A stretch of 64,000 nt of DNA. It comes from an uncultured Bacteroidales bacterium (GTDB lineage: Bacteria; Bacteroidota; Bacteroidia; Bacteroidales; Muribaculaceae). The number at the start of each line of letters is the position of its first letter. The stretch's first letter is position 1. Below the pieces are notes generated by a model. The model did not search any database, was not told where the DNA came from, and worked only from the letters and a program-made list of their open reading frames with translations. The position numbers and the translations under genes are program-made. The stretch lies in contig CACYAW010000010.1 in assembly GCA_902772455.1 (NCBI GenBank), positions 32,951-96,950 of the forward strand, given 5' to 3'. This document shows, one piece after another, positions 1 to 64,000 of the stretch.

Positions 1-328
1 AGTTGGCGTTGCAGCCCGCCACAGGGCGCTTGGTGGCCGTGCGGTTGCGTGTATAAGCGTTAGCCAAAGCCTCGGTGCGGCCCACTGTATTGTAGCCGAT
101 GGTCGTCTCGATCCGGTTATTGGGATTGTTGAGATCCACCTCCATCACATAGACATTGAGCGGATATTCCGGGATGCGCACAATGGTGTTGACCATGCCT
201 GGCCCCACCTGTCGATGCACCAGCGTGTCGGCGCTATAAACCTTGTCATTAATCAGGAAGTCGGCACGCGCGGGCAAGCACGCCAGAAAAGCCAGCATTA
301 TCATCAGGAAAAGATATCTATTCATCAT
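1..328 (-). CDS. Phosphodiester glycosidase family protein (NAGPA-like), N-terminal fragment
   Basis: Only the first 109 codons lie in the window; the gene runs off the left edge. A signal peptide (MMNRYLFLMIMLAFLACLPARA) is followed by a segment with the opening pattern of the NAGPA/DUF2233 family: GPGMVNTIVRIP, then YVMEVDLNNPNNRIET, a conserved TE, and VAGCNAN at the edge, which corresponds to the family's VAGxNxxFF. Known members remove GlcNAc from phosphodiester-linked sugars; secretion is inferred from the leader. The ATG at 328 is followed by a second ATG at 325, and either could be used. A well-formed promoter lies just upstream (356-387). Family assignment is from the N-terminus alone, so substrate is unknown. 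Confidence 0.7.
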   Translation of the reverse strand, partial: MMNRYLFLMIMLAFLACLPARADFLINDKVYSADTLVHRQVGPGMVNTIVRIPEYPLNVYVMEVDLNNPNNRIETTIGYNTVGRTEALANAYTRNRTATKRPVAGCNAN

Positions 329-355
329 ACACAGGAATTTACGGTTAGTGGTTAT

Positions 356-387
356 GCAAAGATAACCCTAACCCAAGAAACTGCCAA
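356..387 (-). promoter_or_regulatory. Bacteroidota-type promoter for the glycosidase gene
   Basis: On the minus strand TATCTTTGC (364-356) matches the -7 consensus TAnnTTTGC exactly, and TTG (387-385) lies 20 nt upstream. The start codon is about 28 nt further on. Confidence 0.7.
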
Positions 388-424
388 AAGGTGTTGATGA
401 TTTTTTGTCAGGCGAGCCTAAAAA

Positions 425-1495
425 TCACTTGCCGACGAGATAGCGACGGATGGGAAGGCGGCGCAGGATGAAGACAAGCACGAAACAGACGATGAAAGCC
501 AGGACGGCACTCACCAGGCTATCCACGACCCAATGGGTGCGGGCCAGCCAGGGCGTAAGGGGCCAAACGACCTGACGCAGAATGATCATTTGGGACAGGT
601 AGATGCCGAAGGTGCACTTGCTCAACATGGGCCACCAGGTCGCGGTCATGGGACGGCTCTTGCGGTCATAGTGCTCAGGAGCGAACCGCTGCACAAGCAC
701 AAAAAGCAAGGTAGCCACGGCGATGTTGTTGACGCTGATGTCGTTGGTGATGGTGTCGATGTGCTGCTGCCAAGTAATCCCGAAGTTGCCCTGCACCAGG
801 AATTCGAACAAAGGCATCACCACGATGCCGAAAGCCAGCAGCAGCGCCCACTTCCAGCCATGCTTACGGGAAAAGACCGGCAATCCGTAGCGGTGCAGAT
901 AATAACCCAACAGCACATAACCGTAGTAGTTGGCAAAGGCGCCGAACATGTTGTGGCTAGACTGCGATGCTTCCATGAAGACGCCATGCTGATAGGGAAT
1001 GAATGACGAGAGCACCCATAGCACAAGCACGACCTCAACGCCCCGCTTGCCGATGGCATCGATGCACCTGCTCACCAGCGGCAAGGTCACATAAACGACC
1101 AGCAGCACATACACATACCACAGCAGCCCCTCAACGGGATGGAACAGGATAGAGGTCAACAGGCGCGGGGTAAAATTGTGAAGCAGGAAAGCATGCTCCA
1201 GCAGATAGACAACCGTCCACACCACGAGCGGTGGCAATATCACGCTCAAGCGGCGCTTGACAAAGCGTCGGCCAGTCATGGTGACAGGCAGCAAGAGGGC
1301 GCCTGTAATCATGAAAAACAGGTTACAGTTCACCGCCACCAGTACGGTATATACAGCTCCTGCTACCGACGGGGTGTTATAATAAGTGCCGTACTGACGG
1401 ATGGGCGTGTGGATGAGGATGACCAACAGGCAAGCGATGACACGCAAGATGTCAAGATAAGGGACACGCCGTTGGAGTCGAGAGGGTGTCATCAT
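425..1495 (-). CDS. Acyltransferase 3 family membrane protein
   Basis: This 356-residue protein belongs to the acyltransferase 3 (OafA/WecH-like) family, integral membrane enzymes that O-acetylate surface sugars or lipids. The N-terminus has the family hallmark [19 protein letters not shown] (residues about 13-31), with the catalytic-type His at the end of the first membrane helix, and about ten hydrophobic segments follow, ending in a basic tail. Its start overlaps the ispF stop by 4 nt (ATGA, 1492-1495), so translation is probably coupled. The first two codons are both ATG. The acceptor molecule cannot be read from the sequence. Confidence 0.85.
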
Positions 1496-1980
1496 GGATG
1501 GCCGATTTTGGGTTCAAGCATGACAACGGCATAGGCCGCCATACCCTCGCCCAGTCCCGTATAGCCAAGGCCCTCGGTCGTTGTGGCCTTGATGGAGACC
1601 TGGCTGGTATCACAATTCATGCAGGCCGCCAATTCGCGCTGCATTGCTGGGATATGGGGATTGATCTTAGGCTGTTCAGCACAGATGGTGATGTCACAGT
1701 TACCCAAACTGTAGCCCTTTTCATCAATGAGCCGCATCACATGGCGCAACAGCAGGCGGCTGTCAATACCCTTGTAGCGCGGGTCGGTATCAGGAAAATG
1801 GTAGCCGATATCGCGCAAAGCAGCGGCGCCCAACAAGGCGTCGCACAAGGCATGGATGGCCACATCGGCATCACTATGCCCCAACAGTCCCTTCTCCCAG
1901 GGGATTTTCACTCCTCCGAGCCACAGTTCCCGGCCTTCGACAAGCCGATGAACGTCAAATCCCATCCCGATACGGAACAT
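1492..1980 (-). CDS. ispF: 2-C-methyl-D-erythritol 2,4-cyclodiphosphate synthase
   Basis: IspF makes the cyclic diphosphate intermediate of the MEP isoprenoid pathway in the cytosol as a zinc-dependent trimer. The 162-residue length is normal for the family. Zinc ligands are visible as Asp9 and His11 (GFDVH) and His43 (in the segment [19 protein letters not shown]), and the C-terminal [22 protein letters not shown] segment is typical. I start at the ATG at 1980; a TTG three codons upstream is in frame but unneeded. The gene lies 59 nt after porV and overlaps the acyltransferase start, suggesting a porV-ispF-acyltransferase transcript. Confidence 0.96.
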
Positions 1981-2039
1981 ATTGTTCAACTATAGGTTAA
2001 ATATTAAAGTTGCTCGTACAGCTATTAACTGTCAACAGA

Positions 2040-3212
2040 TTAGTTGCGGCCAAACAAGTCCTTGATGCCATCCATGTCAAACGACAGGGTGAAACGCAGG
2101 GTCTGGTCCAGCGGGCTGTTCTGGGCAGTGGCTATCATATAGCTGGCGTCAATCTTGATGACTTGAAGCTTGAAACCAGCACCCAGGCCGAAGTACTGAC
2201 GGTTACCGGCAAACTTGCTCTCATAGTAGTAGCCGCCACGCAGGAAGAACTTCTCATCGTAGGAATATTCGGCACCCAACGAATAGGTGATGCGCTTGAC
2301 AAAGTCATCCTTAAAGCTATCGAAAATACCCGAAATCGAGGACTTGTTCTTCCAATCCTCAACAGCTTGTTCCCATTCATAATTATCGCCGTCATAGTCC
2401 TCGAGCCTCGGCTTGGCAGGAACAAGTATCCTGTTGGCGTCAAGGGCCAATGTCAGGTTATTGCCTTCAGCAAGCGGGAAAGTGAATGCAGTACCAATCC
2501 TCAGGTTAGCAGGCAGATAGGCAGGGTCATTACCCTTGTTGTAGGACACCTTTGAACCGATATTGGACAAGTTGAAACCTAACGACCACTGACATTCGTT
2601 ACGGCCAATCACAGGGAACGTGGTATAGTAACCCGACAAGTCGGCCGAGAATGCAGACGCACTCGACGACAGGTCACCCGTGTTCATGTCGCTATATCCC
2701 AAGTCACTGTAGATATAACGCAAAACGACACCCATCGAGTACTTTTCACTCAGTTTGCGGCTATAACCCACATCCACCGACATCTCAAACGGGTTGATGG
2801 TGGACAGCATGGATTCACCTTCATAGGTATTCACTTCACCCAGCGAGAAATAGCGCAACGAGGCACTCACCGCATGGTTGTCACCGCCACCCAGTTTATA
2901 ATAACCTGAGAGATTAGCCAGATAGATGTCATTGACAATCTTGCGCAACCAGGGGGTGTAGGAAAGCGACACACCAGCATTGCTATAGGCAAAGGCATAT
3001 TTTGACGGATTCCAGAATTGTGAGTTCTCGTCGGCTTCGGTAGCGGCACCCAGATCACCCATCGAAGCTCCACGAGCGTCGGGGGTAATGCTCAACGATG
3101 TCACACCCGTGGTGACGGGGTTAAACTCCGTGTTCTTGATATCTCCCTGAGACCAAGCCGTCAAGGCAGTAGCCATCATGGCAATGGCAACTATAGATTT
3201 TGTCAGTTTCAT
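2040..3212 (-). CDS. porV: Type IX secretion system outer-membrane protein PorV
   Basis: PorV (LptO) is a FadL-like outer-membrane barrel that shuttles type IX cargo from the translocon to the PorU sortase complex. This 390-residue protein has a signal peptide (MKLTKSIVAIAMMATALTAWS), the early signature TGVTSLSITPDARGASMGD and NSQFWNPSKYAF, and alternating beta-strand segments to a C-terminus ending LSFDMDGIKDLFGRN. Length and motifs fit PorV well. In Porphyromonas gingivalis porU and porV are neighbours; here the canonical porU lies about 17.6 kb away with a peptidase expansion in between. No strict promoter match was seen directly upstream. Confidence 0.95.
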   Translation of the reverse strand: MKLTKSIVAIAMMATALTAWSQGDIKNTEFNPVTTGVTSLSITPDARGASMGDLGAATEADENSQFWNPSKYAFAYSNAGVSLSYTPWLRKIVNDIYLANLSGYYKLGGGDNHAVSASLRYFSLGEVNTYEGESMLSTINPFEMSVDVGYSRKLSEKYSMGVVLRYIYSDLGYSDMNTGDLSSSASAFSADLSGYYTTFPVIGRNECQWSLGFNLSNIGSKVSYNKGNDPAYLPANLRIGTAFTFPLAEGNNLTLALDANRILVPAKPRLEDYDGDNYEWEQAVEDWKNKSSISGIFDSFKDDFVKRITYSLGAEYSYDEKFFLRGGYYYESKFAGNRQYFGLGAGFKLQVIKIDASYMIATAQNSPLDQTLRFTLSFDMDGIKDLFGRN

Positions 3213-3273
3213 TTCTAATCAGTAAAAATTTCTATTGTCTTTTTACCTAAATAACTAAGAAAACCTTCTTTTA

Positions 3274-3302
3274 TTGTATCACGACCTCGAATAATGATAC
3301 AA
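3274..3302 (-). terminator. Dyad downstream of the amylase gene, possible terminator
   Basis: An exact 8-bp inverted repeat (TTGTATCA / TGATACAA) with a 13-nt spacer lies about 20 nt past the amylase stop and upstream of porV. No clear T run follows on the minus strand, so a regulatory dyad is also possible. Confidence 0.4.
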
Positions 3303-3322
3303 ATCACCCATCGTCACGAGCA

Positions 3323-5398
3323 TCAGCTCAGCAGCAGGTCGATAAGAGCGGTCACATCGGCGATGTTCACGTCCTGGTCGATGTTCACGTCGGCGGCATT
3401 CATGTCGATATCAGCATCATTGCCACTCAGCAGGTAGTCGATAAGTGCCGTCACATCGGCGATATTCACCTCACCGTCAGAGTTCACGTCGCCCGGCTCG
3501 GTCTGGGCATCGAGATAAGGCAGATAGGTGTCGGTCACATCCCTCACCTGATACTTGTTGGTCTGCGTCGTCACCTCAAAGAATGCCGTCTGGCGCACAC
3601 CCGTCACATCAACGGTCTGATGGCTGCTCGCAGCGCTACCACCCTGGCTGAAGACGAAGTTCAGATAGTACTGGCTGCCTGTGATGCTAAAGGTCTTGCA
3701 ATAGAACTTCACGCCACCCACCATTCGGGTCTCGGTCACCACCGTGCCAGGCCAGTTGCCGCACTGCTGCACGTTATTGACGTCCCAGCAGTAGTAGGCC
3801 ACCTGCGGCCAGTTGTTGGGAGCCACGGTCGGGTCTTTGAGATAGACAATGATTTCATAGGCATCATACTCCTCGTTCACGACGGTGTAATTGCGTGTGA
3901 TGACACCTGTCACCACGCCGTTAATCAGCAAGCCGGCCTTCATGGTCAGGCAGCGCTTGATGGCGACGCTCGCGCCGCTGGCAATGACCGTGCCGTTCGT
4001 TGCAGTGGGCTCGCTGCCATCAAGGGTATAGACGATTTGGGCGCCCGAGGACTGGCTGATGGCTGTGAGCGTGACGTTGAACGGGTCCTGATGCTTGCCG
4101 CTGGGAACGCTGGCCCATGCCGTCTCGGTGGTCTTGCTCAACGCCAAACGGTAGTTAGTTCCACTAGCCACCAATACATAGGTTGAAGGTATTGAGAAGC
4201 CACTGCCACCCATCACGGCGAGGAGGGAGCCACGGGTGCCCGTGGTGCGCTGCACGTGGTAATTGTTGTTGGCACTGTAGGCGTGCCTTGCTGTCGTGCT
4301 CGTATTGGTGATACCTGCCAACTGACGGGCATAAATCATCTGCTTAAGACTTTCCTTGTAGGTCTGCCAGTGCTTGAGGAAGACGCAAGGCGTGCCGGGC
4401 ATGGCAAGCATATAGGCATTGGCGGCCTCGACATACTGGTTGATGGGATCCTGGGGGTTGTAAGAGTCACGGTACTGCGTGTCGTGGTTCTCGACAAAGG
4501 TCACCGAGTAGCGGCGATAATTCGCATCCATGTTCAGACCGTTACCCGACAAGCCGGTCCAATTGCTGTTGTTCACCGCATCGCGAATGGTGTAGCGGAA
4601 GGGGAAGTCAAAAGCCGCACTCTGCACCACTCCGCTCACCTTGGTGCCGTCGATCCATGATTTCACGGCACTCAGGTTACCGTCCCAGTACTCGCCCACC
4701 GAATAGGTCGGCGTGGCATAGGCGTTATATAATCCCGTGTAGCTGGCCGCATAGCCCCTGGTCATGTCATAGCGGAAACCCGCATAACCCAGGTCATCGA
4801 GCAGCATGCGCAGGTAGGCCTTGACGGTAGTCTGCACGTTACTGCTGGAATGGTCCAGATCGCGCAGTCCGCCCCAGTCCTCACCGCTGTCGTTGTTGGC
4901 GCTCAGCGAACGGCCGTTGCTGTTGGCCCAGTTGAGCGTAGCACCGCCATCATCGTTGCGGCAGATGTCGGTTGACAGCAGGCGGTATGTCGTGCCCTTG
5001 TAAACCTCGGCGGGGAATGTCACCCAGTCGTTGATGCTCTTGCGATGGTTGATGACCACATCGGCAATGGTGCCGATGCCCTTTGCCTTGAAGGTATTGA
5101 TCATCGACTGCAATTCCGATTTGTTGCCGAAGGAACTTGTGTAGTTGGAAAACCAGTACTCGGGGTCATAGCCCATAGAGGTATAGCCGCCACAACTGGC
5201 GCTCTGCGGAATCCACACCAGCTTGAAGAACTCGGCCAACTCATCGGCCTGAGATTGAAGATTGGTCCACCTGCTGTCATTAAAAGAGTCCCAATAGAAC
5301 CCTTGCAGCATTACTCCACCGTAATTGGCAGGCCACCCCTGTGCCACTGCCAGCACCGGCAGCAAGGCTAACATCGATATAAGAAGTATACGTTTCAT
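3323..5398 (-). CDS. Secreted GH13 alpha-amylase with starch-binding module and C-terminal dockerin
   Basis: The 691-residue protein should hydrolyse alpha-1,4-glucans outside the cell. After a signal peptide (1-19) comes a GH13 catalytic domain: VVINH at 114-118, nucleophile Asp211 in GFRYD, acid/base Glu236 in VGEYWDG, and Asp306 in FVENHD. A chitobiase-C-terminal-like beta domain (about 440-505, with YTLDGSEP) and a CBM26-like starch-binding module (about 512-612) follow. Residues 636-691 are a type I dockerin with two calcium-loop repeats (GDVNSDGEVNIADVTALIDYLL and a degenerate second copy). No type IX C-terminal signal is visible. A promoter lies at 5430-5461. The dockerin closely resembles those of the two C10 proteases at 37.7 and 40.3 kb. 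Confidence 0.92.
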   Translation of the reverse strand: MKRILLISMLALLPVLAVAQGWPANYGGVMLQGFYWDSFNDSRWTNLQSQADELAEFFKLVWIPQSASCGGYTSMGYDPEYWFSNYTSSFGNKSELQSMINTFKAKGIGTIADVVINHRKSINDWVTFPAEVYKGTTYRLLSTDICRNDDGGATLNWANSNGRSLSANNDSGEDWGGLRDLDHSSSNVQTTVKAYLRMLLDDLGYAGFRYDMTRGYAASYTGLYNAYATPTYSVGEYWDGNLSAVKSWIDGTKVSGVVQSAAFDFPFRYTIRDAVNNSNWTGLSGNGLNMDANYRRYSVTFVENHDTQYRDSYNPQDPINQYVEAANAYMLAMPGTPCVFLKHWQTYKESLKQMIYARQLAGITNTSTTARHAYSANNNYHVQRTTGTRGSLLAVMGGSGFSIPSTYVLVASGTNYRLALSKTTETAWASVPSGKHQDPFNVTLTAISQSSGAQIVYTLDGSEPTATNGTVIASGASVAIKRCLTMKAGLLINGVVTGVITRNYTVVNEEYDAYEIIVYLKDPTVAPNNWPQVAYYCWDVNNVQQCGNWPGTVVTETRMVGGVKFYCKTFSITGSQYYLNFVFSQGGSAASSHQTVDVTGVRQTAFFEVTTQTNKYQVRDVTDTYLPYLDAQTEPGDVNSDGEVNIADVTALIDYLLSGNDADIDMNAADVNIDQDVNIADVTALIDLLLS

Positions 5399-5429
5399 CG
5401 TCCTTGAATTTTGTTGTTAATTATCACCA

Positions 5430-5461
5430 CAAAGATAATACATTTTCTACTGCCTGACCAA
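5430..5461 (-). promoter_or_regulatory. Bacteroidota-type promoter for the amylase gene
   Basis: TATCTTTG (5437-5430) matches the -7 element, with TTG (5461-5459) 21 nt upstream on the minus strand; the leader to the ATG is about 25 nt. Confidence 0.6.
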
Positions 5462-5516
5462 CGACAATGACTAAAAGACAACAATAATTCAACACCATCC
5501 GGTTCCTAGCTATCAT

Positions 5517-5828
5517 AAAGACAACTAAAACAACCTAAACAACTTAACTGAGTTTTTTTTACACGAATGACCATAAACTACCATGAATGACCATTAAAAA
5601 AATATTCATGACCATTCGCGGGCATTGATGGCCATTTATGTTCAAAAATTAACCCCGGCAACGTTAGAACACAAATTAAAGACAACTTGCACAACTCAAA
5701 CAACTACTTAACTGAGTTTTTTTTACACGAATGACCACAAATAACCATGAATAACGATTAAATAATAAATTCTTGACCATTCGCGGGCATTGATGGCCAT
5801 TTATGTTCAAAATCAACCCCGGCAACGT
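5517..5828. repeat. Direct repeat, two copies of about 150 bp with a 161-bp period
   Basis: The 480-nt gap between the amylase and Bax-inhibitor genes holds two near-identical copies (5517-5664 and 5678-5828). Each runs from AAAGACAACT through CTTAACTGAG, a T8 tract, several GACCAT/GGCCAT words, CATTCGCGGGCATTGATGG and ends CCCCGGCAACGT. The differences are point changes and small indels. I see no coding potential in it. The right copy supplies half of the adjacent terminator-like hairpin. Confidence 0.8.
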
Positions 5829-5842
5829 GAGTGTTGTCGGGG
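5817..5842 (-). terminator. Hairpin downstream of the Bax-inhibitor gene
   Basis: CCCCGGCAAC and GTTGTCGGGG (plus-strand reading) form a 10-bp stem with one imperfect pair and a 6-nt loop, about 37 nt past the stop at 5879. The following minus-strand sequence is T-rich but lacks a solid run. Confidence 0.5.
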
Positions 5843-5878
5843 TCGATTGTATTCGTTGTATTTGTTGTCTTCTTTTTA

Positions 5879-6574
5879 TCAATCGCGGCTGCCGAAGAAG
5901 CGCAGCAGATACAGGAACAGGTTGATGAAGTCGAGATAGAGGGTCAGAGCGCCCATCGTGGCGACCTTGCCCATGATGGCCTGGGTATCCCATGCGGTGA
6001 GTCCCACAAAGATGAGCACACCGGCACAGCTGATGAGCAGATCAAACATTGAGTTCTTCATGAACATATTCACTATCGCGCACACGATAAGTCCAATCAG
6101 TGCCATGAACAGGAAGGAGCCAATCTTGGACAAGTCCTGACGCGTCACATAGCCGAAGATGGTCATGGCGCCAAAGGTGCCAGCCGTAATGGCAAAGGTT
6201 GTGGCAATCGACACGCCGGTATATGCCATGAAGATAGGCGTCAACGTGATACCGTTCAAGATACTGTAGGCGTAGAACAGGGCGATTGCCGTGCCTGCAC
6301 TCAGCTTGTCGATGCGGGCACTCAGGTAGATGACCAGGCCTAACTCGGCTGCAAACAGAATCCAGATTGTCGCCGTGGTGCTGAACAGCATGTTCATCAG
6401 AGCATCGCTGGACAACATCAGGTAGGACGTGATGGCGGTGGCCAACAGGCCCAAAGCCATCTTGCCATACACCTTGCGCATCACGCCAGCGACATAGCGC
6501 TGCAACGTCAATTCATTCTCGGCCTGAACGGCGGTCTGGTAGCCGTTCTCGATGTTATTATTCCAGTTGTTCAT
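5879..6574 (-). CDS. Bax inhibitor-1/YccA family inner-membrane protein
   Basis: This 231-residue protein has a short polar N-terminus and seven hydrophobic segments, with the family segments RKVYGKMALGLLATA near the start and AWDTQAIMGKVATMGALTLYLDFINLFLYLLR near the end. Family members are calcium/proton leak channels or protease-modulating membrane proteins; the role in Bacteroidales is not established. It follows argS in the same direction, with a 69-nt gap that contains heptad repeats. A hairpin lies downstream at 5817-5842. Confidence 0.9.
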   Translation of the reverse strand: MNNWNNNIENGYQTAVQAENELTLQRYVAGVMRKVYGKMALGLLATAITSYLMLSSDALMNMLFSTTATIWILFAAELGLVIYLSARIDKLSAGTAIALFYAYSILNGITLTPIFMAYTGVSIATTFAITAGTFGAMTIFGYVTRQDLSKIGSFLFMALIGLIVCAIVNMFMKNSMFDLLISCAGVLIFVGLTAWDTQAIMGKVATMGALTLYLDFINLFLYLLRFFGSRD

Positions 6575-6580
6575 ATCTTG

Positions 6581-6608
6581 TAGTTGTTAGTTTTTAGTTC
6601 TTAGTTTT
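6581..6608. repeat. Four 7-bp spacer units (TAGTTNN)
   Basis: The leader of the Bax-inhibitor gene has four consecutive heptads, tagttgt, tagtttt, tagttct and tagtttt on the plus strand, so the coding strand reads as AACTA-type units before the ATG. The same design occurs at 27306-27368. Confidence 0.75.
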
Positions 6609-6643
6609 CAGTAGCAAAAACCATGCCAACTCTACTGATTATT

Positions 6644-8393
6644 TTACATGCGCTCGGGCACCTCGATGCCGAGCAGCGACATGCCGCGGCAAATGACATC
6701 GGCAACCGTGGCACTGAGCAACAGGCGGAAGGCACGCACCTTCTCGTCCTGCTCCTTGAGGATGCTGTAGTCATGATAGAACTGGTTATATTCCTTGGCC
6801 AAGTCATAGACGTAGTTGGCTATCAAGGCGGGACTGTAGTTGCGGCCTGCATCGCTGACGGCGGCAGTGAAGTCAGCCAACTTCTGGATAAGCGAGGTTT
6901 CCTTCTCGTTAGGAGCAACGGTGCTGATGTCCACAGCGTTATAGTCCTCGCCGCTCTTGCGCAGCACCGACTTGATGCGGGCATGGGTGTACTGGATGAA
7001 GGGGCCCGTGTTGCCGTTGAAGTCGATGGACTCGCTGGGGTCGAACAGCATGGTCTTCCTGGGGTCAACCTTGAGGATGAAATACTTCAAAGCACCCAAG
7101 CCAATCATGCGCAGCACGTCGTCGCGCTCTTCCTCGGACACGCCTTGCAGACGTCCAGGCTCACCGGCCATCTCGGTAGCGGTTGCTATCATCTCGTCCA
7201 TGAGCTCGTCGGCATCGACGACGGTACCCTCACGGGACTTCATCTTGCCGTTGGGCAGCTCTACCATGCCATAGGAGAAGTGCACCAGATCCTTGCCCCA
7301 CTTGAAGCCCAACTTGTCAAGCAGCAGCGAGAGCACCTGGAAGTGGTAGTTCTGCTCGTTGCCCACGACATAGATCATGCGGTCGATGGGATAGTCCTTG
7401 TAGCGCAACTGGGCAGTACCGATATCCTGAGTCATGTAGACCGACGTGCCGTCGCTGCGCAGCAGCAGCTTGTGGTCCAGACCGTCGGGGGTGAGGTCGG
7501 CCCACACGCTGTTGTCCTCCTTGCGGTAGAACAAGCCCTTCTCGAGGCCCTCAAGCACGGTATCGCGGCCCACCAGATAGGTGTCGCTCTCGTAGTAGAT
7601 CTTGTCGAACGAAACGCCCATGCGGCGGTAGGTCTCGTCAAAGCCGGCATAGACCCAATTGTTCATCTTCTCCCACAAGGCGCGCACCTCGGGGTCGCCA
7701 GCCTCCCAGCGGCGCAGCATGTCGTGTGCTTCCTGGATGAGCGGAGCCTGTTTCTCGGCCTCTTCGGGGCTCATGCCTTTCTCGACGAGTTCCTTGATTT
7801 CGGCCTTATAGTGTTTGTCGAAGGCAACATAGAAGTCGCCAATCAGGTGGTCACCCTTCTTGCCCGTGGACTCGGGCGTGTCGCCGTTGCCCCACTTGAG
7901 CCATGCGAGCATCGACTTGCAGATGTGGATGCCACGGTCGTTGACGATGTTGGTCTTCACCACCTTGTAGCCGTTGGCCTCCATGATCGTGTCCCAGATG
8001 CAGCGGCTTGTTGGTATTGGGCGACGAATACTCAATCATCACCAACTGGCTGTCGTCGGTCGCAGCAGTGAAACCATAGTCTGGCGTCTGGGCGACATGC
8101 TGGAGCACGCCGGTCCAGAACGAGGGCTTGATGGTGATGTTCAGGAAGCCCTTGATAACGTTGAACTTCTCGACAGCGTCGCAATGGGCCAGCATGTGCT
8201 CGCCAATCTCCTGAGCTGTCGCATCGGGCGCCTTGTGCGACGCCTTCAGGAAAGGAAAGACAACAATCGTCTCGTTGCCCTCAAATTCCTTTTTGGTCGT
8301 CTGCGGAACAATCTTCTCGGCGGGGAACTCCACTCCGTACAACTCTTTGACTGCCAAAGATGTGGCCTGTGCTAGTATTTGATCAATCGACAT
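6644..8393 (-). pseudogene. argS: Arginyl-tRNA synthetase with an out-of-frame internal deletion
   Basis: ArgS charges tRNA-Arg and is normally essential. The first frame (8393 down to 7989) has MSIDQILAQATSLAVKELYG and the HIGH-type motif HLGH; the second frame (from 7987 down to 6644) resumes at IMEANGYKVVKTNIVNDRGI and continues through the KMSKS-type KMKSREG and the anticodon-binding domain to a normal end. Between HLGH and IMEAN the usual 12 residues (VRNNLLG and what follows) are absent and one nucleotide (7988) remains, which implies loss of 35 nt and a frameshift. Restoring 35 nt gives 594 residues, the usual family length. Either this is an assembly or sequencing fault, or the gene is truly broken and a second argS must exist. 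Confidence 0.9.
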
Positions 8394-8435
8394 AATGTAT
8401 TGTATTGTTTTATCAGTTATCCGTTTATTTAAACG

Positions 8436-8444
8436 GCAAAGATA
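8436..8444 (-). promoter_or_regulatory. -7 element upstream of argS
   Basis: TATCTTTGC on the minus strand is an exact -7 consensus, 43 nt before the argS ATG. The -33 position has TTA rather than TTG. Confidence 0.55.
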
Positions 8445-8517
8445 ATAAAAAGCTTTCAGCTATTAACCCTTATCCATCAGTTTTTTGCTTTTTTCGCTTC
8501 AAACAGAGGTAAAGACA

Positions 8518-8551
8518 CAGGGGCACCCGCTCACAATGAGAGATGCCCCTG
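8518..8551 (-). terminator. Hairpin after the first PorU-like gene
   Basis: CAGGGGCA and TGCCCCTG form an exact 8-bp stem 41 nt beyond the stop at 8592. All four porU-type genes in the window end with such a GC-rich dyad. Confidence 0.55.
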
Positions 8552-8591
8552 CAAATCTTTATCAGAACCCGTTAAAGCAAAACGGTCATGG

Positions 8592-11500
8592 TCAATGTTT
8601 GGTCTTGACAGGATCCAGCACGATGAGCTTGTTGATGGGTGTGCCACCATAATTCACGCCATCGTTGTAAGTGCCGAAGTAGCGGTACAGGCCCGCAGGC
8701 ACCTTATTGCCGTTCATGTCCTTCATGTCCCAAGTCACAGGGAAGCTGCGGGTTGTCGTCATCCACACGAGTTTGCCCGTCGCATCGGTGATGCGGAAGG
8801 TCATGTCGGGATGAAGGGTGCGTTTCGAGTCCAAATCAAAGCTGACATTCTCGTTGACGAAAGCCGGATACTTGTCGGCACGGACATCGACAATCGACGA
8901 CTGGCCTACCATGAACGAGATGGTCCTGGTAGCGCTGTTTCCCAACAAATCATAAACCGTGAAAGTGAGGGTATGCATGCCCTCAGAGAGGTTATTGATG
9001 GGATACCTGATCACCACCGACTTGCTGCCATCGTAAACCGAGGCACCGCAAAGGACATCACCATAAGACTGCTTGCCGCCATCGAGCAACAGCTTCATGC
9101 TGCTGGATGCCGAGTTGGCCTGCAGGTTCACACCCTCGTTGTCGCTGATGTCGATATACAACATGGCATTGGGCGAGACGATTGCGCCCTCATTGAAGGT
9201 CACTTCGTCATTCAGGTACATGGAATTGATCACAGGAGCCACCTGGTCCTCCAAGACCTTGGTCTCGTCATAGGGGAGCATAACGATCTGCTTGGTAACT
9301 CCATTGACCATGCAATCGCTGTTGTCCTTGTGAGCATATACACGCAGCATGAGCATGAGCACCGTATTGGCACGACCATAAGGAATTCTGGGGGCGATCA
9401 TCGAGCCGGTGAACATGCCATTCTCTACCCTACCCGTAATCTCGGCCAACTTGTTACGGTCCATAAAGATATCCCTATCCACTACCTGTCCTCCCGTAAT
9501 GAAGGTTAGGGTCGTGAATTTGTTCTCAGGACCATAAAGCGTTGCCGTGGCATCGCCATTGAACGACGTGTCAATCTCGCCATTGTCATTGACAACCTGG
9601 GCTTTAACCTCGAACCTGCATAAGGGGCTCACCTCGGCATTGTTCAGAGTGTCGGTCACGTCAGTACCGTTCACACTCGTGATATTGAATCGGGGCGAGG
9701 GATAGTTCACGCGCATGGCAGGGTCACCCAACAGGAAGAATGACAACTTGTTAGTATTCGCATTAGCAAAGCTGCGCTTGGCGTTACAGTAAGCCTCACC
9801 TATTGTGGGCATCACGCCATTGCGGTCATAGCTGAAGAGCGAGTTGAGGAAATACCGGTTCAACTGGTCGTTGGGGTCGGCAGACACCATGCGTGCCGAA
9901 GTCAGCAAAGCGATGGCGCCTCCGTCACGCTTGTGGAACATGAGTTCGGCAATGCCACGCGAATCGTTATCGTAATGTGCCACATCACAGCAAGCCAATG
10001 ACATGATGGGATAGTGAGGATAAGAGGTACTGGAGACATCAGAGGTCGTCCACATCTTATTATACTTCGTCAAGCTTACCGAACCGGCATGACCCACATA
10101 AGTGAGGAAGTAAGCGCCCTCCTTCAGCAAATAGCTCATGCGATGCTTGGCCTCGGTCGCCGTCTTGCGTTCGACAGCAAACGTGGGTTCAAATGCCGAA
10201 CGGGGGTACATGCTGTCGTGAACCGTGCTCACATGCATGCCCGTATTCAAGTCGCCCTCGAGCTGGTTCTTGTAGCCCTGAGCCTGGAACATATATTTGC
10301 CGCCATCGGGCGAGTCACTCGACACAATAATGTTATTGCGCCATGCGCTGTAGTCGGGATTGGCATAGTATTCCACAATCTTGTCAACATCGCTGCGAGC
10401 CTCATCCTCGTCAACACAAGTGATACGGCCAACACCAATGTTGATCTTATCACTGGAGATGTTGGCGCCAGAGCCATCGTCCAGAAAAGCAAAGAAATCA
10501 TCACTGATGAAGGTCTGATCCAAAACACTGCTGTTATCGCTCTGATAGGTAAGCAGGATATTGGGGTGAGCTCCAACGAGCTGACGGTTATCAAAGGATC
10601 CGGTTCCAAAGAGCAGCAAATTCTTGAACTTTTCACTATTGCGGTCATACAGCATCTTGCACAGCAAGCGGTATGCCATTGCGTCACGCGTGCCACTGGA
10701 GAACTCGTTAAACACCTGTTCCTGGGTCACAACTGCCACATCAATGCCATCTACGGCACGATGCATGGCCGCCAGACGTTCGGCCTGCTGCTTGAACAAG
10801 TCGGTAGTGATGATGAGCATATCGGGCACGGCCATTCCATGCAGATTCTGGTTGCTCACAGGCTCAAATCCCGAAATCTTCTTCAGCGTTTTAGCGGGAT
10901 CAAATGCCACATAGGTTGAATAGGAAAGTGGATTTGAGAAAAACGAGATGCCACTGCCGGTCTCATCGTTATAGGATGTCGTGGGAACCCTTGACGGGTT
11001 CTTTGTGTTATTGATAAACCATACCACGGTGCTCGGTGTGGCATTGGGCAGCATGAAGCGCTCTTTGCCCGTAGTTTCGCCATAGCCCATTAGCATCTGG
11101 TTATCGGCCATTCCTGATAACTCGTTGTGATGCTTATAGGTCAGGATGAAGTAGTCCAGACGTGTCAGGGAGTAAGACATCGTATCGGCCAACCCCTTCA
11201 AGATGGGTTCGTACTGGCCATGCTCGGCGGGGTGAGACAGCTTGAGTTCTCCGAAGGGAGACGCCGTGTTGTAATAAACATAATCCAACGGCATATAGAC
11301 GCATGAAGCCTCCTCGCTATAGGCTGTCGTGTCGGTGCCGCTGCCACTATGTATTACAGCATTGGCATAGGTCGTTCCCTTGACGTTGGCAGCGATTGCC
11401 GTGTGCACGACAATGGTGCTGTCAGACAGCTTGGGCAGGTAGTAGTCAATCATCAGATCACCCTTTGAGAAATCCTCGCCCAACAGCTCTTTTCCCGAAC

Positions 11501-12047
11501 TGAAGGGAGTCATCAAATCCCTCTCATGATAGAAGTAGCTCATGCTTGAGGTGACATCCTGATAGTTGGTCACTGAGGGCACTCTCTTGTTAGAAGGCAC
11601 CACGTCGGCCGATGATTCCTGAGTAAGGAAGTAGCAGCCCACTTGAGAATAGGGGTTGAAGACACGCGTGTAGTGTGGTACCGAAGAAAAACCAGCCATC
11701 GAGAATGACACAGGACCGTTAGCATAGAAGCAAATCTTGTCATTCACACGCAAGATGGGCACCGCTTTCAAGTCATCGAAAGCGCTGCCATTGAGCACCT
11801 CGCTGATGCGATTACCGCCATGACCATAGACATGGACCTGAGAAGGATTGGTGAAACCCATCTCGAGCAACTCGTCATAGGTGATCTCGTAGATACCGCT
11901 CTCGGGTATCGTCACCTTCACCCACGTGCCTGAGGCAAGCTTGGACTGTGTCGCATAAACAGATGCGTCAAACGCACCTGCGGTGCCGATACACAAAGAA
12001 GCCATCAATACCAAACAGGCAAGCTGAAGTTTTGTCATATCGCGCAT
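8592..12047 (-). CDS. PorU-like C25 family cysteine peptidase, copy 1
   Basis: This 1151-residue protein matches PorU along its length: signal peptide, N-terminal KLASGTWVKVTIPESGIYEITYDEL, the mid segment FNEFSSGTRDAMAYRLLCKMLYDR, LLLFGTGSFDNR, a C25 caspase-like domain with His653 (TYVGHAG) and Cys687 (second Cys of ACCDVAHYD), then Ig-like domains and a FlgD-like end (GNKVPAGLYRYFG). PorU-family enzymes cut the type IX C-terminal signal and join cargo to A-LPS at the cell surface. The catalytic region differs from canonical PorU, so substrate may differ. I use the ATG at 12047 because ATGCG is shared by all three copies; an in-frame ATG at 12056 exists. No promoter was seen upstream, so it probably reads through from copy 2. 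Confidence 0.88.
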   Translation of the reverse strand: MRDMTKLQLACLVLMASLCIGTAGAFDASVYATQSKLASGTWVKVTIPESGIYEITYDELLEMGFTNPSQVHVYGHGGNRISEVLNGSAFDDLKAVPILRVNDKICFYANGPVSFSMAGFSSVPHYTRVFNPYSQVGCYFLTQESSADVVPSNKRVPSVTNYQDVTSSMSYFYHERDLMTPFSSGKELLGEDFSKGDLMIDYYLPKLSDSTIVVHTAIAANVKGTTYANAVIHSGSGTDTTAYSEEASCVYMPLDYVYYNTASPFGELKLSHPAEHGQYEPILKGLADTMSYSLTRLDYFILTYKHHNELSGMADNQMLMGYGETTGKERFMLPNATPSTVVWFINNTKNPSRVPTTSYNDETGSGISFFSNPLSYSTYVAFDPAKTLKKISGFEPVSNQNLHGMAVPDMLIITTDLFKQQAERLAAMHRAVDGIDVAVVTQEQVFNEFSSGTRDAMAYRLLCKMLYDRNSEKFKNLLLFGTGSFDNRQLVGAHPNILLTYQSDNSSVLDQTFISDDFFAFLDDGSGANISSDKINIGVGRITCVDEDEARSDVDKIVEYYANPDYSAWRNNIIVSSDSPDGGKYMFQAQGYKNQLEGDLNTGMHVSTVHDSMYPRSAFEPTFAVERKTATEAKHRMSYLLKEGAYFLTYVGHAGSVSLTKYNKMWTTSDVSSTSYPHYPIMSLACCDVAHYDNDSRGIAELMFHKRDGGAIALLTSARMVSADPNDQLNRYFLNSLFSYDRNGVMPTIGEAYCNAKRSFANANTNKLSFFLLGDPAMRVNYPSPRFNITSVNGTDVTDTLNNAEVSPLCRFEVKAQVVNDNGEIDTSFNGDATATLYGPENKFTTLTFITGGQVVDRDIFMDRNKLAEITGRVENGMFTGSMIAPRIPYGRANTVLMLMLRVYAHKDNSDCMVNGVTKQIVMLPYDETKVLEDQVAPVINSMYLNDEVTFNEGAIVSPNAMLYIDISDNEGVNLQANSASSSMKLLLDGGKQSYGDVLCGASVYDGSKSVVIRYPINNLSEGMHTLTFTVYDLLGNSATRTISFMVGQSSIVDVRADKYPAFVNENVSFDLDSKRTLHPDMTFRITDATGKLVWMTTTRSFPVTWDMKDMNGNKVPAGLYRYFGTYNDGVNYGGTPINKLIVLDPVKTKH

Positions 12048-12088
12048 ATATCTCATTCTTTAAAAGTGTTTTTTATTCTATATCACAC

Positions 12089-12112
12089 GAGGTGCCATCG
12101 TGATGGCACCTC
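12089..12112 (-). terminator. Hairpin between PorU-like copies 2 and 1
   Basis: GAGGTGCCAT and ATGGCACCTC form an exact 10-bp stem with a 4-nt loop, 8 nt past the copy 2 stop. With no promoter between it and copy 1, it may act as an attenuator or transcript stabiliser. Confidence 0.6.
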
Positions 12113-12120
12113 TACAGATT

Positions 12121-15100
12121 TCAGTTATTGGCCGTCTTGAGCGGATCCAAGATGATGAGCTTGCTGATGGGTGTTCCGCCGTAGTTCACCCCATCGTTGT
12201 AGGTGCCGAAGTATCGGTACAGACCTGCAGGCACCTTATTGCCGTTCATGTCTTTCATATCCCAGCTTACCGGGAAATTTCGGGTCGTGGTCATCCACAC
12301 GAGATGTCCCACAGCATCGGTCACACGCACCACCATCTCGGGACTAGACGTGAGCTCAGTATCGGCATCGAAGTTAACCACGCCGTCCAAGAAGGCGGGC
12401 ATCTTATCGGCCACGAGGTTGACGGCAGATGCCTGACCTACCACGAACGTGATTGTGCGGCTTGTGCTGTTGCCCAGCATGTCATAGACCGTGTAAGTGA
12501 GGGTATGCATGCCCTCAGAGAGGTTTGACAACGGGAACTCGATATTCACCGTCTTGCCGCCGTCGGCGACTTTTGCAAAGTAAATCACCTCACCGTAGGA
12601 CTGCTTGCCGCCGTCAAGTTGAAGTATCATCGTGTTGCTCACCGAGTTAGGCTGCATATTGATACCCTCGTTGTCACTGGCGCTGATGTAGAGCATTGCC
12701 TCGGGGGCGATCATAGCACCGTCTTCAAAGGTCAACTCGTCATTCACATACATGGCATTGATGACAGGAGCCTGCTCGTCTTCGATAGCCACAGCCTCGT
12801 TATAGGGCAGCATGGTGATCTTCTTGGTGAAGCCGTTCACCATGTAGTCGCTGTTGTCCTTGTGGGCATAAACGCGCAATTGCACACCCTCGTTGCTTGC
12901 CAGGGGTGACTTCGGCACAATGACCTCTCCGGTGAACATACCGTTCACCACGCGTCCCGAAACCTCGGCCAGCTTGGCACGGTCACAATAGATGTTACGG
13001 TCTTCTTTCACGCCGTTGCCCACATTGAACGATAACGTCGTGAACAGTTCTTCACGGTCGTAGAGCGTCACCGTGGCATCGCCATTGAAGCCAGTGTCAA
13101 TATTACCCTGTGCATCCACCACCTGGGCCTTAACCTCGAACTTGCAGAGGGGGCTGATCGTAGCGACATGGGTTGTGTCGGTCATATCGGTGCCATTCAC
13201 GCGAGTGATGTTGAACCGTGAAATGGGATAATTCACGCGCAGGGCAGGGTCACCCAGCAGGAAGAATGACATCTTGTTGATGTCCTGATAGGTAAAGCTC
13301 AGTTTTGACTGTTTATAGGCTTCACCCAGCGTGGGCATCACGCCATTGCTGTCATAACTGAACAGCGCATTGATGAAGTACTGGTTCAGCTTGTCGTTGG
13401 ACGAAGCGAACACCATGCGTGAGGACGTGAGCATCGCAATGGCACCACCGTCACGCTTGTGATACATCAGCTCGGCAATACCGCGCGAGTCGTTGTCGAA
13501 GTGTGCCACATCGCAGCACGCTGTGGACATGATGGGGAAATGCGGATAGGACGTGCGCGACACGTCACCCGTGGTCCACATCTTGTTTGTCTTGGTGAAC
13601 GAGACGGCACCTGCATGGCCCACATAGGTGGAAAAGTAGGCGCCAGCCTTTAACTGAAGCGTGAGCTTGTGCTTGGCCTCGGTCGCCGTCTTGCGGTCAA
13701 CGGAGAATGTGGGCTCGGTGGTTGAACGGGGGTACATGCTATTGTGCACCGTGTTCACGTGCATACCCGTCTTGAGCGCATTGTCGATCTGGTTCTTGTA
13801 ACCCTGACCCTGGAACATGTACTGGCCATTGTCAGGAGTATCGCTCCACACGAGAGCGTTATTGCGCCACACGCCATAGTCAGGGTTGGCATAGTATTCC
13901 ACAATCTTGTCAACATCGCTGCGTGCCTCATCCACATCGGCGCAAGTGATGCGGCCAATGCCAATGCGCAACTTATCATTGGCAACGTTGCTGCCAGAGT
14001 TGTCATCCATCATACCGAAAAAGTCATCACTTGTGAACGTGCGGTCAGATGAATTGCTATTGTCGCTCTGGTAGGTCAACAAGTCATTGGGATGGCTGCC
14101 CATCAGCTCACGGTTGTCGAACGAGCCCGCGCCAAACAGCAGCATATTCTTAAACTTGTTGCTGTCGCGGTCATACAGCATCTTGCACAGCAGGCGGTAA
14201 GCCATACCGTCACGTGTACCGCTGGAGAACTCGTTGAAGACCTGGTCCTGGGTCACGACAGCCACATCAATGCCGTCAACTGCACGGTGCAAATCGGCCA
14301 ATCGTTCGGCCTGTTCCTTGTATATCGCTGGCGTGATGATAAGAAAGTCAGGCACCGGCATACCGTGCAGGTTCTGGTTGTCGATCGGCTCATAGGCGGT
14401 TATCTTCTTCAATGTCTTGGCAGGATCAAAGGCCACATAGTAGGAATAAGCGACAGGCACCGAGAAGAAGCAAAGGCCCTTGCCACTTGCATCATCATAG
14501 GGCTGGGTGGACACTCTCATCGGGCTCTTGGTGTTGTTGATGAACCACACCACAGTGCTAGGCGATGCGTTGGGCAACAAGAAACGGTCTCCGCCACGGG
14601 TGACGCCATATCCCATGAACATCTGATTGTCGGGAGCGTCATCAAAGACGTTCTCGTGCTTGTAGGACAAGATAAAATAATCCAATCGCGCAATTGAAGC
14701 CGATGCGGTATCGGACGTGAATTTGATATAAGGTTCAAACTGACCACGCTCGGCAGGATGTTTCAAGTGCAACGCGCCATAAGGAGACGCTGAGTTGTAC
14801 TTCGTATAGGAATTCTGCACCGGTTTAGCGATGCGTGACGAAGAAACGGAATATACCGTCGTATCGGTGGCGTTGCCGCTATGAATCACAGCATTGGCAT
14901 AAACGCTTTCGGTCGCATAAGCCGCGATGGTCGTGTGCACCACAATCGTGCTATCGGCCAGATGAGGCAGGTAATAATCGATGAGCGGAGGACGCTTAGT
15001 GAGATCCTCACCCAACATTTCCTTACCCGAGCTGGTGATACTCATCAAGTCGCGTTCGTGATAGAAATAGCCTAAACTGACGGGATTATCGACATATTCG

Positions 15101-15579
15101 GTCACCGTGGGCGAAACCCGGTCTTCAGGCACCAGGTCTTGAGAAGCCTCTTCGGTCAAGAAATAGCAACCCACCTGTGCGTAAGGGTTGAGGTCGCGCA
15201 TGTAGTGAGTGTTAGAGCTATTGTCCTTTGTGGTGAATGAAACCGGGCCATTGCCATAGAAGCAGATCTTATTGTTTGAGCGCAGGATAGGCACCTGAAT
15301 CAAATCATCGACCGCGTTGCCAGTGAGCTGCTCGGGGATGCGGTTACCGCCCACACCATACACGTGCACCTGAGCGGGATTGCTGAAGCCCATCGAGATC
15401 AGTTCATCGTAGGTAATCTCATATACCCCATTCTCGGGGATAGAAACCTTGACCCACTTGCCAGTAGCCAGTTTTGACTGGGTCGAATAATTCGTTACAT
15501 TTAAAGCACCTGCATAACTGATGCCCAAAATGGCCATCAGAACCACGCAAGCAAATTGAAAATTTCTCAAATTACGCAT
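12121..15579 (-). CDS. PorU-like C25 family cysteine peptidase, copy 2
   Basis: The 1152-residue product is a close paralogue of copies 1 and 3. It has a signal peptide (MRNLRNFQFACVVLMAILGISYAGA), the KLATGKWVKVSIPENGVYEITYDEL opening, the C25 domain with His655 (TYVGHAG) and Cys689 (ACCDVAHFD), the RGIAELMYHKRDGGAIAML segment, and the shared C-terminus GNKVPAGLYRYFGTYNDGVN. Both catalytic residues are present, so activity is likely. I start at 15579 because the sequence around this ATG and the resulting length (1152 against 1151 and 1151) agree with the other copies; an in-frame ATG at 15642 would add 21 unusual residues. A -7 element at 15663-15670 fits a leader of about 80 nt. Confidence 0.88.
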   Translation of the reverse strand: MRNLRNFQFACVVLMAILGISYAGALNVTNYSTQSKLATGKWVKVSIPENGVYEITYDELISMGFSNPAQVHVYGVGGNRIPEQLTGNAVDDLIQVPILRSNNKICFYGNGPVSFTTKDNSSNTHYMRDLNPYAQVGCYFLTEEASQDLVPEDRVSPTVTEYVDNPVSLGYFYHERDLMSITSSGKEMLGEDLTKRPPLIDYYLPHLADSTIVVHTTIAAYATESVYANAVIHSGNATDTTVYSVSSSRIAKPVQNSYTKYNSASPYGALHLKHPAERGQFEPYIKFTSDTASASIARLDYFILSYKHENVFDDAPDNQMFMGYGVTRGGDRFLLPNASPSTVVWFINNTKSPMRVSTQPYDDASGKGLCFFSVPVAYSYYVAFDPAKTLKKITAYEPIDNQNLHGMPVPDFLIITPAIYKEQAERLADLHRAVDGIDVAVVTQDQVFNEFSSGTRDGMAYRLLCKMLYDRDSNKFKNMLLFGAGSFDNRELMGSHPNDLLTYQSDNSNSSDRTFTSDDFFGMMDDNSGSNVANDKLRIGIGRITCADVDEARSDVDKIVEYYANPDYGVWRNNALVWSDTPDNGQYMFQGQGYKNQIDNALKTGMHVNTVHNSMYPRSTTEPTFSVDRKTATEAKHKLTLQLKAGAYFSTYVGHAGAVSFTKTNKMWTTGDVSRTSYPHFPIMSTACCDVAHFDNDSRGIAELMYHKRDGGAIAMLTSSRMVFASSNDKLNQYFINALFSYDSNGVMPTLGEAYKQSKLSFTYQDINKMSFFLLGDPALRVNYPISRFNITRVNGTDMTDTTHVATISPLCKFEVKAQVVDAQGNIDTGFNGDATVTLYDREELFTTLSFNVGNGVKEDRNIYCDRAKLAEVSGRVVNGMFTGEVIVPKSPLASNEGVQLRVYAHKDNSDYMVNGFTKKITMLPYNEAVAIEDEQAPVINAMYVNDELTFEDGAMIAPEAMLYISASDNEGINMQPNSVSNTMILQLDGGKQSYGEVIYFAKVADGGKTVNIEFPLSNLSEGMHTLTYTVYDMLGNSTSRTITFVVGQASAVNLVADKMPAFLDGVVNFDADTELTSSPEMVVRVTDAVGHLVWMTTTRNFPVSWDMKDMNGNKVPAGLYRYFGTYNDGVNYGGTPISKLIILDPLKTANN

Positions 15580-15662
15580 ATATCTTGTTTTTGTAAATTT
15601 CTTGCTGTTCTTCATTTCAGCATCGTCACTCCGGATTACCATCGTGCCAATAATTCAAACCA

Positions 15663-15670
15663 CAAAGGTA
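15663..15670 (-). promoter_or_regulatory. -7 element upstream of PorU-like copy 2
   Basis: TACCTTTG on the minus strand matches TAnnTTTG; no TTG sits at the expected -33 distance. It could drive copies 2 and 1 together. Confidence 0.45.
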
Positions 15671-15743
15671 ATAAAAGATTTTAGATTTCAGCCCCTTGGA
15701 CTTAGTTTTTTTCTCTTTTCACACAAATGCTAAACAATGTAAA

Positions 15744-15781
15744 CGTGGGAGCGTCCTCACACTTGCTGAGTCGCTCCCACG
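15744..15781 (-). terminator. Hairpin after PorU-like copy 3
   Basis: CGTGGGAGCG and CGCTCCCACG form an exact 10-bp stem with an 18-nt loop, 47 nt past the copy 3 stop and before the copy 2 promoter. Confidence 0.6.
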
Positions 15782-15792
15782 CGGTTATCTGT

Positions 15793-15827
15793 CCCAAGCC
15801 ACGCCCGAGACACTTGGGCTTTTTTTG
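15793..15827 (+). terminator. Plus-strand intrinsic terminator-like element
   Basis: CCCAAG and CTTGGG pair across 14 nt and are followed on the plus strand by C and seven T. No plus-strand gene precedes it, so it would end antisense transcription before it enters copy 3. Confidence 0.35.
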
Positions 15828-18800
15828 TTATTCCTCTTCGCTGGCTTTCTTGAGGGGATCAAGGACAATGAGCTTGTTAATGGGGGTTCCGCCGTAGTTC
15901 ACCCCATCGTTATAGGTGCCGAAGTAGCGGTACAGTCCTGCAGGCACCTTGTTGCCGTCCATGTCCTTCATGTCCCAGCTCACCGGGAAATTGCCGGTGG
16001 TGCTCATCCACACGAGACGTCCTGTCGCATCGGTCACACGCAGCACCATCTCGGGAACGGGGGTGAGCTCGGTCTCCACGTCGAAGTTGACCTCATCGTC
16101 CAGGAATGCGGGCATCTTATCGGTCACGAGACCGACAGCCGACGCTTGTCCCACCATGAACGTGATGGTGCGGCTGGCGCTGTTGCCCAGCATGTCATAG
16201 ACGGTGTAAGTGAGCGTGTGCATGCCCTCAGAGAGATTCGACAACGGGTACTCGATGTTCACCGTCTTAGTGCCATCGGTTACCGTTGCGAAACATGTCA
16301 CTTCGCCATAGGACTGCTTACCGCCGTCAAGCTGAAGTTTCATGCTGTTGTGAGCCGAATTGGACTGCACGTTAATGCCCATATCGTCACTGGCACTGAT
16401 ATACAGCATCGCCTGTGGTGCTACCATTGCACCGTCTTCAAAGGTCATCTGGTCATTGATATACATGGCCGTGATGACCGGTGCCTGGTCGTCGTTGATG
16501 GCAAGAGAGTCGTTGTAAGCGAGCATCGTCACCTGCTTGGTGAAGCCGTTCACCATGTAGTCGCTGTTGTCCTTGTGGGCATAAACGCGCAGCAGGACGT
16601 CCTCGTCGAGTGCCAGCGGCGACTTGGGGGTAATCACCTCACCCGTGAACATGCCGTTCACCACGCGTCCCGAAACCTCGGCCAATTTGGGACGGTCATA
16701 ATGAATATCACGATCTTCGTATTCGCCGTTCACCTTGAAACTCAATGTTGTGTACAACCTCTCGCGATCATAGAGTGTCACCGTTGCATCACCATTGAAT
16801 TCCGTGTCGATATTGCCCTGGGCATCCACCACCTGGGCCTTAACCTCGAACTTGCAGAGCGGACTGATCGTCGCCTTCAACGTGTCGGTCACATCGACAC
16901 CGTTCACGCTAGTGATGTTAAACCGTGAAATGGGATAATTCACACGCATGGCCGGGTCACCCAGCAGGAAGAACGACATCTTGTTGACATCGGCCGTCGT
17001 GAAGCCCAGTTTAGCCTGTTTATAGGCTTCACCCAGCGTGGGCATCACGCCGTTTGCGTCATAGCTGAACAACGAGTTGATGAAGTACTGGTTCAACTGG
17101 TCGTTGGGGGCGGCATACACCATGCGCGAAGAAGTGAGCAGCGCGATAGCGCCACCGTCACGCTTGTGGAACATCAGCTCGGCAATGCCGCGCGAGGCGT
17201 TATCGTAGTGCGCCACGTTACAGCACGCTGTGGACATGATGGGGAAATGCGGATAGGACGTGCGCGACACGTCACCCGTGGTCCACATCTTGTTTGTCTT
17301 GGTGAACGAGACGGCGCCGGCATGGCCCACATAGGTGGCATAGTAGGCGCCATCCTTCAACTGGAAGGCAATCTGCTGCTTGGCCTCGGTCGCGGTTTTG
17401 CGCTCAACGGCAAATTTAGGCTCAGTGGTCGAACGGGGATACATGCTGTTGTGCGCCGTGTTCACGTTCATGCCGGTATTGAGCGCATTGTCAATCTGGT
17501 TCTTGTAGCCCTGACCCTCGAACATATACTCGCCGTTATCCTGTGCGTCGGTCATCACGAGGGCACTGTTGCGCCACACGCCATAATCGGGGTTGGCGTA
17601 GTATTCCACAATCTTGTCAACATCGCTGCGGGCCTCCTCAACGTTGGCGCAAGTGATGCGTCCAACGCCAATGCGCAACTTGTCATTAGAGATGTTCGTT
17701 CCAGAATTATCGTCCAAGAAACCAAAGAAGTCATCACTGGTATAGGACAGGTTCTGATAGTTGCTGTTGTCGCTCTGGTAGGTCAACAGGTCGTTGGGAT
17801 GGCTACCCATCAACTCACGGTTGTCAAACGAACCGGTTCCGAACAGCAACAGATTCTTAAACTTATCGCGGTTGCGGTCATAGAGCATCTTGCACAGCAG
17901 GCGGTAGGCCATGCCGTCACGTGTACCGCTGGAGAACTCGTTGAAAACCTGGTCTTGTGTCACGACGGCCACATCAATGCCGTCAACGGCACGGTGCATG
18001 TCGGCCAACCTTTCGGCCTGCTCCTTGAAGGCCGAAGCCGTGATGATGAGCAGGTCGGGCACCGCCATTCCATGCAGGTTCTGGTTTGCCACAGGCTCAA
18101 AGCCCGAAATCTTCTTCAACGTTTTGTTCGGGTCAAAGGCCACATAATTGGAACTGGTCAACGGCGCAGAGTAGAAGCACAAGCCGCTGCCGCTTGCGTC
18201 ATTATAGGGCTTGGTGGTGACCAGCATCGGGCTCTTGGTGTTGTTGATGTACCACACGACAGTGCTTGACGAAGCGCCCGGGAGCATGAACCGCTCTGAG
18301 CCGTTGGTCGCGCCATAGCCCATAACCAACTGGTTATCGGGAGCATCGGCAAGGATGTTCTCGCGCTTATAGGTTATGATAAAATAGTCCAAGCGCGCAA
18401 TGATGGAGCGGCCGGCACTGCTGGCAAACTTGAGATAAGGCTCAAACTGGCCATGCTCGGAGGGATTAGTCAGCGTCAATGTGCCATAGGGCGAAGCAAT
18501 GTTGTAATGCACATTGGTTGATGAAGGCTTGTAAATTCGCGACGAAGCCACGGTATAGGAAGTCGTGTCAGTAGCTTCTTCGCTGTGCAGAACAGCGTTG
18601 GCGTAGCACACTTCACTGGCATTGGCAGCCATCACCGACTGCACTACAACGCTCCTGTCAGACAAGTGGGGCAGATAGTAATCGACAAGCAACCTGCTTT
18701 TGGTAAAGTCCTCGCCCAGCATCTCTTTGCCCGATGAGGAAATACTCACGAGATCACGCTCATGATAGAAATAGTCCAGACTCCAAGGACGGTCAACATA

Positions 18801-19283
18801 AGATGACACCGTCACCACGGTCTTCTTGGAAGGCGTCAGGTCGGCCGAAGATTCCTCGGTCAGGAAGTAGCAGCCCACCTGTGAGTATGGGTTGAAGATG
18901 CGCGTATAGTGGGGATTTGTGTTATAGTCACTGATGGTGAATGATACCGGTCCATTCGCATAGAAGCATATCTTGTCATTGGAACGGAGCATGGGCACCT
19001 GCTGCAGGTCATCGGGAGCCGTGCCGTTAAGCATTTCGCTGATGCGGTTACCGCCCACGCCATAAACATGCACCCTGCCGGGATTGCTGAATCCCATTTC
19101 ACGCAACTCGTCATAGGTGATCTCGTACATGCCGTTCTCGGGCACCGACACCTTTACCCACTTGCCTGTTGCCAGGCGTGACTGGGCCGCATAAATCGAT
19201 GTGTTGAACGCAGCCGCATAGCTGGCGCTAAAGATGGCCATCAAGACCACACATGCAAATTGAAATTTTGTCAGTTTGCGCAT
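15828..19283 (-). CDS. PorU-like C25 family cysteine peptidase, copy 3
   Basis: The 1151-residue protein is the third tandem paralogue and is visibly closest to copy 2. It carries a signal peptide (MRKLTKFQFACVVLMAIF...), the RLATGKWVKVSVPENGMYEITYDEL opening, the C25 domain with His654 (TYVGHAG) and Cys688 (ACCNVAHYD, with Asn instead of Asp next to the Cys), Ig-like beta domains and the common FlgD-like C-terminus. The ATG at 19283 keeps the length equal to its paralogues; an alternative ATG lies at 19295. It starts 48 nt after the FAH-family gene with no promoter match, so rex-FAH-copy 3 may be one transcript. The function is inferred as a PorU-type sortase or surface peptidase. Confidence 0.88.
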   Translation of the reverse strand: MRKLTKFQFACVVLMAIFSASYAAAFNTSIYAAQSRLATGKWVKVSVPENGMYEITYDELREMGFSNPGRVHVYGVGGNRISEMLNGTAPDDLQQVPMLRSNDKICFYANGPVSFTISDYNTNPHYTRIFNPYSQVGCYFLTEESSADLTPSKKTVVTVSSYVDRPWSLDYFYHERDLVSISSSGKEMLGEDFTKSRLLVDYYLPHLSDRSVVVQSVMAANASEVCYANAVLHSEEATDTTSYTVASSRIYKPSSTNVHYNIASPYGTLTLTNPSEHGQFEPYLKFASSAGRSIIARLDYFIITYKRENILADAPDNQLVMGYGATNGSERFMLPGASSSTVVWYINNTKSPMLVTTKPYNDASGSGLCFYSAPLTSSNYVAFDPNKTLKKISGFEPVANQNLHGMAVPDLLIITASAFKEQAERLADMHRAVDGIDVAVVTQDQVFNEFSSGTRDGMAYRLLCKMLYDRNRDKFKNLLLFGTGSFDNRELMGSHPNDLLTYQSDNSNYQNLSYTSDDFFGFLDDNSGTNISNDKLRIGVGRITCANVEEARSDVDKIVEYYANPDYGVWRNSALVMTDAQDNGEYMFEGQGYKNQIDNALNTGMNVNTAHNSMYPRSTTEPKFAVERKTATEAKQQIAFQLKDGAYYATYVGHAGAVSFTKTNKMWTTGDVSRTSYPHFPIMSTACCNVAHYDNASRGIAELMFHKRDGGAIALLTSSRMVYAAPNDQLNQYFINSLFSYDANGVMPTLGEAYKQAKLGFTTADVNKMSFFLLGDPAMRVNYPISRFNITSVNGVDVTDTLKATISPLCKFEVKAQVVDAQGNIDTEFNGDATVTLYDRERLYTTLSFKVNGEYEDRDIHYDRPKLAEVSGRVVNGMFTGEVITPKSPLALDEDVLLRVYAHKDNSDYMVNGFTKQVTMLAYNDSLAINDDQAPVITAMYINDQMTFEDGAMVAPQAMLYISASDDMGINVQSNSAHNSMKLQLDGGKQSYGEVTCFATVTDGTKTVNIEYPLSNLSEGMHTLTYTVYDMLGNSASRTITFMVGQASAVGLVTDKMPAFLDDEVNFDVETELTPVPEMVLRVTDATGRLVWMSTTGNFPVSWDMKDMDGNKVPAGLYRYFGTYNDGVNYGGTPINKLIVLDPLKKASEEE

Positions 19284-19331
19284 ATTGGTTGTCATTTAAT
19301 TCATTTCTAACTTCTTATCATTCATCTGGTG

Positions 19332-19907
19332 TCACATCCTCACCTTTACGTCAAGCACCTGATTCCCGTTGATGGTGGCTGTCAGGTGGTCACCAGGTTT
19401 CATCGCCAGCGCATCGCCAGCATCGCCAGTGAACAGCATGTCGCCCATCTTGATGCTGCAACGTGTGCTAGTAGCGGCAATCAGTTCTTCCAGCGGATGC
19501 TGCATATCGGCCAGGCAGCGGTTGGCCACCTCCAGGCCGTTGACACTTATCTCGACAGGCACGTGTGCCACGTCTTGGAAGCCGTCCACCGTAACCCATT
19601 CGCCGACAATCGCCGCTCCGTCAAATGCCCGGTCCAATCCCGTCAAGCGGTTGTCATCGCTGTGACAGGCCCTCACCGTGAATGCCGCGGTAAAGGCATC
19701 CCAATAACGGTGAGCGAACTTTGGCGCCACGCACTTGCCCAGGCGATTCATGCGAACGACAATGGCAGGAGTGGCCAAAAAGGTTTGAGCAAAATCGGGG
19801 ACGAAGAACGGGCGTCCCGTGTACAGGATGCAGGAGTCGGTCATGAGATAGGCTTGGGGGAGACTATCTTCCTTACCGTAATTTCCTGTGAAACCGATTA
19901 CCTTCAT
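19332..19907 (-). CDS. Fumarylacetoacetate hydrolase (FAH) family protein
   Basis: The 191-residue protein has the short single-domain form of the FAH fold. Visible family segments are MKVIGFTGNYG, VRMNRLGKCVAPKFAHRYWDAFTAA (corresponding to the usual substrate-site KN/KP region), a central acidic stretch with GAAIVGEW, and the C-terminal GDMLFTGDAGDALAMKPGD (the family GTPxG/lxxGD pattern, altered here). Relatives hydrolyse or decarboxylate acylpyruvates; the substrate in Bacteroidales is unknown. It sits 63 nt after rex, which fits joint control by redox state, but no shared operator was identified. Confidence 0.75.
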   Translation of the reverse strand: MKVIGFTGNYGKEDSLPQAYLMTDSCILYTGRPFFVPDFAQTFLATPAIVVRMNRLGKCVAPKFAHRYWDAFTAAFTVRACHSDDNRLTGLDRAFDGAAIVGEWVTVDGFQDVAHVPVEISVNGLEVANRCLADMQHPLEELIAATSTRCSIKMGDMLFTGDAGDALAMKPGDHLTATINGNQVLDVKVRM

Positions 19908-19970
19908 CTTGTGGCGTTGTTACTCTTTCCTTGATTCTTAAAGCCTCACACGGCCTTCACCTGTCATCAG

Positions 19971-20618
19971 TCAAGTCGTTTGGCCTTGCATCCTGTTGTA
20001 GATAATCGCCAGGTGAGCATAGATGGAGGTGTTGGCAATCACCACGTTCTCGGGCGCCTTGATGCGATAGGGCGTGAAGTTCCACAGTGCGGTCACACCG
20101 CAAGCAATCGCCAAATCGGCACATTCCTGAGCCCGTTCAACCGGTACAGTGAGAATGGCGATGGGAATGGTGTGTTTGGCCTGCCATGCCTCCAGTTCGC
20201 TGATGGAAAACACAGGGACGCCTCCCAGTTGCTTTCCGATGACCTCATCACGCACATCAAAGCCAGCAACGATATTGAGCCCGTAGTGCTCCAAGCCGTG
20301 GTCCTGCATCAGCGCAGTGCCCAAGCTACCGGTGCCGATGACCACTGCATCGTGATGACGATTGAATCCCAAGAAATCCTCCAGCTCACTCACCAGGCTT
20401 TTAACCTCATAACCGATGCGCGTCTTGCCACGAATGTTAAGAAACGACAAGTCTTTAGCGATTTGAGACGATTGCACGTTAAGTTCCTTAGAAATCTGCG
20501 TCGAGGACACATACTCGACATGAAGGTGGTCTAACATGCGCACATAGGACAGATACCACGGCAATCGCCTGATGGTGGGTTCGGGAAGGATAATTCTATT
20601 GTCGTTGCTCTTGGTCAT
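19971..20618 (-). CDS. rex: Redox-sensing transcriptional repressor Rex
   Basis: Rex binds DNA when NAD+ is high and releases it when NADH rises, controlling fermentation and respiration genes. The 215-residue protein has an N-terminal winged helix (about 10-80, with LPEPTIRRLPWYLSYVRML and VSSTQISKELNVQSSQIAKD), then a Rossmann domain with the dinucleotide motif VVIGTGSLGTAL at about residues 92-103, and a C-terminal NTSIYAHLAIIYN helix for dimer swapping. Length and motifs are standard. A strong promoter is present (20650-20679). A symmetric Rex operator was not found next to it. Confidence 0.95.
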   Translation of the reverse strand: MTKSNDNRIILPEPTIRRLPWYLSYVRMLDHLHVEYVSSTQISKELNVQSSQIAKDLSFLNIRGKTRIGYEVKSLVSELEDFLGFNRHHDAVVIGTGSLGTALMQDHGLEHYGLNIVAGFDVRDEVIGKQLGGVPVFSISELEAWQAKHTIPIAILTVPVERAQECADLAIACGVTALWNFTPYRIKAPENVVIANTSIYAHLAIIYNRMQGQTT

Positions 20619-20649
20619 AATCTATCAGTACATGAATGCAATTAACCAA

Positions 20650-20679
20650 CAAAATTACCTCAAATTTTCTAACACCAAG
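20650..20679 (-). promoter_or_regulatory. Bacteroidota-type promoter for rex
   Basis: TAATTTTG (20657-20650) with TTG (20679-20677) exactly 19 nt upstream, 32 nt before the rex ATG. Confidence 0.65.
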
Positions 20680-20741
20680 CTATTTACACCCCAATTTTAA
20701 AGAATATGTCCGCATTTTTAACATCTGTTATGAACAAGAGA

Positions 20742-20775
20742 CTGGCGGGCTATGGTGTAACCCATGACCCGCCAG
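20742..20775 (-). terminator. Hairpin after canonical porU
   Basis: CTGGCGGG and CCCGCCAG form an exact 8-bp stem 29 nt past the porU stop and just upstream of the rex promoter. Confidence 0.6.
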
Positions 20776-20803
20776 ATTGATTTCTTGTTTTACCCCCTTA
20801 GAG

Positions 20804-23800
20804 TCAACCGCCAGTGACGGCAAGTTTTTTGGACTTGGTAGCCTCCTTGACGCCATCGGTAGTGATGATTGCCCGATAAACATAGATGCCACGGGAAACC
20901 CGTCGTCCAGCCAAATCGGTGAGGTCCCATGTTATGGGCGTCGAGGTGTACATGTCACTGCGTCCCGACTGTGTCGCATTCCACACGAGGCGTCCCATAA
21001 GGTCATACACCTGGATGGTCACGCTCACGACGGCATCGGGGCGGTTGTGACGCACATAGAAGGAAGTCTCGGTACTGGCCGGATTATTACAATACACATC
21101 GGCTATCTCGGGGACGAGTCCCTTAACCACGTTAAAGCTGATGGTCTTCTCACCCATGTTGTTATACACGTCCCAGACGCGCAATCGCAGGGTGTGAGGC
21201 CCTTGTGCCAAATCATTCAACTGATAATTGATGCTGCCTAATGTGCCCTCATCGGCAAACAAGGGTGTGTAGTAACTGGCCACATCATTATAGCTGTTGG
21301 TGGCATCGAGAGTGAGGGTCATGCTGTGCCCGATTCCAGCCGACGAAAAATTCACGCCACTTTCGTCGCTCACCGTAGCCATCAGCAATGGTGACTCATT
21401 GATGTCACTGCCGTTCACAAAATGCTCATCATTCAGTCCCATTGTGATAATCTGTGGACCAATGGTATCGGCCACTTCCTCGTCAGCATAACCGTAGATA
21501 TAGAAATCACTGTTGCTGCCCTTTGCCTCAAGGCTGCTATTGCTATCATAGGCATACAGGTTGATCATCGCAGGCCTGTAGTTGTCATTAACCTCGCTAG
21601 GGATGATGACACGCACGGTAAAGCGTCCGTTCTTCACTGTATCGATATTGACGGCCAGACGGTCAGGACGGTCTTCATAATTGATTACCGTTCCCTGGTC
21701 GCCATTACCATGGGTTGACACCGTCTGTTCCGGCCCGTACAGGGTCGAGATAATAGCACCGTTAAAATCATTCATCAGCTGTCCGTCAGCATCAATGATA
21801 CTGCCGCTGAACTCCACTTGCTCACGAGCCTTGAACTCGGGCAGCTTTTCATAACTGTCAACCGGGCGCCCGTTAATGCTCTCGATGCGTGCAGTATTAG
21901 AGGCGTAAGCCAAACGCATAGCCGGGTCACCAAACATGAAGAAGCGCCTCTTGTTGTCATAGTCATCATCTTCGTTGTATACATCGACTGGGACTTTCAA
22001 ATCGTTTTTTGCACGAAGCAACATGTCACCCACACGCCGCTGCTTGCCATGTTCGTCTCGCGAGAAAATGTACCGCCCTATCGCACGGCTCAGGGAACCG
22101 TTCTCTGTCCTAAAGGCCTTGCGTGGCGGACAAATAATAGCGACCGCACCACCATTGGGATTGAGGAAGATGTGCTCACCACTCGACAGGACTGAGTTGT
22201 CAAAGCAGGTAAACTCACAAGTTGCGGCAAAGAGCACTGGCAGCCGCTTGTAGAACAACTGTGTCTCGACATCAGAGCGCATAAGCAATCCATTGCCCGT
22301 CCAGTTTTGGGTGCTTGAGTGACCCACATAGTTCCACCACAGGACACCTTCACGCAACGTATTATACATTTTGACGCGCGCATCGGGGTAAGTGTCAGAT
22401 CCACCCACACTCACAGAGTTGAAAGCATCGATAAACACATAATTATATACCAAATCATTGCCTCCATTAGCACGGGCACTTGCAATCTCCCATTTGGAGT
22501 GAGTCATAAATTCTCCCTTGTCTCCGTCGTCAGCAACCATCAGCACCTGGTTTTTCCACGAGCCATAGATTGGGGAGGTCACATACTTGACCAGTTTGTT
22601 GACCACGGTGCGGGCCTCGGTCACGCTCTTGACAATCATGCGGCCCACAGCGATGCTCAACAGGTCATTATCCCTCAATGCAGTGCCGTCACCCAGGATG
22701 CCGAAGAAGTCGTCGCATGTTATCGACATAGCGTCATTGTCACTCCTTTCGCTCTGCCAAGTGAGCACATGCGGATAATTCAAAGCGGTCTTGGCATCAG
22801 GACCGATCATGCGGTTGTCATAACTGCCACATCCCATGAGCAGCAGATAGCCCAGCTTGTGTCCATCCTCACTCATGCCACGGTCATAGAACATCTTGCA
22901 CAACCTGCGATAGGCCATCGCGTCCTGAGTGCCACTTGAGAACTCGTTGAAAATTTTCTCCTGATCGACCACGAGGACACGGAACGTATCGACCTGCTCA
23001 TGCAACGAGGCGACACGCCTGGCCTGTTCGAGATAGGCGCTCGGCGAGATGATAATCATATCAGGTGTAGGCTCACCATGGATATTTTGGTTAGACACCT
23101 CACCCACCACTTCGGGATGGGAATAGGACCCCGACTCATCAAAGGCCACAAACTCACGGCGGCCACTGGTGGCAGGACTAAAAGTCAACGTGCCATCGCC
23201 CGTCACAGCATTGAGCTGAACTGGAGCAAACGGCGCAGTGACATCCCATACGCGTGTGGTGCTGGTGCATTCGCTGATGCGGTAACTCGACGAAGATTTT
23301 GCGTTCTGCAGGCCAAAACAGAGTGAGCCATTACGCAAAGCCAGTTCTCGCTGATAATTCACGGTAATAAAGTCCAGTCTTGCCAACTGGGCATTAGACG
23401 GACCGGAATAGTTCACTGTGTATTTCAAGTCATTGGTGCCATCGAGAGTGAATGATTTGACCGACGAGTTACTTGTCGTATTATAAAAAATACCGTCACT
23501 CTTATCTGGCTCAATGATATCAGAATCCAATTCAGGCAGCGCCTTGTCATTGTAAGTATAGCTGATTGTGCTGGCATAGTCCTTAGTCTTGGCGGCAAAG
23601 ATCGAGTACACATTCACGTCGCTGCCGGGGACCATTCCGTCAAGGGTAAATCTGAATGTTTGGGATTTGTTGCTCAAGAAGCTCTCACCCAAGAAAACGC
23701 GTCCCATCTCGCCGGGATTGACAATATCCTGCTCGTGAAACATACGCTCGGTATAGGTCGTGATGACGTTGCCCGTGGGGGTGTTATCGGCCTTGATTGG

Positions 23801-24247
23801 CTCGATGTCACTGAAGCGGCTATCGTTGGTCACAAAATAAAACCCCGCGAGGTCATAAGGATGCTGCACCTGCAAATGCTCAATCTTGCTGTTCTTTCTC
23901 TTCCATGTAATAGGCCCTTGGGCGTAGAACAGGATGCGGTCATTAGTGCGCACAAGGGGCATCTGGGGCAGGTCATCGGCATAATTATCTCCCAGCATCG
24001 TCTCGCTCAGCGGGGCACCGCCATAACCGAACACATGTATTTGCGACAAGTCGCTTCCCAGTCCCCAGCTACGCGCATCATCGGCGGTGATCTGATAAAT
24101 GCCACTTTCCCTCACCGAGACTTTCACCCACTTACCAGTAGCCAATTTACTGGTCTCGGCATAATAGCTTTTATCCAATGCGTTCATACTGAGTGCGCTA
24201 CCGACCAACAAAGCGGCAAGCATCAGCATCCGGCCAAAATATTTCAT
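20804..24247 (-). CDS. porU: Type IX secretion system sortase PorU (canonical)
   Basis: PorU removes the C-terminal signal of type IX cargo and attaches the cargo to surface lipopolysaccharide. The 1147-residue protein has a signal peptide (MKYFGRMLMLAALLVGSALS), the KLATGKWVKVSVRESGIYQIT opening, HVFGYGG, ILFYAQGPITW, FNEFSSGTQDAMAYRRLCKM, and a C25 domain with His643 (NYVGHSS) and Cys677 in ATCEFTCFD, followed by LNPNGGAVAIICPPR. That catalytic context is the standard PorU one, unlike the three paralogues downstream. The C-terminus ends in a FlgD-like strand set (GIYVYRAIITTDG). I use the ATG at 24247 for its clean signal peptide; in-frame ATGs at 24250, 24262 and 24277 exist. Confidence 0.93.
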   Translation of the reverse strand: MKYFGRMLMLAALLVGSALSMNALDKSYYAETSKLATGKWVKVSVRESGIYQITADDARSWGLGSDLSQIHVFGYGGAPLSETMLGDNYADDLPQMPLVRTNDRILFYAQGPITWKRKNSKIEHLQVQHPYDLAGFYFVTNDSRFSDIEPIKADNTPTGNVITTYTERMFHEQDIVNPGEMGRVFLGESFLSNKSQTFRFTLDGMVPGSDVNVYSIFAAKTKDYASTISYTYNDKALPELDSDIIEPDKSDGIFYNTTSNSSVKSFTLDGTNDLKYTVNYSGPSNAQLARLDFITVNYQRELALRNGSLCFGLQNAKSSSSYRISECTSTTRVWDVTAPFAPVQLNAVTGDGTLTFSPATSGRREFVAFDESGSYSHPEVVGEVSNQNIHGEPTPDMIIISPSAYLEQARRVASLHEQVDTFRVLVVDQEKIFNEFSSGTQDAMAYRRLCKMFYDRGMSEDGHKLGYLLLMGCGSYDNRMIGPDAKTALNYPHVLTWQSERSDNDAMSITCDDFFGILGDGTALRDNDLLSIAVGRMIVKSVTEARTVVNKLVKYVTSPIYGSWKNQVLMVADDGDKGEFMTHSKWEIASARANGGNDLVYNYVFIDAFNSVSVGGSDTYPDARVKMYNTLREGVLWWNYVGHSSTQNWTGNGLLMRSDVETQLFYKRLPVLFAATCEFTCFDNSVLSSGEHIFLNPNGGAVAIICPPRKAFRTENGSLSRAIGRYIFSRDEHGKQRRVGDMLLRAKNDLKVPVDVYNEDDDYDNKRRFFMFGDPAMRLAYASNTARIESINGRPVDSYEKLPEFKAREQVEFSGSIIDADGQLMNDFNGAIISTLYGPEQTVSTHGNGDQGTVINYEDRPDRLAVNIDTVKNGRFTVRVIIPSEVNDNYRPAMINLYAYDSNSSLEAKGSNSDFYIYGYADEEVADTIGPQIITMGLNDEHFVNGSDINESPLLMATVSDESGVNFSSAGIGHSMTLTLDATNSYNDVASYYTPLFADEGTLGSINYQLNDLAQGPHTLRLRVWDVYNNMGEKTISFNVVKGLVPEIADVYCNNPASTETSFYVRHNRPDAVVSVTIQVYDLMGRLVWNATQSGRSDMYTSTPITWDLTDLAGRRVSRGIYVYRAIITTDGVKEATKSKKLAVTGG

Positions 24248-24336
24248 CATAACTCTCATCATTGCAAAATATATCATGCTTTCCCGGACTTAAAATCAAG
24301 GAAAACACACCATCGTTTTTACCTTTATAACGATTT

Positions 24337-24981
24337 TTAGGCTTCTTTATTGTATTCACCGGTTACAGGCACGGCCAGAGTGATGTAATGGCCCTCCAGC
24401 AAGCGACTTGCCAACCGATAGCAGTTGCGTCCGCAATGTGCCGTCATGCATGTTTCGTCAGCGCCAACAGAAAATGGCTCGAGAATGATGCCCTCAGTCC
24501 AGTCTAGGGCACTATTGCGCTCCGACTTGATAATCGCCTCTTTGGCCGTCCATGCAATGATGTGGGCAGCAAGGTCATCAACATGGATAAATTGTTGTTC
24601 TGCAGCGTTAAGGAACTTGTCGCGCACCTTGATGACCTGCCCGCGGTCGCACTGCTCGGCATCCAAGCCGATAACGTGCTCCTCATTCCAGGCCAGCGCC
24701 ACCAGTTTCATCGTGTGGGTGATACTGACGTTCATATCCATCTCCTGGACCGACGGTGCCCCCTGCCCGTCATGCAGCAGCGTCACCGGCCGTCCAAAAG
24801 CACGGCACAGCAACAGGCGCTCGGCCGCCTTCTCGCGCTGCCGCTTGGCAGGCAATTCCATCAAATCCTCGACAGGTATCCCCTGTTCACGGCACAAGGC
24901 CAGCAACTGCTGCGGCTCTTCCTCGAGCCTCCACAGCAACACTCTCGTGCCAACCAGATATGACATTTCCTCAACAAGCAT
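24337..24981 (-). CDS. 4'-phosphopantetheinyl transferase superfamily protein
   Basis: This 214-residue Sfp-type enzyme would move phosphopantetheine from CoA to a carrier-protein serine. The magnesium-binding motif is GLDAEQ (Asp107, Glu109) and the second signature is WTAKEAIIK (residues 144-152); SITHT at about 86-90 is the usual pre-motif. I start at the ATG at 24981, since a longer frame would run through the upstream permease gene. It is the last gene of the efflux cluster, 52 nt after the permease. Its carrier-protein partner is not in the window. A run of AACGGATTA-type short repeats lies between the two genes. Confidence 0.85.
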   Translation of the reverse strand: MLVEEMSYLVGTRVLLWRLEEEPQQLLALCREQGIPVEDLMELPAKRQREKAAERLLLCRAFGRPVTLLHDGQGAPSVQEMDMNVSITHTMKLVALAWNEEHVIGLDAEQCDRGQVIKVRDKFLNAAEQQFIHVDDLAAHIIAWTAKEAIIKSERNSALDWTEGIILEPFSVGADETCMTAHCGRNCYRLASRLLEGHYITLAVPVTGEYNKEA

Positions 24982-25033
24982 GGGATGGTTACGGAAACAA
25001 CGGATTAAACGGATTAAACGGAAAAACGGATGA

Positions 25034-26133
25034 TTAGCCGACGCCGTTCTTGGCGAGGTCGATGCGGGTGAGGACCTTGGGATTGTCCTCGCTGGCGGCA
25101 ATCCAGCTGCGGTAACGGCGACGGTTGATGTATCTCTCGACGACATAGGCCAGAATGAACATCACGGGCACTTGCAGCCATAGCATCCAGTAGTGGTGCT
25201 GCACCTGAAAGAGGGTGGCACCGTTGGCCTGCATGAGCACATAGCCGTTACTCATCCACGTGCCGGGCACACAATCGCCCACAACATACCACAAGGGTGA
25301 CATCAGGTAACGCGGCCACGAAGCACCGGTCAGGAAGACAAACACCACCGATGAGAACACGAACAGCAGGAACACGCTCTCGCGCTCGTTGACAAAGGCC
25401 TGCAGCGTCTGCCCCATCAGCGAGACGGCAATGACGAACGGCACAGCCAGGCAGATGATGTGCAGGAAGTTGCCGTATTGCGGGAACCCGAACATCAGCG
25501 GCACATAGTGCAGCACATAGATGACGGGGACAGTGTAGACGATCACAGCAGCACCGCGCTGGCAATACCCATTGCGGGATTGCCCACGGGCACCTGACGG
25601 TTCTCGATGATGGAGCCGCCCATGTTGAGCACGGGCTCGACCACAGCAGCCAACCGCTCGCCGCCCATAGCTTGGGTGACATTGGTCAGGGCTGTGAACA
25701 TGGCCTTGTAGCGCATCATGACGCTCATGTCGCAATAGAGTGACACGTGGCCCTGTTCGCCACGGGTGATATTCTGGCTGAAGTCTCGCGGTACATACAG
25801 GATGCCGTAGCAAGCCTTGCTGTGCATGGCTTCCTGAGCCTCCTGCATGTTGGCTGCATAGCCCACGATGGCGACCTCCTGGGTGGCATCCATGCGGCGC
25901 ACGAGGTCGCGGCTCATGCCGGTGCGGTTGTCATCGACAACGACGACAGCCTCGTTACGTACCACCTCGGGGTTGTAGATGATGGCATATAACACCGGAT
26001 AGACAGCGTTGAGCAGGAGGAAGAAGATGACCACACCCTGGTCGCGGAACACCAGCAGCAGCTCGCGTCCGCACACCCTCAACACCTGGATAAACCACAT
26101 GAACAGGCGACTATGTTTAATCTTTTCGGTCAT
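25034..26133 (-). pseudogene. ABC-2 type permease (second subunit), disrupted by an internal out-of-frame deletion
   Basis: The first frame (26133 down to about 25546) has an N-terminal membrane helix and a periplasmic domain up to NPAMGIASAVLL, then a stop. The second frame resumes at once with VIVYTVPVIYVLHYVPLMFG and runs to a normal permease end with five hydrophobic segments. Comparison with the intact partner permease indicates that about 47 residues (roughly 140 nt) holding one membrane helix and a cytoplasmic loop are missing at the junction near 25545-25550. The remaining pieces sum to 366 residues. As with argS, the cause is either an assembly fault or real inactivation; if real, the exporter should be non-functional. 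Confidence 0.75.
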
Positions 26134-26139
26134 ATAACA

Positions 26140-27306
26140 TCAAGGCACATAGACGGGATTGAGACACTCTTTCTTCAGGCGCCACGAGAGCAGCATGGGC
26201 AGAATCGTGAATCCGATAAGTGCCGCGTAATAGTATCGTGAATAGTACAGGTCGATGCCGTTCAGGGCCTGATCCACCATGATAAGGAAATAATACTTGA
26301 CGGGTACCACAAAGCCCAGGGCCTCGACCCACGGATACATGGCCTCCTGGGGCAGCGAGAAACCCGTAAACGAGAACGACACCATGCCCAACAGCGTACA
26401 CAACATCGTGCCGTAACGGAAGTTGGGCGTGAAGCAATACATCAGCACCGCAAAGCTCTGGTTGGCCACCACGAGCAGGAACATCGCGCTGAGCATGTGC
26501 CATGGGTTGCAGTTGAGCGGGAAGTCATAGCAGCGGTACATCATCCACTGGACAAACCAGCCCACAATGGTAAAGAGCACCGTCTGCGGCACCAGTTTGC
26601 CCACCAGGGCCAGGAACATGCTGTCGCCCGACGTCCTGAGCCACTGACGGCTCAAGCCCGACTTGAGTTCGAGTCCCAGCGAGAACGCCGTCACCAGCAG
26701 GATAAACAGCGACAGGAAACAGGGCACGAACGTTGAGTTCAGGTAGTAATTGTAATTGGTGAACGGGTTGTTGAGCGCATGAACGTGGGTCTGAATGGGT
26801 TGCAGCGTGGAGGCAATCTTCTCGTTGCTCACGCCCACGGTGCGCAAGGCCGTCTGCACGATGGCGCCGTTGGCGAGCATCGACATGGTCTTAAAGCCCT
26901 TGTACTGCATCGATGCCGGCGCATAATAGGAGTAGTTCACATAGTAACTCACCACGGGCTGACGACCGCCCAGGGCCTCTTCTTCGAGATACTCGGGAAT
27001 GAGGAAAAAGCCCAAGACCTCGCCACGCTGCACGGCATCGCGCGCATCGGCAAAGTTGCTGTAGCGGCGGCAGATGTTCACCTGCTGGAAGCCGTTCAGG
27101 GTGCGAGACACTTGACGCGACAAACTGCTGTTGTCCAGGTCGACGATGCCCACGGGCACGCGTTCGACAGAGCCGCCTTTAATCAGGTCCATGAGGTACC
27201 ATGAGCACAGCAGCGGCATGATGACAATCAGCAGGAAATACATGGGCCGGCGCACGAGTTGCACACACCCGCGCTTGAATGACTGACCTATGTATCTCAG
27301 TATCAT
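26140..27306 (-). CDS. ABC-2 type permease (first subunit)
   Basis: The 388-residue YhhJ-type permease has one N-terminal membrane helix (MYFLLIVIMPLLCSWYL), a periplasmic domain of about 130 residues, and five C-terminal helices starting at STFVPCFLSLFILLV. It would work with the HlyD-type adaptor and TolC-type channel encoded upstream to export small molecules. There is no ATPase gene in this operon, which is common for this Bacteroidota arrangement, where the ATP-binding subunit may be encoded elsewhere. Its ATG is fused to the last unit of the heptad array 27306-27368. Six nucleotides separate its stop from the second permease. Confidence 0.87.
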   Translation of the reverse strand: MILRYIGQSFKRGCVQLVRRPMYFLLIVIMPLLCSWYLMDLIKGGSVERVPVGIVDLDNSSLSRQVSRTLNGFQQVNICRRYSNFADARDAVQRGEVLGFFLIPEYLEEEALGGRQPVVSYYVNYSYYAPASMQYKGFKTMSMLANGAIVQTALRTVGVSNEKIASTLQPIQTHVHALNNPFTNYNYYLNSTFVPCFLSLFILLVTAFSLGLELKSGLSRQWLRTSGDSMFLALVGKLVPQTVLFTIVGWFVQWMMYRCYDFPLNCNPWHMLSAMFLLVVANQSFAVLMYCFTPNFRYGTMLCTLLGMVSFSFTGFSLPQEAMYPWVEALGFVVPVKYYFLIMVDQALNGIDLYYSRYYYAALIGFTILPMLLSWRLKKECLNPVYVP

Positions 27307-27368
27307 AGTTTCTAGTTTCTAGTCCCTAGTTTTTAGTTGTTAGTTGTTAGTCCTTAGTTGTTAGTTGG
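27306..27368. repeat. Nine tandem 7-bp spacer units (TAGTNNN)
   Basis: Nine heptads in perfect register fill the gap between hlyD and the permease: tagtttc, tagtttc, tagtccc, tagtttt, tagttgt, tagttgt, tagtcct, tagttgt, tagttgg (plus strand). The final base of the array is the A of the permease ATG on the coding strand. Confidence 0.9.
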
Positions 27369-27382
27369 ACTGAACAATCTGG

Positions 27383-28393
27383 TTATTTCTCGAGGATGAC
27401 CGACATGCCGGGGCGCAGGTTGGGCACCTTGCTCACGGGGCGCATCTTCACCTCGAAGGTCTTGCTGTCGTACTGGCCCTGGGCCTTAGAGGCCTGCCAA
27501 ACGGCAAAGCTGCCCATATCGTGGATGTAATAGACCGACATCTTGGTCTGCATGTTGTTCAGCGCGGGTATGCGCACATTCACTTCCTTGCCCATGGGCA
27601 GGTCGTTCAACATCTCCTCACGCACGCTGAAGCTTACCCACATGTCGTCCAGCTTGGCAATCGACATGATGGGAGTTCCCATGGCCACGAGTTCGCCTTC
27701 CTGGGGATAAATCTCACTCACCTCGCCGTCGCAGGGTGCCAAGAGCACCTGGTCCTCGAGCAGGCTCTCCACCTCCTTGACGGTACCACGTGCCACGTTA
27801 GCCATGCTGCGGGCAGCATTCTTATCCTCCTGCTGAGCGCCCCTAACAGCCATGTCATACTGAGCCTTGGCGGCCTTGACCTGTGCCGTAGCGGCATCAT
27901 AGGCGGCCTTGGCCTCGTCGCGCTTCTGCTGGGTGGCGACACCCTGCTTGAACAGGTTCTCGACACGTTGATAAGTCTTCTCGGCAATGGTCTGTGCGGC
28001 GATTGCCTGCTGCCACAGGTTGTAAGCGCTCTGCTTGAGCTCCTCGCGGGTGCCCTTCTCGGCCTTTTGGTTTTGGGAAGCGGCAGCAGCGGCGGCCTGC
28101 TGAGCCTGATAATACTTGGCATCGACGGTGCTGGAGTAGATGCTCACCAGCTTATCGCCCTTGTGCACGGTATCGCCCTCATGCACATAGAAACGCACGA
28201 TGCGTCCGGGCAACTTGCCGCTCACGCGCACGGCGTCGCAGTCGGCCTGTCCCTGGGTTGTGGCATCAGTGGGACGGATGAGCAGGATGCCCACGATGGC
28301 GATTCCAGCCATCACTAGGGCAAACACGGCCAGTGCTGCCAACAGGGCTTTGTCCTTCTTGCGGACCACGGTTCTTTGTTCGTCTTTTTCCAT
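27383..28393 (-). CDS. HlyD/EmrA family periplasmic adaptor
   Basis: The 336-residue membrane-fusion protein would bridge the inner-membrane permeases and the TolC-type channel. It has a cytoplasmic basic start (RTVVRKKDK), one membrane helix (about 14-37), a split lipoyl domain (GRIVRFYVHEGDTV at about 60-73 and LAPCDGEVSEIYPQEGELV at about 218-236), a long alanine/glutamine-rich coiled-coil hairpin in between (about 80-205), and a beta-barrel end with RPGMSVILE. It lies between tolC and the permeases in one operon. Substrate is not predictable. Confidence 0.9.
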   Translation of the reverse strand: MEKDEQRTVVRKKDKALLAALAVFALVMAGIAIVGILLIRPTDATTQGQADCDAVRVSGKLPGRIVRFYVHEGDTVHKGDKLVSIYSSTVDAKYYQAQQAAAAAASQNQKAEKGTREELKQSAYNLWQQAIAAQTIAEKTYQRVENLFKQGVATQQKRDEAKAAYDAATAQVKAAKAQYDMAVRGAQQEDKNAARSMANVARGTVKEVESLLEDQVLLAPCDGEVSEIYPQEGELVAMGTPIMSIAKLDDMWVSFSVREEMLNDLPMGKEVNVRIPALNNMQTKMSVYYIHDMGSFAVWQASKAQGQYDSKTFEVKMRPVSKVPNLRPGMSVILEK

Positions 28394-28430
28394 ATCGTAG
28401 TGTTTAATTTTAGGTTCTAATTTTTCTCTG

Positions 28431-28484
28431 TTCTAGTTGCTCTAGATGCTCTAGAGGTTCTAGATAATCTAGAGTTTCTAGACT
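28431..28484. repeat. Six tandem 9-bp spacer units (NTCTAGNNN)
   Basis: Between tolC and hlyD six nonamers follow in register: ttctagttg, ctctagatg, ctctagagg, ttctagata, atctagagt, ttctagact. Similar arrays lie at 50021-50056 and 59804-59857. Confidence 0.9.
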
Positions 28485-28486
28485 TT

Positions 28487-29914
28487 TTAATATTGCATGG
28501 TGCCCATGACCTTGTTCAGGTATTCAAAGGTCATCTGCACGTTGATTTCAGCGTCGATTTTTTCGCTGTTGGCCTTGAGCCAAGCAGTCTGTGCGGCGAG
28601 CACCTCGTCAACCGTTCCCATGCCTTCCTTGAAGGCGATGCCTGCGATGCGCAGGTTCTCATCGGCCTGCTCCAGGTTAGCCTTAGTGGCCTCGTAGGTC
28701 TTGAACGCTTCCTGATAGCTGAAGGCAGCCTGGCCAATCTGCAAGGCGATTTTCTCCTTTGCGTCCTCAAGTTCCAGACGCTTGACATGAGCATCGACCT
28801 GAGCGGCCTTGACCTTGTTGCTCAATCCGCCCCAGTGCCACAACGGCATCCTGAGCGTAGCGCCAATGCTGAATCCGGCCCCGAACTTGTTCTCAAAGCC
28901 ATTGTAACTGTTAGGGTTGGTGGCATGCAGGGCTGCGACGGCAGCAAGTTTAGGCATCATCTCGCTGCGGGCGACCTTGACCTGCTGGTCATAGATTTTA
29001 GTCGCCAGTACCAGCGAGCGCACATCATGGCGCTTGTCGTACACTTCATCGAGATTGAAGTTGGACGGAGCGAGGACGAGCCCCAACTCATCACGACCCT
29101 CGTCGGCAAGGGTCATCATGGTGTTCACGGGCAGGCCGCACAATTGCGCCAGCAACATGCGCGATAGCGTCACTCCATTGTCCACCTTGGTCAAATCGAC
29201 GTTGGCCTCGTTCAACTTCACGTCAACGGCGAGTTGGTTGGCGCGCGTGGCGACACCCTCGTTAACCATCGCCTTGACATCGTTATCCAGTTTGTCGACC
29301 AAACCAACGTAGCTGCGCGCAAGCTTCTGCTTGGCACACAACGAAATCACCTGCCAGTAGGCGGCATCCACGCTATAGATGACATCCTCGACCTTGCTCT
29401 CGCGCATCTCGCGGGCGAGCTGCTGTGCCAGGTCGGTAATCTGGTTCATGGCAGTAATCTTGCCACCCATGTAGATGGGCTGCGTCACTGTCAGTGCTCC
29501 ACCCATCAGGTTGTGGATATTATAGGTCAAGCCGCTCTTGGGCAGCAGTGCCACAGTCGTGGGCACGTACTGGCCGTTGACCTGGACAGGATAGCCTGTT
29601 GCGGGATCAATGAGCAGATTGTAATCGTAGGCGCCCGTCTGAGGATTAAACGACTTGGTGGGCAGCATCTGGTCCTCCTTGATGAGAGACACCTTGCGGG
29701 AATTATAGATGTAGCCTGCCGTGAGGTCAAACTGTGGCAGATAGGCAGCGGCAGCCTCCTTACGCTGATAACCCGCCTTTTCAATGGCCAATGCAGCCTG
29801 TTTAATTTCCTTATTGTTGCGTAGTGCCAGATTGCGGCACGAGTCCAGTGACACCACTTGGGCCGAGGCCAGCATTGATATCACACTCAACGCTATTAGA
29901 ACGAAATTACGCAT
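28487..29914 (-). CDS. TolC family outer-membrane efflux protein
   Basis: The 475-residue protein forms the outer-membrane channel of the export system. It has a signal peptide (MRNFVLIALSVISMLASAQ), two related halves rich in coiled-coil helices, with the usual VSLDSCRNLALRNNKEIKQA opening of the first repeat and AKEKIALQIGQAAFSYQEAFKTYEATKANLEQADENLRIA in the second, and ends with AEINVQMTFEYLNKVMGTMQ. It is the first gene of the operon and has an exact -7 element upstream (29959-29967). Confidence 0.93.
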   Translation of the reverse strand: MRNFVLIALSVISMLASAQVVSLDSCRNLALRNNKEIKQAALAIEKAGYQRKEAAAAYLPQFDLTAGYIYNSRKVSLIKEDQMLPTKSFNPQTGAYDYNLLIDPATGYPVQVNGQYVPTTVALLPKSGLTYNIHNLMGGALTVTQPIYMGGKITAMNQITDLAQQLAREMRESKVEDVIYSVDAAYWQVISLCAKQKLARSYVGLVDKLDNDVKAMVNEGVATRANQLAVDVKLNEANVDLTKVDNGVTLSRMLLAQLCGLPVNTMMTLADEGRDELGLVLAPSNFNLDEVYDKRHDVRSLVLATKIYDQQVKVARSEMMPKLAAVAALHATNPNSYNGFENKFGAGFSIGATLRMPLWHWGGLSNKVKAAQVDAHVKRLELEDAKEKIALQIGQAAFSYQEAFKTYEATKANLEQADENLRIAGIAFKEGMGTVDEVLAAQTAWLKANSEKIDAEINVQMTFEYLNKVMGTMQY

Positions 29915-29958
29915 ATTATTCTATGTCCTTCTCTAGTTTCAGGTCTGTTTTAATGGGT

Positions 29959-29967
29959 GCAAAGGTA
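29959..29967 (-). promoter_or_regulatory. -7 element for the efflux operon
   Basis: TACCTTTGC on the minus strand is an exact -7 match, 44 nt before the tolC start codon. A TTG lies only 17 nt upstream of it. Confidence 0.6.
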
Positions 29968-30112
29968 ATGAAAATCCATCACCCCAAAAAGACAATTCCA
30001 AAATAAAACACTATTGCTGTAATTTGGAACAGTCCAAGCCTTTTTTTACAGTTATTTGGGCCCCGTTAACCTTTGCCAGTTAGCCGCTAACCCGCTGCCT
30101 GAAGCCTTAACC

Positions 30113-30856
30113 CTAATTCTTATAGTAGCACTTGACCTCGCCAACGGGGAGCTTACCCACCAGCATCAAGGGGATACGGCTCTCGTCGGTTGACATCCAT
30201 GCGGTGATGTTGTCGCTGGATTTCTTGCCGCCCTCCTGGGTGAATTTGAAGGCGATGCGATGGGCTTTGAGTTTGCTGCCGTCGCGCATCTTGATGGTTT
30301 CCACTCCCTTGTAGTTGATTGTGAGGTATTCCTTTTCCTTGCCCGAGAAAATAACGGTCGTGTAGTTCTTGTTGCGGCTCAACTCGTTATAGTCCAAATT
30401 GCGCAGCATATAAAAGACGCTCAGCATGTCGTAGGCCTGAGCCTTGGCACTCAAGTCAATAGTGGTTGTGCCGCTCTTGCGGTAACGGGTGCAATGAGCG
30501 CTGGTGTGGCTGTAGTTATAGGAAAACTTGACCACATCACGGGCATAGTAGTCCTTTTCATGGGTGAGCTTCTCGTAACGCAACGGCCTGAGTTTGGCAT
30601 CCATGGTGCACTTGAGGGTGTCTCGCACGGGATACACCTTGTCGGCCCAGGAGCGGGTCTTGCCCGTGAGCTGTGCATTGTATCCGCTACTGGTCTTCTT
30701 CAGACTCAGCGTCGCGTCCCCCGCGTGTTTCCAGATCATGCCCCAATGGTACACAATCTCATAGTTCAGGGTCTCGTTACCAAAATCCCGCCCCCACACT
30801 TGCTGGGGCAACACTATTGCCGCCATAAGCAGCATCGTAAACAATATACGTTTCAT
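30113..30856 (-). CDS. DUF3108 domain-containing secreted protein
   Basis: The 247-residue protein has a signal peptide (MKRILFTMLLMAAIVLPQQVWG) and then a beta-rich DUF3108 domain: NETLNYEIVYHWGMIWKHAGDATL at the start, PVRDTLKCTMDAKLRPLRYEK in the middle and MSTDESRIPLMLVGKLPVGEVKCYY at the end. The domain is widespread in Bacteroidota and Proteobacteria and is thought to be periplasmic, but its function is not known. It starts 73 nt downstream of the cohesin-like gene and may be co-transcribed with it. Confidence 0.88.
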   Translation of the reverse strand: MKRILFTMLLMAAIVLPQQVWGRDFGNETLNYEIVYHWGMIWKHAGDATLSLKKTSSGYNAQLTGKTRSWADKVYPVRDTLKCTMDAKLRPLRYEKLTHEKDYYARDVVKFSYNYSHTSAHCTRYRKSGTTTIDLSAKAQAYDMLSVFYMLRNLDYNELSRNKNYTTVIFSGKEKEYLTINYKGVETIKMRDGSKLKAHRIAFKFTQEGGKKSSDNITAWMSTDESRIPLMLVGKLPVGEVKCYYKN

Positions 30857-30929
30857 CGCTCTAACCTTTATTCTTTAATGTTTCCCCTGTTAGACCACAA
30901 TAGAAATGATTGGTTTAAAGTGGAAGCGT

Positions 30930-31466
30930 CTAGTCGTCCGGGCCAAAGAACCGGTCATCGGAAGACTGAGTGTCCACTGGAATACCTACCAGGGCCGCAT
31001 CAGGCACCGTTACCCTTGTGCTCGCTCCATCCATGTTGATGGTCGTGTTCTCCATCGTCGCGCCACAACATTTCCAAGTAACGATATTGCCTCCCTTGAA
31101 CCCCTTGCTTGCCTTGACTTTCAAGTACATCACCGCTGCAGCGTCATCGGCCGGGAAACAGATCAGACCCATGGGATAAATAAACGCCACGTGGCAACTG
31201 TCCTTGGTGGATTCTTCAAACATCAAATGCATCTTGCTGCGCCGCGAATAATCGGTAAGGTCATATTCACAGATTTCCAGTCCCTGAGGCAAGGACAGAT
31301 TAAACTGCAGCCCGCGGCTGGGATCCACATTAGACAACAGAACCAGCACGCTATCGGTCGCCCCTGGCTCAATCTCAAAATCCTCAATATAGACGCGGTT
31401 GCCCTGAGCCGACAAAGTCAAAGCCAACAACAAAGCCATGAGCGCCAATGTCATTAATCGTTTCAT
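30930..31466 (-). CDS. Small secreted protein with a cohesin-like domain
   Basis: The 178-residue protein has a signal peptide (about 1-20) and a single beta-sandwich-type domain. The pattern resembles bacterial cohesins: FEIEPGATDSVLVLLSN, then RGLQFNLSLPQGLEICEYDL, a mid VAFIYPMGLICFPADD, and AVMYLKVKASKGFKGGNIVTW. The tail (SSDDRFFGPDD) is acidic and shows no anchor. Cohesins bind dockerins; five proteins in this window carry dockerins. Binding is inference only, since the resemblance is by pattern. A -7 element lies at 31494-31501. Confidence 0.6.
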   Translation of the reverse strand: MKRLMTLALMALLLALTLSAQGNRVYIEDFEIEPGATDSVLVLLSNVDPSRGLQFNLSLPQGLEICEYDLTDYSRRSKMHLMFEESTKDSCHVAFIYPMGLICFPADDAAAVMYLKVKASKGFKGGNIVTWKCCGATMENTTINMDGASTRVTVPDAALVGIPVDTQSSDDRFFGPDD

Positions 31467-31493
31467 TTCTATACCTTAAATAATAACTCGGCA

Positions 31494-31501
31494 CAAATGT
31501 A
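31494..31501 (-). promoter_or_regulatory. -7 element upstream of the cohesin-like gene
   Basis: TACATTTG on the minus strand matches TAnnTTTG, 27 nt before the ATG; no TTG at the -33 distance. Confidence 0.45.
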
Positions 31502-31605
31502 CAAAAGTTTTGGCTCACACTGCTACGACGGTTCAGGAAAATCGTGTTTTTAAGGCTTCGTGACGGCATTAATGAGAAAAAAATCGAAAAAAAACGCGAA
31601 AAAAC

Positions 31606-31637
31606 TTGACCACACGCCAACAATGTTGTAATTTTGC
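31606..31637 (+). promoter_or_regulatory. Bacteroidota-type promoter for the unknown gene pair
   Basis: TTG (31606-31608), 20 nt, then TAATTTTGC (31629-31637), an exact consensus pair. It fixes the start of the downstream gene, because an upstream ATG in frame would lie at the -33 element. Confidence 0.75.
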
Positions 31638-31680
31638 AATGTCAAAATTATTATTTTACCATTTTAAAACACATTTTACC

Positions 31681-32157
31681 ATGAACAACATGAAATCCAT
31701 GATTCAACAGCGCGAGTTGTGCCAGCAGCGCGACAAGGAGTTTCTGGCACTGTATTGCCCAACCCTTGATGCCATGCTCAGCCAGGGCATGGATAAGACC
31801 AAGGCCCAGCGTGCCGCAGCCCTGTTCACTATCACCAACGGACACCCACACTACCACGTGAACCACGAGCGGGCCTACCGTTGCGTGTGCCACTTGCTGC
31901 ACGCCAATGACAAGAAGGGCAACGGAGCCCTCACTTACCGCATCAGCGAGGACATGAACTTGACCAAAGGGCGGCTGCGCCAACAGATGTGGCTAGAGAT
32001 CACCCAACGTGTGGGAGAACTGATTAGACAAGGACTGAGCGTGGACCATGCCATCGACCATGTGCTTGAGCACTGCCGCGCCTCACGATTCTTTATCTCG
32101 CCGGCCACAGCACTGACCAAGATATGTCCGCAAGCCCGCAGCCGTGCCTTGAGGTAG
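31681..32157 (+). CDS. Hypothetical protein, small helical
   Basis: I do not recognise a named family. The 158-residue protein is mostly helical and has no signal peptide or membrane segment. It has MNNMKSMIQQRELCQQRDKEF at the start, a His/Cys-rich middle (HPHYHVNHERAYRCVCHLLH), and the end SRFFISPATALTKICPQARSRALR, which resembles the FYxSPxxA tail seen in several small Bacteroidales proteins of unknown role. The ATG at 31681 is chosen because the promoter at 31606-31637 places transcription start at about 31643. It is probably co-transcribed with the next gene. Confidence 0.7.
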   Translation: MNNMKSMIQQRELCQQRDKEFLALYCPTLDAMLSQGMDKTKAQRAAALFTITNGHPHYHVNHERAYRCVCHLLHANDKKGNGALTYRISEDMNLTKGRLRQQMWLEITQRVGELIRQGLSVDHAIDHVLEHCRASRFFISPATALTKICPQARSRALR

Positions 32158-32210
32158 AAGACAGGAATATGACAACTTAAATCTAAAAACAACAACTAAA
32201 AACTTAAGCC

Positions 32211-32621
32211 ATGAAATACCGTATCGACATCGTCATCGACCTGGATGACATCCAGCAAGCCATTTACACCGAGGGGACCTGGCATCCCGCCGACAATGCC
32301 ACCGCCTGGGGTGTGAACCCGAGTAATGAGCCCATCGTGGACCGTCGCGTGCGCGAGGGACTTGACGACCTGCTCGCCCGCATGAGCGGCTACATTGTGA
32401 GCCAGAACATCAACTTTAACCTCGAAAGCCAGAACATCGTGCTGGGACTCGAAATCAACAAGCGGCCGCTGTTATCGCTTGCACGCGACCTCAAGAACGC
32501 CATCGTCACCGCACTGGCCAACTACACGCTAATGTCGCTCTACGGCGACGAGGACAGCATCTACGGCACGGCATGGCGCCTGCACCGCGCCCGCGTCCTG
32601 TTGCTCCTGTGCCGTCCATAG
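32211..32621 (+). CDS. Hypothetical protein
   Basis: No family recognised. The 136-residue cytosolic protein begins MKYRIDIVIDLDDIQQAIYTEG, has a middle RREGLDDLL-type helical segment (RVREGLDDLLARMSG), and ends in a run RARVLLLLCRP. It lies 53 nt after the preceding unknown gene; the gap has AACTAAAAACTTAAG just before the ATG, like the heptad leaders elsewhere. The frame after the stop reads ELRELNEGDRFHGRPAQP in another phase, which could mean the true C-terminus was shifted, but I have no homologue to test this. Confidence 0.6.
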   Translation: MKYRIDIVIDLDDIQQAIYTEGTWHPADNATAWGVNPSNEPIVDRRVREGLDDLLARMSGYIVSQNINFNLESQNIVLGLEINKRPLLSLARDLKNAIVTALANYTLMSLYGDEDSIYGTAWRLHRARVLLLLCRP

Positions 32622-32787
32622 AACTACGAATTACGCGAATTGAACGAAGGAGACCGCTTTCACGGACGTCCCGCTCAGCCGGTAACCGAGGATATCGGTC
32701 ATCGGCTGGCGGACTTCACAAATCATTGAAAGGTGATAAAATATCGTGTTTTTTTCATTTATGCAGATACAATTGACAGAAAAATGC

Positions 32788-32796
32788 TATATTTGC
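32788..32796 (+). promoter_or_regulatory. -7 element upstream of the first C10 protease
   Basis: TATATTTGC is an exact -7 match, 43 nt before the ATG at 32840. The nearest TTG (32773) is only 12 nt upstream, too close for the usual spacing. No comparable element was found before copies 2 to 4, so they may share this promoter. Confidence 0.5.
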
Positions 32797-32839
32797 CGAG
32801 AGAAACAGTATTTATCAATCATCGATGCAATATAGAGCT

Positions 32840-35212
32840 ATGAATAAGATAATTGCTTCAGTACTTTTGATGTGTTTGGGGTTCATGAGCGGCACGGCAT
32901 GGGCCGAGTCGGTCAGCGAAAGCCGAGCCCGTAATATAGCCGCCAACTTCATGGCGAGCCATGCGATGCCGTCCACCAACCTGAGACTGGTGAAGAAAGC
33001 CCCCAGGCTAAACGCAACGGGAGCGAACGAAAAGGCAGCCTACTATGTGTTCAATGCCCCTCAAACCGGCAAGGGCTACGTCATCGTGGCCGGTGACGAC
33101 CGTGCTCCAGCCGTGCTGGGCTACAGTGATAAGGGCACATTTCTTCCCGAGAAGATGCCCGCTGCGATGCAGGAATTACTGGAAAGCTATGCCGCCCAGA
33201 TCGATGCCCTGCAGCATGGCGCCATAGCGGCCCCGCATTTGATTAACGGGGACGCCATTGCCCCACTGGTCACTGCAGAATGGAACCAAACCGAGCCCTA
33301 TAATCTGCTCTTTCCCGTCGTTCAAGGAGATTATTGCGTGGTGGGCTGTGTGGCAACCGCGATGGCCCAAGTGATGTATTACTGGAAATGGCCTGCTAAA
33401 CCGACAATGCCCATTCCGGGCTACTCGACCAATACCCTGCAAATCTACATGCCTCAATTGCCCATCGTGAACTTTGAGTGGGACAAGATGCAGGACACCT
33501 ATCTGTGGGATGATGACAGTGAGGGAGCGCTTGCCGCCTCACAGCTCTCGTTATATTGTGCGCAATCGGTGGGAATGGATCTCAGCCCAAATTCATCGGG
33601 TGCCGCTGCCCATCGCATTCCTATCGCCCTCTCGACCTACTTTGGCTATAACAAGGGCGTGAGGTATATTGAGCGTGACGCATTCACCACCCAAACCTGG
33701 GAAGACATGATTTATCAGGAGTTAGCGGCACATCGTCCCGTGTTGTATAGCGGTGGCAAGATCTCCGGCGCTCATGAATTTGTGTGCGACGGTTTTGACG
33801 GCAACGGCATGTTCCACATCAATTGGGGATGGGACGGCATGTGCAACGGATATTTCCTGCTCAGCATGCTCGACCCCACTGCCCAGGGCACGGGAGGCGC
33901 CAGCGGCTCCTATGGCTACATCGAGAACCAGGGCATCGTCATTGGCATCGAGCCCGGAACGGGAACGGAAGATGACTTGCGTGTCACTACCAATTATGTT
34001 GAGGTTTCCGGTTACAGTGAGACGCGATCATCATCCACCTTCAACTTCACGATTTCCCAGGTGACCCGATTTGTGAACTCCATGAATCACCCCATCAGCT
34101 TTGACTTCGGCTGGGGTGTGTATGACAGCACTGGACGTCTGATTCAAAAGTTGAGCACCAGTTATGTCACCAGTATGGCACCGCAGTATTTCGTTGCTCC
34201 TGACCAAACACTGATGTTTGGCGCGGGACGCAGCAGCGGTGTTTACCGCATTGTACCCATCTATAGCGAGCGCAATGCCAACAACTGGAGGCCTTGTGAG
34301 GGAGCTGGCGTCAATCATATCAGGATGGTCATCCAGAGCAACAAATGCACCGTGACTGCTCAAGGCACTGGCGGCATCCCCAACTATCAGGTCAACAGCA
34401 TTGACGCTACGGGCAATATGCATCCCAACCGTCCCATCGACATCAAGCTGAACTTGACCAACACGGGCAACTCCCGCAATGATTTCATCTACATGTATAG
34501 CAACGGAAGCTTCATTGCAGAGGGCTTTGTTGATATTGACAAGGGCATGTCGGGCGACGTACACTTCGAGTATTCGAGACCGAGAGCGGGCACTTATGAA
34601 CTCACGTTCTATCAAGACATGCTCAAAGAGAATCTCATCGGCAGCAAGACCATCACCATTGACCCGATGCCAGCTGCTAAACTGAGCGGCACAGCCACAG
34701 TCCTTAACGTGGTCGACCCAGTTCACCGGATCATCCAAGACGATAAATTCAGGGTAAAGGTCAACGTCACCAACGACCACAGCACGACCTATCAAGAGGA
34801 TATCGCCGTTGACCTGTACAAACGTTTTGGCTACTCATACACAGAAAGACAAACCAAGACTCAGACGATAAGCCTCAATCCCGGCAGTTCCAAAACTTTG
34901 CAATTCGATTTGGACGAGGTGATTGACGGGTGGAATTATTATGCTATAGTCTGGTATTACAGCGAGGGTCGCCCAAAGACATTGACCTATACCAATGACT
35001 ATTCCATTTACTTTAGTGACCCACCCTTGTTTCTTCGCGGCGACGTGAACAATGATGGCGAAGTGAACATCAGCGATGTCAATGCCACCATTGGAGTCAT
35101 TCTGGGCCAGATCACCAACCCCGAAACGGTGGGTCTTGCCGACGTTGACGGCAACGGAGAGGTGAATATTGCCGACGTGAATGCCATCATCGGCATCATC
35201 CTTAGAGGGTAA
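32840..35212 (+). CDS. Secreted C10 (streptopain-like) cysteine protease with dockerin, copy 1
   Basis: The 790-residue protein has a signal peptide, a Spi-type propeptide domain (about 25-115, with YVIVAGDDRAPAVLGYS) and a C10 catalytic domain with Cys170 (VVGCVATAMAQVMYYWKWP) and His312 (GAHEFVCDG), followed by HINWGWDG and a GYFLL segment. About 350 residues of beta domains follow, then a type I dockerin with two calcium loops (GDVNNDGEVNISDVNATIG and DVDGNGEVNIADVNAIIG). The usual GHAFV is GAHEFV here. The ATG at 32840 gives the same leader type as the other copies. Expected role: extracellular proteolysis. No type IX C-terminal signal is seen. Confidence 0.92.
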   Translation: MNKIIASVLLMCLGFMSGTAWAESVSESRARNIAANFMASHAMPSTNLRLVKKAPRLNATGANEKAAYYVFNAPQTGKGYVIVAGDDRAPAVLGYSDKGTFLPEKMPAAMQELLESYAAQIDALQHGAIAAPHLINGDAIAPLVTAEWNQTEPYNLLFPVVQGDYCVVGCVATAMAQVMYYWKWPAKPTMPIPGYSTNTLQIYMPQLPIVNFEWDKMQDTYLWDDDSEGALAASQLSLYCAQSVGMDLSPNSSGAAAHRIPIALSTYFGYNKGVRYIERDAFTTQTWEDMIYQELAAHRPVLYSGGKISGAHEFVCDGFDGNGMFHINWGWDGMCNGYFLLSMLDPTAQGTGGASGSYGYIENQGIVIGIEPGTGTEDDLRVTTNYVEVSGYSETRSSSTFNFTISQVTRFVNSMNHPISFDFGWGVYDSTGRLIQKLSTSYVTSMAPQYFVAPDQTLMFGAGRSSGVYRIVPIYSERNANNWRPCEGAGVNHIRMVIQSNKCTVTAQGTGGIPNYQVNSIDATGNMHPNRPIDIKLNLTNTGNSRNDFIYMYSNGSFIAEGFVDIDKGMSGDVHFEYSRPRAGTYELTFYQDMLKENLIGSKTITIDPMPAAKLSGTATVLNVVDPVHRIIQDDKFRVKVNVTNDHSTTYQEDIAVDLYKRFGYSYTERQTKTQTISLNPGSSKTLQFDLDEVIDGWNYYAIVWYYSEGRPKTLTYTNDYSIYFSDPPLFLRGDVNNDGEVNISDVNATIGVILGQITNPETVGLADVDGNGEVNIADVNAIIGIILRG

Positions 35213-35292
35213 AAACAGCAGTTCAAGCGTCATTTGGATTCAGTTCACTCAGGATTAAAGCAGAATAATAATTATTTAATACATACTTGGAT

Positions 35293-37653
35293 ATGAAAAC
35301 CTCACGAATTATTATTGCAACGATGTGCCTTCTGGCAGCCATCACTGCATGGGCCGAGCCGATTAGCGAGACTCAAGCCCGCAGTATTGCCGCCAATTTC
35401 ATGGCAAGCCGTGCCATGTCGCCCACAAGCCTGAGAATGGTGCAGAAGGCCCCCAGACTAGGAGCCCCTGGGTCTAGTGTTCAGGCCGCCTACTATGTAT
35501 TCAATGCCGACAGGGAAGGTTATGTTATCGTTGCCGGTGACGACCGCGTACCCGCTGTGCTAGGCTACAGCGACAAGGGGCATTTTGACCTGCAAAACAT
35601 TCCCGAGGCCATGCAGGAACTGCTTGAGGGCTATAGTGCCCAAATGGAAGCCCTCGACCAAGGTGCCCGGGTTTCAGCCCACTTGAGCGGTCGCAATGCC
35701 ATCACTCCGCTGGTCAAGGCCCAATGGTCTCAAAACGCCCCATACAACATCCTGCTGCCCATCATCAAAGGTAAACACGCCTATGTGGGATGTGTGGCCA
35801 CTGCGATAGCTCAGGTCATGTACTACTGGAAATGGCCTGCCCGCCCCACGAAAGCATTGCCCTCCTATACAACCGAAGATTTGTCAATCTACATGCCCAG
35901 CCTGCCCGTTGTGGACTTTGATTGGAACAACATGCGCGACACTTATCTGACCAGCGATACCCTTAGCGTACAGGCTTTTGCCGCAGCCCAGTTGTCGAAG
36001 TATTGCGCCCAGTCGGTGAACATGGACTTCAAGGAGACATCTTCGAGTGCCAGCACAAGCAGCATGTCTATAGCGTTAACCACCTATTTTGGCTATAGTC
36101 CCGCTGCCCGTTGCACCTATCGTGAACGCTACACTACCGAGGATTGGGAACAGATGCTCTATAACGAACTGGCCGCAAACCGCCCCGTCATCTACCGCGG
36201 CGCTAAGGCAACGAGTGGCCACGCCTTTGTCTGCGATGGCTATGACGGCAACGGACTGTTCCACATCAACTGGGGTTGGAACGGCGCCAGCAACGGCTAT
36301 TTCCTGCTTAATATCCTCAATCCCGATGCCCAGGGCACCGGCAGCGCCAGCGGTTCCTATGGTTACATCTATGGCCAAGCGATGATTATTAACCTTGAAC
36401 CCGGCAACGCCTCCAATTCACAGCTTGAAGTTGCTGATAAACTCATCGAGATGGAGAGCTATTCATCGACCCGCAGCGGTTCGGGCGCTGATTTCTCGGT
36501 CACCCAAACGACGCAATTCCTCAACGAGTCGAACGATCCCATCAGCTTTGACTTTGCATGGGGACTTTTCAACCAGAACAATGAACTGATTTCAATCATG
36601 AACAAAGGCCAGAAGAGTGACCTCCCCAGCTGGTACTACACTTATCCCAAGCGCACGCTCTACTTTGGCAGGGGACTCACCTCGGGCACCTACCGCATCA
36701 TTCCCATTTACAGCGTGCCCAACGCTGAAAATTGGAAGCAATGCATTGGGGGTAACATCAATTACATCGAGGTAGCCATCCATGGTAACTCCTGCTCGTT
36801 CACCTGCCACGGCGACAGTCAAACACCCTCTTATGGTGTGAATAACGTCAATATCACAGGGCATTACCATCCCGGTCGTCCGCTGAACATCAGCATGAAT
36901 GTGACCAACCTGGGCAACACGCGCAATGACCTGGTTTACATGTTTGCCAACGGCAAATTCTTCGCTACGGGTTTTGTTGATCTGGCAAAAGGTGAGAGTG
37001 GTGATGTGAACTTCATGTATTCGAGCGAGACGACAGGATCCGTCACCTTGAAGTTCTGCTATGACGAAGAAGGCACTAACCCGTTCTACACAAAAACAAT
37101 CAGCATTGCCAGTATGCCTGCGGCCACTCTGAGTGGCCATATCACTGCGTTCAACGTCAGCGCGACCGACAACAGCGTCATCTTGAGCGATAAGTTCAGC
37201 ATCGAACTGGAGGTCACCAATAACAACACCACCACTTATGACGAAGACATCACCTTCAAACTCTACAAGCAGGTGTACGGCAACTATGGCTCGCTGGTGC
37301 AGACCATCACCAAACCTCTGTATCTGGCACGCCGTCAAAACGGCACCTTGCTGGTTGACTTTGACAACGTGATGGATGGTTGGAAATACTTCATCAAAGC
37401 CTATTATTACAGCAGTGGCGAGGAGAAATCGCTTACCGGCAGCTACACCTACACCATCGAATTCCCCAAAGGGATCCGTGGTGACGTGAACAACGATGGC
37501 GAGGTGAATATTGCCGACGTGAATACCATCATCGCCATCATCCTGGGCCGTAGCGTTAGCGACGATGTTAAACGACGAGCCGACGTCACCGGCGATGGCG
37601 AGGTCAACATTGCCGACGCCAACGCCACTATCGCCATCATACTCAACAAGTAA
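35293..37653 (+). CDS. Secreted C10 (streptopain-like) cysteine protease with dockerin, copy 2
   Basis: The 786-residue paralogue of copy 1 lies 80 nt downstream in the same direction. Signal peptide (MKTSRIIIATMCLLAAITAWA), Spi-type prodomain, C10 domain with Cys167 (YVGCVATAIAQVMYYWKWP) and His310 (SGHAFVCDGYDG), HINWGWNG, beta domains, and a dockerin of the same subtype as copy 1 (GDVNNDGEVNIADVNTIIA, then DVTGDGEVNIADANATIA). A TTG two codons upstream is open but the ATG at 35293 is preferred. The catalytic pair is complete, so it should be active once the prodomain is removed. Confidence 0.92.
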   Translation: MKTSRIIIATMCLLAAITAWAEPISETQARSIAANFMASRAMSPTSLRMVQKAPRLGAPGSSVQAAYYVFNADREGYVIVAGDDRVPAVLGYSDKGHFDLQNIPEAMQELLEGYSAQMEALDQGARVSAHLSGRNAITPLVKAQWSQNAPYNILLPIIKGKHAYVGCVATAIAQVMYYWKWPARPTKALPSYTTEDLSIYMPSLPVVDFDWNNMRDTYLTSDTLSVQAFAAAQLSKYCAQSVNMDFKETSSSASTSSMSIALTTYFGYSPAARCTYRERYTTEDWEQMLYNELAANRPVIYRGAKATSGHAFVCDGYDGNGLFHINWGWNGASNGYFLLNILNPDAQGTGSASGSYGYIYGQAMIINLEPGNASNSQLEVADKLIEMESYSSTRSGSGADFSVTQTTQFLNESNDPISFDFAWGLFNQNNELISIMNKGQKSDLPSWYYTYPKRTLYFGRGLTSGTYRIIPIYSVPNAENWKQCIGGNINYIEVAIHGNSCSFTCHGDSQTPSYGVNNVNITGHYHPGRPLNISMNVTNLGNTRNDLVYMFANGKFFATGFVDLAKGESGDVNFMYSSETTGSVTLKFCYDEEGTNPFYTKTISIASMPAATLSGHITAFNVSATDNSVILSDKFSIELEVTNNNTTTYDEDITFKLYKQVYGNYGSLVQTITKPLYLARRQNGTLLVDFDNVMDGWKYFIKAYYYSSGEEKSLTGSYTYTIEFPKGIRGDVNNDGEVNIADVNTIIAIILGRSVSDDVKRRADVTGDGEVNIADANATIAIILNK

Positions 37654-37702
37654 ATCATCCACCCTTCATTTCATACGAACCCATTCAGTAAAACCCTTAA
37701 TT

Positions 37703-40066
37703 ATGAAAAACTTTAAAAACATCTTGGTAATGATGTGTCTGCTGACCATCACTACCGCATGGGCCGCACCCATCAACGAGAATCAAGCACGCAACATCGC
37801 CACCAAGTTCTTAACGAGCCGTGCGATGCCGTCCACAACGCTGAAAATGGCCCACAAGATGCCATTAAAAAGCGCCGTTGGCAGCGAGAATGCAGCCTTC
37901 TATGTGTTCAATGCCAATCAAGGCGGTTATGTCATCGTGTCCGGTGACGACCGCGCACCTGCCGTGCTGGGCTACAGCGACAAGGGCACATATGACAGCA
38001 AAAACGTGCCCGAGGCTATGCAGGACATGCTGGAAAGCTATGCCAGCCAAATCACAGCGCTGACCCAAGGCGCCAAGCCGGCGCTCCTCGCCGCCTCGGG
38101 TGCCGCCATCCGTCCGCAGGTCACCGCCTCGTGGTCTCAGAATTCACCATACAACACCCTGCTGCCCATGCTCAACAACGGCAAGCAGGCAGTGGCCGGC
38201 TGTGTCGCCACAGCCTTGGCCCAGGTGCTGTATTACTGGAAACAGCCCGCACGCCCCACAAGCGCTATTCCCGCCTACACCTCCCAGAGCCTGGGCATCT
38301 ACATGCCCCAGTTGGAACCCATTGACTTCGACTGGACCGCGATGCAGGACACCTATCTGAGCAACGACACCGAGAGCGACGGTGCCCGCGCTGCCGCCCA
38401 ACTCACCCTGTATTGCGACCAAGTGATGAAAATGGACTTCCAGTATGGCGTTTCGGGAGCCAGCACCAACCACATCCCCGATGCCATTTCCACCTACTTT
38501 GGCTACAAGCGCGCCGCTCATTGCGAATACCGCGAGAATTATACGACACAAAGCTGGGCCGACTTCATCTACAGCGAGCTGGCCGAAGGCCGCCCTGTGA
38601 TCTACAGCGGCAGCAAGGCATCGAGTGGCCACGCTTTCATCTGCGATGGCTATGACGGTGAAGGCATGTTCCACATCAACTGGGGCTGGGACGGCATGAG
38701 CAACGGTTATTACCTGCTCAATGTGCTCAATCCCGATGCCCAGGGTACCGGCAGCGCCAGCGAGTCCTACGGCTACATCTACGGCCAGTATGTTGTCTGC
38801 AATATCGAGCCGGGAGAGGGCGCAAGCGAGTTTGCCTTGACCTCAGGCAGCGTGGCACTCAACGGTGCTGTCACGAGCCGCACGTCCAGCAACGCCAACT
38901 TCAAGGCAACGGTGACCGGCCGTTTCTACAACTACACGGCTGAGACAATAGCTGTGAACTTCGGTTGGGGATTCTATCAAGGTGACGAGCTGCTGTCTGT
39001 CCTCTATAGGAGCGGCAGCAGTGCACTCCCGTCAGGGTACTTCTTCTCCACCAATGGCCAGGAGCTGAGTTTCGGCAGCGGCATCACCAGCGGCACCTAC
39101 CGCATCGTGCCCATCTACAGCGAGTATGGAGCCAACAACTGGCGCCCGTGTGTGGGAGCCGATGTGAACTACATCGAGGTGACCATCGACGGCGACAACT
39201 GCACGGTGACTGGCCAGGGTTCGGCCGGCACGCGGGACTACATGATCAACGAAATAAACCATGACGGCTCATTGCACCATGGCCGCCCCGTGCACCTCAC
39301 GCTGAACATCACCAACAACGGCACGTCACAAAACGATTTGCTGTACATGCACGTCAACGGCGCGTTCAACTCAACGGCCTATCTGGGCATTGAGCCTGGT
39401 GCAAGTGGTGACATCCTGTTCACGTTCCTGCCCACGGCACCCGGCACCTACACTTGCACGTTCTCGTTGAACCAGGACGGCAGCGACCCCATTTCCCAAA
39501 CCGTGATCAATGTCACCCAAATGCCCACCGCCAACCTGAGGATCACGTCCGAGGTGCTTAACATCACCGATTACGCCAACAGCATTGTCACCAGCGACAA
39601 GTACAGCGTCAAGCTCACCATTACCAACAACGGCTCAACGGACTATCAGGAAGACATCACCGTGAAGCTGTACAAGAACCTTGACGGCACCTACGGCAGC
39701 AACGCGCAGATCGAGAACCAGTTCGTCAACATCGGCCCTGGCGAGACCACCGAGCTGCAGTTCGACCTGGATAATGTCATCGATGGATGGAGGTATTTTG
39801 CCGCTATCTACTACTATAGCAATGGTCAGGCGGTGCTTGATTCCACCACTCCCTATTACACCATTGTGTTCCCCACCGAGCCCGACTTTATCCGTGGCGA
39901 TGTGAACGGTGACAACGAAATGAATATCGCCGACGTCACTACCCTGATCGACTATCTGCTGAACAACAGCACACCCATCAACATGGATGCTGCCGACGTG
40001 AATGAAGATAGCGAAATCAACATCGCTGATGTGACCTCTCTGGTAGATAAATTGCTGGGTAACTAA
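37703..40066 (+). CDS. Secreted C10 (streptopain-like) cysteine protease with dockerin, copy 3
   Basis: The 787-residue third copy starts 49 nt after copy 2. It has a signal peptide (MKNFKNILVMMCLLTITTAWA), a Spi-type prodomain, the C10 domain with Cys167 (VAGCVATALAQVLYYWKQP) and His310 (SGHAFICDGYDG), HINWGWDG, beta domains and a C-terminal dockerin. Its dockerin repeats (NIADVTTLIDYLL and NIADVTSLVDKLL) are of a different subtype from copies 1 and 2 and match the amylase and copy 4. The frame is open for 46 codons upstream, but that stretch overlaps copy 2, so the ATG at 37703 is chosen. Confidence 0.92.
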   Translation: MKNFKNILVMMCLLTITTAWAAPINENQARNIATKFLTSRAMPSTTLKMAHKMPLKSAVGSENAAFYVFNANQGGYVIVSGDDRAPAVLGYSDKGTYDSKNVPEAMQDMLESYASQITALTQGAKPALLAASGAAIRPQVTASWSQNSPYNTLLPMLNNGKQAVAGCVATALAQVLYYWKQPARPTSAIPAYTSQSLGIYMPQLEPIDFDWTAMQDTYLSNDTESDGARAAAQLTLYCDQVMKMDFQYGVSGASTNHIPDAISTYFGYKRAAHCEYRENYTTQSWADFIYSELAEGRPVIYSGSKASSGHAFICDGYDGEGMFHINWGWDGMSNGYYLLNVLNPDAQGTGSASESYGYIYGQYVVCNIEPGEGASEFALTSGSVALNGAVTSRTSSNANFKATVTGRFYNYTAETIAVNFGWGFYQGDELLSVLYRSGSSALPSGYFFSTNGQELSFGSGITSGTYRIVPIYSEYGANNWRPCVGADVNYIEVTIDGDNCTVTGQGSAGTRDYMINEINHDGSLHHGRPVHLTLNITNNGTSQNDLLYMHVNGAFNSTAYLGIEPGASGDILFTFLPTAPGTYTCTFSLNQDGSDPISQTVINVTQMPTANLRITSEVLNITDYANSIVTSDKYSVKLTITNNGSTDYQEDITVKLYKNLDGTYGSNAQIENQFVNIGPGETTELQFDLDNVIDGWRYFAAIYYYSNGQAVLDSTTPYYTIVFPTEPDFIRGDVNGDNEMNIADVTTLIDYLLNNSTPINMDAADVNEDSEINIADVTSLVDKLLGN

Positions 40067-40096
40067 CCATAAGCAGTCATGACTTGATCAACTAAG

Positions 40097-40257
40097 AGGC
40101 TGTGTCATAATTCGCCTCATGACTTTCAATCGGCCTATCGGCCGAGAAATTAAACAAAATTAAAATAAATAATATTTAATTTTTATACGAATTTTTGTTT
40201 AATTTCTCCGCGCGATGCGCGGACATTAATACAAGCTTGATTTATGACACGCCGCCT
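40097..40257. mobile_element. MITE-like element with terminal inverted repeats
   Basis: The 161-bp stretch starts AGGCTGTGTCATAA and ends TTATGACACGCCGCCT, imperfect terminal inverted repeats. Inside, a second long inverted repeat (GAGAAATTAAACAAA against TTTGTTTAATTTCTC) flanks an AT-rich core, and GC-rich palindromes (CGGCCTATCGGCCG, CCGCGCGATGCGCGG) lie beside it. It has no coding capacity. It fills most of the gap between proteases 3 and 4 and ends 19 nt before the start of protease 4. No clear target duplication was found. Confidence 0.7.
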
Positions 40258-40276
40258 TGCAATTAAAACATTAATG

Positions 40277-42676
40277 ATGAAAATCTTAAAAAGCTTCATA
40301 GTTGTGATGTGTCTGATGGCCATCTCTACAGCATGGGCCATGCCCATCAACGAGAATCAGGCTCGCAGCATCGCTGCCAGCTTCATGGCTAGCCACGCGA
40401 TGCATTCACCCAGCTTGAAAATGGCCCACAAGGCCCCGATGGCAAAAGCCGCCGGGGCCGACAAGGCGGCCTATTATGTGTTCACCGGCAATCAGGGCGG
40501 ATATGTCATCGTCGCCGGTGACGACCGCGCGCCTGCCGTGCTGGGCTATAGCGATGACGGCACCTTTGACAGCCAGAATATGCCCGAGGCCATGCAGTAT
40601 ATGCTCGAGGGCTATGCCGCTCAAATCGAGGCACTGGCCACTTATGCCAAGCCTGCACGCCTCCTCACGTCGGCTCCCGCCATCAGACCGCTAGTCAAGG
40701 CTGCTTGGACCCAAGGCAATCCCTACAACATCCTGCTCCCGTTCATTACCTCGACCAAGCATGCCTATGCGGGCTGTGTTGCCACGGCAATGGCCCAGGT
40801 ACTGTACTACTGGCAATGGCCTGCCAGCACCACACAGCCGCTTCCGGCCTATACGTCAACTTATAAAACCACCACGACGTCATTAATCATCGACATGCCC
40901 GAGCTGCCCGTGACCACGTTTGACTGGGATCTCATGCATAGCACCTACCAGACAACCGACACGGCCAGCGAGGCTGCCTTGGCGGCGGCCAAGTTGACGC
41001 TGTATTGCGCTCAAGCTGTCGAGATGACCTTTAAGCCCGCCTCATCGAGTGCCTCCAGTGGACGCATCCCTTACAAACTGTCCACGTACTTTGACTACGA
41101 TCCCAGTGCTCATTTCATCAACCGCGTCAACTACAGCACGCAAGGTTGGGCCGATGCTCTTTATGGCGAACTGGCAGCCGGCCGCCCCGTCATCTATAGC
41201 GGCAGCAAGGCTTCAAGTGGCCACGCATTCATCTGCGACGGCTATGACGGCAACGGCATGTTCCACATCAACTGGGGCTGGAACGGCCAGAGCAACGGCT
41301 ACTTCCTGCTCAACGTCCTCAATCCCGATGAACAGGGCACCGGTAGCGCCGATGGCCCCTATGGATACATCTATTCTCAGTCTGCCCTCCTGGGTTTGCA
41401 GCCCTACCATGAGGGCACCTCGGTATTTGAGCTCACAGCCGCTCAGATGAAGCTTAACAGCTACACCGACACACGCAGCGGTACCAACATGGACTTCTCT
41501 GCAGACGTCTCGGGCCAATTCTACAACCACACATCCAACATTATCTCCGTACGCTTTGGCTGGGGCCTCTTTGATGGCGATGAGATGGTTGAGAGGATCT
41601 ATAGCACTTATGGCACCGATTGCAAACCCGGTAGCTATTACAATCTCGAGAACAAGATGCTCTACTTTGGCGAAGGCATGACCAGCGGCACCTACCGTAT
41701 CATGCCCATATATAGTGAGTACGGCGAAAGCAACTGGCGACCCTGCGTCGGTGCCGACCGCAACTACATTGAGGTGACCATCGACGGCAATCGGTGCCAC
41801 TTCACCGGCTATGGCACGGCAGGTGAGCACGATTACGCCATCAACGACATTGTCATGACCGGTAACATGCACAACGGCCGTCCCGTTGACATAAGCCTCA
41901 ACATGACCAACAACGGCACGTCGAGCAACGAACTGCTGTATATGTTCGCCGATGGAGTATTCTTCGGTACCGCCTTTGTGGGACTGGAGCCTGGCGAAAC
42001 GGGCAACATCTCCTACAGGTACATGAGCAACAGCAGCGGCAATCACACCCTCACCTGGTCATGGAATGAGGACGGCAGCGATCCTATCGCAAGCCGCACC
42101 ATCACCCTTAACCCGATGCCCGCCGCTTTGCTGAGCGCTACCATCGAAGTCCTTGACGTCACCGATAACGCATCGGACAACAGGACAATCACCAGTGACA
42201 AATTCAGCGTCTTGCTCACCATCATCAACAACGGTCAAACGACCTACGATGAGGACATCTCGGCCAAGCTGTTCAAGAACACCCAGAGCACGAGCGGCAC
42301 CAGCGTGCAGGGCATCAACAAGCACCTGACACTGGCTCCCGGCGAGACCGCAACGATGCAATTCGACATGACTAACGTCATCGACGGTTGGAGGTACTTC
42401 ATCAAGACCTACTTCTACACCGAGGGAACAGAAACGCAGCTCAAGGGCACTTCGACCTACACCATCGTCTTCCCCGAGGAGCCTACGCCCGAATTGCTCA
42501 TCGGTGACGTGAATAGCGACTTGGAAGTGAACATTGCCGACGTCACCTTCCTGGTTGACTATTTGCTGGACAACACCAAGCCCATCAACAGGGAAGCTGC
42601 CGATGTGAAGGGAGACGGCGAAATCAATATTGCTGATGTGACCACCTTGATTGACTTCCTGCTGAGCGGCAATTAG
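40277..42676 (+). CDS. Secreted C10 (streptopain-like) cysteine protease with dockerin, copy 4
   Basis: The 799-residue fourth copy has a signal peptide (MKILKSFIVVMCLMAISTAWA), a Spi-type prodomain, C10 domain with Cys167 (YAGCVATAMAQVLYYWQWP) and His316 (SGHAFICDGYDG), HINWGWNG, beta domains and a dockerin of the copy 3/amylase subtype (NIADVTFLVDYLL and NIADVTTLIDFLL). It ends ...LLSGN then TAG; the same frame then stays open for 104 codons that encode another domain (42677-42991). A MITE-like element separates it from copy 3. The ATG at 40277 keeps the leader equal to its paralogues; 40274 is also ATG. Confidence 0.92.
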   Translation: MKILKSFIVVMCLMAISTAWAMPINENQARSIAASFMASHAMHSPSLKMAHKAPMAKAAGADKAAYYVFTGNQGGYVIVAGDDRAPAVLGYSDDGTFDSQNMPEAMQYMLEGYAAQIEALATYAKPARLLTSAPAIRPLVKAAWTQGNPYNILLPFITSTKHAYAGCVATAMAQVLYYWQWPASTTQPLPAYTSTYKTTTTSLIIDMPELPVTTFDWDLMHSTYQTTDTASEAALAAAKLTLYCAQAVEMTFKPASSSASSGRIPYKLSTYFDYDPSAHFINRVNYSTQGWADALYGELAAGRPVIYSGSKASSGHAFICDGYDGNGMFHINWGWNGQSNGYFLLNVLNPDEQGTGSADGPYGYIYSQSALLGLQPYHEGTSVFELTAAQMKLNSYTDTRSGTNMDFSADVSGQFYNHTSNIISVRFGWGLFDGDEMVERIYSTYGTDCKPGSYYNLENKMLYFGEGMTSGTYRIMPIYSEYGESNWRPCVGADRNYIEVTIDGNRCHFTGYGTAGEHDYAINDIVMTGNMHNGRPVDISLNMTNNGTSSNELLYMFADGVFFGTAFVGLEPGETGNISYRYMSNSSGNHTLTWSWNEDGSDPIASRTITLNPMPAALLSATIEVLDVTDNASDNRTITSDKFSVLLTIINNGQTTYDEDISAKLFKNTQSTSGTSVQGINKHLTLAPGETATMQFDMTNVIDGWRYFIKTYFYTEGTETQLKGTSTYTIVFPEEPTPELLIGDVNSDLEVNIADVTFLVDYLLDNTKPINREAADVKGDGEINIADVTTLIDFLLSGN

Positions 42677-42991
42677 CCCGCTGCCGAGACGGTTTACACC
42701 GTAGTCGGCACCTACAACCTGTTTGAAAGCGACTGGGACCTCAACTATCCAGGCAACGACATGGTAAAGGGCAATGACGGTATTTACCGTTTGACCAAGA
42801 CCGGTTTTTTCTTAGAGGGCACCGAAATCAAGTTCAAGATCGTTCAAGACCACTCTTGGGACCATGCATGGCCCGCTGAAGACTGGTACATCTACATTAT
42901 CGAGGATGGCACCTGGAACTTTGACATCATGTTCAATCCCTATAATAACGACGAGGATAAAATTGCCGTCGATATCAACAAACTGTTCTAA
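42677..42991 (+). CDS. In-frame domain behind the TAG stop of protease 4 (readthrough domain or remnant)
   Basis: Directly after the TAG at 42674-42676 the same frame encodes 104 residues: PAAETVYTVVGTYNLFESDW, NDMVKGNDGIYRLTKTG, EIKFKIVQDHSWDHAWP, DWYIYIIEDGTWNFDIMF, ending NKLF and TAA. The pattern (GxxNLFxSxWD, DGIYxLTK, FKVxxxHxW..AWP, DGxW/Y) is that of a small beta domain related to starch-binding or E-set modules of Prevotella-type secreted proteins. It has no start codon of its own before 42761 and no leader, so it is either reached by TAG readthrough or is a leftover cut off by a nonsense change. Confidence 0.6.
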   Translation, partial: PAAETVYTVVGTYNLFESDWDLNYPGNDMVKGNDGIYRLTKTGFFLEGTEIKFKIVQDHSWDHAWPAEDWYIYIIEDGTWNFDIMFNPYNNDEDKIAVDINKLF

Positions 42992-43020
42992 GATTGATTC
43001 TTTTATAGAGTCCTGAAAAG

Positions 43021-43050
43021 AGAGGTGTGCCAGATTCCTGACACACCTCT
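43021..43050. terminator. Bidirectional terminator between convergent genes
   Basis: AGAGGTGTG and CACACCTCT form an exact 9-bp stem with a 12-nt loop, followed by TTTAATAT on the plus strand. It separates the plus-strand protease cluster from the minus-strand barrel gene. Confidence 0.7.
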
Positions 43051-43075
43051 TTAATATCTAAGGGGATGAATGAAC

Positions 43076-44512
43076 TTATCGTCTTGCTGACAGTGGGATG
43101 GAAAGGCCGAACAAGGCGTTGCAGCACTTGGTGTCCTTACCCAGGTACATATAATCGGTTCCCAGGAACAGCGGGCCCAACTTGAGCGCAAAGCCAAAGC
43201 TCTTTCCACCGCTCAGGATGGGTGAGTAGCTTGCAGTAAGTCCGATGAAATTGCTGGGATTATAGTTAAGCGACATTGTCAGCTCGGTCTCATTGAATAT
43301 GCTTCCCTTACGGTTGGTAAACAATACACCGAAATTCACCTTGTCGTGATTAAATGCGTAATCGGCACCCAGAACCAGTGTCGGGGCCAGCTTCGTCGTC
43401 CTCCCCTTGGCAGCCTCCTCGTCTAAGGTGAGTCGCAACAAGTCAGGATTGAGGGTCTCGCCACTGCTCACAATCTCGGTGAAGTCAAGGATATCTCCAG
43501 CATTGTTCGTGTCAAAATACATCTCATTAGCTTGGGTCCGGGCCACCTGTGTGGCACCCTTTGACCACTTGATGAAGCCCAGGTCAACCAGCGCTGCCGA
43601 CAGGCTGAGGCCACCGATGACACGTGCTGAAACACCGAGGTCAACTCCAGCGCCAATACCGGCGATGCCCATGTGCTTGGCCTCGAACTTCATGTCATCG
43701 ATATAACCGTCCTGGTTGGTTTTATACTCAAAACCCTCAAACGAGCTCTCGAGTTGTGCATCCACCTCGATCGTGGCATTACCCGATGCCCCAGCAACAT
43801 CCTCATAGTGAATGTCAGTCCAGTTGATGTCGGGGTTGACACCTTGCAGATTGGTCTTGACAACAGCCTTGTTAATCTTCAGGTTGGCATTTCCCAGTCC
43901 CAGCAAACCCTTGACGCGCAAACCAGCGTTGAAACGGTCACCGAAACGTCTGCTATAACCCACACCAATCTCGGTGTAGGCGTTGACGTCCACCTCGTGT
44001 GCACCGAGGTCGCAAACGTAGTTGCTGTAGTCGTGGCTTTCCAGACCCCGCATGTCGCGCAGGAAATTGAACATGCCACGGTTCACATTCATGCTGCCAT
44101 CCACCTTCACACTCAAGTTGATGGTCCAGAATGAATTCTTGCTCTGCCACCATCCCACGGAAAGCACGTCGGTTCCGGCATTGACTAGGGCGTGATTCTC
44201 GTCCTTGAGTTCGTTCACGAAACGGTCTTTCAGGAAGTAATCGGCATCATCTTTATTCTCGATGACATCCCACACGTCCTCAAAGGTCAATGAGTTGGAC
44301 CTTACCGACGCGTTGACATGGCCGATGCCCGGCAAATGCACAAATCCCTTGGCCGGCGCTAATGCCGGGTTTAACTGCAAACGGTACTGTGAGCCTTCCA
44401 TAAAATAGGAAGAACGCAAGTATTGGGCACTGGCATAGTGGGTACATGCCAGCATTATCACCGCTAACGCAAACAGGCACCGCAAATAGAAGAAACGGTA
44501 GAACTTTTTCAT
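43076..44512 (-). CDS. DUF5723 family outer-membrane beta-barrel protein
   Basis: The 478-residue protein has a signal peptide after a basic start (MKKFYRFFYLRCLFALAVIMLA) and beta-strand-type alternation throughout: YRLQLNPALAPAKGFVHLPGIG near the start, TEIGVGYSRRFGDRFNAGLRVKGLLG in the middle, and a barrel-type end LFLGTDYMYLGKDTKCCNALFGLSIPLSARR. These features match the DUF5723 family of Bacteroidota outer-membrane proteins, whose function is unknown. I start at 44512 because transcription from the promoter at 44564-44594 leaves a leader of about 45 nt; an in-frame ATG at 44545 would sit almost at the transcript start. Confidence 0.8.
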   Translation of the reverse strand: MKKFYRFFYLRCLFALAVIMLACTHYASAQYLRSSYFMEGSQYRLQLNPALAPAKGFVHLPGIGHVNASVRSNSLTFEDVWDVIENKDDADYFLKDRFVNELKDENHALVNAGTDVLSVGWWQSKNSFWTINLSVKVDGSMNVNRGMFNFLRDMRGLESHDYSNYVCDLGAHEVDVNAYTEIGVGYSRRFGDRFNAGLRVKGLLGLGNANLKINKAVVKTNLQGVNPDINWTDIHYEDVAGASGNATIEVDAQLESSFEGFEYKTNQDGYIDDMKFEAKHMGIAGIGAGVDLGVSARVIGGLSLSAALVDLGFIKWSKGATQVARTQANEMYFDTNNAGDILDFTEIVSSGETLNPDLLRLTLDEEAAKGRTTKLAPTLVLGADYAFNHDKVNFGVLFTNRKGSIFNETELTMSLNYNPSNFIGLTASYSPILSGGKSFGFALKLGPLFLGTDYMYLGKDTKCCNALFGLSIPLSARR

Positions 44513-44563
44513 ATCGACTTTTGCTTCTTTTTTAACTTGGAACAAAATGTTGTATTATCGAGG

Positions 44564-44594
44564 GCAAAGATAGTATTTTTTCACAAAATATCAA
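44564..44594 (-). promoter_or_regulatory. Bacteroidota-type promoter for the DUF5723 gene
   Basis: TATCTTTGC (44572-44564) with TTG (44594-44592) 19 nt upstream on the minus strand; an exact consensus pair. Confidence 0.7.
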
Positions 44595-44699
44595 AAATTT
44601 GCAAAAAAACGAGTGATGGTCTTGCGATTTGGCTGCCGTTTGCACCATCCAGCCTGCAAGATCATCCCTCATCCATAGGGATGAAACGCACATGGGCAC

Positions 44700-44742
44700 A
44701 AAAAAAAGTCGCGGCCATCCCGTTTGGGGTGATAACCGCAAC
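44700..44742 (-). terminator. Intrinsic terminator of the ferredoxin gene
   Basis: On the minus strand a stem starting GTTGCGGTTATC pairs with GATGGCCGCGAC (several G-U pairs, one bulge), followed by eight T (44707-44700). It begins 28 nt past the ferredoxin stop. Confidence 0.75.
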
Positions 44743-44769
44743 TGTTGTGTTGTTGATAATGTCCAGTGA

Positions 44770-44940
44770 TTACTCGCCGGGAGCGATAGCACCAGTGGGG
44801 CAAGCGTCAGCGCAAGTACCGCAATCCAAGCAGGTATCGGGGTCGATCGAATAGATGTCGCCTTCCTTGATGGCGTCGGCGGGACATACTGACTGGCAGG
44901 TTCCACATGCTACGCAGCTATCAGAAATTACATAAGCCAT
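44770..44940 (-). CDS. 2[4Fe-4S] ferredoxin, 56 residues
   Basis: A small electron carrier. The translation has two complete CxxCxxCxxxCP clusters: Cys9, 12, 15, 19 and Cys37, 40, 43, 47 (CVACGTCQSVCP and CLDCGTCADACP), with the usual ADAI and TGAI after each. The length of 56 residues is typical of clostridial-type bacterial ferredoxins. It has its own -7 element (44995-45003) and an intrinsic terminator, so it is monocistronic. In anaerobic Bacteroidales such ferredoxins serve pyruvate:ferredoxin oxidoreductase and related enzymes; the partner is not in the window. Confidence 0.95.
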   Translation of the reverse strand: MAYVISDSCVACGTCQSVCPADAIKEGDIYSIDPDTCLDCGTCADACPTGAIAPGE

Positions 44941-44994
44941 AATGGTGTGAATTTAGTGAAATAGTTAATATAATGTGTAAAAGTAAACAGTACG

Positions 44995-45003
44995 GCAAAA
45001 GTA
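44995..45003 (-). promoter_or_regulatory. -7 element for the ferredoxin gene
   Basis: TACTTTTGC on the minus strand, an exact -7 match 54 nt before the ATG; the -33 region is degenerate. Confidence 0.55.
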
Positions 45004-45098
45004 GTGATTTTATTTGAACCGTAAAGCATTTTTCTATGTTTTTTGCTTCGTGACGTTTATTTTTTGGTTTTTATATTCGTTAATTACTGGAAATTTTG

Positions 45099-45106
45099 TA
45101 CCTTTG
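45099..45106 (+). promoter_or_regulatory. -7 element for the SUI1-helicase pair
   Basis: TACCTTTG on the plus strand, 49 nt before the SUI1 gene start; the -33 region reads TTC rather than TTG. Confidence 0.55.
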
Positions 45107-45155
45107 ATGTGAAACAGGCAGCAAGGTTTAATGGCAGCTCAATTTTTTATAAATC

Positions 45156-45509
45156 ATGAATACTACCGACTGGAAAGACGCGCTTGGCAAAGCGTTTAAT
45201 ATGCCCGTTCCCGATGATGGGGACAACACGCGCGACGAAGTGGCCGATGAGGCCGCTAAGGGCGACGCCTTGCAGCAGCAGGGCGCACGCAAACTGAGCA
45301 TTGTGCTGGAGCGCAAAGGCCGCGGCGGCAAGCAGGCCACCATCGTCACGGGTTTTGTCGCTGACGATGAGGCCGTCAAGCAGGTGGCCTCTCAGCTCAA
45401 GCGCAAGCTGGGCGTGGGCGGCAGTTCCCGTGGCGGCGAAATCCTCATCCAGGGCGATTTCAGGCAACGGGTGGCCGAGGAATTGAAGGCTTTAGGTTTT
45501 AAGCTTTAG
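45156..45509 (+). CDS. SUI1/YciH family translation initiation factor
   Basis: The 117-residue protein has a short acidic, disordered start (about 1-40) followed by the SUI1/eIF1 fold: KLSIVLERKGRGGKQATIVTGF, a two-helix segment AVKQVASQLKRKLGVGGSS, and the closing EILIQGDFRQRVAEELKALGFK. Bacterial YciH proteins act at the ribosomal start site and may influence initiation fidelity; the role in Bacteroidota is not well defined. It ends 11 nt before the helicase gene, suggesting one transcript, though the two functions have no known link. Confidence 0.93.
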   Translation: MNTTDWKDALGKAFNMPVPDDGDNTRDEVADEAAKGDALQQQGARKLSIVLERKGRGGKQATIVTGFVADDEAVKQVASQLKRKLGVGGSSRGGEILIQGDFRQRVAEELKALGFKL

Positions 45510-45520
45510 GTATTAGGACG

Positions 45521-48500
45521 ATGGGGGAATCTACACGCAATTTATTGGTTATCAAGGCATCGGCAGGATCTGGAAAGACCTACACGCTGGCCAAGGAATA
45601 TATCAAGCACCTGCTGTTCACCACCAATGAAAACAGCGGGGGCCAACTGATGCCACGTCGCCATCCCGGTGATACCCGCCCGTTGAACACCCACCGCCAG
45701 CTACTGGCCATCACTTTTACCAATAAGGCTACAGACGAGATGAAAAGCCGCATCGTCAATGAGCTGTACCGTCTGTCCCAGCCGGGGGTGACAAGTGACT
45801 ACTTAGAAGGGTTCATGCAGGAGTCGGGACTGGGCGAGGACGAAGTGCGCCGCTTGGCGCGTCTGGCGTTAAATGAACTGCTGTTTGACTACAGTAGCTT
45901 CAACGTGAGCACCATCGACTCCTTCTTCCAGGGCATCCTGCGCAACTTCGCGCGTGAGCTGGACCGCGATTTCAACTATGACATCCAGCTGGACGAGAAA
46001 TATGCCGTGCGCGCCGCGACCCACAACTTCATGCTTTCGCTGGGACGCGGGCCTGTCATCACCGATGTGGACAAGTGGGTGAAAAACTATCAACGCCAGC
46101 TCATCAACGAGAAGGCGAAGAGCAAGAAGTGGAAATTCTTCAAGGATGACGGTGGAGACCTGAGCGAATTTGCCAGCAACATCAACAGCGAGGAGTTCCG
46201 CGGCAAGATGGATGAAATCCGTTCCTATCTGGGCCAGATTGGCGAGGACGGTGAGTTCAAGAGCGATTTTTCACGCATCCGCCGCTTCATGGCATGGGTC
46301 AAGGACATGACACAGGCTTATGAGGAATGCGTCAGCCAAGCCGACGCCGAACTGATCGAGTACCTGCGCCCCATGGAGAGTGCCCTCAAGGGCGCCCTGC
46401 TCAACTTCTACAAGAAAGGGACCTTCACCGATACGCTCAAGGATGCCGACGAGGACAAAATCGCCAGTCAATTCCGCAAAGGCTCGGTACCCGACACCAC
46501 GGTCCTTACCCACATCACCCAGCTGGTGGCCCTGCACTTCAACAACGAACGTCTGGCCGCATTCATGGGCGCCATCGAGAACAGTCTGGGACTGTTAGGC
46601 ATGCTTGGCATGATTGATGTGCATCTTGAACGTTTCCGCCACGAGACCAATTCCATCCTCATCGGTGACACCAACGAACTCATCGGCATCGTGCTGGATA
46701 GCGGTTCGGCGTTTGTCTATGAACGCATAGGAACAGCCATCAGCCACTTCATGATTGACGAATTCCAGGACACGAGTTCCAAGCAGTATGAGAACTTTAA
46801 GGGCCTGTTGCAGGAAAGTCTGTCCAGCGGCAATTTCAACATGCTCATTGGCGACGCCAAGCAATCGATTTATCGCTTCCGCAATGCCGACCCCACGGTA
46901 TTCCGCGAGAAAGTGGACCAGGACTTCAAGAATGACATCACCGACGGGTTGGATGCCAGCAGCCGTCCAGCTCCTGGCGAGCCCACTTCGACCAACTACC
47001 GCAGTTCCCGTCATATCATCGAATTCAACAACGACCTGTTTGAGTACATCAGCACGCGATATACCGGCCAGCCGACCATCACAGGCACCTATCAAGACTA
47101 CCGCCAGGCCATGCCGGGGAACATCGACAAGAAGCCTCCCGGCTATATCAGACTGTACACCGACAGTTACCACGGGCTGGCCCATGACCCCTTCATCCGT
47201 CCCATCCTGGAGGCCCAGGGAGACCTGCCCGCCAATGAAGACGACCTGAAACAGGTGGATACCTTGACCCTGCTGCCGGCCTACCTGCTGCAACTGCACC
47301 AGCGTTACCAGTGGGGCCAGATCGGCATCCTGGTCTATACCAACAATGACGGGCAGAAAGTCGTTCAGCGCATTCTGGAATACAACCAGCGCACAGCGGG
47401 AGAGCCCATCAAGGTCATCTCGGGCGAATCGCTGCAACTCAACAATTCACCCATCATCAGGCGCATCATCGCCACCCTGCGGTTCATCGACGCATGCCAG
47501 TTCACCGCTGGCGAGGACGATGAGGAAACAGACGAGGACACCAAGAAGATGCGTGACAACATCAGGCGCAAACTAGTGAATGACCAGCGCCTGTATGCCG
47601 GCATGAGCCGTTTCATTCATGCCATAGCCTCGTGTCCCGACCCCTCTCCTACCCAATTGGGCCAGATACTGGAGCAATGCATGGACGACGTCGTTGAGAA
47701 CCCGGAAAACGACGGCGATGACGCCGACACCGCGTTTGCCCACACGCTAGCGACACTGCTTCCCGGCGCGGGAGAACTCTCCACCTTGACGAGCATTATC
47801 GAGACCATTATCGCACGCTTCAAGAGCGAGGAGATGATGGGCGGAGCGGCCACCAGCGATGTGGACCGCGAGACCGCTTTCCTGCTTGCCTTCCAGGACA
47901 CCGTGGCACAATTCTGCGCGCAACGCAATGGCGGCAGCGTGCGCGAGTTTCTCCGCTACTGGGACGACAAGAAGGACATTCTTGCCATGAGCAGTGACGA
48001 GAACAGCGACTCCATCAATGTCATGACCATCCACAAGGCCAAAGGCCTGGAGTTTGACTGCGTGGTTCTCCCGTTTGCCAACTGGCAACTCGACGGCAAT
48101 GCCCGCGAGGACAAGTATTGGGTATCGCGAGAGGATTTCGTCGATGCCATGAGCACACTGCCCGGCAATAATGAGCCGCCTCAAGCCCGAGATGTGCCTC
48201 CGCTGTTGCGCATCGACGCAAACACGACCTCCCAACTCATCGAGCAGGGGATTATCGGCGGCAAGCTGCGCGACTTTGTGGCCAAACGCATCACCGATGC
48301 CACCATCGACAACCTCAATAAGACCTATGTGGCGATGACACGTCCGTGCATCGAGATGCACATCTTTTGCGGCACGAACCGCGACCGCAACAGCCACAAC
48401 GACTTGAAACCGTTGCTCACCGGCTTTGCCTCGTCATGCGAGCGGATGCATCCCGTGGTCATGGATGGGAACCCGATGAACGACTGGTTTGAATATGGCG

Positions 48501-49147
48501 AGTTGTCCTCCGGGGCCGAGATTGCCGCATTCAAGCAATCCCAGAACAAAAAAGACCTGAACCTGACAGTGGACGATGTTCCCATCACGCAATATACCGT
48601 GAGTGATATCCCGCCCGAGCTGCGCGTCAGGGTGGAGAATGCCTCCAGCTCAAACATCAAGGCGGGCATCAGGCTTCACAGCCTCATGAGCCGCATCGGT
48701 GACCGCAACGATGTGGAACGCGTCATCACACAGGGCATCAAACGCGGAACCATCACCGAAAACGAGGACGACCTGTGCAATATGGATAGCGTCAAGGCCC
48801 ATGTGATAAGCCCCATCATGGATGAACATTGCCGCGTGTACGCGTGGTTTGACCCGTCCAACAAAATCTATAGCGAGCGCACCATCACCACTGCCTCCAG
48901 CGATGAGCCAGATGGCATTGAGAACCTGCGTCCGGACCGCATTGTGCGCCGTCCCGACGGCCGCCTGCTGGTCATCGACTACAAGACGGGACAGCGCAAC
49001 GACCGTCGCTACTGCCGCCAGGTGAAGCAGTATATCGCCAAATTGCAGGCCATGGGTATGGGTAGTGACATCGAGGGACGCATCTGGTATACCGCCCACG
49101 ACATCATCATCGATGAGAACGGTAAGGAGTTGGAGTTTAGAGTTTAA
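45521..49147 (+). CDS. UvrD-type helicase/nuclease, RecB/AddA-like
   Basis: The 1208-residue protein is a superfamily 1A helicase joined to a RecB-type nuclease, used for processing double-strand breaks. Motifs in order: Walker A ASAGSGKT (13-20), TFTNKATDEMK (about 67), DEFQDTS (about 412), GDAKQSIYRFR, NYRSS, VMTIHKAKGLEFDCVVLP (about 833-850), YVAMTRP, and the PD-(D/E)xK nuclease motif LLVIDYKTGQ (about 1148-1157). The typical AddB-like partner is not next to it, so it may be encoded elsewhere. The stop TAA falls inside the first unit of the heptad array that follows. Confidence 0.93.
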   Translation: MGESTRNLLVIKASAGSGKTYTLAKEYIKHLLFTTNENSGGQLMPRRHPGDTRPLNTHRQLLAITFTNKATDEMKSRIVNELYRLSQPGVTSDYLEGFMQESGLGEDEVRRLARLALNELLFDYSSFNVSTIDSFFQGILRNFARELDRDFNYDIQLDEKYAVRAATHNFMLSLGRGPVITDVDKWVKNYQRQLINEKAKSKKWKFFKDDGGDLSEFASNINSEEFRGKMDEIRSYLGQIGEDGEFKSDFSRIRRFMAWVKDMTQAYEECVSQADAELIEYLRPMESALKGALLNFYKKGTFTDTLKDADEDKIASQFRKGSVPDTTVLTHITQLVALHFNNERLAAFMGAIENSLGLLGMLGMIDVHLERFRHETNSILIGDTNELIGIVLDSGSAFVYERIGTAISHFMIDEFQDTSSKQYENFKGLLQESLSSGNFNMLIGDAKQSIYRFRNADPTVFREKVDQDFKNDITDGLDASSRPAPGEPTSTNYRSSRHIIEFNNDLFEYISTRYTGQPTITGTYQDYRQAMPGNIDKKPPGYIRLYTDSYHGLAHDPFIRPILEAQGDLPANEDDLKQVDTLTLLPAYLLQLHQRYQWGQIGILVYTNNDGQKVVQRILEYNQRTAGEPIKVISGESLQLNNSPIIRRIIATLRFIDACQFTAGEDDEETDEDTKKMRDNIRRKLVNDQRLYAGMSRFIHAIASCPDPSPTQLGQILEQCMDDVVENPENDGDDADTAFAHTLATLLPGAGELSTLTSIIETIIARFKSEEMMGGAATSDVDRETAFLLAFQDTVAQFCAQRNGGSVREFLRYWDDKKDILAMSSDENSDSINVMTIHKAKGLEFDCVVLPFANWQLDGNAREDKYWVSREDFVDAMSTLPGNNEPPQARDVPPLLRIDANTTSQLIEQGIIGGKLRDFVAKRITDATIDNLNKTYVAMTRPCIEMHIFCGTNRDRNSHNDLKPLLTGFASSCERMHPVVMDGNPMNDWFEYGELSSGAEIAAFKQSQNKKDLNLTVDDVPITQYTVSDIPPELRVRVENASSSNIKAGIRLHSLMSRIGDRNDVERVITQGIKRGTITENEDDLCNMDSVKAHVISPIMDEHCRVYAWFDPSNKIYSERTITTASSDEPDGIENLRPDRIVRRPDGRLLVIDYKTGQRNDRRYCRQVKQYIAKLQAMGMGSDIEGRIWYTAHDIIIDENGKELEFRV

Positions 49148-49248
49148 AGGTTAAAGGTTAATGGTTAAAGGATAATGGTTAAAGGTTAATGGTTAAAGGA
49201 TAATGGTTAAAGGTTAATGGTTAAAGGATAATGGTTAAAGGTTAAAGA
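49144..49248. repeat. Fifteen tandem 7-bp units, including a 28-bp unit three times
   Basis: The array fills the whole gap between the helicase stop and the next ATG. Units are ttaaagg, ttaatgg and ataatgg; from 49151 the order ttaaagg, ttaatgg, ttaaagg, ataatgg occurs as a 28-bp block three times (49151-49178 with one change at its start region, then 49179-49206 and 49207-49234), ending ttaaagg, ttaaaga. It has no spacers and is not a CRISPR. Confidence 0.92.
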
Positions 49249-49249
49249 T

Positions 49250-50011
49250 ATGAATAGACGAGAAATGATCAAAATGACGGGGGCAGCAGCCGTGGGAGCC
49301 ACGGTGCTGGGAATACCCGTGGGCGTCAGTGCCCAAGGCAACACCAATGACAGCACGAATCCCAAGCGGCGCCTTAAAGTGCTGGCCATCGGTGCTCATC
49401 CCGATGACCCGGAAACCTGCTGCGGAGGCACGATGTGCCTGCTCACCGAAGCGGGCCATGAGGTGGTGTGCGTCTATCTTACACGCGGCGAAGCGGGCAT
49501 CGCGGGCATGAGTCACAGCGAGGCAGCAGCCGTCCGTGTGGTGGAGAGCGAGAATGCCTGCAAGGTGACGGGAGCGCGCCACATTTTCATGAGCCAGGTA
49601 GATGGCAACACCGAGGTCAACCTGGACCGGTACAAGGAAATGCGCGAACTCATCGACCGCGAGAATCCCGATATCGTGATGACCCACTGGCCACTTGACG
49701 GCCACCGCGACCATGCCTGCTGCGGCATCCTCGTGATGGACGCATGGCGACGCCTGGACCGCCGCTTCAAGCTGTTCTATTTCGAGGCCATGTCGGGCAC
49801 TCAAAGCCAGATGTTCCACCCCACCCACTGGGTCAACATCGAGAGCGTGCTGGAACGCAAGCACCAGGCCTGCAACTGCCATGTGAGCCAGCACATGGAG
49901 GACATCTACGAGTGGCACGGCCCCATGGAGAAATTCCGCGGCCTCGAGTGCCGCTGCAACGCTGCCGAGGCCTTCATGCAGCACAGCGACGCCCTGCCCA
50001 CCCTGCCTTAA
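49250..50011 (+). CDS. PIG-L family deacetylase, exported
   Basis: The 253-residue protein is a LmbE/PIG-L-type zinc deacetylase that removes N-acetyl groups from sugar derivatives. The metal motif AHPDD is at residues 49-53 (His50, Asp52, Asp53) and the third ligand lies in GHRDH (His152/His155). The N-terminus, MNRREMIKMTGAAAVGATVLG, resembles a Tat or standard secretion signal with RR and a hydrophobic core, so it may act in the periplasm. It is separated from the helicase gene only by the heptad array. Confidence 0.9.
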   Translation: MNRREMIKMTGAAAVGATVLGIPVGVSAQGNTNDSTNPKRRLKVLAIGAHPDDPETCCGGTMCLLTEAGHEVVCVYLTRGEAGIAGMSHSEAAAVRVVESENACKVTGARHIFMSQVDGNTEVNLDRYKEMRELIDRENPDIVMTHWPLDGHRDHACCGILVMDAWRRLDRRFKLFYFEAMSGTQSQMFHPTHWVNIESVLERKHQACNCHVSQHMEDIYEWHGPMEKFRGLECRCNAAEAFMQHSDALPTLP

Positions 50012-50020
50012 TCAGCCATT

Positions 50021-50056
50021 CCTCTAGATATCCTAGAGTCTCTAGATTATCTAATA
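50021..50056. repeat. Four 9-bp spacer units (CTAG core)
   Basis: Units cctctagat, atcctagag, tctctagat and tatctaata lie in register directly after the PIG-L gene and before its terminator. Confidence 0.75.
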
Positions 50057-50094
50057 ACAGCGTGGCACAGGAGCATTTCCCGTGCCACGCTGTT
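50056..50094. terminator. Strong bidirectional terminator
   Basis: AACAGCGTGGCAC and GTGCCACGCTGTT form an exact 13-bp stem between the convergent PIG-L and barrel genes, followed by T-rich sequence (CATTTCT) on the plus strand. Confidence 0.8.
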
Positions 50095-50113
50095 CATTTC
50101 TCTGGGGGTGTGA

Positions 50114-52000
50114 TCAGAAATTGAGGGAAACACCGCCCATGAATCCGATGCGCTGTGCACCATGACCGAAGAGGATGTCATATCGGCGGTTCAGCAGGTT
50201 GTGGGCCTGCAACCACACGCCAACAGTGCTGTTGATGCGGTAATTGGCTCCGGCATGCAGATTGACGACATCGTCCATCTTGACAAACTCATAACTGCTG
50301 TTGCCTCCATATTCTTCGCCGTCAGGGGTATCAACGATGTAAGGCTGGTTGCCGAACAGTGCCATACGGCCACCGCGGTACTCAAGGCCCACATTGAGCG
50401 ACAAGGGACGCCAGGGATTAACCTTGAGGTCAAAATTGCCCACGGTGGAAGCACGGTCCACGCCCAACTTATAGTTATTGTAGTGCTTATCGCTGGCATA
50501 GAACTCATCGTCATGGGGAGCATACTTGATGCTTGCCGTTGCCTCGATGAGCGAGCGGTACTTGTAGCTAAGCTCCGCACCCATCCAGTAGCCCTTGGCA
50601 TCGATAACGAGATAAGTGCTGCGCAGTCCTGACATCAGGGCAAGCAAGGGAACCTCATCGGAATTAGCAAGATACCAGATACCCGGCTGTTTCTTGACGA
50701 TGGCATAGCCCACTGACGCCTTGGCACTCAAGCCCTGGAATGGACCGATCTTGAAGCCGAATTCTGCATCGAGCGGTGTATAGATGCTGCCGTACATCAG
50801 CAAGGGGTCGTCATAGCGGTGGTTGGCGTAATGCGTGGGCACACGGTAGCCCAGCAACTTGCCACCCAGTGCGTTGGCATAAACCGTAAAGCCATCGACC
50901 AGCGCAAGGTTGAAACGCACGTTGGGCGAGAAACGCAATCGGGCACCATCACTGAAGGAGACATGAGCGTTCACGCCCAATTGCAGCTTGTACATGTCAC
51001 CACGGATGGTATAAACCGGCGAGAAAGTGATCATGCCGACCTCGTCAAACTTGTCATAGATACTACCAGTTTTGGCCTTTGTGCCCCTGCGCAGGTACTC
51101 ACCCTTGATGGACAGGGCAACGGTATTGAGCTCATTGATGTCATAGTTGCCGTTCAAGATCAAGTTGCCCCAGTTGTCGTGTGCGCCATGATTGTACATG
51201 TCGTTGAAGGGCTTGTCATAGGCCGCATGGCCATATTGCAACTTCACGTTGTAGCGCAACGGGTTGTCGCGGAGCATGAATTGGCTTGCCCAACCGGCAT
51301 TGACGTTGAAATCCAGGAAAGTCTGCTTCTCGCTTTCCCAGTTATACGGAGGGGTAACACTGTAAAAATCGGCCATTCCGTCATCGGCCACGGCAACCGC
51401 ATCAAGAGATTTCCAGCCCGCGTAATGATTATAGTTGTCCACGTGGAATTGCGCGCCCAGCGAGAGCGTGCCGTTGCCAATCCAGCGGCTGTAATCCACG
51501 CCTAAGGCATTATCGTTGAACTTTTGCTGCAGGCGATTGCCCTTCACATTGACGACTTTGCTCGAGTTCTTGCCAGCCCACGTGCTGTTGTGGTTGAGCC
51601 ACACGCCCAGCTTCTCGCGCTCGGCATCAATGATGCGGTAGCCAAAGTCCAGCCTGAAGTTGGCCTGAGTGCCGGCACCCAAATCGATATACCCCCGCTT
51701 GTCGCTGAAGTTGTGCGCCGTGCGGTAGCCGTAGGGCAGCAACGTGGGAATCGTGGTGGGCACATCGATGGGTGATGTGAGGTCGCTGTAGCCCAATTGC
51801 GTCTTTTGTCCCGTGGTGACGGGTTTCTTGACCTTGGGTAGCTCGTTTTTCTTGATAGCCTTCTTCTCAAGCGGCGCAATGTCCTTTTCAAGAGTGATTT
51901 CCTTGTTCAAGGACTGATTGTCTTGAGCGTTGACGCCAGTAAGGGTAAATGCCGCCATCAGCATGGCAAGATATATCTTCTTTTTCATTTTCATCTTCAT
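50114..52000 (-). CDS. Outer-membrane beta-barrel protein (TonB-receptor-like), partner of the TPR gene
   Basis: The 628-residue protein has a lysine-rich start, a signal peptide (KKKIYLAMLMAAFTLTGVNA) and then a short charged stretch (about 30-70) instead of a full plug domain, followed by an extended series of barrel strands. The end HNLLNRRYDILFGHGAQRIGFMGGVSLNF resembles the last strands of TonB-dependent receptors, with terminal Phe. It has no recognisable plug or TonB box, so it is better called a receptor-like barrel. It starts 36 nt after the TPR gene and is probably co-transcribed. The exact function is unknown. Confidence 0.8.
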   Translation of the reverse strand: MKMKMKKKIYLAMLMAAFTLTGVNAQDNQSLNKEITLEKDIAPLEKKAIKKNELPKVKKPVTTGQKTQLGYSDLTSPIDVPTTIPTLLPYGYRTAHNFSDKRGYIDLGAGTQANFRLDFGYRIIDAEREKLGVWLNHNSTWAGKNSSKVVNVKGNRLQQKFNDNALGVDYSRWIGNGTLSLGAQFHVDNYNHYAGWKSLDAVAVADDGMADFYSVTPPYNWESEKQTFLDFNVNAGWASQFMLRDNPLRYNVKLQYGHAAYDKPFNDMYNHGAHDNWGNLILNGNYDINELNTVALSIKGEYLRRGTKAKTGSIYDKFDEVGMITFSPVYTIRGDMYKLQLGVNAHVSFSDGARLRFSPNVRFNLALVDGFTVYANALGGKLLGYRVPTHYANHRYDDPLLMYGSIYTPLDAEFGFKIGPFQGLSAKASVGYAIVKKQPGIWYLANSDEVPLLALMSGLRSTYLVIDAKGYWMGAELSYKYRSLIEATASIKYAPHDDEFYASDKHYNNYKLGVDRASTVGNFDLKVNPWRPLSLNVGLEYRGGRMALFGNQPYIVDTPDGEEYGGNSSYEFVKMDDVVNLHAGANYRINSTVGVWLQAHNLLNRRYDILFGHGAQRIGFMGGVSLNF

Positions 52001-52036
52001 CTTTACAATATATATAATGTGTGATGCTACAGTGGT

Positions 52037-55000
52037 TTAATCCTTGGACTTAGTACTCTTTTTCTTACCGTTGTCGGTGCTGGAGTTACTGGTGGAAGCG
52101 GCATTACCGCTTTTCCACTTGTTGAGTCTCGAATCAATCTCGTTGAAGATTTCCTTCTCCTTGCCGGGATAGCTGGTCTTGAGGCTCTGGAGGTATTCAC
52201 GGGCCTGAGAAACGTTACCCTGCTTGTAATAGACGTCGGCCAGGGTAATGAAGCACTTGGCAAGCCAGTAGGAGTGGGACGTACCCTTGTCGATGAGTGC
52301 GTTAATCGTCTGCTCGGCACCCTTGTAGTTCGCCATTTCATACTGCATCCGTGCCAGTTCATAGGTCGCCTGGGCGCCATACTCGCTGGTGGGATCCTTG
52401 GCCAGGCTGCGGAAAGCGGCCTCGGCCTCGGCGGTATTGCCTACCTGAGCCAGAGAGAGGGCGCGGTCGAGGGTGACCTCTTTCTCCTCGTTGGCGGTGA
52501 GTCCGCCACGGTCAAGCAGGTTACCGGCGATGAGCCTTACCTCGTTCCAGTTGCCCATCTGCTTGGCAACGCGCATGGCTCCCAGTTGTGCCAGGGTGCG
52601 GTTGTCATCGCTGGTAGCACGCTCGGCCAGTTCCTTGTAACTCTGCAATGCCTGGTCAAGCTTGCCCTGGCGGCTGAGGATGTCGCTGCGCATGGCCAAC
52701 ACGTCCTGGGCATAAGAGGCGTCGCCACCGGTCTGCAGAGCCTTGTCGATGGCTGTGAGGGCATCATTATAGGAGCCCTTGCCATAGTGGTAGCGTGCGA
52801 TATAATAATAAGCCTTGGCCACATAGGCGCCTGAAGGATAGTCTTTGAGGTACTGCTGCATCTTGTCGATGTTGGGACGGGTGTCGATGGCGGCCTTCTC
52901 GGCAGCTTCAAAGGTGAGTCGTTCGACCTCGTTCACATCGATTTTGGGCGCATTGGGCACGCTGTTCAGGAATTTGCTGAATTCGGACAACTGTCCGCGA
53001 TCGGCGTAGATGAGTTTCATGTCCTCGGCAGCGGCCTGGGCCTCATCGCTAGTGGGATACTGCTTGATGACCTTCTTGTAAGCCTCGATGGCGGCCTCTT
53101 CCTTATCCATGCTCTTGTTGACCAGAGCGGTCTGCAAGAGACCCCTGCGTGCTTCAACGCTCTTGGGGTAGTTTTTCAGCAGGGTGGCATAGGTATTGAG
53201 GGCTTCGTTGTTCTTGCCCAACAGTGCCTGAGCGTTACCCTTCTCCAGCATTGCTTGTGGAGCCAACTCGCTCTTGGGATAGGCGGCGATGAGGGCGTCC
53301 ATCTGGTTGATTTCATCGGCATACTGACGGCTAAGGCCCATCATGATGCCTTTCTGGTACATCGAGTAGTCCCCGCTGGCGCTCTTGTCGAGATGCATTG
53401 CCCGGTCATAGGACAGCTGTGCCCCGGCAAAGTCGCGCGCATAGTACTGTGAGTCACCAATGCGGTTATAGGCATCGGCAAGCAGGTCGTTGCTCAGCTG
53501 CTTGCTCGCAACGGCGTTTTGGAAGGCAGACTTGGCCTCGGCATAGCGTTTTTGGCCATAGAGGCTGTAGCCCAGGTTGTATTGGGCGATTCCATAGTTC
53601 TCGTCATCCTTGCTGATCGCATTGACATACTCCTGCTGCTGCTTGACGGCCTCGGTATAATTACCTTCGCGGTACTCGGCCTCGGCCAGCCACAAGCGAC
53701 TCTCGTTAAGGGCGGTCTTGTCGTAATTACCCACTGCGATGGCCTGCTTGAAGTAACCGTCGGCTTCCTTGTTGCGGTTGTTGGCCAACGCCTGAACACC
53801 CATATTATATAAAATGTTCTGTTTGGCCTTGAGCACCTTGGCGCCGGGCTTTTTGATGCGCTCGATACTCGTGAGCGCACGCTGGTAGTCGGTGGTATTC
53901 ATGTAGGCATCAACAAGATAACCCTCCACATTGTCTTTATAACGCGAATTGGGATACTCGTTGAGGAAGTTCTCAAACAGGTCCACGCTCTTGTCAAAAG
54001 GAGTGCGGGCGCCCTTGCTCACGCCGACGGCGTAGTTGTAATAGGCGGTCTCCTTGACGCTCTTGTCACAGTCCATCATCGCCGCCTGCTGGAATGCCAT
54101 GTTGGCGCCGTTGATGTCGGCCAGCTGACGTTTGGCCTGTCCCAGGTACAGATAGGCGCTCTGAGCCAGGGCGTCGCTGCCATCGGTCACGTGAAGCATA
54201 TTGTCCACAACAGCCTGATAGTTGCCGTCGCGGTAGTCGAGCACACCCATGGTATAGGCGGCAGTGCGATAGGGCTCACCCTCGGGATTGTCAAGATAAC
54301 GGCGCAGGTAGGTGCGGGCCTCACGGTCATTGCCCAAATGATAGTAGCTCTCACCGACGATGCGGTTCAACTCAGCGTCAAAGTAGTCGTTACCTTGCTG
54401 GGCAAGCAGGTCCTTACCGGCTGTGATGACGTCGTTATAACGTTTCTTGTTGTAACTGATTTGCGTGAGGTAGTACTGCGACTGGTAACCCAGCTCAGAG
54501 TTCTCGGGGATGCGGCTGAATTTGGCACTCGCCTCGTCATAATCGCCCTGGGCATAGTCCAAATAGGCTTTATAGAACTCGCTGGCACCGGCATAGCGGC
54601 TGCTCCTGTCCAGCTCGTGGTACTGGCGCTCGGCCTCACGGTAGTTGCCCAGACGCAGGTTACAGTAGGCCCGGCGGTACTCCAGGTCCTCATCACTGTT
54701 GAGGTCCAGCGACCTGTTGCGCACGAGAGAATAGCTCCATAGGGCGCTTTCCCACTGTCCACGATAGAAGTAGTAGTTACCGACCTTCATCTGAGCCTCC
54801 ATGGCAAACATCGAGGCCGGATACTGTTCGATAAACCTCTGCAAGGCGACAAGACTTCCCTCATCGCCACGCTCAAAGCGGCTCAAGGCGATGTAGTAGT
54901 CGGCCTGTTCACGCAACGACGCGTCGGCGGGTAACTGTTTGGCATGCTCAAGCTGGTCGATCGCGCCCACATAGTTGTGGGATTCATACATCAGCTTGCC

Positions 55001-55108
55001 GCGCTCCAGATAGCCGGCAGCTTCGCTGTTCATCACGCCAGGCTGGGCCACCGCCACGACGGGAGCCGCCACAAGCACTGACATTAAGACTTTCTTAAAA
55101 TTAGCCAT
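52037..55108 (-). CDS. Large periplasmic tetratricopeptide repeat protein
   Basis: The 1023-residue protein has a signal peptide (MANFKKVLMSVLVAAPVVAVAQ) and then TPR units almost to the end, e.g. AAGYLERGKLMYESHNYVGAIDQLEHA, YYIALSRFERGDE, NVEGYLVDAYMNTTDYQRALTSIERI, KSAFQNAVASK and EYGAQATYELARMQYEMANYKGAEQTIN. The tail (about 990-1023) is low-complexity and rich in Asn, Ser and Lys. No enzyme domain is seen, so it is a scaffold or assembly protein; pairing with an outer-membrane barrel suggests a role in the envelope. A -7 element lies at 55193-55201. Confidence 0.92.
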   Translation of the reverse strand: MANFKKVLMSVLVAAPVVAVAQPGVMNSEAAGYLERGKLMYESHNYVGAIDQLEHAKQLPADASLREQADYYIALSRFERGDEGSLVALQRFIEQYPASMFAMEAQMKVGNYYFYRGQWESALWSYSLVRNRSLDLNSDEDLEYRRAYCNLRLGNYREAERQYHELDRSSRYAGASEFYKAYLDYAQGDYDEASAKFSRIPENSELGYQSQYYLTQISYNKKRYNDVITAGKDLLAQQGNDYFDAELNRIVGESYYHLGNDREARTYLRRYLDNPEGEPYRTAAYTMGVLDYRDGNYQAVVDNMLHVTDGSDALAQSAYLYLGQAKRQLADINGANMAFQQAAMMDCDKSVKETAYYNYAVGVSKGARTPFDKSVDLFENFLNEYPNSRYKDNVEGYLVDAYMNTTDYQRALTSIERIKKPGAKVLKAKQNILYNMGVQALANNRNKEADGYFKQAIAVGNYDKTALNESRLWLAEAEYREGNYTEAVKQQQEYVNAISKDDENYGIAQYNLGYSLYGQKRYAEAKSAFQNAVASKQLSNDLLADAYNRIGDSQYYARDFAGAQLSYDRAMHLDKSASGDYSMYQKGIMMGLSRQYADEINQMDALIAAYPKSELAPQAMLEKGNAQALLGKNNEALNTYATLLKNYPKSVEARRGLLQTALVNKSMDKEEAAIEAYKKVIKQYPTSDEAQAAAEDMKLIYADRGQLSEFSKFLNSVPNAPKIDVNEVERLTFEAAEKAAIDTRPNIDKMQQYLKDYPSGAYVAKAYYYIARYHYGKGSYNDALTAIDKALQTGGDASYAQDVLAMRSDILSRQGKLDQALQSYKELAERATSDDNRTLAQLGAMRVAKQMGNWNEVRLIAGNLLDRGGLTANEEKEVTLDRALSLAQVGNTAEAEAAFRSLAKDPTSEYGAQATYELARMQYEMANYKGAEQTINALIDKGTSHSYWLAKCFITLADVYYKQGNVSQAREYLQSLKTSYPGKEKEIFNEIDSRLNKWKSGNAASTSNSSTDNGKKKSTKSKD

Positions 55109-55192
55109 ATCTTGTAGTTTCTTTGTTATTTCCTTTAGACTTGGAGCGTCCCTGGCCGGGGCCGCCCGATGCCGTTCACACTAATATTAACT

Positions 55193-55201
55193 GCAAATTT
55201 A
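55193..55201 (-). promoter_or_regulatory. -7 element for the TPR-barrel pair
   Basis: TAAATTTGC on the minus strand, an exact -7 match with a leader of about 80 nt; the -33 region is weak. Confidence 0.5.
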
Positions 55202-55394
55202 GCGATAAATTGCCACATAACACCTTGTACACATCAAAAATAATCCTAAAAATCTATAATGCGGTCAAGGCCGCCGCCGCAATCGGGCCAAGACGCATAC
55301 CGACCCGTTACCTATCAGCATGTTGCACGACATCCGAGTCCACGCCCCAAAATGCTGCCCCAACGAAGAAAAAGCGAAAAAAACGGTAAGTTTT

Positions 55395-55425
55395 TTGCCA
55401 GTATATAAAAAATAACTACCTTTGC
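55395..55425 (+). promoter_or_regulatory. Bacteroidota-type promoter for the foldase gene
   Basis: TTG (55395-55397), 19 nt, then TACCTTTGC (55417-55425): an exact consensus pair 60 nt before the ATG. Confidence 0.75.
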
Positions 55426-55485
55426 GAGGTTTTTTGGCTAAAAGCCCTAAAATTGAAAGAAAGAACATAATAATAATAATTGTAA

Positions 55486-57567
55486 ATGGCTACATTAGAG
55501 AAAATTAGGCAGAGGAAAAAGATCCTTGCCATCGTGATCGGTGCCGCACTGCTCGCTTTCATTATCGAGGTGGGTGTCGAGGCCATCGGACGTTCCGGAG
55601 GCAACAGCGCAACCGCAAAAGTCGGCAATGAGAAAATTGACATTATGGCTTTCCAGCGCCGCGTGGAGCAAGAAGCCGCTGACGACCAGCAGAACAACAA
55701 GCAGATTGACGCCGCCGTGCGTCAGCAGCAGGTGCTGGACGAGATGATCAACGAGAAACTCCTTGAGCAGGAGTACAAGAAGTTAGGTATCTCGGTCAGT
55801 GACAGCGAAATCAGCGAGCTGATGATTGGCAAGAATGCCGCCCCCATGGTGGTACAGTTTGCCCAGCAGGTGGGTGCCAAGAGCCCTGCCGAGCTGTATG
55901 ATTTCATCATGAATCCCGGCAAGCAAGGCGTTCAAGACAATCAGGTGGCTGAGTTGCGCAACCAGTGGAACAAACTCAAAGACGATCTCATCAAGCAATA
56001 CAAGTTCGCCAAGCTGCAGACGCTGCTGGCAGGCTGCATGCAGCCTAACAACTTGGATCTTGCTCAGGTACAGGCTAACGAGTCGCTGACCAACGTCATC
56101 ACGTTTGTCAAGAAGGACTACGCAACCCTGCCCGACGACAAGTATCCCGTGAGTGATGCTGAACTCAAGGCTGAGTGGGAGAAGCTCAAACCCATGTTCA
56201 AAATGGACGACAAAGTTTGCGCACTTCACTACATCGCCGTGAACATCGAGCCCAGTGCCGAGGATATCGCAGCTGCCAACAAGATCGCTGACGCCGCTTA
56301 CATCGCCCTGCAGAAGGGTCGCGGCATTGACTCAGTGCGTCTGCTGGGTACTGTTAAGATCGACACTGCCAAGATGGTTCAGAAAGACATGCCCGTTAAG
56401 GTGCGTGACCTCTTTGCTGGCGCACAGCTGGGTGCAACCCACCGCGACAGCACCGTTGGTAACCACCACGTGATGTACAAGCTCATCAACAAGGAAGTGA
56501 GCCTCGACTCGGTAGAGCTGAGCTACGTGATCGCCCAGGGCGATGCCAAGTTCCAGAAGAGCATCCTGGATCAGCTCAACAGCGGCAAGTCTCTTGACGA
56601 GCTGAAGAAGGCCAATGCACAGAAGGTTGACGGTAAGACCAACGAGTGGCAGCGCATCTACAACGCTCCCGACTCGATGAAGGTTAAGATCGCCAACGCT
56701 GCTCCCGGCACCTACTTCACCTACATGAGCGCTGAGCAAGGCGCAACTCTGATGCGCGTTGACAGCAAGAAGCCCGCCAAGACCTTCTACACGGTGGCTA
56801 CCGTCAGCTATGACGCCTATGCCAGCACCAAGACCAGCGACCAGCTGCGTGACAAGTTCCAGGACTTCCTGAACAAGAACAAGACCGCCAAGAGCTTTGC
56901 TGAGAATGCTGCCAAGGCCGGCTACAACGCCGTAGAGGAGATGATCACTCCGAGCACCGCTCAACTTGGTTTGGGTGTTTACGGTCAGAGCGCCATTAAG
57001 GACAGCCGCAAGGCTATCAAGTGGGCATTTGACAACAAGCAGGACATGGTATCGCCTATCTTCAGCGACAACAACGACGTGCTGCTTGCAGTTGCCGTCG
57101 ATGGTATCTATGAGGATGGTTACGCCCCCTACACCTATCCTGATATCAAGGATCTGCTGGAAACCCGCATTCGCAGCAGCAAGAAGGGTGACGCTCTGGT
57201 GAAGCAGTACCAAGGCAAGGCTAAAGACCTGGCCGGTTATGCTGCCGCTCTGGGTACCCAGATTGACACTGTAAACATTGTGTTCTCCAAGAACAGCGAT
57301 CCCAAGCTGGGTAGCGAGCCCGGTCTTATCGGCCGCATGTCGGTTGCCAAGCAGGGCGCCCTGCAGGGTCCCACCAAGGGTGAGCACGCCATGTTTGTTT
57401 ACCAGGTTGTAAAGCAGGAGAAGTCCGACTACAAGCCCACCAAGGAAGAGTTGGCAAACCGCTACAACCAGAGCCGTGGTGCACAGGTATTCTCTAACGC
57501 GCGTACCATGTTCAACATCTTGTCCAAGGCGACCAAGGTAAAGAAACGCTTGATTGACTTCTATTAA
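55486..57567 (+). CDS. PpiD/SurA-like periplasmic peptidyl-prolyl isomerase
   Basis: The 693-residue protein has a cytoplasmic start (MATLEKIRQRKK), one membrane helix (about 13-30) and a large periplasmic part. The SurA/PpiD N-terminal chaperone region is visible (KVGNEKIDIMAFQRRVEQEA, then QVLDEMINEKLLEQEYKKLGISVSDSEI at about 84-111). A rotamase-type segment follows (about 230-345, CALHYIAVNIEPSAEDI to HHVMYKLINKE). It should help outer-membrane and secreted proteins fold. Length and anchoring fit PpiD better than SurA. It has its own promoter and a strong terminator. Confidence 0.9.
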   Translation: MATLEKIRQRKKILAIVIGAALLAFIIEVGVEAIGRSGGNSATAKVGNEKIDIMAFQRRVEQEAADDQQNNKQIDAAVRQQQVLDEMINEKLLEQEYKKLGISVSDSEISELMIGKNAAPMVVQFAQQVGAKSPAELYDFIMNPGKQGVQDNQVAELRNQWNKLKDDLIKQYKFAKLQTLLAGCMQPNNLDLAQVQANESLTNVITFVKKDYATLPDDKYPVSDAELKAEWEKLKPMFKMDDKVCALHYIAVNIEPSAEDIAAANKIADAAYIALQKGRGIDSVRLLGTVKIDTAKMVQKDMPVKVRDLFAGAQLGATHRDSTVGNHHVMYKLINKEVSLDSVELSYVIAQGDAKFQKSILDQLNSGKSLDELKKANAQKVDGKTNEWQRIYNAPDSMKVKIANAAPGTYFTYMSAEQGATLMRVDSKKPAKTFYTVATVSYDAYASTKTSDQLRDKFQDFLNKNKTAKSFAENAAKAGYNAVEEMITPSTAQLGLGVYGQSAIKDSRKAIKWAFDNKQDMVSPIFSDNNDVLLAVAVDGIYEDGYAPYTYPDIKDLLETRIRSSKKGDALVKQYQGKAKDLAGYAAALGTQIDTVNIVFSKNSDPKLGSEPGLIGRMSVAKQGALQGPTKGEHAMFVYQVVKQEKSDYKPTKEELANRYNQSRGAQVFSNARTMFNILSKATKVKKRLIDFY

Positions 57568-57592
57568 TTCCGTCAAGCAGACGAGACACTAT

Positions 57593-57631
57593 CAAGTCCT
57601 GCCGGCATCCCGCTGGCAGGACTTGTTTTTT
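57593..57631 (+). terminator. Intrinsic terminator of the foldase gene
   Basis: CAAGTCCTGCC and GGCAGGACTTG form an exact 11-bp stem (57593-57625) followed by six T. Confidence 0.9.
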
Positions 57632-57685
57632 GATTGAAAAAGCATTTTTATGGGGCTATTGGCATCCTATCTCAAAAAAAAAGCC

Positions 57686-57693
57686 TAACTTTG
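57686..57693 (+). promoter_or_regulatory. -7 element for sufE
   Basis: TAACTTTG, a -7 match 29 nt before the sufE start; the closest TTG is 24 nt upstream, slightly too far. Confidence 0.5.
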
Positions 57694-57722
57694 GAGGTTA
57701 AACCAAAACATTACCATATTTC

Positions 57723-58157
57723 ATGTCAACAGTCAACGAACGACAAGACGAAATCATTGAGGAATTTGAGGGTCTGGACGATTGGATGGACCGCTATCAG
57801 GTCATCATCGACATGGGCAACTCCATGCCAGCACTGGACGAGCAATACAAGACCGCCGACAACCTGATTGACGGTTGCCAGAGCCGCGTGTGGCTCCAGG
57901 CCGATTACACCGAGGGCAAGATGCGACTGCAGGCCGACAGCGACGCCATCATCGTCAAGGGCATCATCTCGATGCTTGTGCGCGTGCTCGACGGCTGCAC
58001 ACCGCAGGAAGTGCTGGATGCCGACCTCTACTTCATCGAGCGCATCGGTCTGAGGGAGCACCTCTCCCCCACCCGCAGCAACGGTCTGCTGGCTATGGTT
58101 AAGCAGATCCGCGCCTATGCCATCGCCTATCAGGCACGCGAGCATAGCGGCTGTTAA
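57723..58157 (+). CDS. sufE: SufE family sulfur acceptor for Fe-S cluster assembly
   Basis: SufE takes persulfide sulfur from the SufS desulfurase and passes it to the SufBCD scaffold. The 144-residue protein shows the family path: LDDWMDRYQVIIDMGNSMPAL, LIDGCQSRVWLQ with the active-site Cys52, ADSDAIIVKGIISMLVRVLDG, and IGLREHLSPTRSNGLLAMVKQIR near the C-terminus. Length and motifs are standard. No suf operon genes are adjacent. It lies 52 nt before the first POT transporter gene, and they may share a transcript. Confidence 0.94.
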   Translation: MSTVNERQDEIIEEFEGLDDWMDRYQVIIDMGNSMPALDEQYKTADNLIDGCQSRVWLQADYTEGKMRLQADSDAIIVKGIISMLVRVLDGCTPQEVLDADLYFIERIGLREHLSPTRSNGLLAMVKQIRAYAIAYQAREHSGC

Positions 58158-58209
58158 AACGACAATCAAATCACATTATTAATATTAACCAATCAACCAA
58201 AACAAAATT

Positions 58210-59775
58210 ATGTTTAAAAACCATCCCAAGGGTCTAATCCCTGCCGCCTTGAGTAACATGGGCGAGCGCTTCGGCTACTACATCATGGCAGCCGTGCTGT
58301 CGCTGTTCCTGTGCTCGAAATTCGGTCTAGCCGATGACAAAGCGGCCCTGATTTACTCAATTTTCCTGGCTGCCATCTACATTCTGAGCCTCGTGGGCGG
58401 TATCATTGCCGACCGCACCCAGAACTACAAGGGCACCATCATGACGGGTATCATCATCATGGCACTCGGCTATGCCGCCCTGGCCATCCCCATCACCGCC
58501 ACCTCAGGCACGATGACCATGCTGCTCGTGCTCACCTGCGTGGCACTGGTGATGATCGCCTTCGGTAACGGTCTGTTCAAGGGCAACCTGCAGGCCATCG
58601 TGGGACAGATGTATGATGACATGGAGGCCGATGCCGCCGCCGCTGGCAAATCCGAAGAGGAACTCAAGGCCATGAAGGGCCGCCGCGACGCCGGTTTCCA
58701 GATTTTCTATGTCTTCATCAACATCGGTGGCTTGCTGGCTCCGTTCATTGCACCCTTCCTGCGCAAGTGGTGGCTGGGCCGTCACGGCTTCACCTATGTA
58801 GCCGAGCTGCCAGCCCTGTGCCACAAGTACATCGACGGCACCATCCCTAGCGACCAGATGGCCAACCTACAGACCTACCTCACCCAGGCAGGCGTGAACG
58901 GTGGCGCTTCTCCCGAAGCATGCCAGAGCTATCTCGAGGTGTTCAACCAGGGTGTTCACTTTGCCTTCATCGCATCGGTTATCGCCATGCTGATTTCGCT
59001 GAGCATCTTTATCGCCAAGCGCGGCCTCTTCCCCACTCCCGGCAAGAAGACTGCTGCTGCTTCGGTTGAGCTGACTCCCGAGGAGAAGAGATCCATGGCC
59101 AAGGAGCTCAGACAGCGTCTGTATGCCCTGTTTGCAGTGCTCGGCGTTGTGATCTTCTTCTGGTTCTCGTTCCACCAGAACGGCGTGACACTGTCGTTCT
59201 TCGCACGCGACTTCGTCAAGAGTGACCAGCTGCCCGCCGAGTTGTGGCAAGCCGTTAACCCGTTCTTCGTGATCGTGCTCACCCCGATCATCATGCTGAT
59301 CTTCGGTGCCCTGAGCAAACGCGGCAAGGAAATCTCCACCCCGCGCAAGATCGCTTACGGTATGTGCATCGCCGGTATGGCTTATCTGTTCCTGGCTATT
59401 TACTCTTACACCGCCGGTTATCCCTCGGGTGATGAGTTCAAGCTGCTCGATGCCGACACCAAGATGGGCATGAAGGCCGGCTGGTGGGTAATGATTGTTA
59501 CCTACTTCCTGCTGACCGTCGCTGAGCTGTTCATCTCGCCGCTGGGTCTGTCGTTCGTGTCCAAGGTGGCTCCCAAGACCATGCTCGGTCTGTGCCAGGG
59601 TCTGTGGCTGGGTACTACGGCTGTCGGCAACATGCTGCTGCCCATCGGTACCATCATGTACAACAAGATTCCGTTGTGGCAGTGCTGGGGCGTGTTCATC
59701 GTTGTCTGCCTGATTTCGATGGCCGTCATGCTCGCCATGGTTAAGTGGCTCGAGCGTGTCACCAGCGACAAGTAA
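58210..59775 (+). CDS. POT family proton-coupled peptide transporter, copy 1
   Basis: The 521-residue MFS protein should import di- and tripeptides with protons. It has the POT-type opening NMGERFGYYIMAAVLSLFL, where the first Glu of the usual ExxER motif is replaced by Asn, and LFKGNLQAIVGQMYDD in the first half. A cytoplasmic insertion of about 80 residues lies in the middle (EADAAAAGKSEEELKAM and a second part EEKRSMAKELRQRL), and 12 to 14 membrane helices can be counted. FWFSFHQNGVTLSFFARDFV begins the second half. It works logically with the secreted C10 proteases and PepT in peptide use. Confidence 0.92.
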   Translation: MFKNHPKGLIPAALSNMGERFGYYIMAAVLSLFLCSKFGLADDKAALIYSIFLAAIYILSLVGGIIADRTQNYKGTIMTGIIIMALGYAALAIPITATSGTMTMLLVLTCVALVMIAFGNGLFKGNLQAIVGQMYDDMEADAAAAGKSEEELKAMKGRRDAGFQIFYVFINIGGLLAPFIAPFLRKWWLGRHGFTYVAELPALCHKYIDGTIPSDQMANLQTYLTQAGVNGGASPEACQSYLEVFNQGVHFAFIASVIAMLISLSIFIAKRGLFPTPGKKTAAASVELTPEEKRSMAKELRQRLYALFAVLGVVIFFWFSFHQNGVTLSFFARDFVKSDQLPAELWQAVNPFFVIVLTPIIMLIFGALSKRGKEISTPRKIAYGMCIAGMAYLFLAIYSYTAGYPSGDEFKLLDADTKMGMKAGWWVMIVTYFLLTVAELFISPLGLSFVSKVAPKTMLGLCQGLWLGTTAVGNMLLPIGTIMYNKIPLWQCWGVFIVVCLISMAVMLAMVKWLERVTSDK

Positions 59776-59803
59776 TCCAAAACCGCATTATAACACATTA
59801 ACC

Positions 59804-59857
59804 CTATAGAGAATCTAGGGAATCTAGAACAACTAGATTTTCTAGATTCTCTAATAA
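59804..59857. repeat. Six tandem 9-bp spacer units (CTAG core)
   Basis: Units ctatagaga, atctaggga, atctagaac, aactagatt, ttctagatt and ctctaataa lie in register between the two POT genes, 15 nt before the second ATG. Confidence 0.85.
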
Positions 59858-59872
59858 AAAAGACATTAAACT

Positions 59873-61414
59873 ATGTTTGAAGGACAACCTAAAGGACTAT
59901 TCGCGTTGGCATTGGCCAACACGGGCGAGCGCTTTGGCTACTACACCATGATTGCCGTGTTCGCCCTCTTCCTCAGGGCCAACTATGGTTTGTCGCCAGC
60001 CGTTGCAGGCACCATCTACAGTTCGTTCCTGATGGTAGTGTATTTCCTCCCGTTGATTGGCGGTTGGATGGCCGATAAATTCGGTTTTGGCAAGATGGTG
60101 ACCATCGGTATCATCATCATGTTCCTGGGCTATCTGCTCTTGGCCGTTCCTCTGGGCGGCAACACGTTTGCTCTGATCGTGATGATTGGCGCGCTATTGC
60201 TCATTGGCCTGGGTACAGGCCTTTTCAAGGGCAACCTGCAGGTGATGGTGGGCAATCTGTATGATGACACCCGCTATGCCGCTAAGCGTGACTCTGGCTT
60301 CTCGATTTTCTACATGGCCATCAACATCGGTGCCCTGTTCGCACCGACAGCAGCTGTCAAGATCAAGGAGTATGCCGAGACCGTATGGGGCTTCTCGTCC
60401 AACGACGCATACCACTTCTCCTTTGCTGTGGCATGTGTTTCGCTGGTGCTCTCGATTGCCATTTACTATGCCTTCCGCAGCACGTTCCGTCACTGCGAGG
60501 GTGGCAAGAAGGATGCCGTCAAGGATGAAGCCAACAACATCAAAGAGCCCGAATTGAGCAAAGAGGACACTAAAGCACGTATCATCGCCTTGTGCCTTGT
60601 ATTTGCTGTGGTCGTTTTCTTCTGGATGGCATTCCACCAGAACGGTCTATCACTGACCTTCTTCGCTGACGAGTTCACCGCCAACACGTCGAGCGGCCTG
60701 GAAAGCATGGCCTTTGACGTATGGAATCTGGTATTGATCATCTTTATCGTTTATGCCGGATTCTCGTTGTTCCAGAGCAAGACCGCCAAGGCCAAGGGCA
60801 TCTCGGGCGCCATTATCCTGGCCGCATTGGGCATCCTGTACTACAAGTACACCCGCACCACTGGCAGCATCGACATCGCTGCTCCGATTTTCCAGCAGTT
60901 CAACCCCTTCTATGTGGTGGCCTTGACACCAGTATCGATGGCCATCTTCAGCTGGTTGGCCAGCAAAGGCAAGGAGCCGTCGGCACCACGCAAGATCGCT
61001 TATGGTATGGTTGTTGCCGCCATCGCTTATGCCATCATGGCGTTTGCCTCGGTAGGTCTGCCCATGCCCGAACAGGTTCAGGATGCCAGTGGCAACCTCG
61101 TCGGCAAGCATGTGGCTGACGTGACGCCCAACCTGCTCATCAGCGTCTATCTTGTGCTGACCTTCGGTGAGCTGTTGCTCTCGCCCATGGGCATCTCGTT
61201 CGTCAGCAAGGTGGCTCCTCCCAAGTATAAGGGAGCGATGATGGGTGGTTGGTTTGTATCGACCGCACTGGGCAACCAGCTGGTACTTGTGGGTGGCGCC
61301 CTGTGGGGCAAGGTACCCTTGTGGGTATGCTGGTGCGTGTTCCTGGGCGTCTGTCTCGTCGCCGCCATCTTCATGTTCGCCATGATGAAGCGCCTCGAGA
61401 AAGTCGCGAAGTAA
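59873..61414 (+). CDS. POT family proton-coupled peptide transporter, copy 2
   Basis: The 513-residue paralogue follows copy 1 by 97 nt in the same direction. It shares NTGERFGYYTMIAVFALFLR, LFKGNLQVMVGNLYDD, SIFYMAINIGALFAP, FWMAFHQNGLSLTFFADEF, and the late SPMGISFVSKVAPPKYKGAMMGGWF segment. Its first half is shorter than in copy 1, and a low-complexity charged loop (EGGKKDAVKDEANNIKEPEL) separates the halves. Two such transporters in tandem probably differ in peptide preference. A REP-type inverted pair lies directly downstream. Confidence 0.92.
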   Translation: MFEGQPKGLFALALANTGERFGYYTMIAVFALFLRANYGLSPAVAGTIYSSFLMVVYFLPLIGGWMADKFGFGKMVTIGIIIMFLGYLLLAVPLGGNTFALIVMIGALLLIGLGTGLFKGNLQVMVGNLYDDTRYAAKRDSGFSIFYMAINIGALFAPTAAVKIKEYAETVWGFSSNDAYHFSFAVACVSLVLSIAIYYAFRSTFRHCEGGKKDAVKDEANNIKEPELSKEDTKARIIALCLVFAVVVFFWMAFHQNGLSLTFFADEFTANTSSGLESMAFDVWNLVLIIFIVYAGFSLFQSKTAKAKGISGAIILAALGILYYKYTRTTGSIDIAAPIFQQFNPFYVVALTPVSMAIFSWLASKGKEPSAPRKIAYGMVVAAIAYAIMAFASVGLPMPEQVQDASGNLVGKHVADVTPNLLISVYLVLTFGELLLSPMGISFVSKVAPPKYKGAMMGGWFVSTALGNQLVLVGGALWGKVPLWVCWCVFLGVCLVAAIFMFAMMKRLEKVAK

Positions 61415-61423
61415 TAAACCATA

Positions 61424-61506
61424 AGCGAGCCAAAGGCTCGCAATACCTCAACGGCCTGAACGACCGGGACGGAACCGTCGGGGTATTGCGAGCCTCTGGC
61501 TCGCTT
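61424..61506. repeat. Pair of REP-type palindromes in inverted orientation
   Basis: GCGAGCC-AAA-GGCTCGC (61425-61441) followed by AATACC, then after a 40-nt loop GGTATT followed by GCGAGCC-TCT-GGCTCGC (61488-61504). Each is a 7-bp palindrome with a 3-nt loop, and the two are mirror images, as in REP/BIME elements. A third copy lies after the next gene (62493-62509). Confidence 0.85.
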
Positions 61507-61521
61507 TATTATTGACAAGAA

Positions 61522-62484
61522 ATGGACGACAAGCGCAACGAGGGGCGCAAGCAATGGTCACGGAACCATCCCAACGTGGATGCCACTCCGTCGATGAAGC
61601 GACGGATGGTTGAGCATGACTATTATGGCCGTGGCATCTACTTGATCACCTTGTGCGTTGATAAGCGTGTGCCGCGGTTAGGAACCCTATGCGGGCCCGA
61701 CAGCAGCCATCCTCAGCCGTGGGTGAACCTGTCGCCGCTGGGCGAGAGCGTGAGGAACGAGTGGTTGGGCATTCCCCGCTACTATCCTCAAATCAAAGTG
61801 CTGGCTCTTACCGTAATGCCCGACAACTTGCACGGCATCCTGTTTGTCGCTGAGCCATTGCCTGTGCATCTGGGCAAAGTCATCACTGGCTTCAAGGTTG
61901 GCTGCAACAGGGCAGTCAGGGAGTTGGGGCAACCCGTGCCTTTATGGGAACCCGGCTACACCGATGGCGTGCTTCGGGGCAAAAGCCAACTTGACCGCTG
62001 GAAAGCCTACATTAACGATAACCCTCGCCGCCTGTGGATAAAACGACAGCATCACGAGTTCTTCACTGTCTCCCATCATCTCACGATTGCAGGCGCCGCA
62101 GTAACCGCGATGGGCAACCATCAGCTTTTGCAGTACCCATCCATATTGCAGGTTTACTGTTCACGACGCTTGAATGATGAAGAAATAGCGCGCGAAGGGG
62201 ACAGGCTGCTCTGTCAAGGAGCCGTTCTTGTTTCTCCCGCCATCAGCCCAGGCGAGAAAGCCATCATGAACAGGGCACTCGAGGCGGGAGTCCCCATCAT
62301 CCTCATCACTGACAACGGCTTCTCAGAGATGTCAAAGCCCGGCGGAAAGCTATTCGATGCCTGTGCAGCAGGCAAGGTATTGCTAATCTCCAAGAATGCA
62401 CACCACAACGACTACCAGCCACTAACCCAAGAGCGATGCCGTGAGATGAACGCCCTGGCACGGGCAATCGCCTTACAGCCGTGA
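61522..62484 (+). CDS. Y1-transposase-like (RAYT-type) domain fused to a SLOG/DprA-like domain
   Basis: The 320-residue protein has two parts. Residues about 30-175 resemble the Y1 (IS200-type) domain of REP-associated tyrosine transposases: YGRGIYLITLCVDKRV, ALTVMPDNLHGILFV, WEPGYTDGVLRGKSQLDRWK and YINDNPRRLW. The HUH histidine pair is degenerate (Asn102-Leu-His104), with Tyr146 in the GYTD segment as a candidate nucleophile. Residues about 196-316 (CSRRLNDEEIAREGD, VSPAISPGEKAIMNRALEAG, IILITDNGF) look like a Rossmann-type SLOG/DprA-like nucleotide-binding domain; this is pattern-based. REP-type palindromes flank the gene on both sides. Catalytic status and role are not known. Confidence 0.7.
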   Translation: MDDKRNEGRKQWSRNHPNVDATPSMKRRMVEHDYYGRGIYLITLCVDKRVPRLGTLCGPDSSHPQPWVNLSPLGESVRNEWLGIPRYYPQIKVLALTVMPDNLHGILFVAEPLPVHLGKVITGFKVGCNRAVRELGQPVPLWEPGYTDGVLRGKSQLDRWKAYINDNPRRLWIKRQHHEFFTVSHHLTIAGAAVTAMGNHQLLQYPSILQVYCSRRLNDEEIAREGDRLLCQGAVLVSPAISPGEKAIMNRALEAGVPIILITDNGFSEMSKPGGKLFDACAAGKVLLISKNAHHNDYQPLTQERCREMNALARAIALQP

Positions 62485-62492
62485 CTGCGACA

Positions 62493-62509
62493 GCGAGCCT
62501 AAGGCTCGC
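62493..62509. repeat. REP-type palindrome downstream of the RAYT-like gene
   Basis: GCGAGCC-TAA-GGCTCGC followed by AATAC, in the same orientation as the copy at 61425-61441. It begins 9 nt past the stop. Confidence 0.85.
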
Positions 62510-62545
62510 AATACTCTGACAAAGAAGCTGAGAAAGAGCCGTGCA

Positions 62546-62570
62546 AAAATCCACAATTTTTGTGGATTTT
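62546..62570. terminator. A/T-flanked hairpin upstream of pepT
   Basis: AAAATCCACAA and TTGTGGATTTT form an 11-bp stem (outer A/T arms) with a 3-nt loop, as in bidirectional intrinsic terminators. It lies between the RAYT-like gene and the pepT promoter. Confidence 0.65.
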
Positions 62571-62596
62571 GTATGGCTTTTTTGAGGTTTTATTGC

Positions 62597-62604
62597 TAAC
62601 TTTG
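62597..62604 (+). promoter_or_regulatory. -7 element for pepT
   Basis: TAACTTTG, a -7 match 44 nt before the pepT start codon; the -33 element is unclear. Confidence 0.5.
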
Positions 62605-62648
62605 TGAGTTGAAAAGAAATATAACCATTAACAATAGAATATCACACT

Positions 62649-63869
62649 ATGACTAAATTAGTTGACCGATTTTTGAAGTATGTGAAGTTTGACACCCAGA
62701 GTGATGAACTCACGAACCTGACACCCTCTACCCCAGGTCAGATGGTGTTTGCCAAGGAACTGGAAAAAGAACTGCACGACATGGGCCTGAGCGACATCTC
62801 GCTCGATGATAACGGCTATCTGTTTGCCACCCTTCCCGCCAACACCGACAAGGCTGTTCCCACCATCGGCTTCATCGCCCACATGGACACGGCGCCCGAC
62901 ATGAGCGGCCACGACGTGAAGCCACGCATCGTGAAGTATGAGGGAGCACCCATCGTCTTGAGCGAAGAGGCCAACATCGTGCTCGACCCGGCACAATTCC
63001 CCGAGATGAACGACTATGTCGGCCAGGAGTTCATCGTCACCAGTGGCGACACCCTGCTTGGCGCTGACGACAAGGCCGGTATCGCCGAGATCCTGAGCGC
63101 TGTCGAGTGGCTGCAGGAGCATCCCGAGGTAAAGCACGGCAACATCCGCGTGGGCTTCAACCCCGACGAGGAAATCGGCTTGGGCGCACACCACTTTGAC
63201 GTGGAGAAGTTCGGCTGCGACTGGGCTTACACGATGGACGGCGGTGCCGTGGGCGAGCTGGAGTATGAGAACTTCAACGCTGCCAGTGCCAAGATCACCT
63301 TCAAGGGCCTGAACGTGCATCCCGGAGCCGCCAAGCACAAGATGCTGAACTCGATGCGCGTTGCCTTGCAGTTTGCCACCATGCTGCCTCGCTGGGAGAC
63401 CCCCGAGCACACCGAGGGCTATGAGGGCTTCTATCACCTCATCAGCATGCAGGGCAGTGTAGAGCTGACCACGTTGAGCTACATCATCCGCGACCATGAC
63501 CGTGACCGCTTCGAGAGCCGCAAGCGCGAAATCGAGCACCTGTGCCGCAAAATCAACTGCGAGTTCCCCGACTGCGCCACCTGTGAGATCAAGGACCAGT
63601 ACTACAACATGCGCGAGAAGATCGAGCCGGTGATGAACATTATCGACATCGCCAAGCAGGCTATGGAGAATGCCGGCGTCACGCCCAAGGTGCAACCCAT
63701 CCGTGGCGGCACTGACGGTGCTCAGTTGTCGTTCAAGAACCTGCCCTGCCCCAACATCTTTGCAGGCGGTATGAACATGCACGGCCGCTTCGAATATGTG
63801 CCCATCCCCTCGATGGAAAAAGCGATGCAGACCATCATCGAAATCTGCAAGCTTGTGGCTGAAGCGTAA
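62649..63869 (+). CDS. pepT: Tripeptide aminopeptidase PepT
   Basis: PepT (M20B family) releases N-terminal residues from tripeptides in the cytosol with two zinc ions. The 406-residue protein has the expected ligands and catalytic residues: His78 and Asp80 (AHMDT), Asp140 (LLGADDKAG), Glu174/Glu175 (PDEEIG), Asp197 (TMDGG), and a late His in [10 protein letters not shown]. Length and motif positions match the characterised enzyme almost exactly. It acts downstream of the POT transporters that bring in small peptides. Its -7 element is at 62597-62604. Confidence 0.96.
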
Positions 63870-63885
63870 AAATCGGACAAATTAT

Positions 63886-63917
63886 TTGGCTGGTACAGTT
63901 TTTTGCTATACCTTTGC
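63886..63917 (+). promoter_or_regulatory. Bacteroidota-type promoter for tRNA-Lys
   Basis: TTG (63886-63888), 20 nt, then TACCTTTGC (63909-63917), exact consensus, 15 nt before the mature tRNA 5' end. Confidence 0.75.
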
Positions 63918-63931
63918 ACCGCTTTTTGGGA

Positions 63932-64000
63932 GATTCGCTAGCTCAGCAGGTAGAGCACATCCCTTTTAAGGATGGGGTCGTGGGTTCGAGCCCCACGCGA
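63932..64000 (+). tRNA. tRNA-Lys (anticodon TTT), truncated at the window end
   Basis: The cloverleaf reads acceptor GATTCGC, T8-A9, D stem GCTC/GAGC, anticodon stem CATCC/GGATG with loop CTTTTAA (anticodon TTT), variable GGGTC, T stem GTGGG/CCCAC with TTCGAGC, then GCGA of the acceptor 3' strand. The last acceptor bases and discriminator lie beyond the window. Confidence 0.95.

What the first reader, a model, noticed from the sequence alone, without database searches (positions are those of the whole stretch)
61424..62509. REP-flanked RAYT-like protein fused to a SLOG/DprA-like domain
Seen: three copies of GCGAGCC-nnn-GGCTCGC-AATAC around one gene, two as an inverted pair upstream and one downstream. 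The N-terminal half has the Y1-transposase layout but with the first HUH His replaced by Asn; the C-terminal half looks like a nucleotide- or DNA-binding Rossmann domain as in DprA/SLOG proteins. Known: RAYTs are domesticated transposases tied to REP palindromes. Inference: this may be a variant that senses a nucleotide or binds ssDNA and spreads or uses REPs, possibly in DNA uptake or defence.
Basis: partly seen in the sequence, partly recalled or inferred. Interest (0 to 1): 0.75.

Follow-up and report, generated by a model that had tools for sequence, protein, structure and literature searches.

The report
DprA-fused REP transposase with its REPINs
This gene is one of a widespread group of domesticated DNA-cutting enzymes of rumen and gut Bacteroidales, joined to a second domain shaped like a single-strand-DNA-binding protein and flanked by short palindromic DNA repeats that evolve together with it.

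Summary
The ORF at 61522-62484 (320 aa) is flanked by three perfect palindromes, two of them a mirrored pair that folds as one long hairpin (a REPIN). An AlphaFold2 model (pLDDT 92) splits into a REP-associated tyrosine transposase (RAYT) core and a DprA-like Rossmann domain. The family matches in 82 of 101 genus genomes (78 at E 1e-70 or better) and in 14 of 30 sampled genera of its family; the 21 matching genomes elsewhere in a 395-genome phylum sample showed the RAYT half only. The missing HUH histidine is peculiar to this copy (1 of 72), and the catalytic-type tyrosine is Y163, not Y146. Palindrome type follows the protein clade. REPINs on the two sides of a gene resemble each other more than those of other genomes do, though not in the window itself. 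At the same site, 9 of 30 loci keep a lone REPIN without the gene, like a solo LTR. Best reading: a new variant of a known kind, a RAYT-REPIN system with an added DprA-fold domain that I infer handles the single strand. Uptake or defence roles are untested.

The parts
61424..61505 (.). Upstream REPIN: two REPs in mirror orientation with a short spacer
   Evidence: ssDNA fold z -9.2 over 61422-61508
61425..61446 (+). REP 1: GCGAGCC-AAA-GGCTCGC plus AATAC tail
61483..61504 (-). REP 2, inverted: GTATT-GCGAGCC-TCT-GGCTCGC on the + strand
61522..62484 (+). RAYT-DprA fusion gene, 320 aa
   Evidence: NCBIfam REP_Tyr_transpos E 2.2e-6, 27.6 bits, below its cut-off of 80
61579..62052 (+). Codons 20-177: HUH/Tyr (Y1) nuclease domain
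61825..61827 (+). Codon 102, first HUH position: Asn here, His in 71 of 72 members
62008..62010 (+). Codon 163: invariant catalytic-type Tyr (YI-DNP motif)
   Evidence: 72 of 72; that this is the catalytic Tyr is recalled from E. coli TnpA-REP
62065..62478 (+). Codons 182-319: DprA-like Rossmann (SLOG-type) domain
62493..62514 (+). Downstream REP; in 8 of the 18 orthologs read an inverted REP follows a forward one here, in the window none does

Best explanation
The gene encodes a RAYT, a domesticated Y1 HUH transposase, of a Bacteroidales clade that carries a C-terminal DprA-fold domain. The N-domain is inferred to bind the REP hairpin in single-stranded DNA and to cut and rejoin next to it with its HUH metal site and Tyr163, copying or moving REPINs at a low rate. 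The DprA-fold domain is inferred to hold, protect or dimerise on the exposed single strand, as DprA does. Shown by computation: architecture, conservation, clade-linked palindromes, REPIN-like mirrored pairs, average within-genome homogenisation of the flanking REPINs, purifying selection, and lone REPINs left at the same site where the gene is absent. Inferred: cleavage, ssDNA binding, and any host benefit. REPINs at this site run into T-rich DNA just after the transporter gene, so they may be kept as transcription terminators. This particular copy, with Asn at position 102, is probably impaired in cutting.
For: NCBIfam RAYT model hits 72 of 72 members at E 0.1 or better, best 1.3e-14. Both halves match solved folds. 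HUH second His, Tyr163, Asn167 and Pro168 are 72 of 72. Of 144 flank pieces of 200 bp, 63 hold a typed palindrome, against 0 of 130 pieces 900-1100 bp away; where both sides are typed (19 loci) they agree in 19. Palindrome type changes 9 times on the protein tree against at least 19 in 500 label shuffles (6 against at least 20 with ties resolved by hand) for 44 typed loci of 72. REP loops match between the two flanks of a genome 0.53 of the time against 0.17 permuted, p 5e-5 (15 of 18 loci); spacer similarity 40.7 against 18.6, p 5e-5 (10 of 18 loci). Median dN/dS 0.11, 0.12 and 0.11 for whole, N-half and C-half. Of 30 transporter sites read: RAYT 11, lone REPIN 9, single REP 4, neither 6. All 18 genomes with the ortholog have the exact REP, against 18 of 83 without; counting only palindromes away from the RAYT, 9 of the 13 ortholog genomes fully listed (Fisher p 0.001).
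Against: The 5' tag is GTATT, not the GTAG of described REPs. REPs are few: 12 further near-matches in the own genome and 0-8 exact copies per genus genome. In the window itself the loops (AAA, AGA; downstream TAA) and spacers of the two flanks do not match, and only 6 of 10 spacers score best against their own genome. Synonymous distances are near saturation (median dS 1.26), so dN/dS is rough. RAYT and transporter distances do not correlate (Mantel r 0.10, p 0.13, n 17) and RAYT presence changes at least 11 times on the transporter tree of 36 genomes, so simple vertical descent is not shown. 28 of 72 loci, L075 among them, had no palindrome of the seven types. Sequence similarity to DprA alone is marginal: PF02481 in 3 of 72, best 0.029; PDB profile E 0.022. 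In the DprA motif G-S/T/A-R the Gly is Cys in 69 of 72.
Confidence: 0.78

Rival explanations
1. An IS200/IS605-like selfish insertion sequence whose hairpins are its ends and which moves itself as a unit.
For: Y1 fold; hairpins on both sides; presence and absence at one site, with 6 of 30 sites holding neither gene nor REP; scattered presence on the transporter tree.
Against: No recent copies in the own genome: the five family members are 42-60% identical to each other in every pair that aligned. The 18 orthologs sit after the same transporter gene: it was found beside 17, and the 18th (L012, the same gene as L111) ends its upstream flank in it. 13 of 19 sites without the gene still hold a REPIN or a REP.
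Confidence: 0.1
2. The system is now only a REPIN/terminator arrangement: the protein no longer recombines DNA but binds REP hairpins as a regulator of its own or the transporter transcript, with the DprA-like domain as a dimeriser.
For: The inverted upstream REP begins 38-43 nt before the start codon in all 16 of 18 loci where it was found; T-rich sequence follows the REPINs (by eye); this copy lacks a HUH His.
Against: HUH and Tyr are kept in 71 of 72 members; REPs are found away from the RAYT; flanking REPINs are homogenised on average.
Confidence: 0.1
3. A defence or DNA-uptake device in which the DprA/ShosA-like half senses foreign ssDNA or a nucleotide and the HUH half acts on it.
For: Nearest solved fold of the C-half is ShosA (its role in a phage-defence pair is recalled). 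PADLOC's PsyrA model hits 2 of 36 C-halves, best 1.3e-4.
Against: No defence gene is the immediate neighbour in the window. The other PADLOC hits are weaker (best 0.0022) and to unrelated models, each in 1 or 2 of 36.
Confidence: 0.07

Closest known systems
RAYT / TnpA-REP (E. coli TnpA-REP, PDB 4er8; Quentin 2018 class 2, with Bertels's groups)
   Same: HUH plus Tyr in Y-x-x-x-N-P, W-E motif in most members, hairpin repeats on both sides, repeat type linked to the clade, low copy number
   Different: 320 aa with a DprA-fold C-domain; GTATT or other tags in place of GTAG; few dispersed REPs. Subclass 2.6, the Bacteroidetes one, has a median of 179 aa
REPINs (PMC8049555, passages)
   Same: Two inverted REPs with a variable spacer that fold into one hairpin
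   Different: Low numbers, many of them flanking the RAYT; lone REPIN left at the RAYT site
TIRYT / subclass 2.1
   Same: RAYT-like core with a C-terminal extra domain and flanking inverted repeats
   Different: Published C-domains are HTH or DnaA_C-like, not Rossmann
DprA and ShosA (SLOG Rossmann fold)
   Different: Fused to a Y1 nuclease; Cys in place of the motif-1 Gly; motif 2 not clearly present

Membership tests
RAYT / TnpA-REP | HUH motif and single catalytic Tyr with N-P after it | tested here: met
   Family: H102 71/72, H104 72/72, Y163 N167 P168 72/72; the window copy itself lacks H102
RAYT / TnpA-REP | Fold of TnpA-REP | tested here: met
RAYT / TnpA-REP | Gene flanked by cognate REPs, also found elsewhere in the genome | tested here: met
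   Flanks. Elsewhere: 12 near-matches, no exact ones, in the own genome; exact ones in other genus genomes
RAYT / TnpA-REP | GTAG tetranucleotide 5' of the palindrome | tested here: not met
   Tag is GTATT in the window's clade. GTAG is described for groups 2 and 3, 'atypical' structures for Bacteroidetes subclass 2.6, so I take it as not defining for all RAYTs
RAYT / TnpA-REP | ssREP cleavage | not testable with these tools
   needs biochemistry
IS200/IS605 insertion sequence | Near-identical multiple copies that move as a unit | tested here: not met
   Own genome: five members, 42-60% identical in the pairs that aligned; other genomes were not tested for this
DprA (PF02481) | DprA Rossmann fold | tested here: met
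DprA (PF02481) | Score above the Pfam/NCBIfam cut-off | tested here: not met
   PF02481 3/72, best E 0.029; TIGR00732 1/72, 0.056; none for the window protein
DprA (PF02481) | Motif 1 G-S/T/A-R | tested here: not met
   C-S-R: C 69/72, S 66/72 (T 3), R 70/72; aligned to G-T-R of H. pylori DprA
DprA (PF02481) | Motif 2 F/L/Y-x-x-R-N/D | tested here: inconclusive
   Last helix has R303 in 59/72 and N310 in 72/72, in other spacing; no residue-level structural alignment was available
TIRYT / subclass 2.1 | HTH or DnaA_C C-terminal domain | tested here: not met
   C-half is Rossmann; no such Pfam hit at E 0.1 in 72 members
ShosTA defence pair | Toxin partner next to the DprA-like gene | tested here: inconclusive
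   Window neighbours are POT and pepT; neighbours of the other family clades were not surveyed

The most novel reading that the evidence does not exclude
A new mechanistic class of RAYT in which a DprA-type domain takes hold of the single strand freed at REP hairpins and hands it to a recombinase, so that REPINs are copied and homogenised by strand exchange rather than by plain cut-and-join. The repeats would be kept because they serve the host, for example as transporter terminators, and would leave solo REPINs when the gene is lost.
Probability: 0.2. Interest if true: 0.85.

Novelty: new variant of a known kind. Interest (0 to 1): 0.62.

Why it matters
RAYTs are domesticated transposases whose host function is an open question (PMC8049555, passages). 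A large clade under purifying selection that added a DprA-fold domain gives a concrete handle: it suggests that handling of ssDNA is part of what the protein does. The genus offers natural sites with the gene, with a lone REPIN and with neither, which makes loss and retention of RAYT and REPIN directly testable.

Tried and rejected
Rejected: Asn102 as a feature of the variant (1 of 72); Tyr146 as catalytic; general decay of this copy (2 deviations at the 72 columns conserved in at least 90% of rows, the same as the median of 2); simple vertical co-inheritance with the transporter (Mantel p 0.13); pepT as a fixed neighbour (about 8 kb away in G015 and G069). No viral relative in BFVD (no match at E 1e-3 or better). 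The window holds no further GCGAGCC-nnn-GGCTCGC palindrome with up to 2 mismatches.

Paper searches. One search found 0 papers holding both RAYT and DprA as whole words; in the other listings, of which I saw only the rows shown, I recognised none on a DprA-fused RAYT. The library is open-access only, without a bioRxiv collection.

Limits: A2 holds 72 sequences: the window, 2 of the 4 paralogs, and 69 of the 80 loci (80 kept of 483 confirmed). I left out L032, L033, L037, L038, L042, L044, L049, L055, L063, L076 and L078 as broken, redundant or odd. Loci L151-L180 are the 30 given of 74 genomes with a transporter hit; their RAYT / lone REPIN / single REP / neither states were judged by eye. Palindrome types were defined after looking at these flanks, and types A, C and E overlap in a few loci. 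In one search a REP had to show at least 6 of 7 pairs and one of five tails. In a set chosen by the AATAC tail alone, 402 of 448 stem positions pair, against at most 383 in 2000 shuffles. L112 carries a one-codon length change that was not realigned, which inflates its dN and the maxima. The 'away from RAYT' count (24 palindromes in 13 genomes) leaves out 5 of the 18 ortholog genomes because the listing was cut; its numbers were typed by hand. Searches scored at most 5 and 7 candidates per genome, and their match lists are capped or cut. The names POT, pepT and hpt-like rest on recall, not on a family search.

Full report
What is there. The window lies in a 3.15-Mb, 163-contig assembly. A 320-codon gene at 61522-62484 follows a POT-type transporter gene (59873-61414) and precedes pepT (62649-63869) (these two names are recalled). 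Three perfect GCGAGCC-nnn-GGCTCGC palindromes flank it, two as a mirrored pair upstream and one downstream; 0.26 are expected with 2 mismatches allowed. The upstream pair folds as one hairpin, z -9.2, and so fits the definition of a REPIN (PMC8049555, passages).

Conservation. The HUH His pair, Tyr163 and N-P are nearly invariant; the window is the only one of 72 with Asn at position 102. This copy deviates from conserved columns no more than the median. The Asn is thus a lesion or variant of this copy, or an assembly error, and probably impairs metal-dependent cutting. Median pairwise dN/dS among 18 orthologs is about 0.11 in each half, with synonymous sites near saturation.

Distribution. 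At E 1e-10 the family matches 82 of 101 genus genomes, with up to 9 matches in one; 78 of the 82 have a match at 1e-70 or better. At 1e-60 it matches 107 of 297 family genomes, in 14 of 30 genera; the listed rows, which are cut, show matches through both halves for 11 of the 14. In 395 genomes of the phylum, 22 matched at 1e-20 with at most 5 candidates scored per genome. Apart from the window's own genome, the 26 listed matches reach at most profile position 191 of 327; 25 lie in frames of 167-225 aa, as plain RAYTs do, and one (G266) in a longer frame with a stop. Named carriers among the 80 loci are mainly MAGs from rumen and other animal-gut sources labelled Muribaculaceae, Prevotellaceae, Bacteroidaceae, Porphyromonadaceae or Bacteroidales, plus Prevotella communis E15-14.

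Repeats track the protein. Across the 72 loci, seven palindrome types were defined from the flanks, and 44 loci could be typed. 63 of 144 flank pieces hold one, against 0 of 130 pieces about 1 kb away, and the two sides agree in 19 of 19 loci typed on both. Type follows the protein tree far better than shuffled labels. In the orthologs, REP loops and spacers match on average between the two flanks of one genome and not across genomes; the window itself is an exception, and 6 of 10 spacers score best against their own genome. REPs also occur elsewhere: 12 near-matches in the own genome, control 0, and 100 exact palindromes in 36 of 101 genus genomes, control 0, 71 of them in the 18 genomes with the ortholog.

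The site with and without the gene. Downstream of the same transporter gene, 30 loci were read (of 74 genomes with a hit): 11 have REPIN and RAYT, 9 a lone REPIN, 4 a single REP, 6 neither (by eye; G084 rechecked). In G054 and G029 the single REP is followed by sequence like that after the window's own downstream REP, which has no partner. This is what recombination between the two flanking direct-repeat REPINs would leave, like a solo LTR. Gain of REPIN plus gene beside an older REP would look the same. The transporter tree mixes the states (at least 11 changes), and RAYT and transporter distances do not correlate. So gain, loss and local recombination cannot be told apart, and common descent at this site rests on shared position alone.

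How it probably works. For other RAYTs it is established (PMC8266576, passages) that the protein recognises a single-stranded REP and cuts near it, and that HUH enzymes form a 5'-phosphotyrosine link. I infer the same here, with clade-specific recognition and a DprA-like domain that holds the freed strand or dimerises. REPINs at this site run into T-rich DNA after the transporter gene, and 5 of the 6 sites with neither gene nor REP show a terminator-like hairpin there instead (by eye); a terminator role could explain why REPINs stay after the gene is gone. That is inference.

Against what is known. Quentin 2018 (PMC6006769: abstract, outline, passages, sections 11 and 20) names no subclass with a Rossmann or DprA-like C-domain in what I saw; its supplements were not seen. 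The Bacteroidetes subclass 2.6 has a median of 179 aa. PMC3733652 (passages) describes REPtrons and TIRtrons. The searches listed under Tried and rejected turned up no account of a DprA-fused RAYT. I therefore score it a new variant of a known kind.

After comparing the report with the calls I qualified the distribution counts, added the results against homogenisation in the window, added the sites with no REP as support for the IS rival, and measured the paralogs against each other. The odds of the best reading went from 0.80 to 0.78 and of the IS rival from 0.08 to 0.10 for the empty sites.

Noticed in passing
L002:1501-2442 (G000:C136) and L005:1501-1863 (G000:C126): Two further paralogs in the own genome look broken: one has an internal stop, the other matches only an N-terminal part. 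Their palindromes differ from those of the window copy.
   Followed up: partly
L004:321-443 and L004:1487-1609: A paralog is flanked by 123-nt direct repeats, 96% identical, on both sides of the gene.
   Followed up: no
L050 upstream flank; L032 downstream flank: Tandem head-to-tail arrays of REP-type units beside the gene, suggesting local amplification.
   Followed up: no
L154, L156, L163, L165, L173, downstream of the transporter gene: Sites without any REP carry terminator-like hairpins, by eye, where others have a REPIN.
   Followed up: partly
window 58210-59775 and 59873-61414: Two POT-type transporter genes in tandem (name recalled). Genus relatives fall into two main classes of the second one's C-terminal part, about 84-98% and about 65-76% identical, hinting at recombination.
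   Followed up: no
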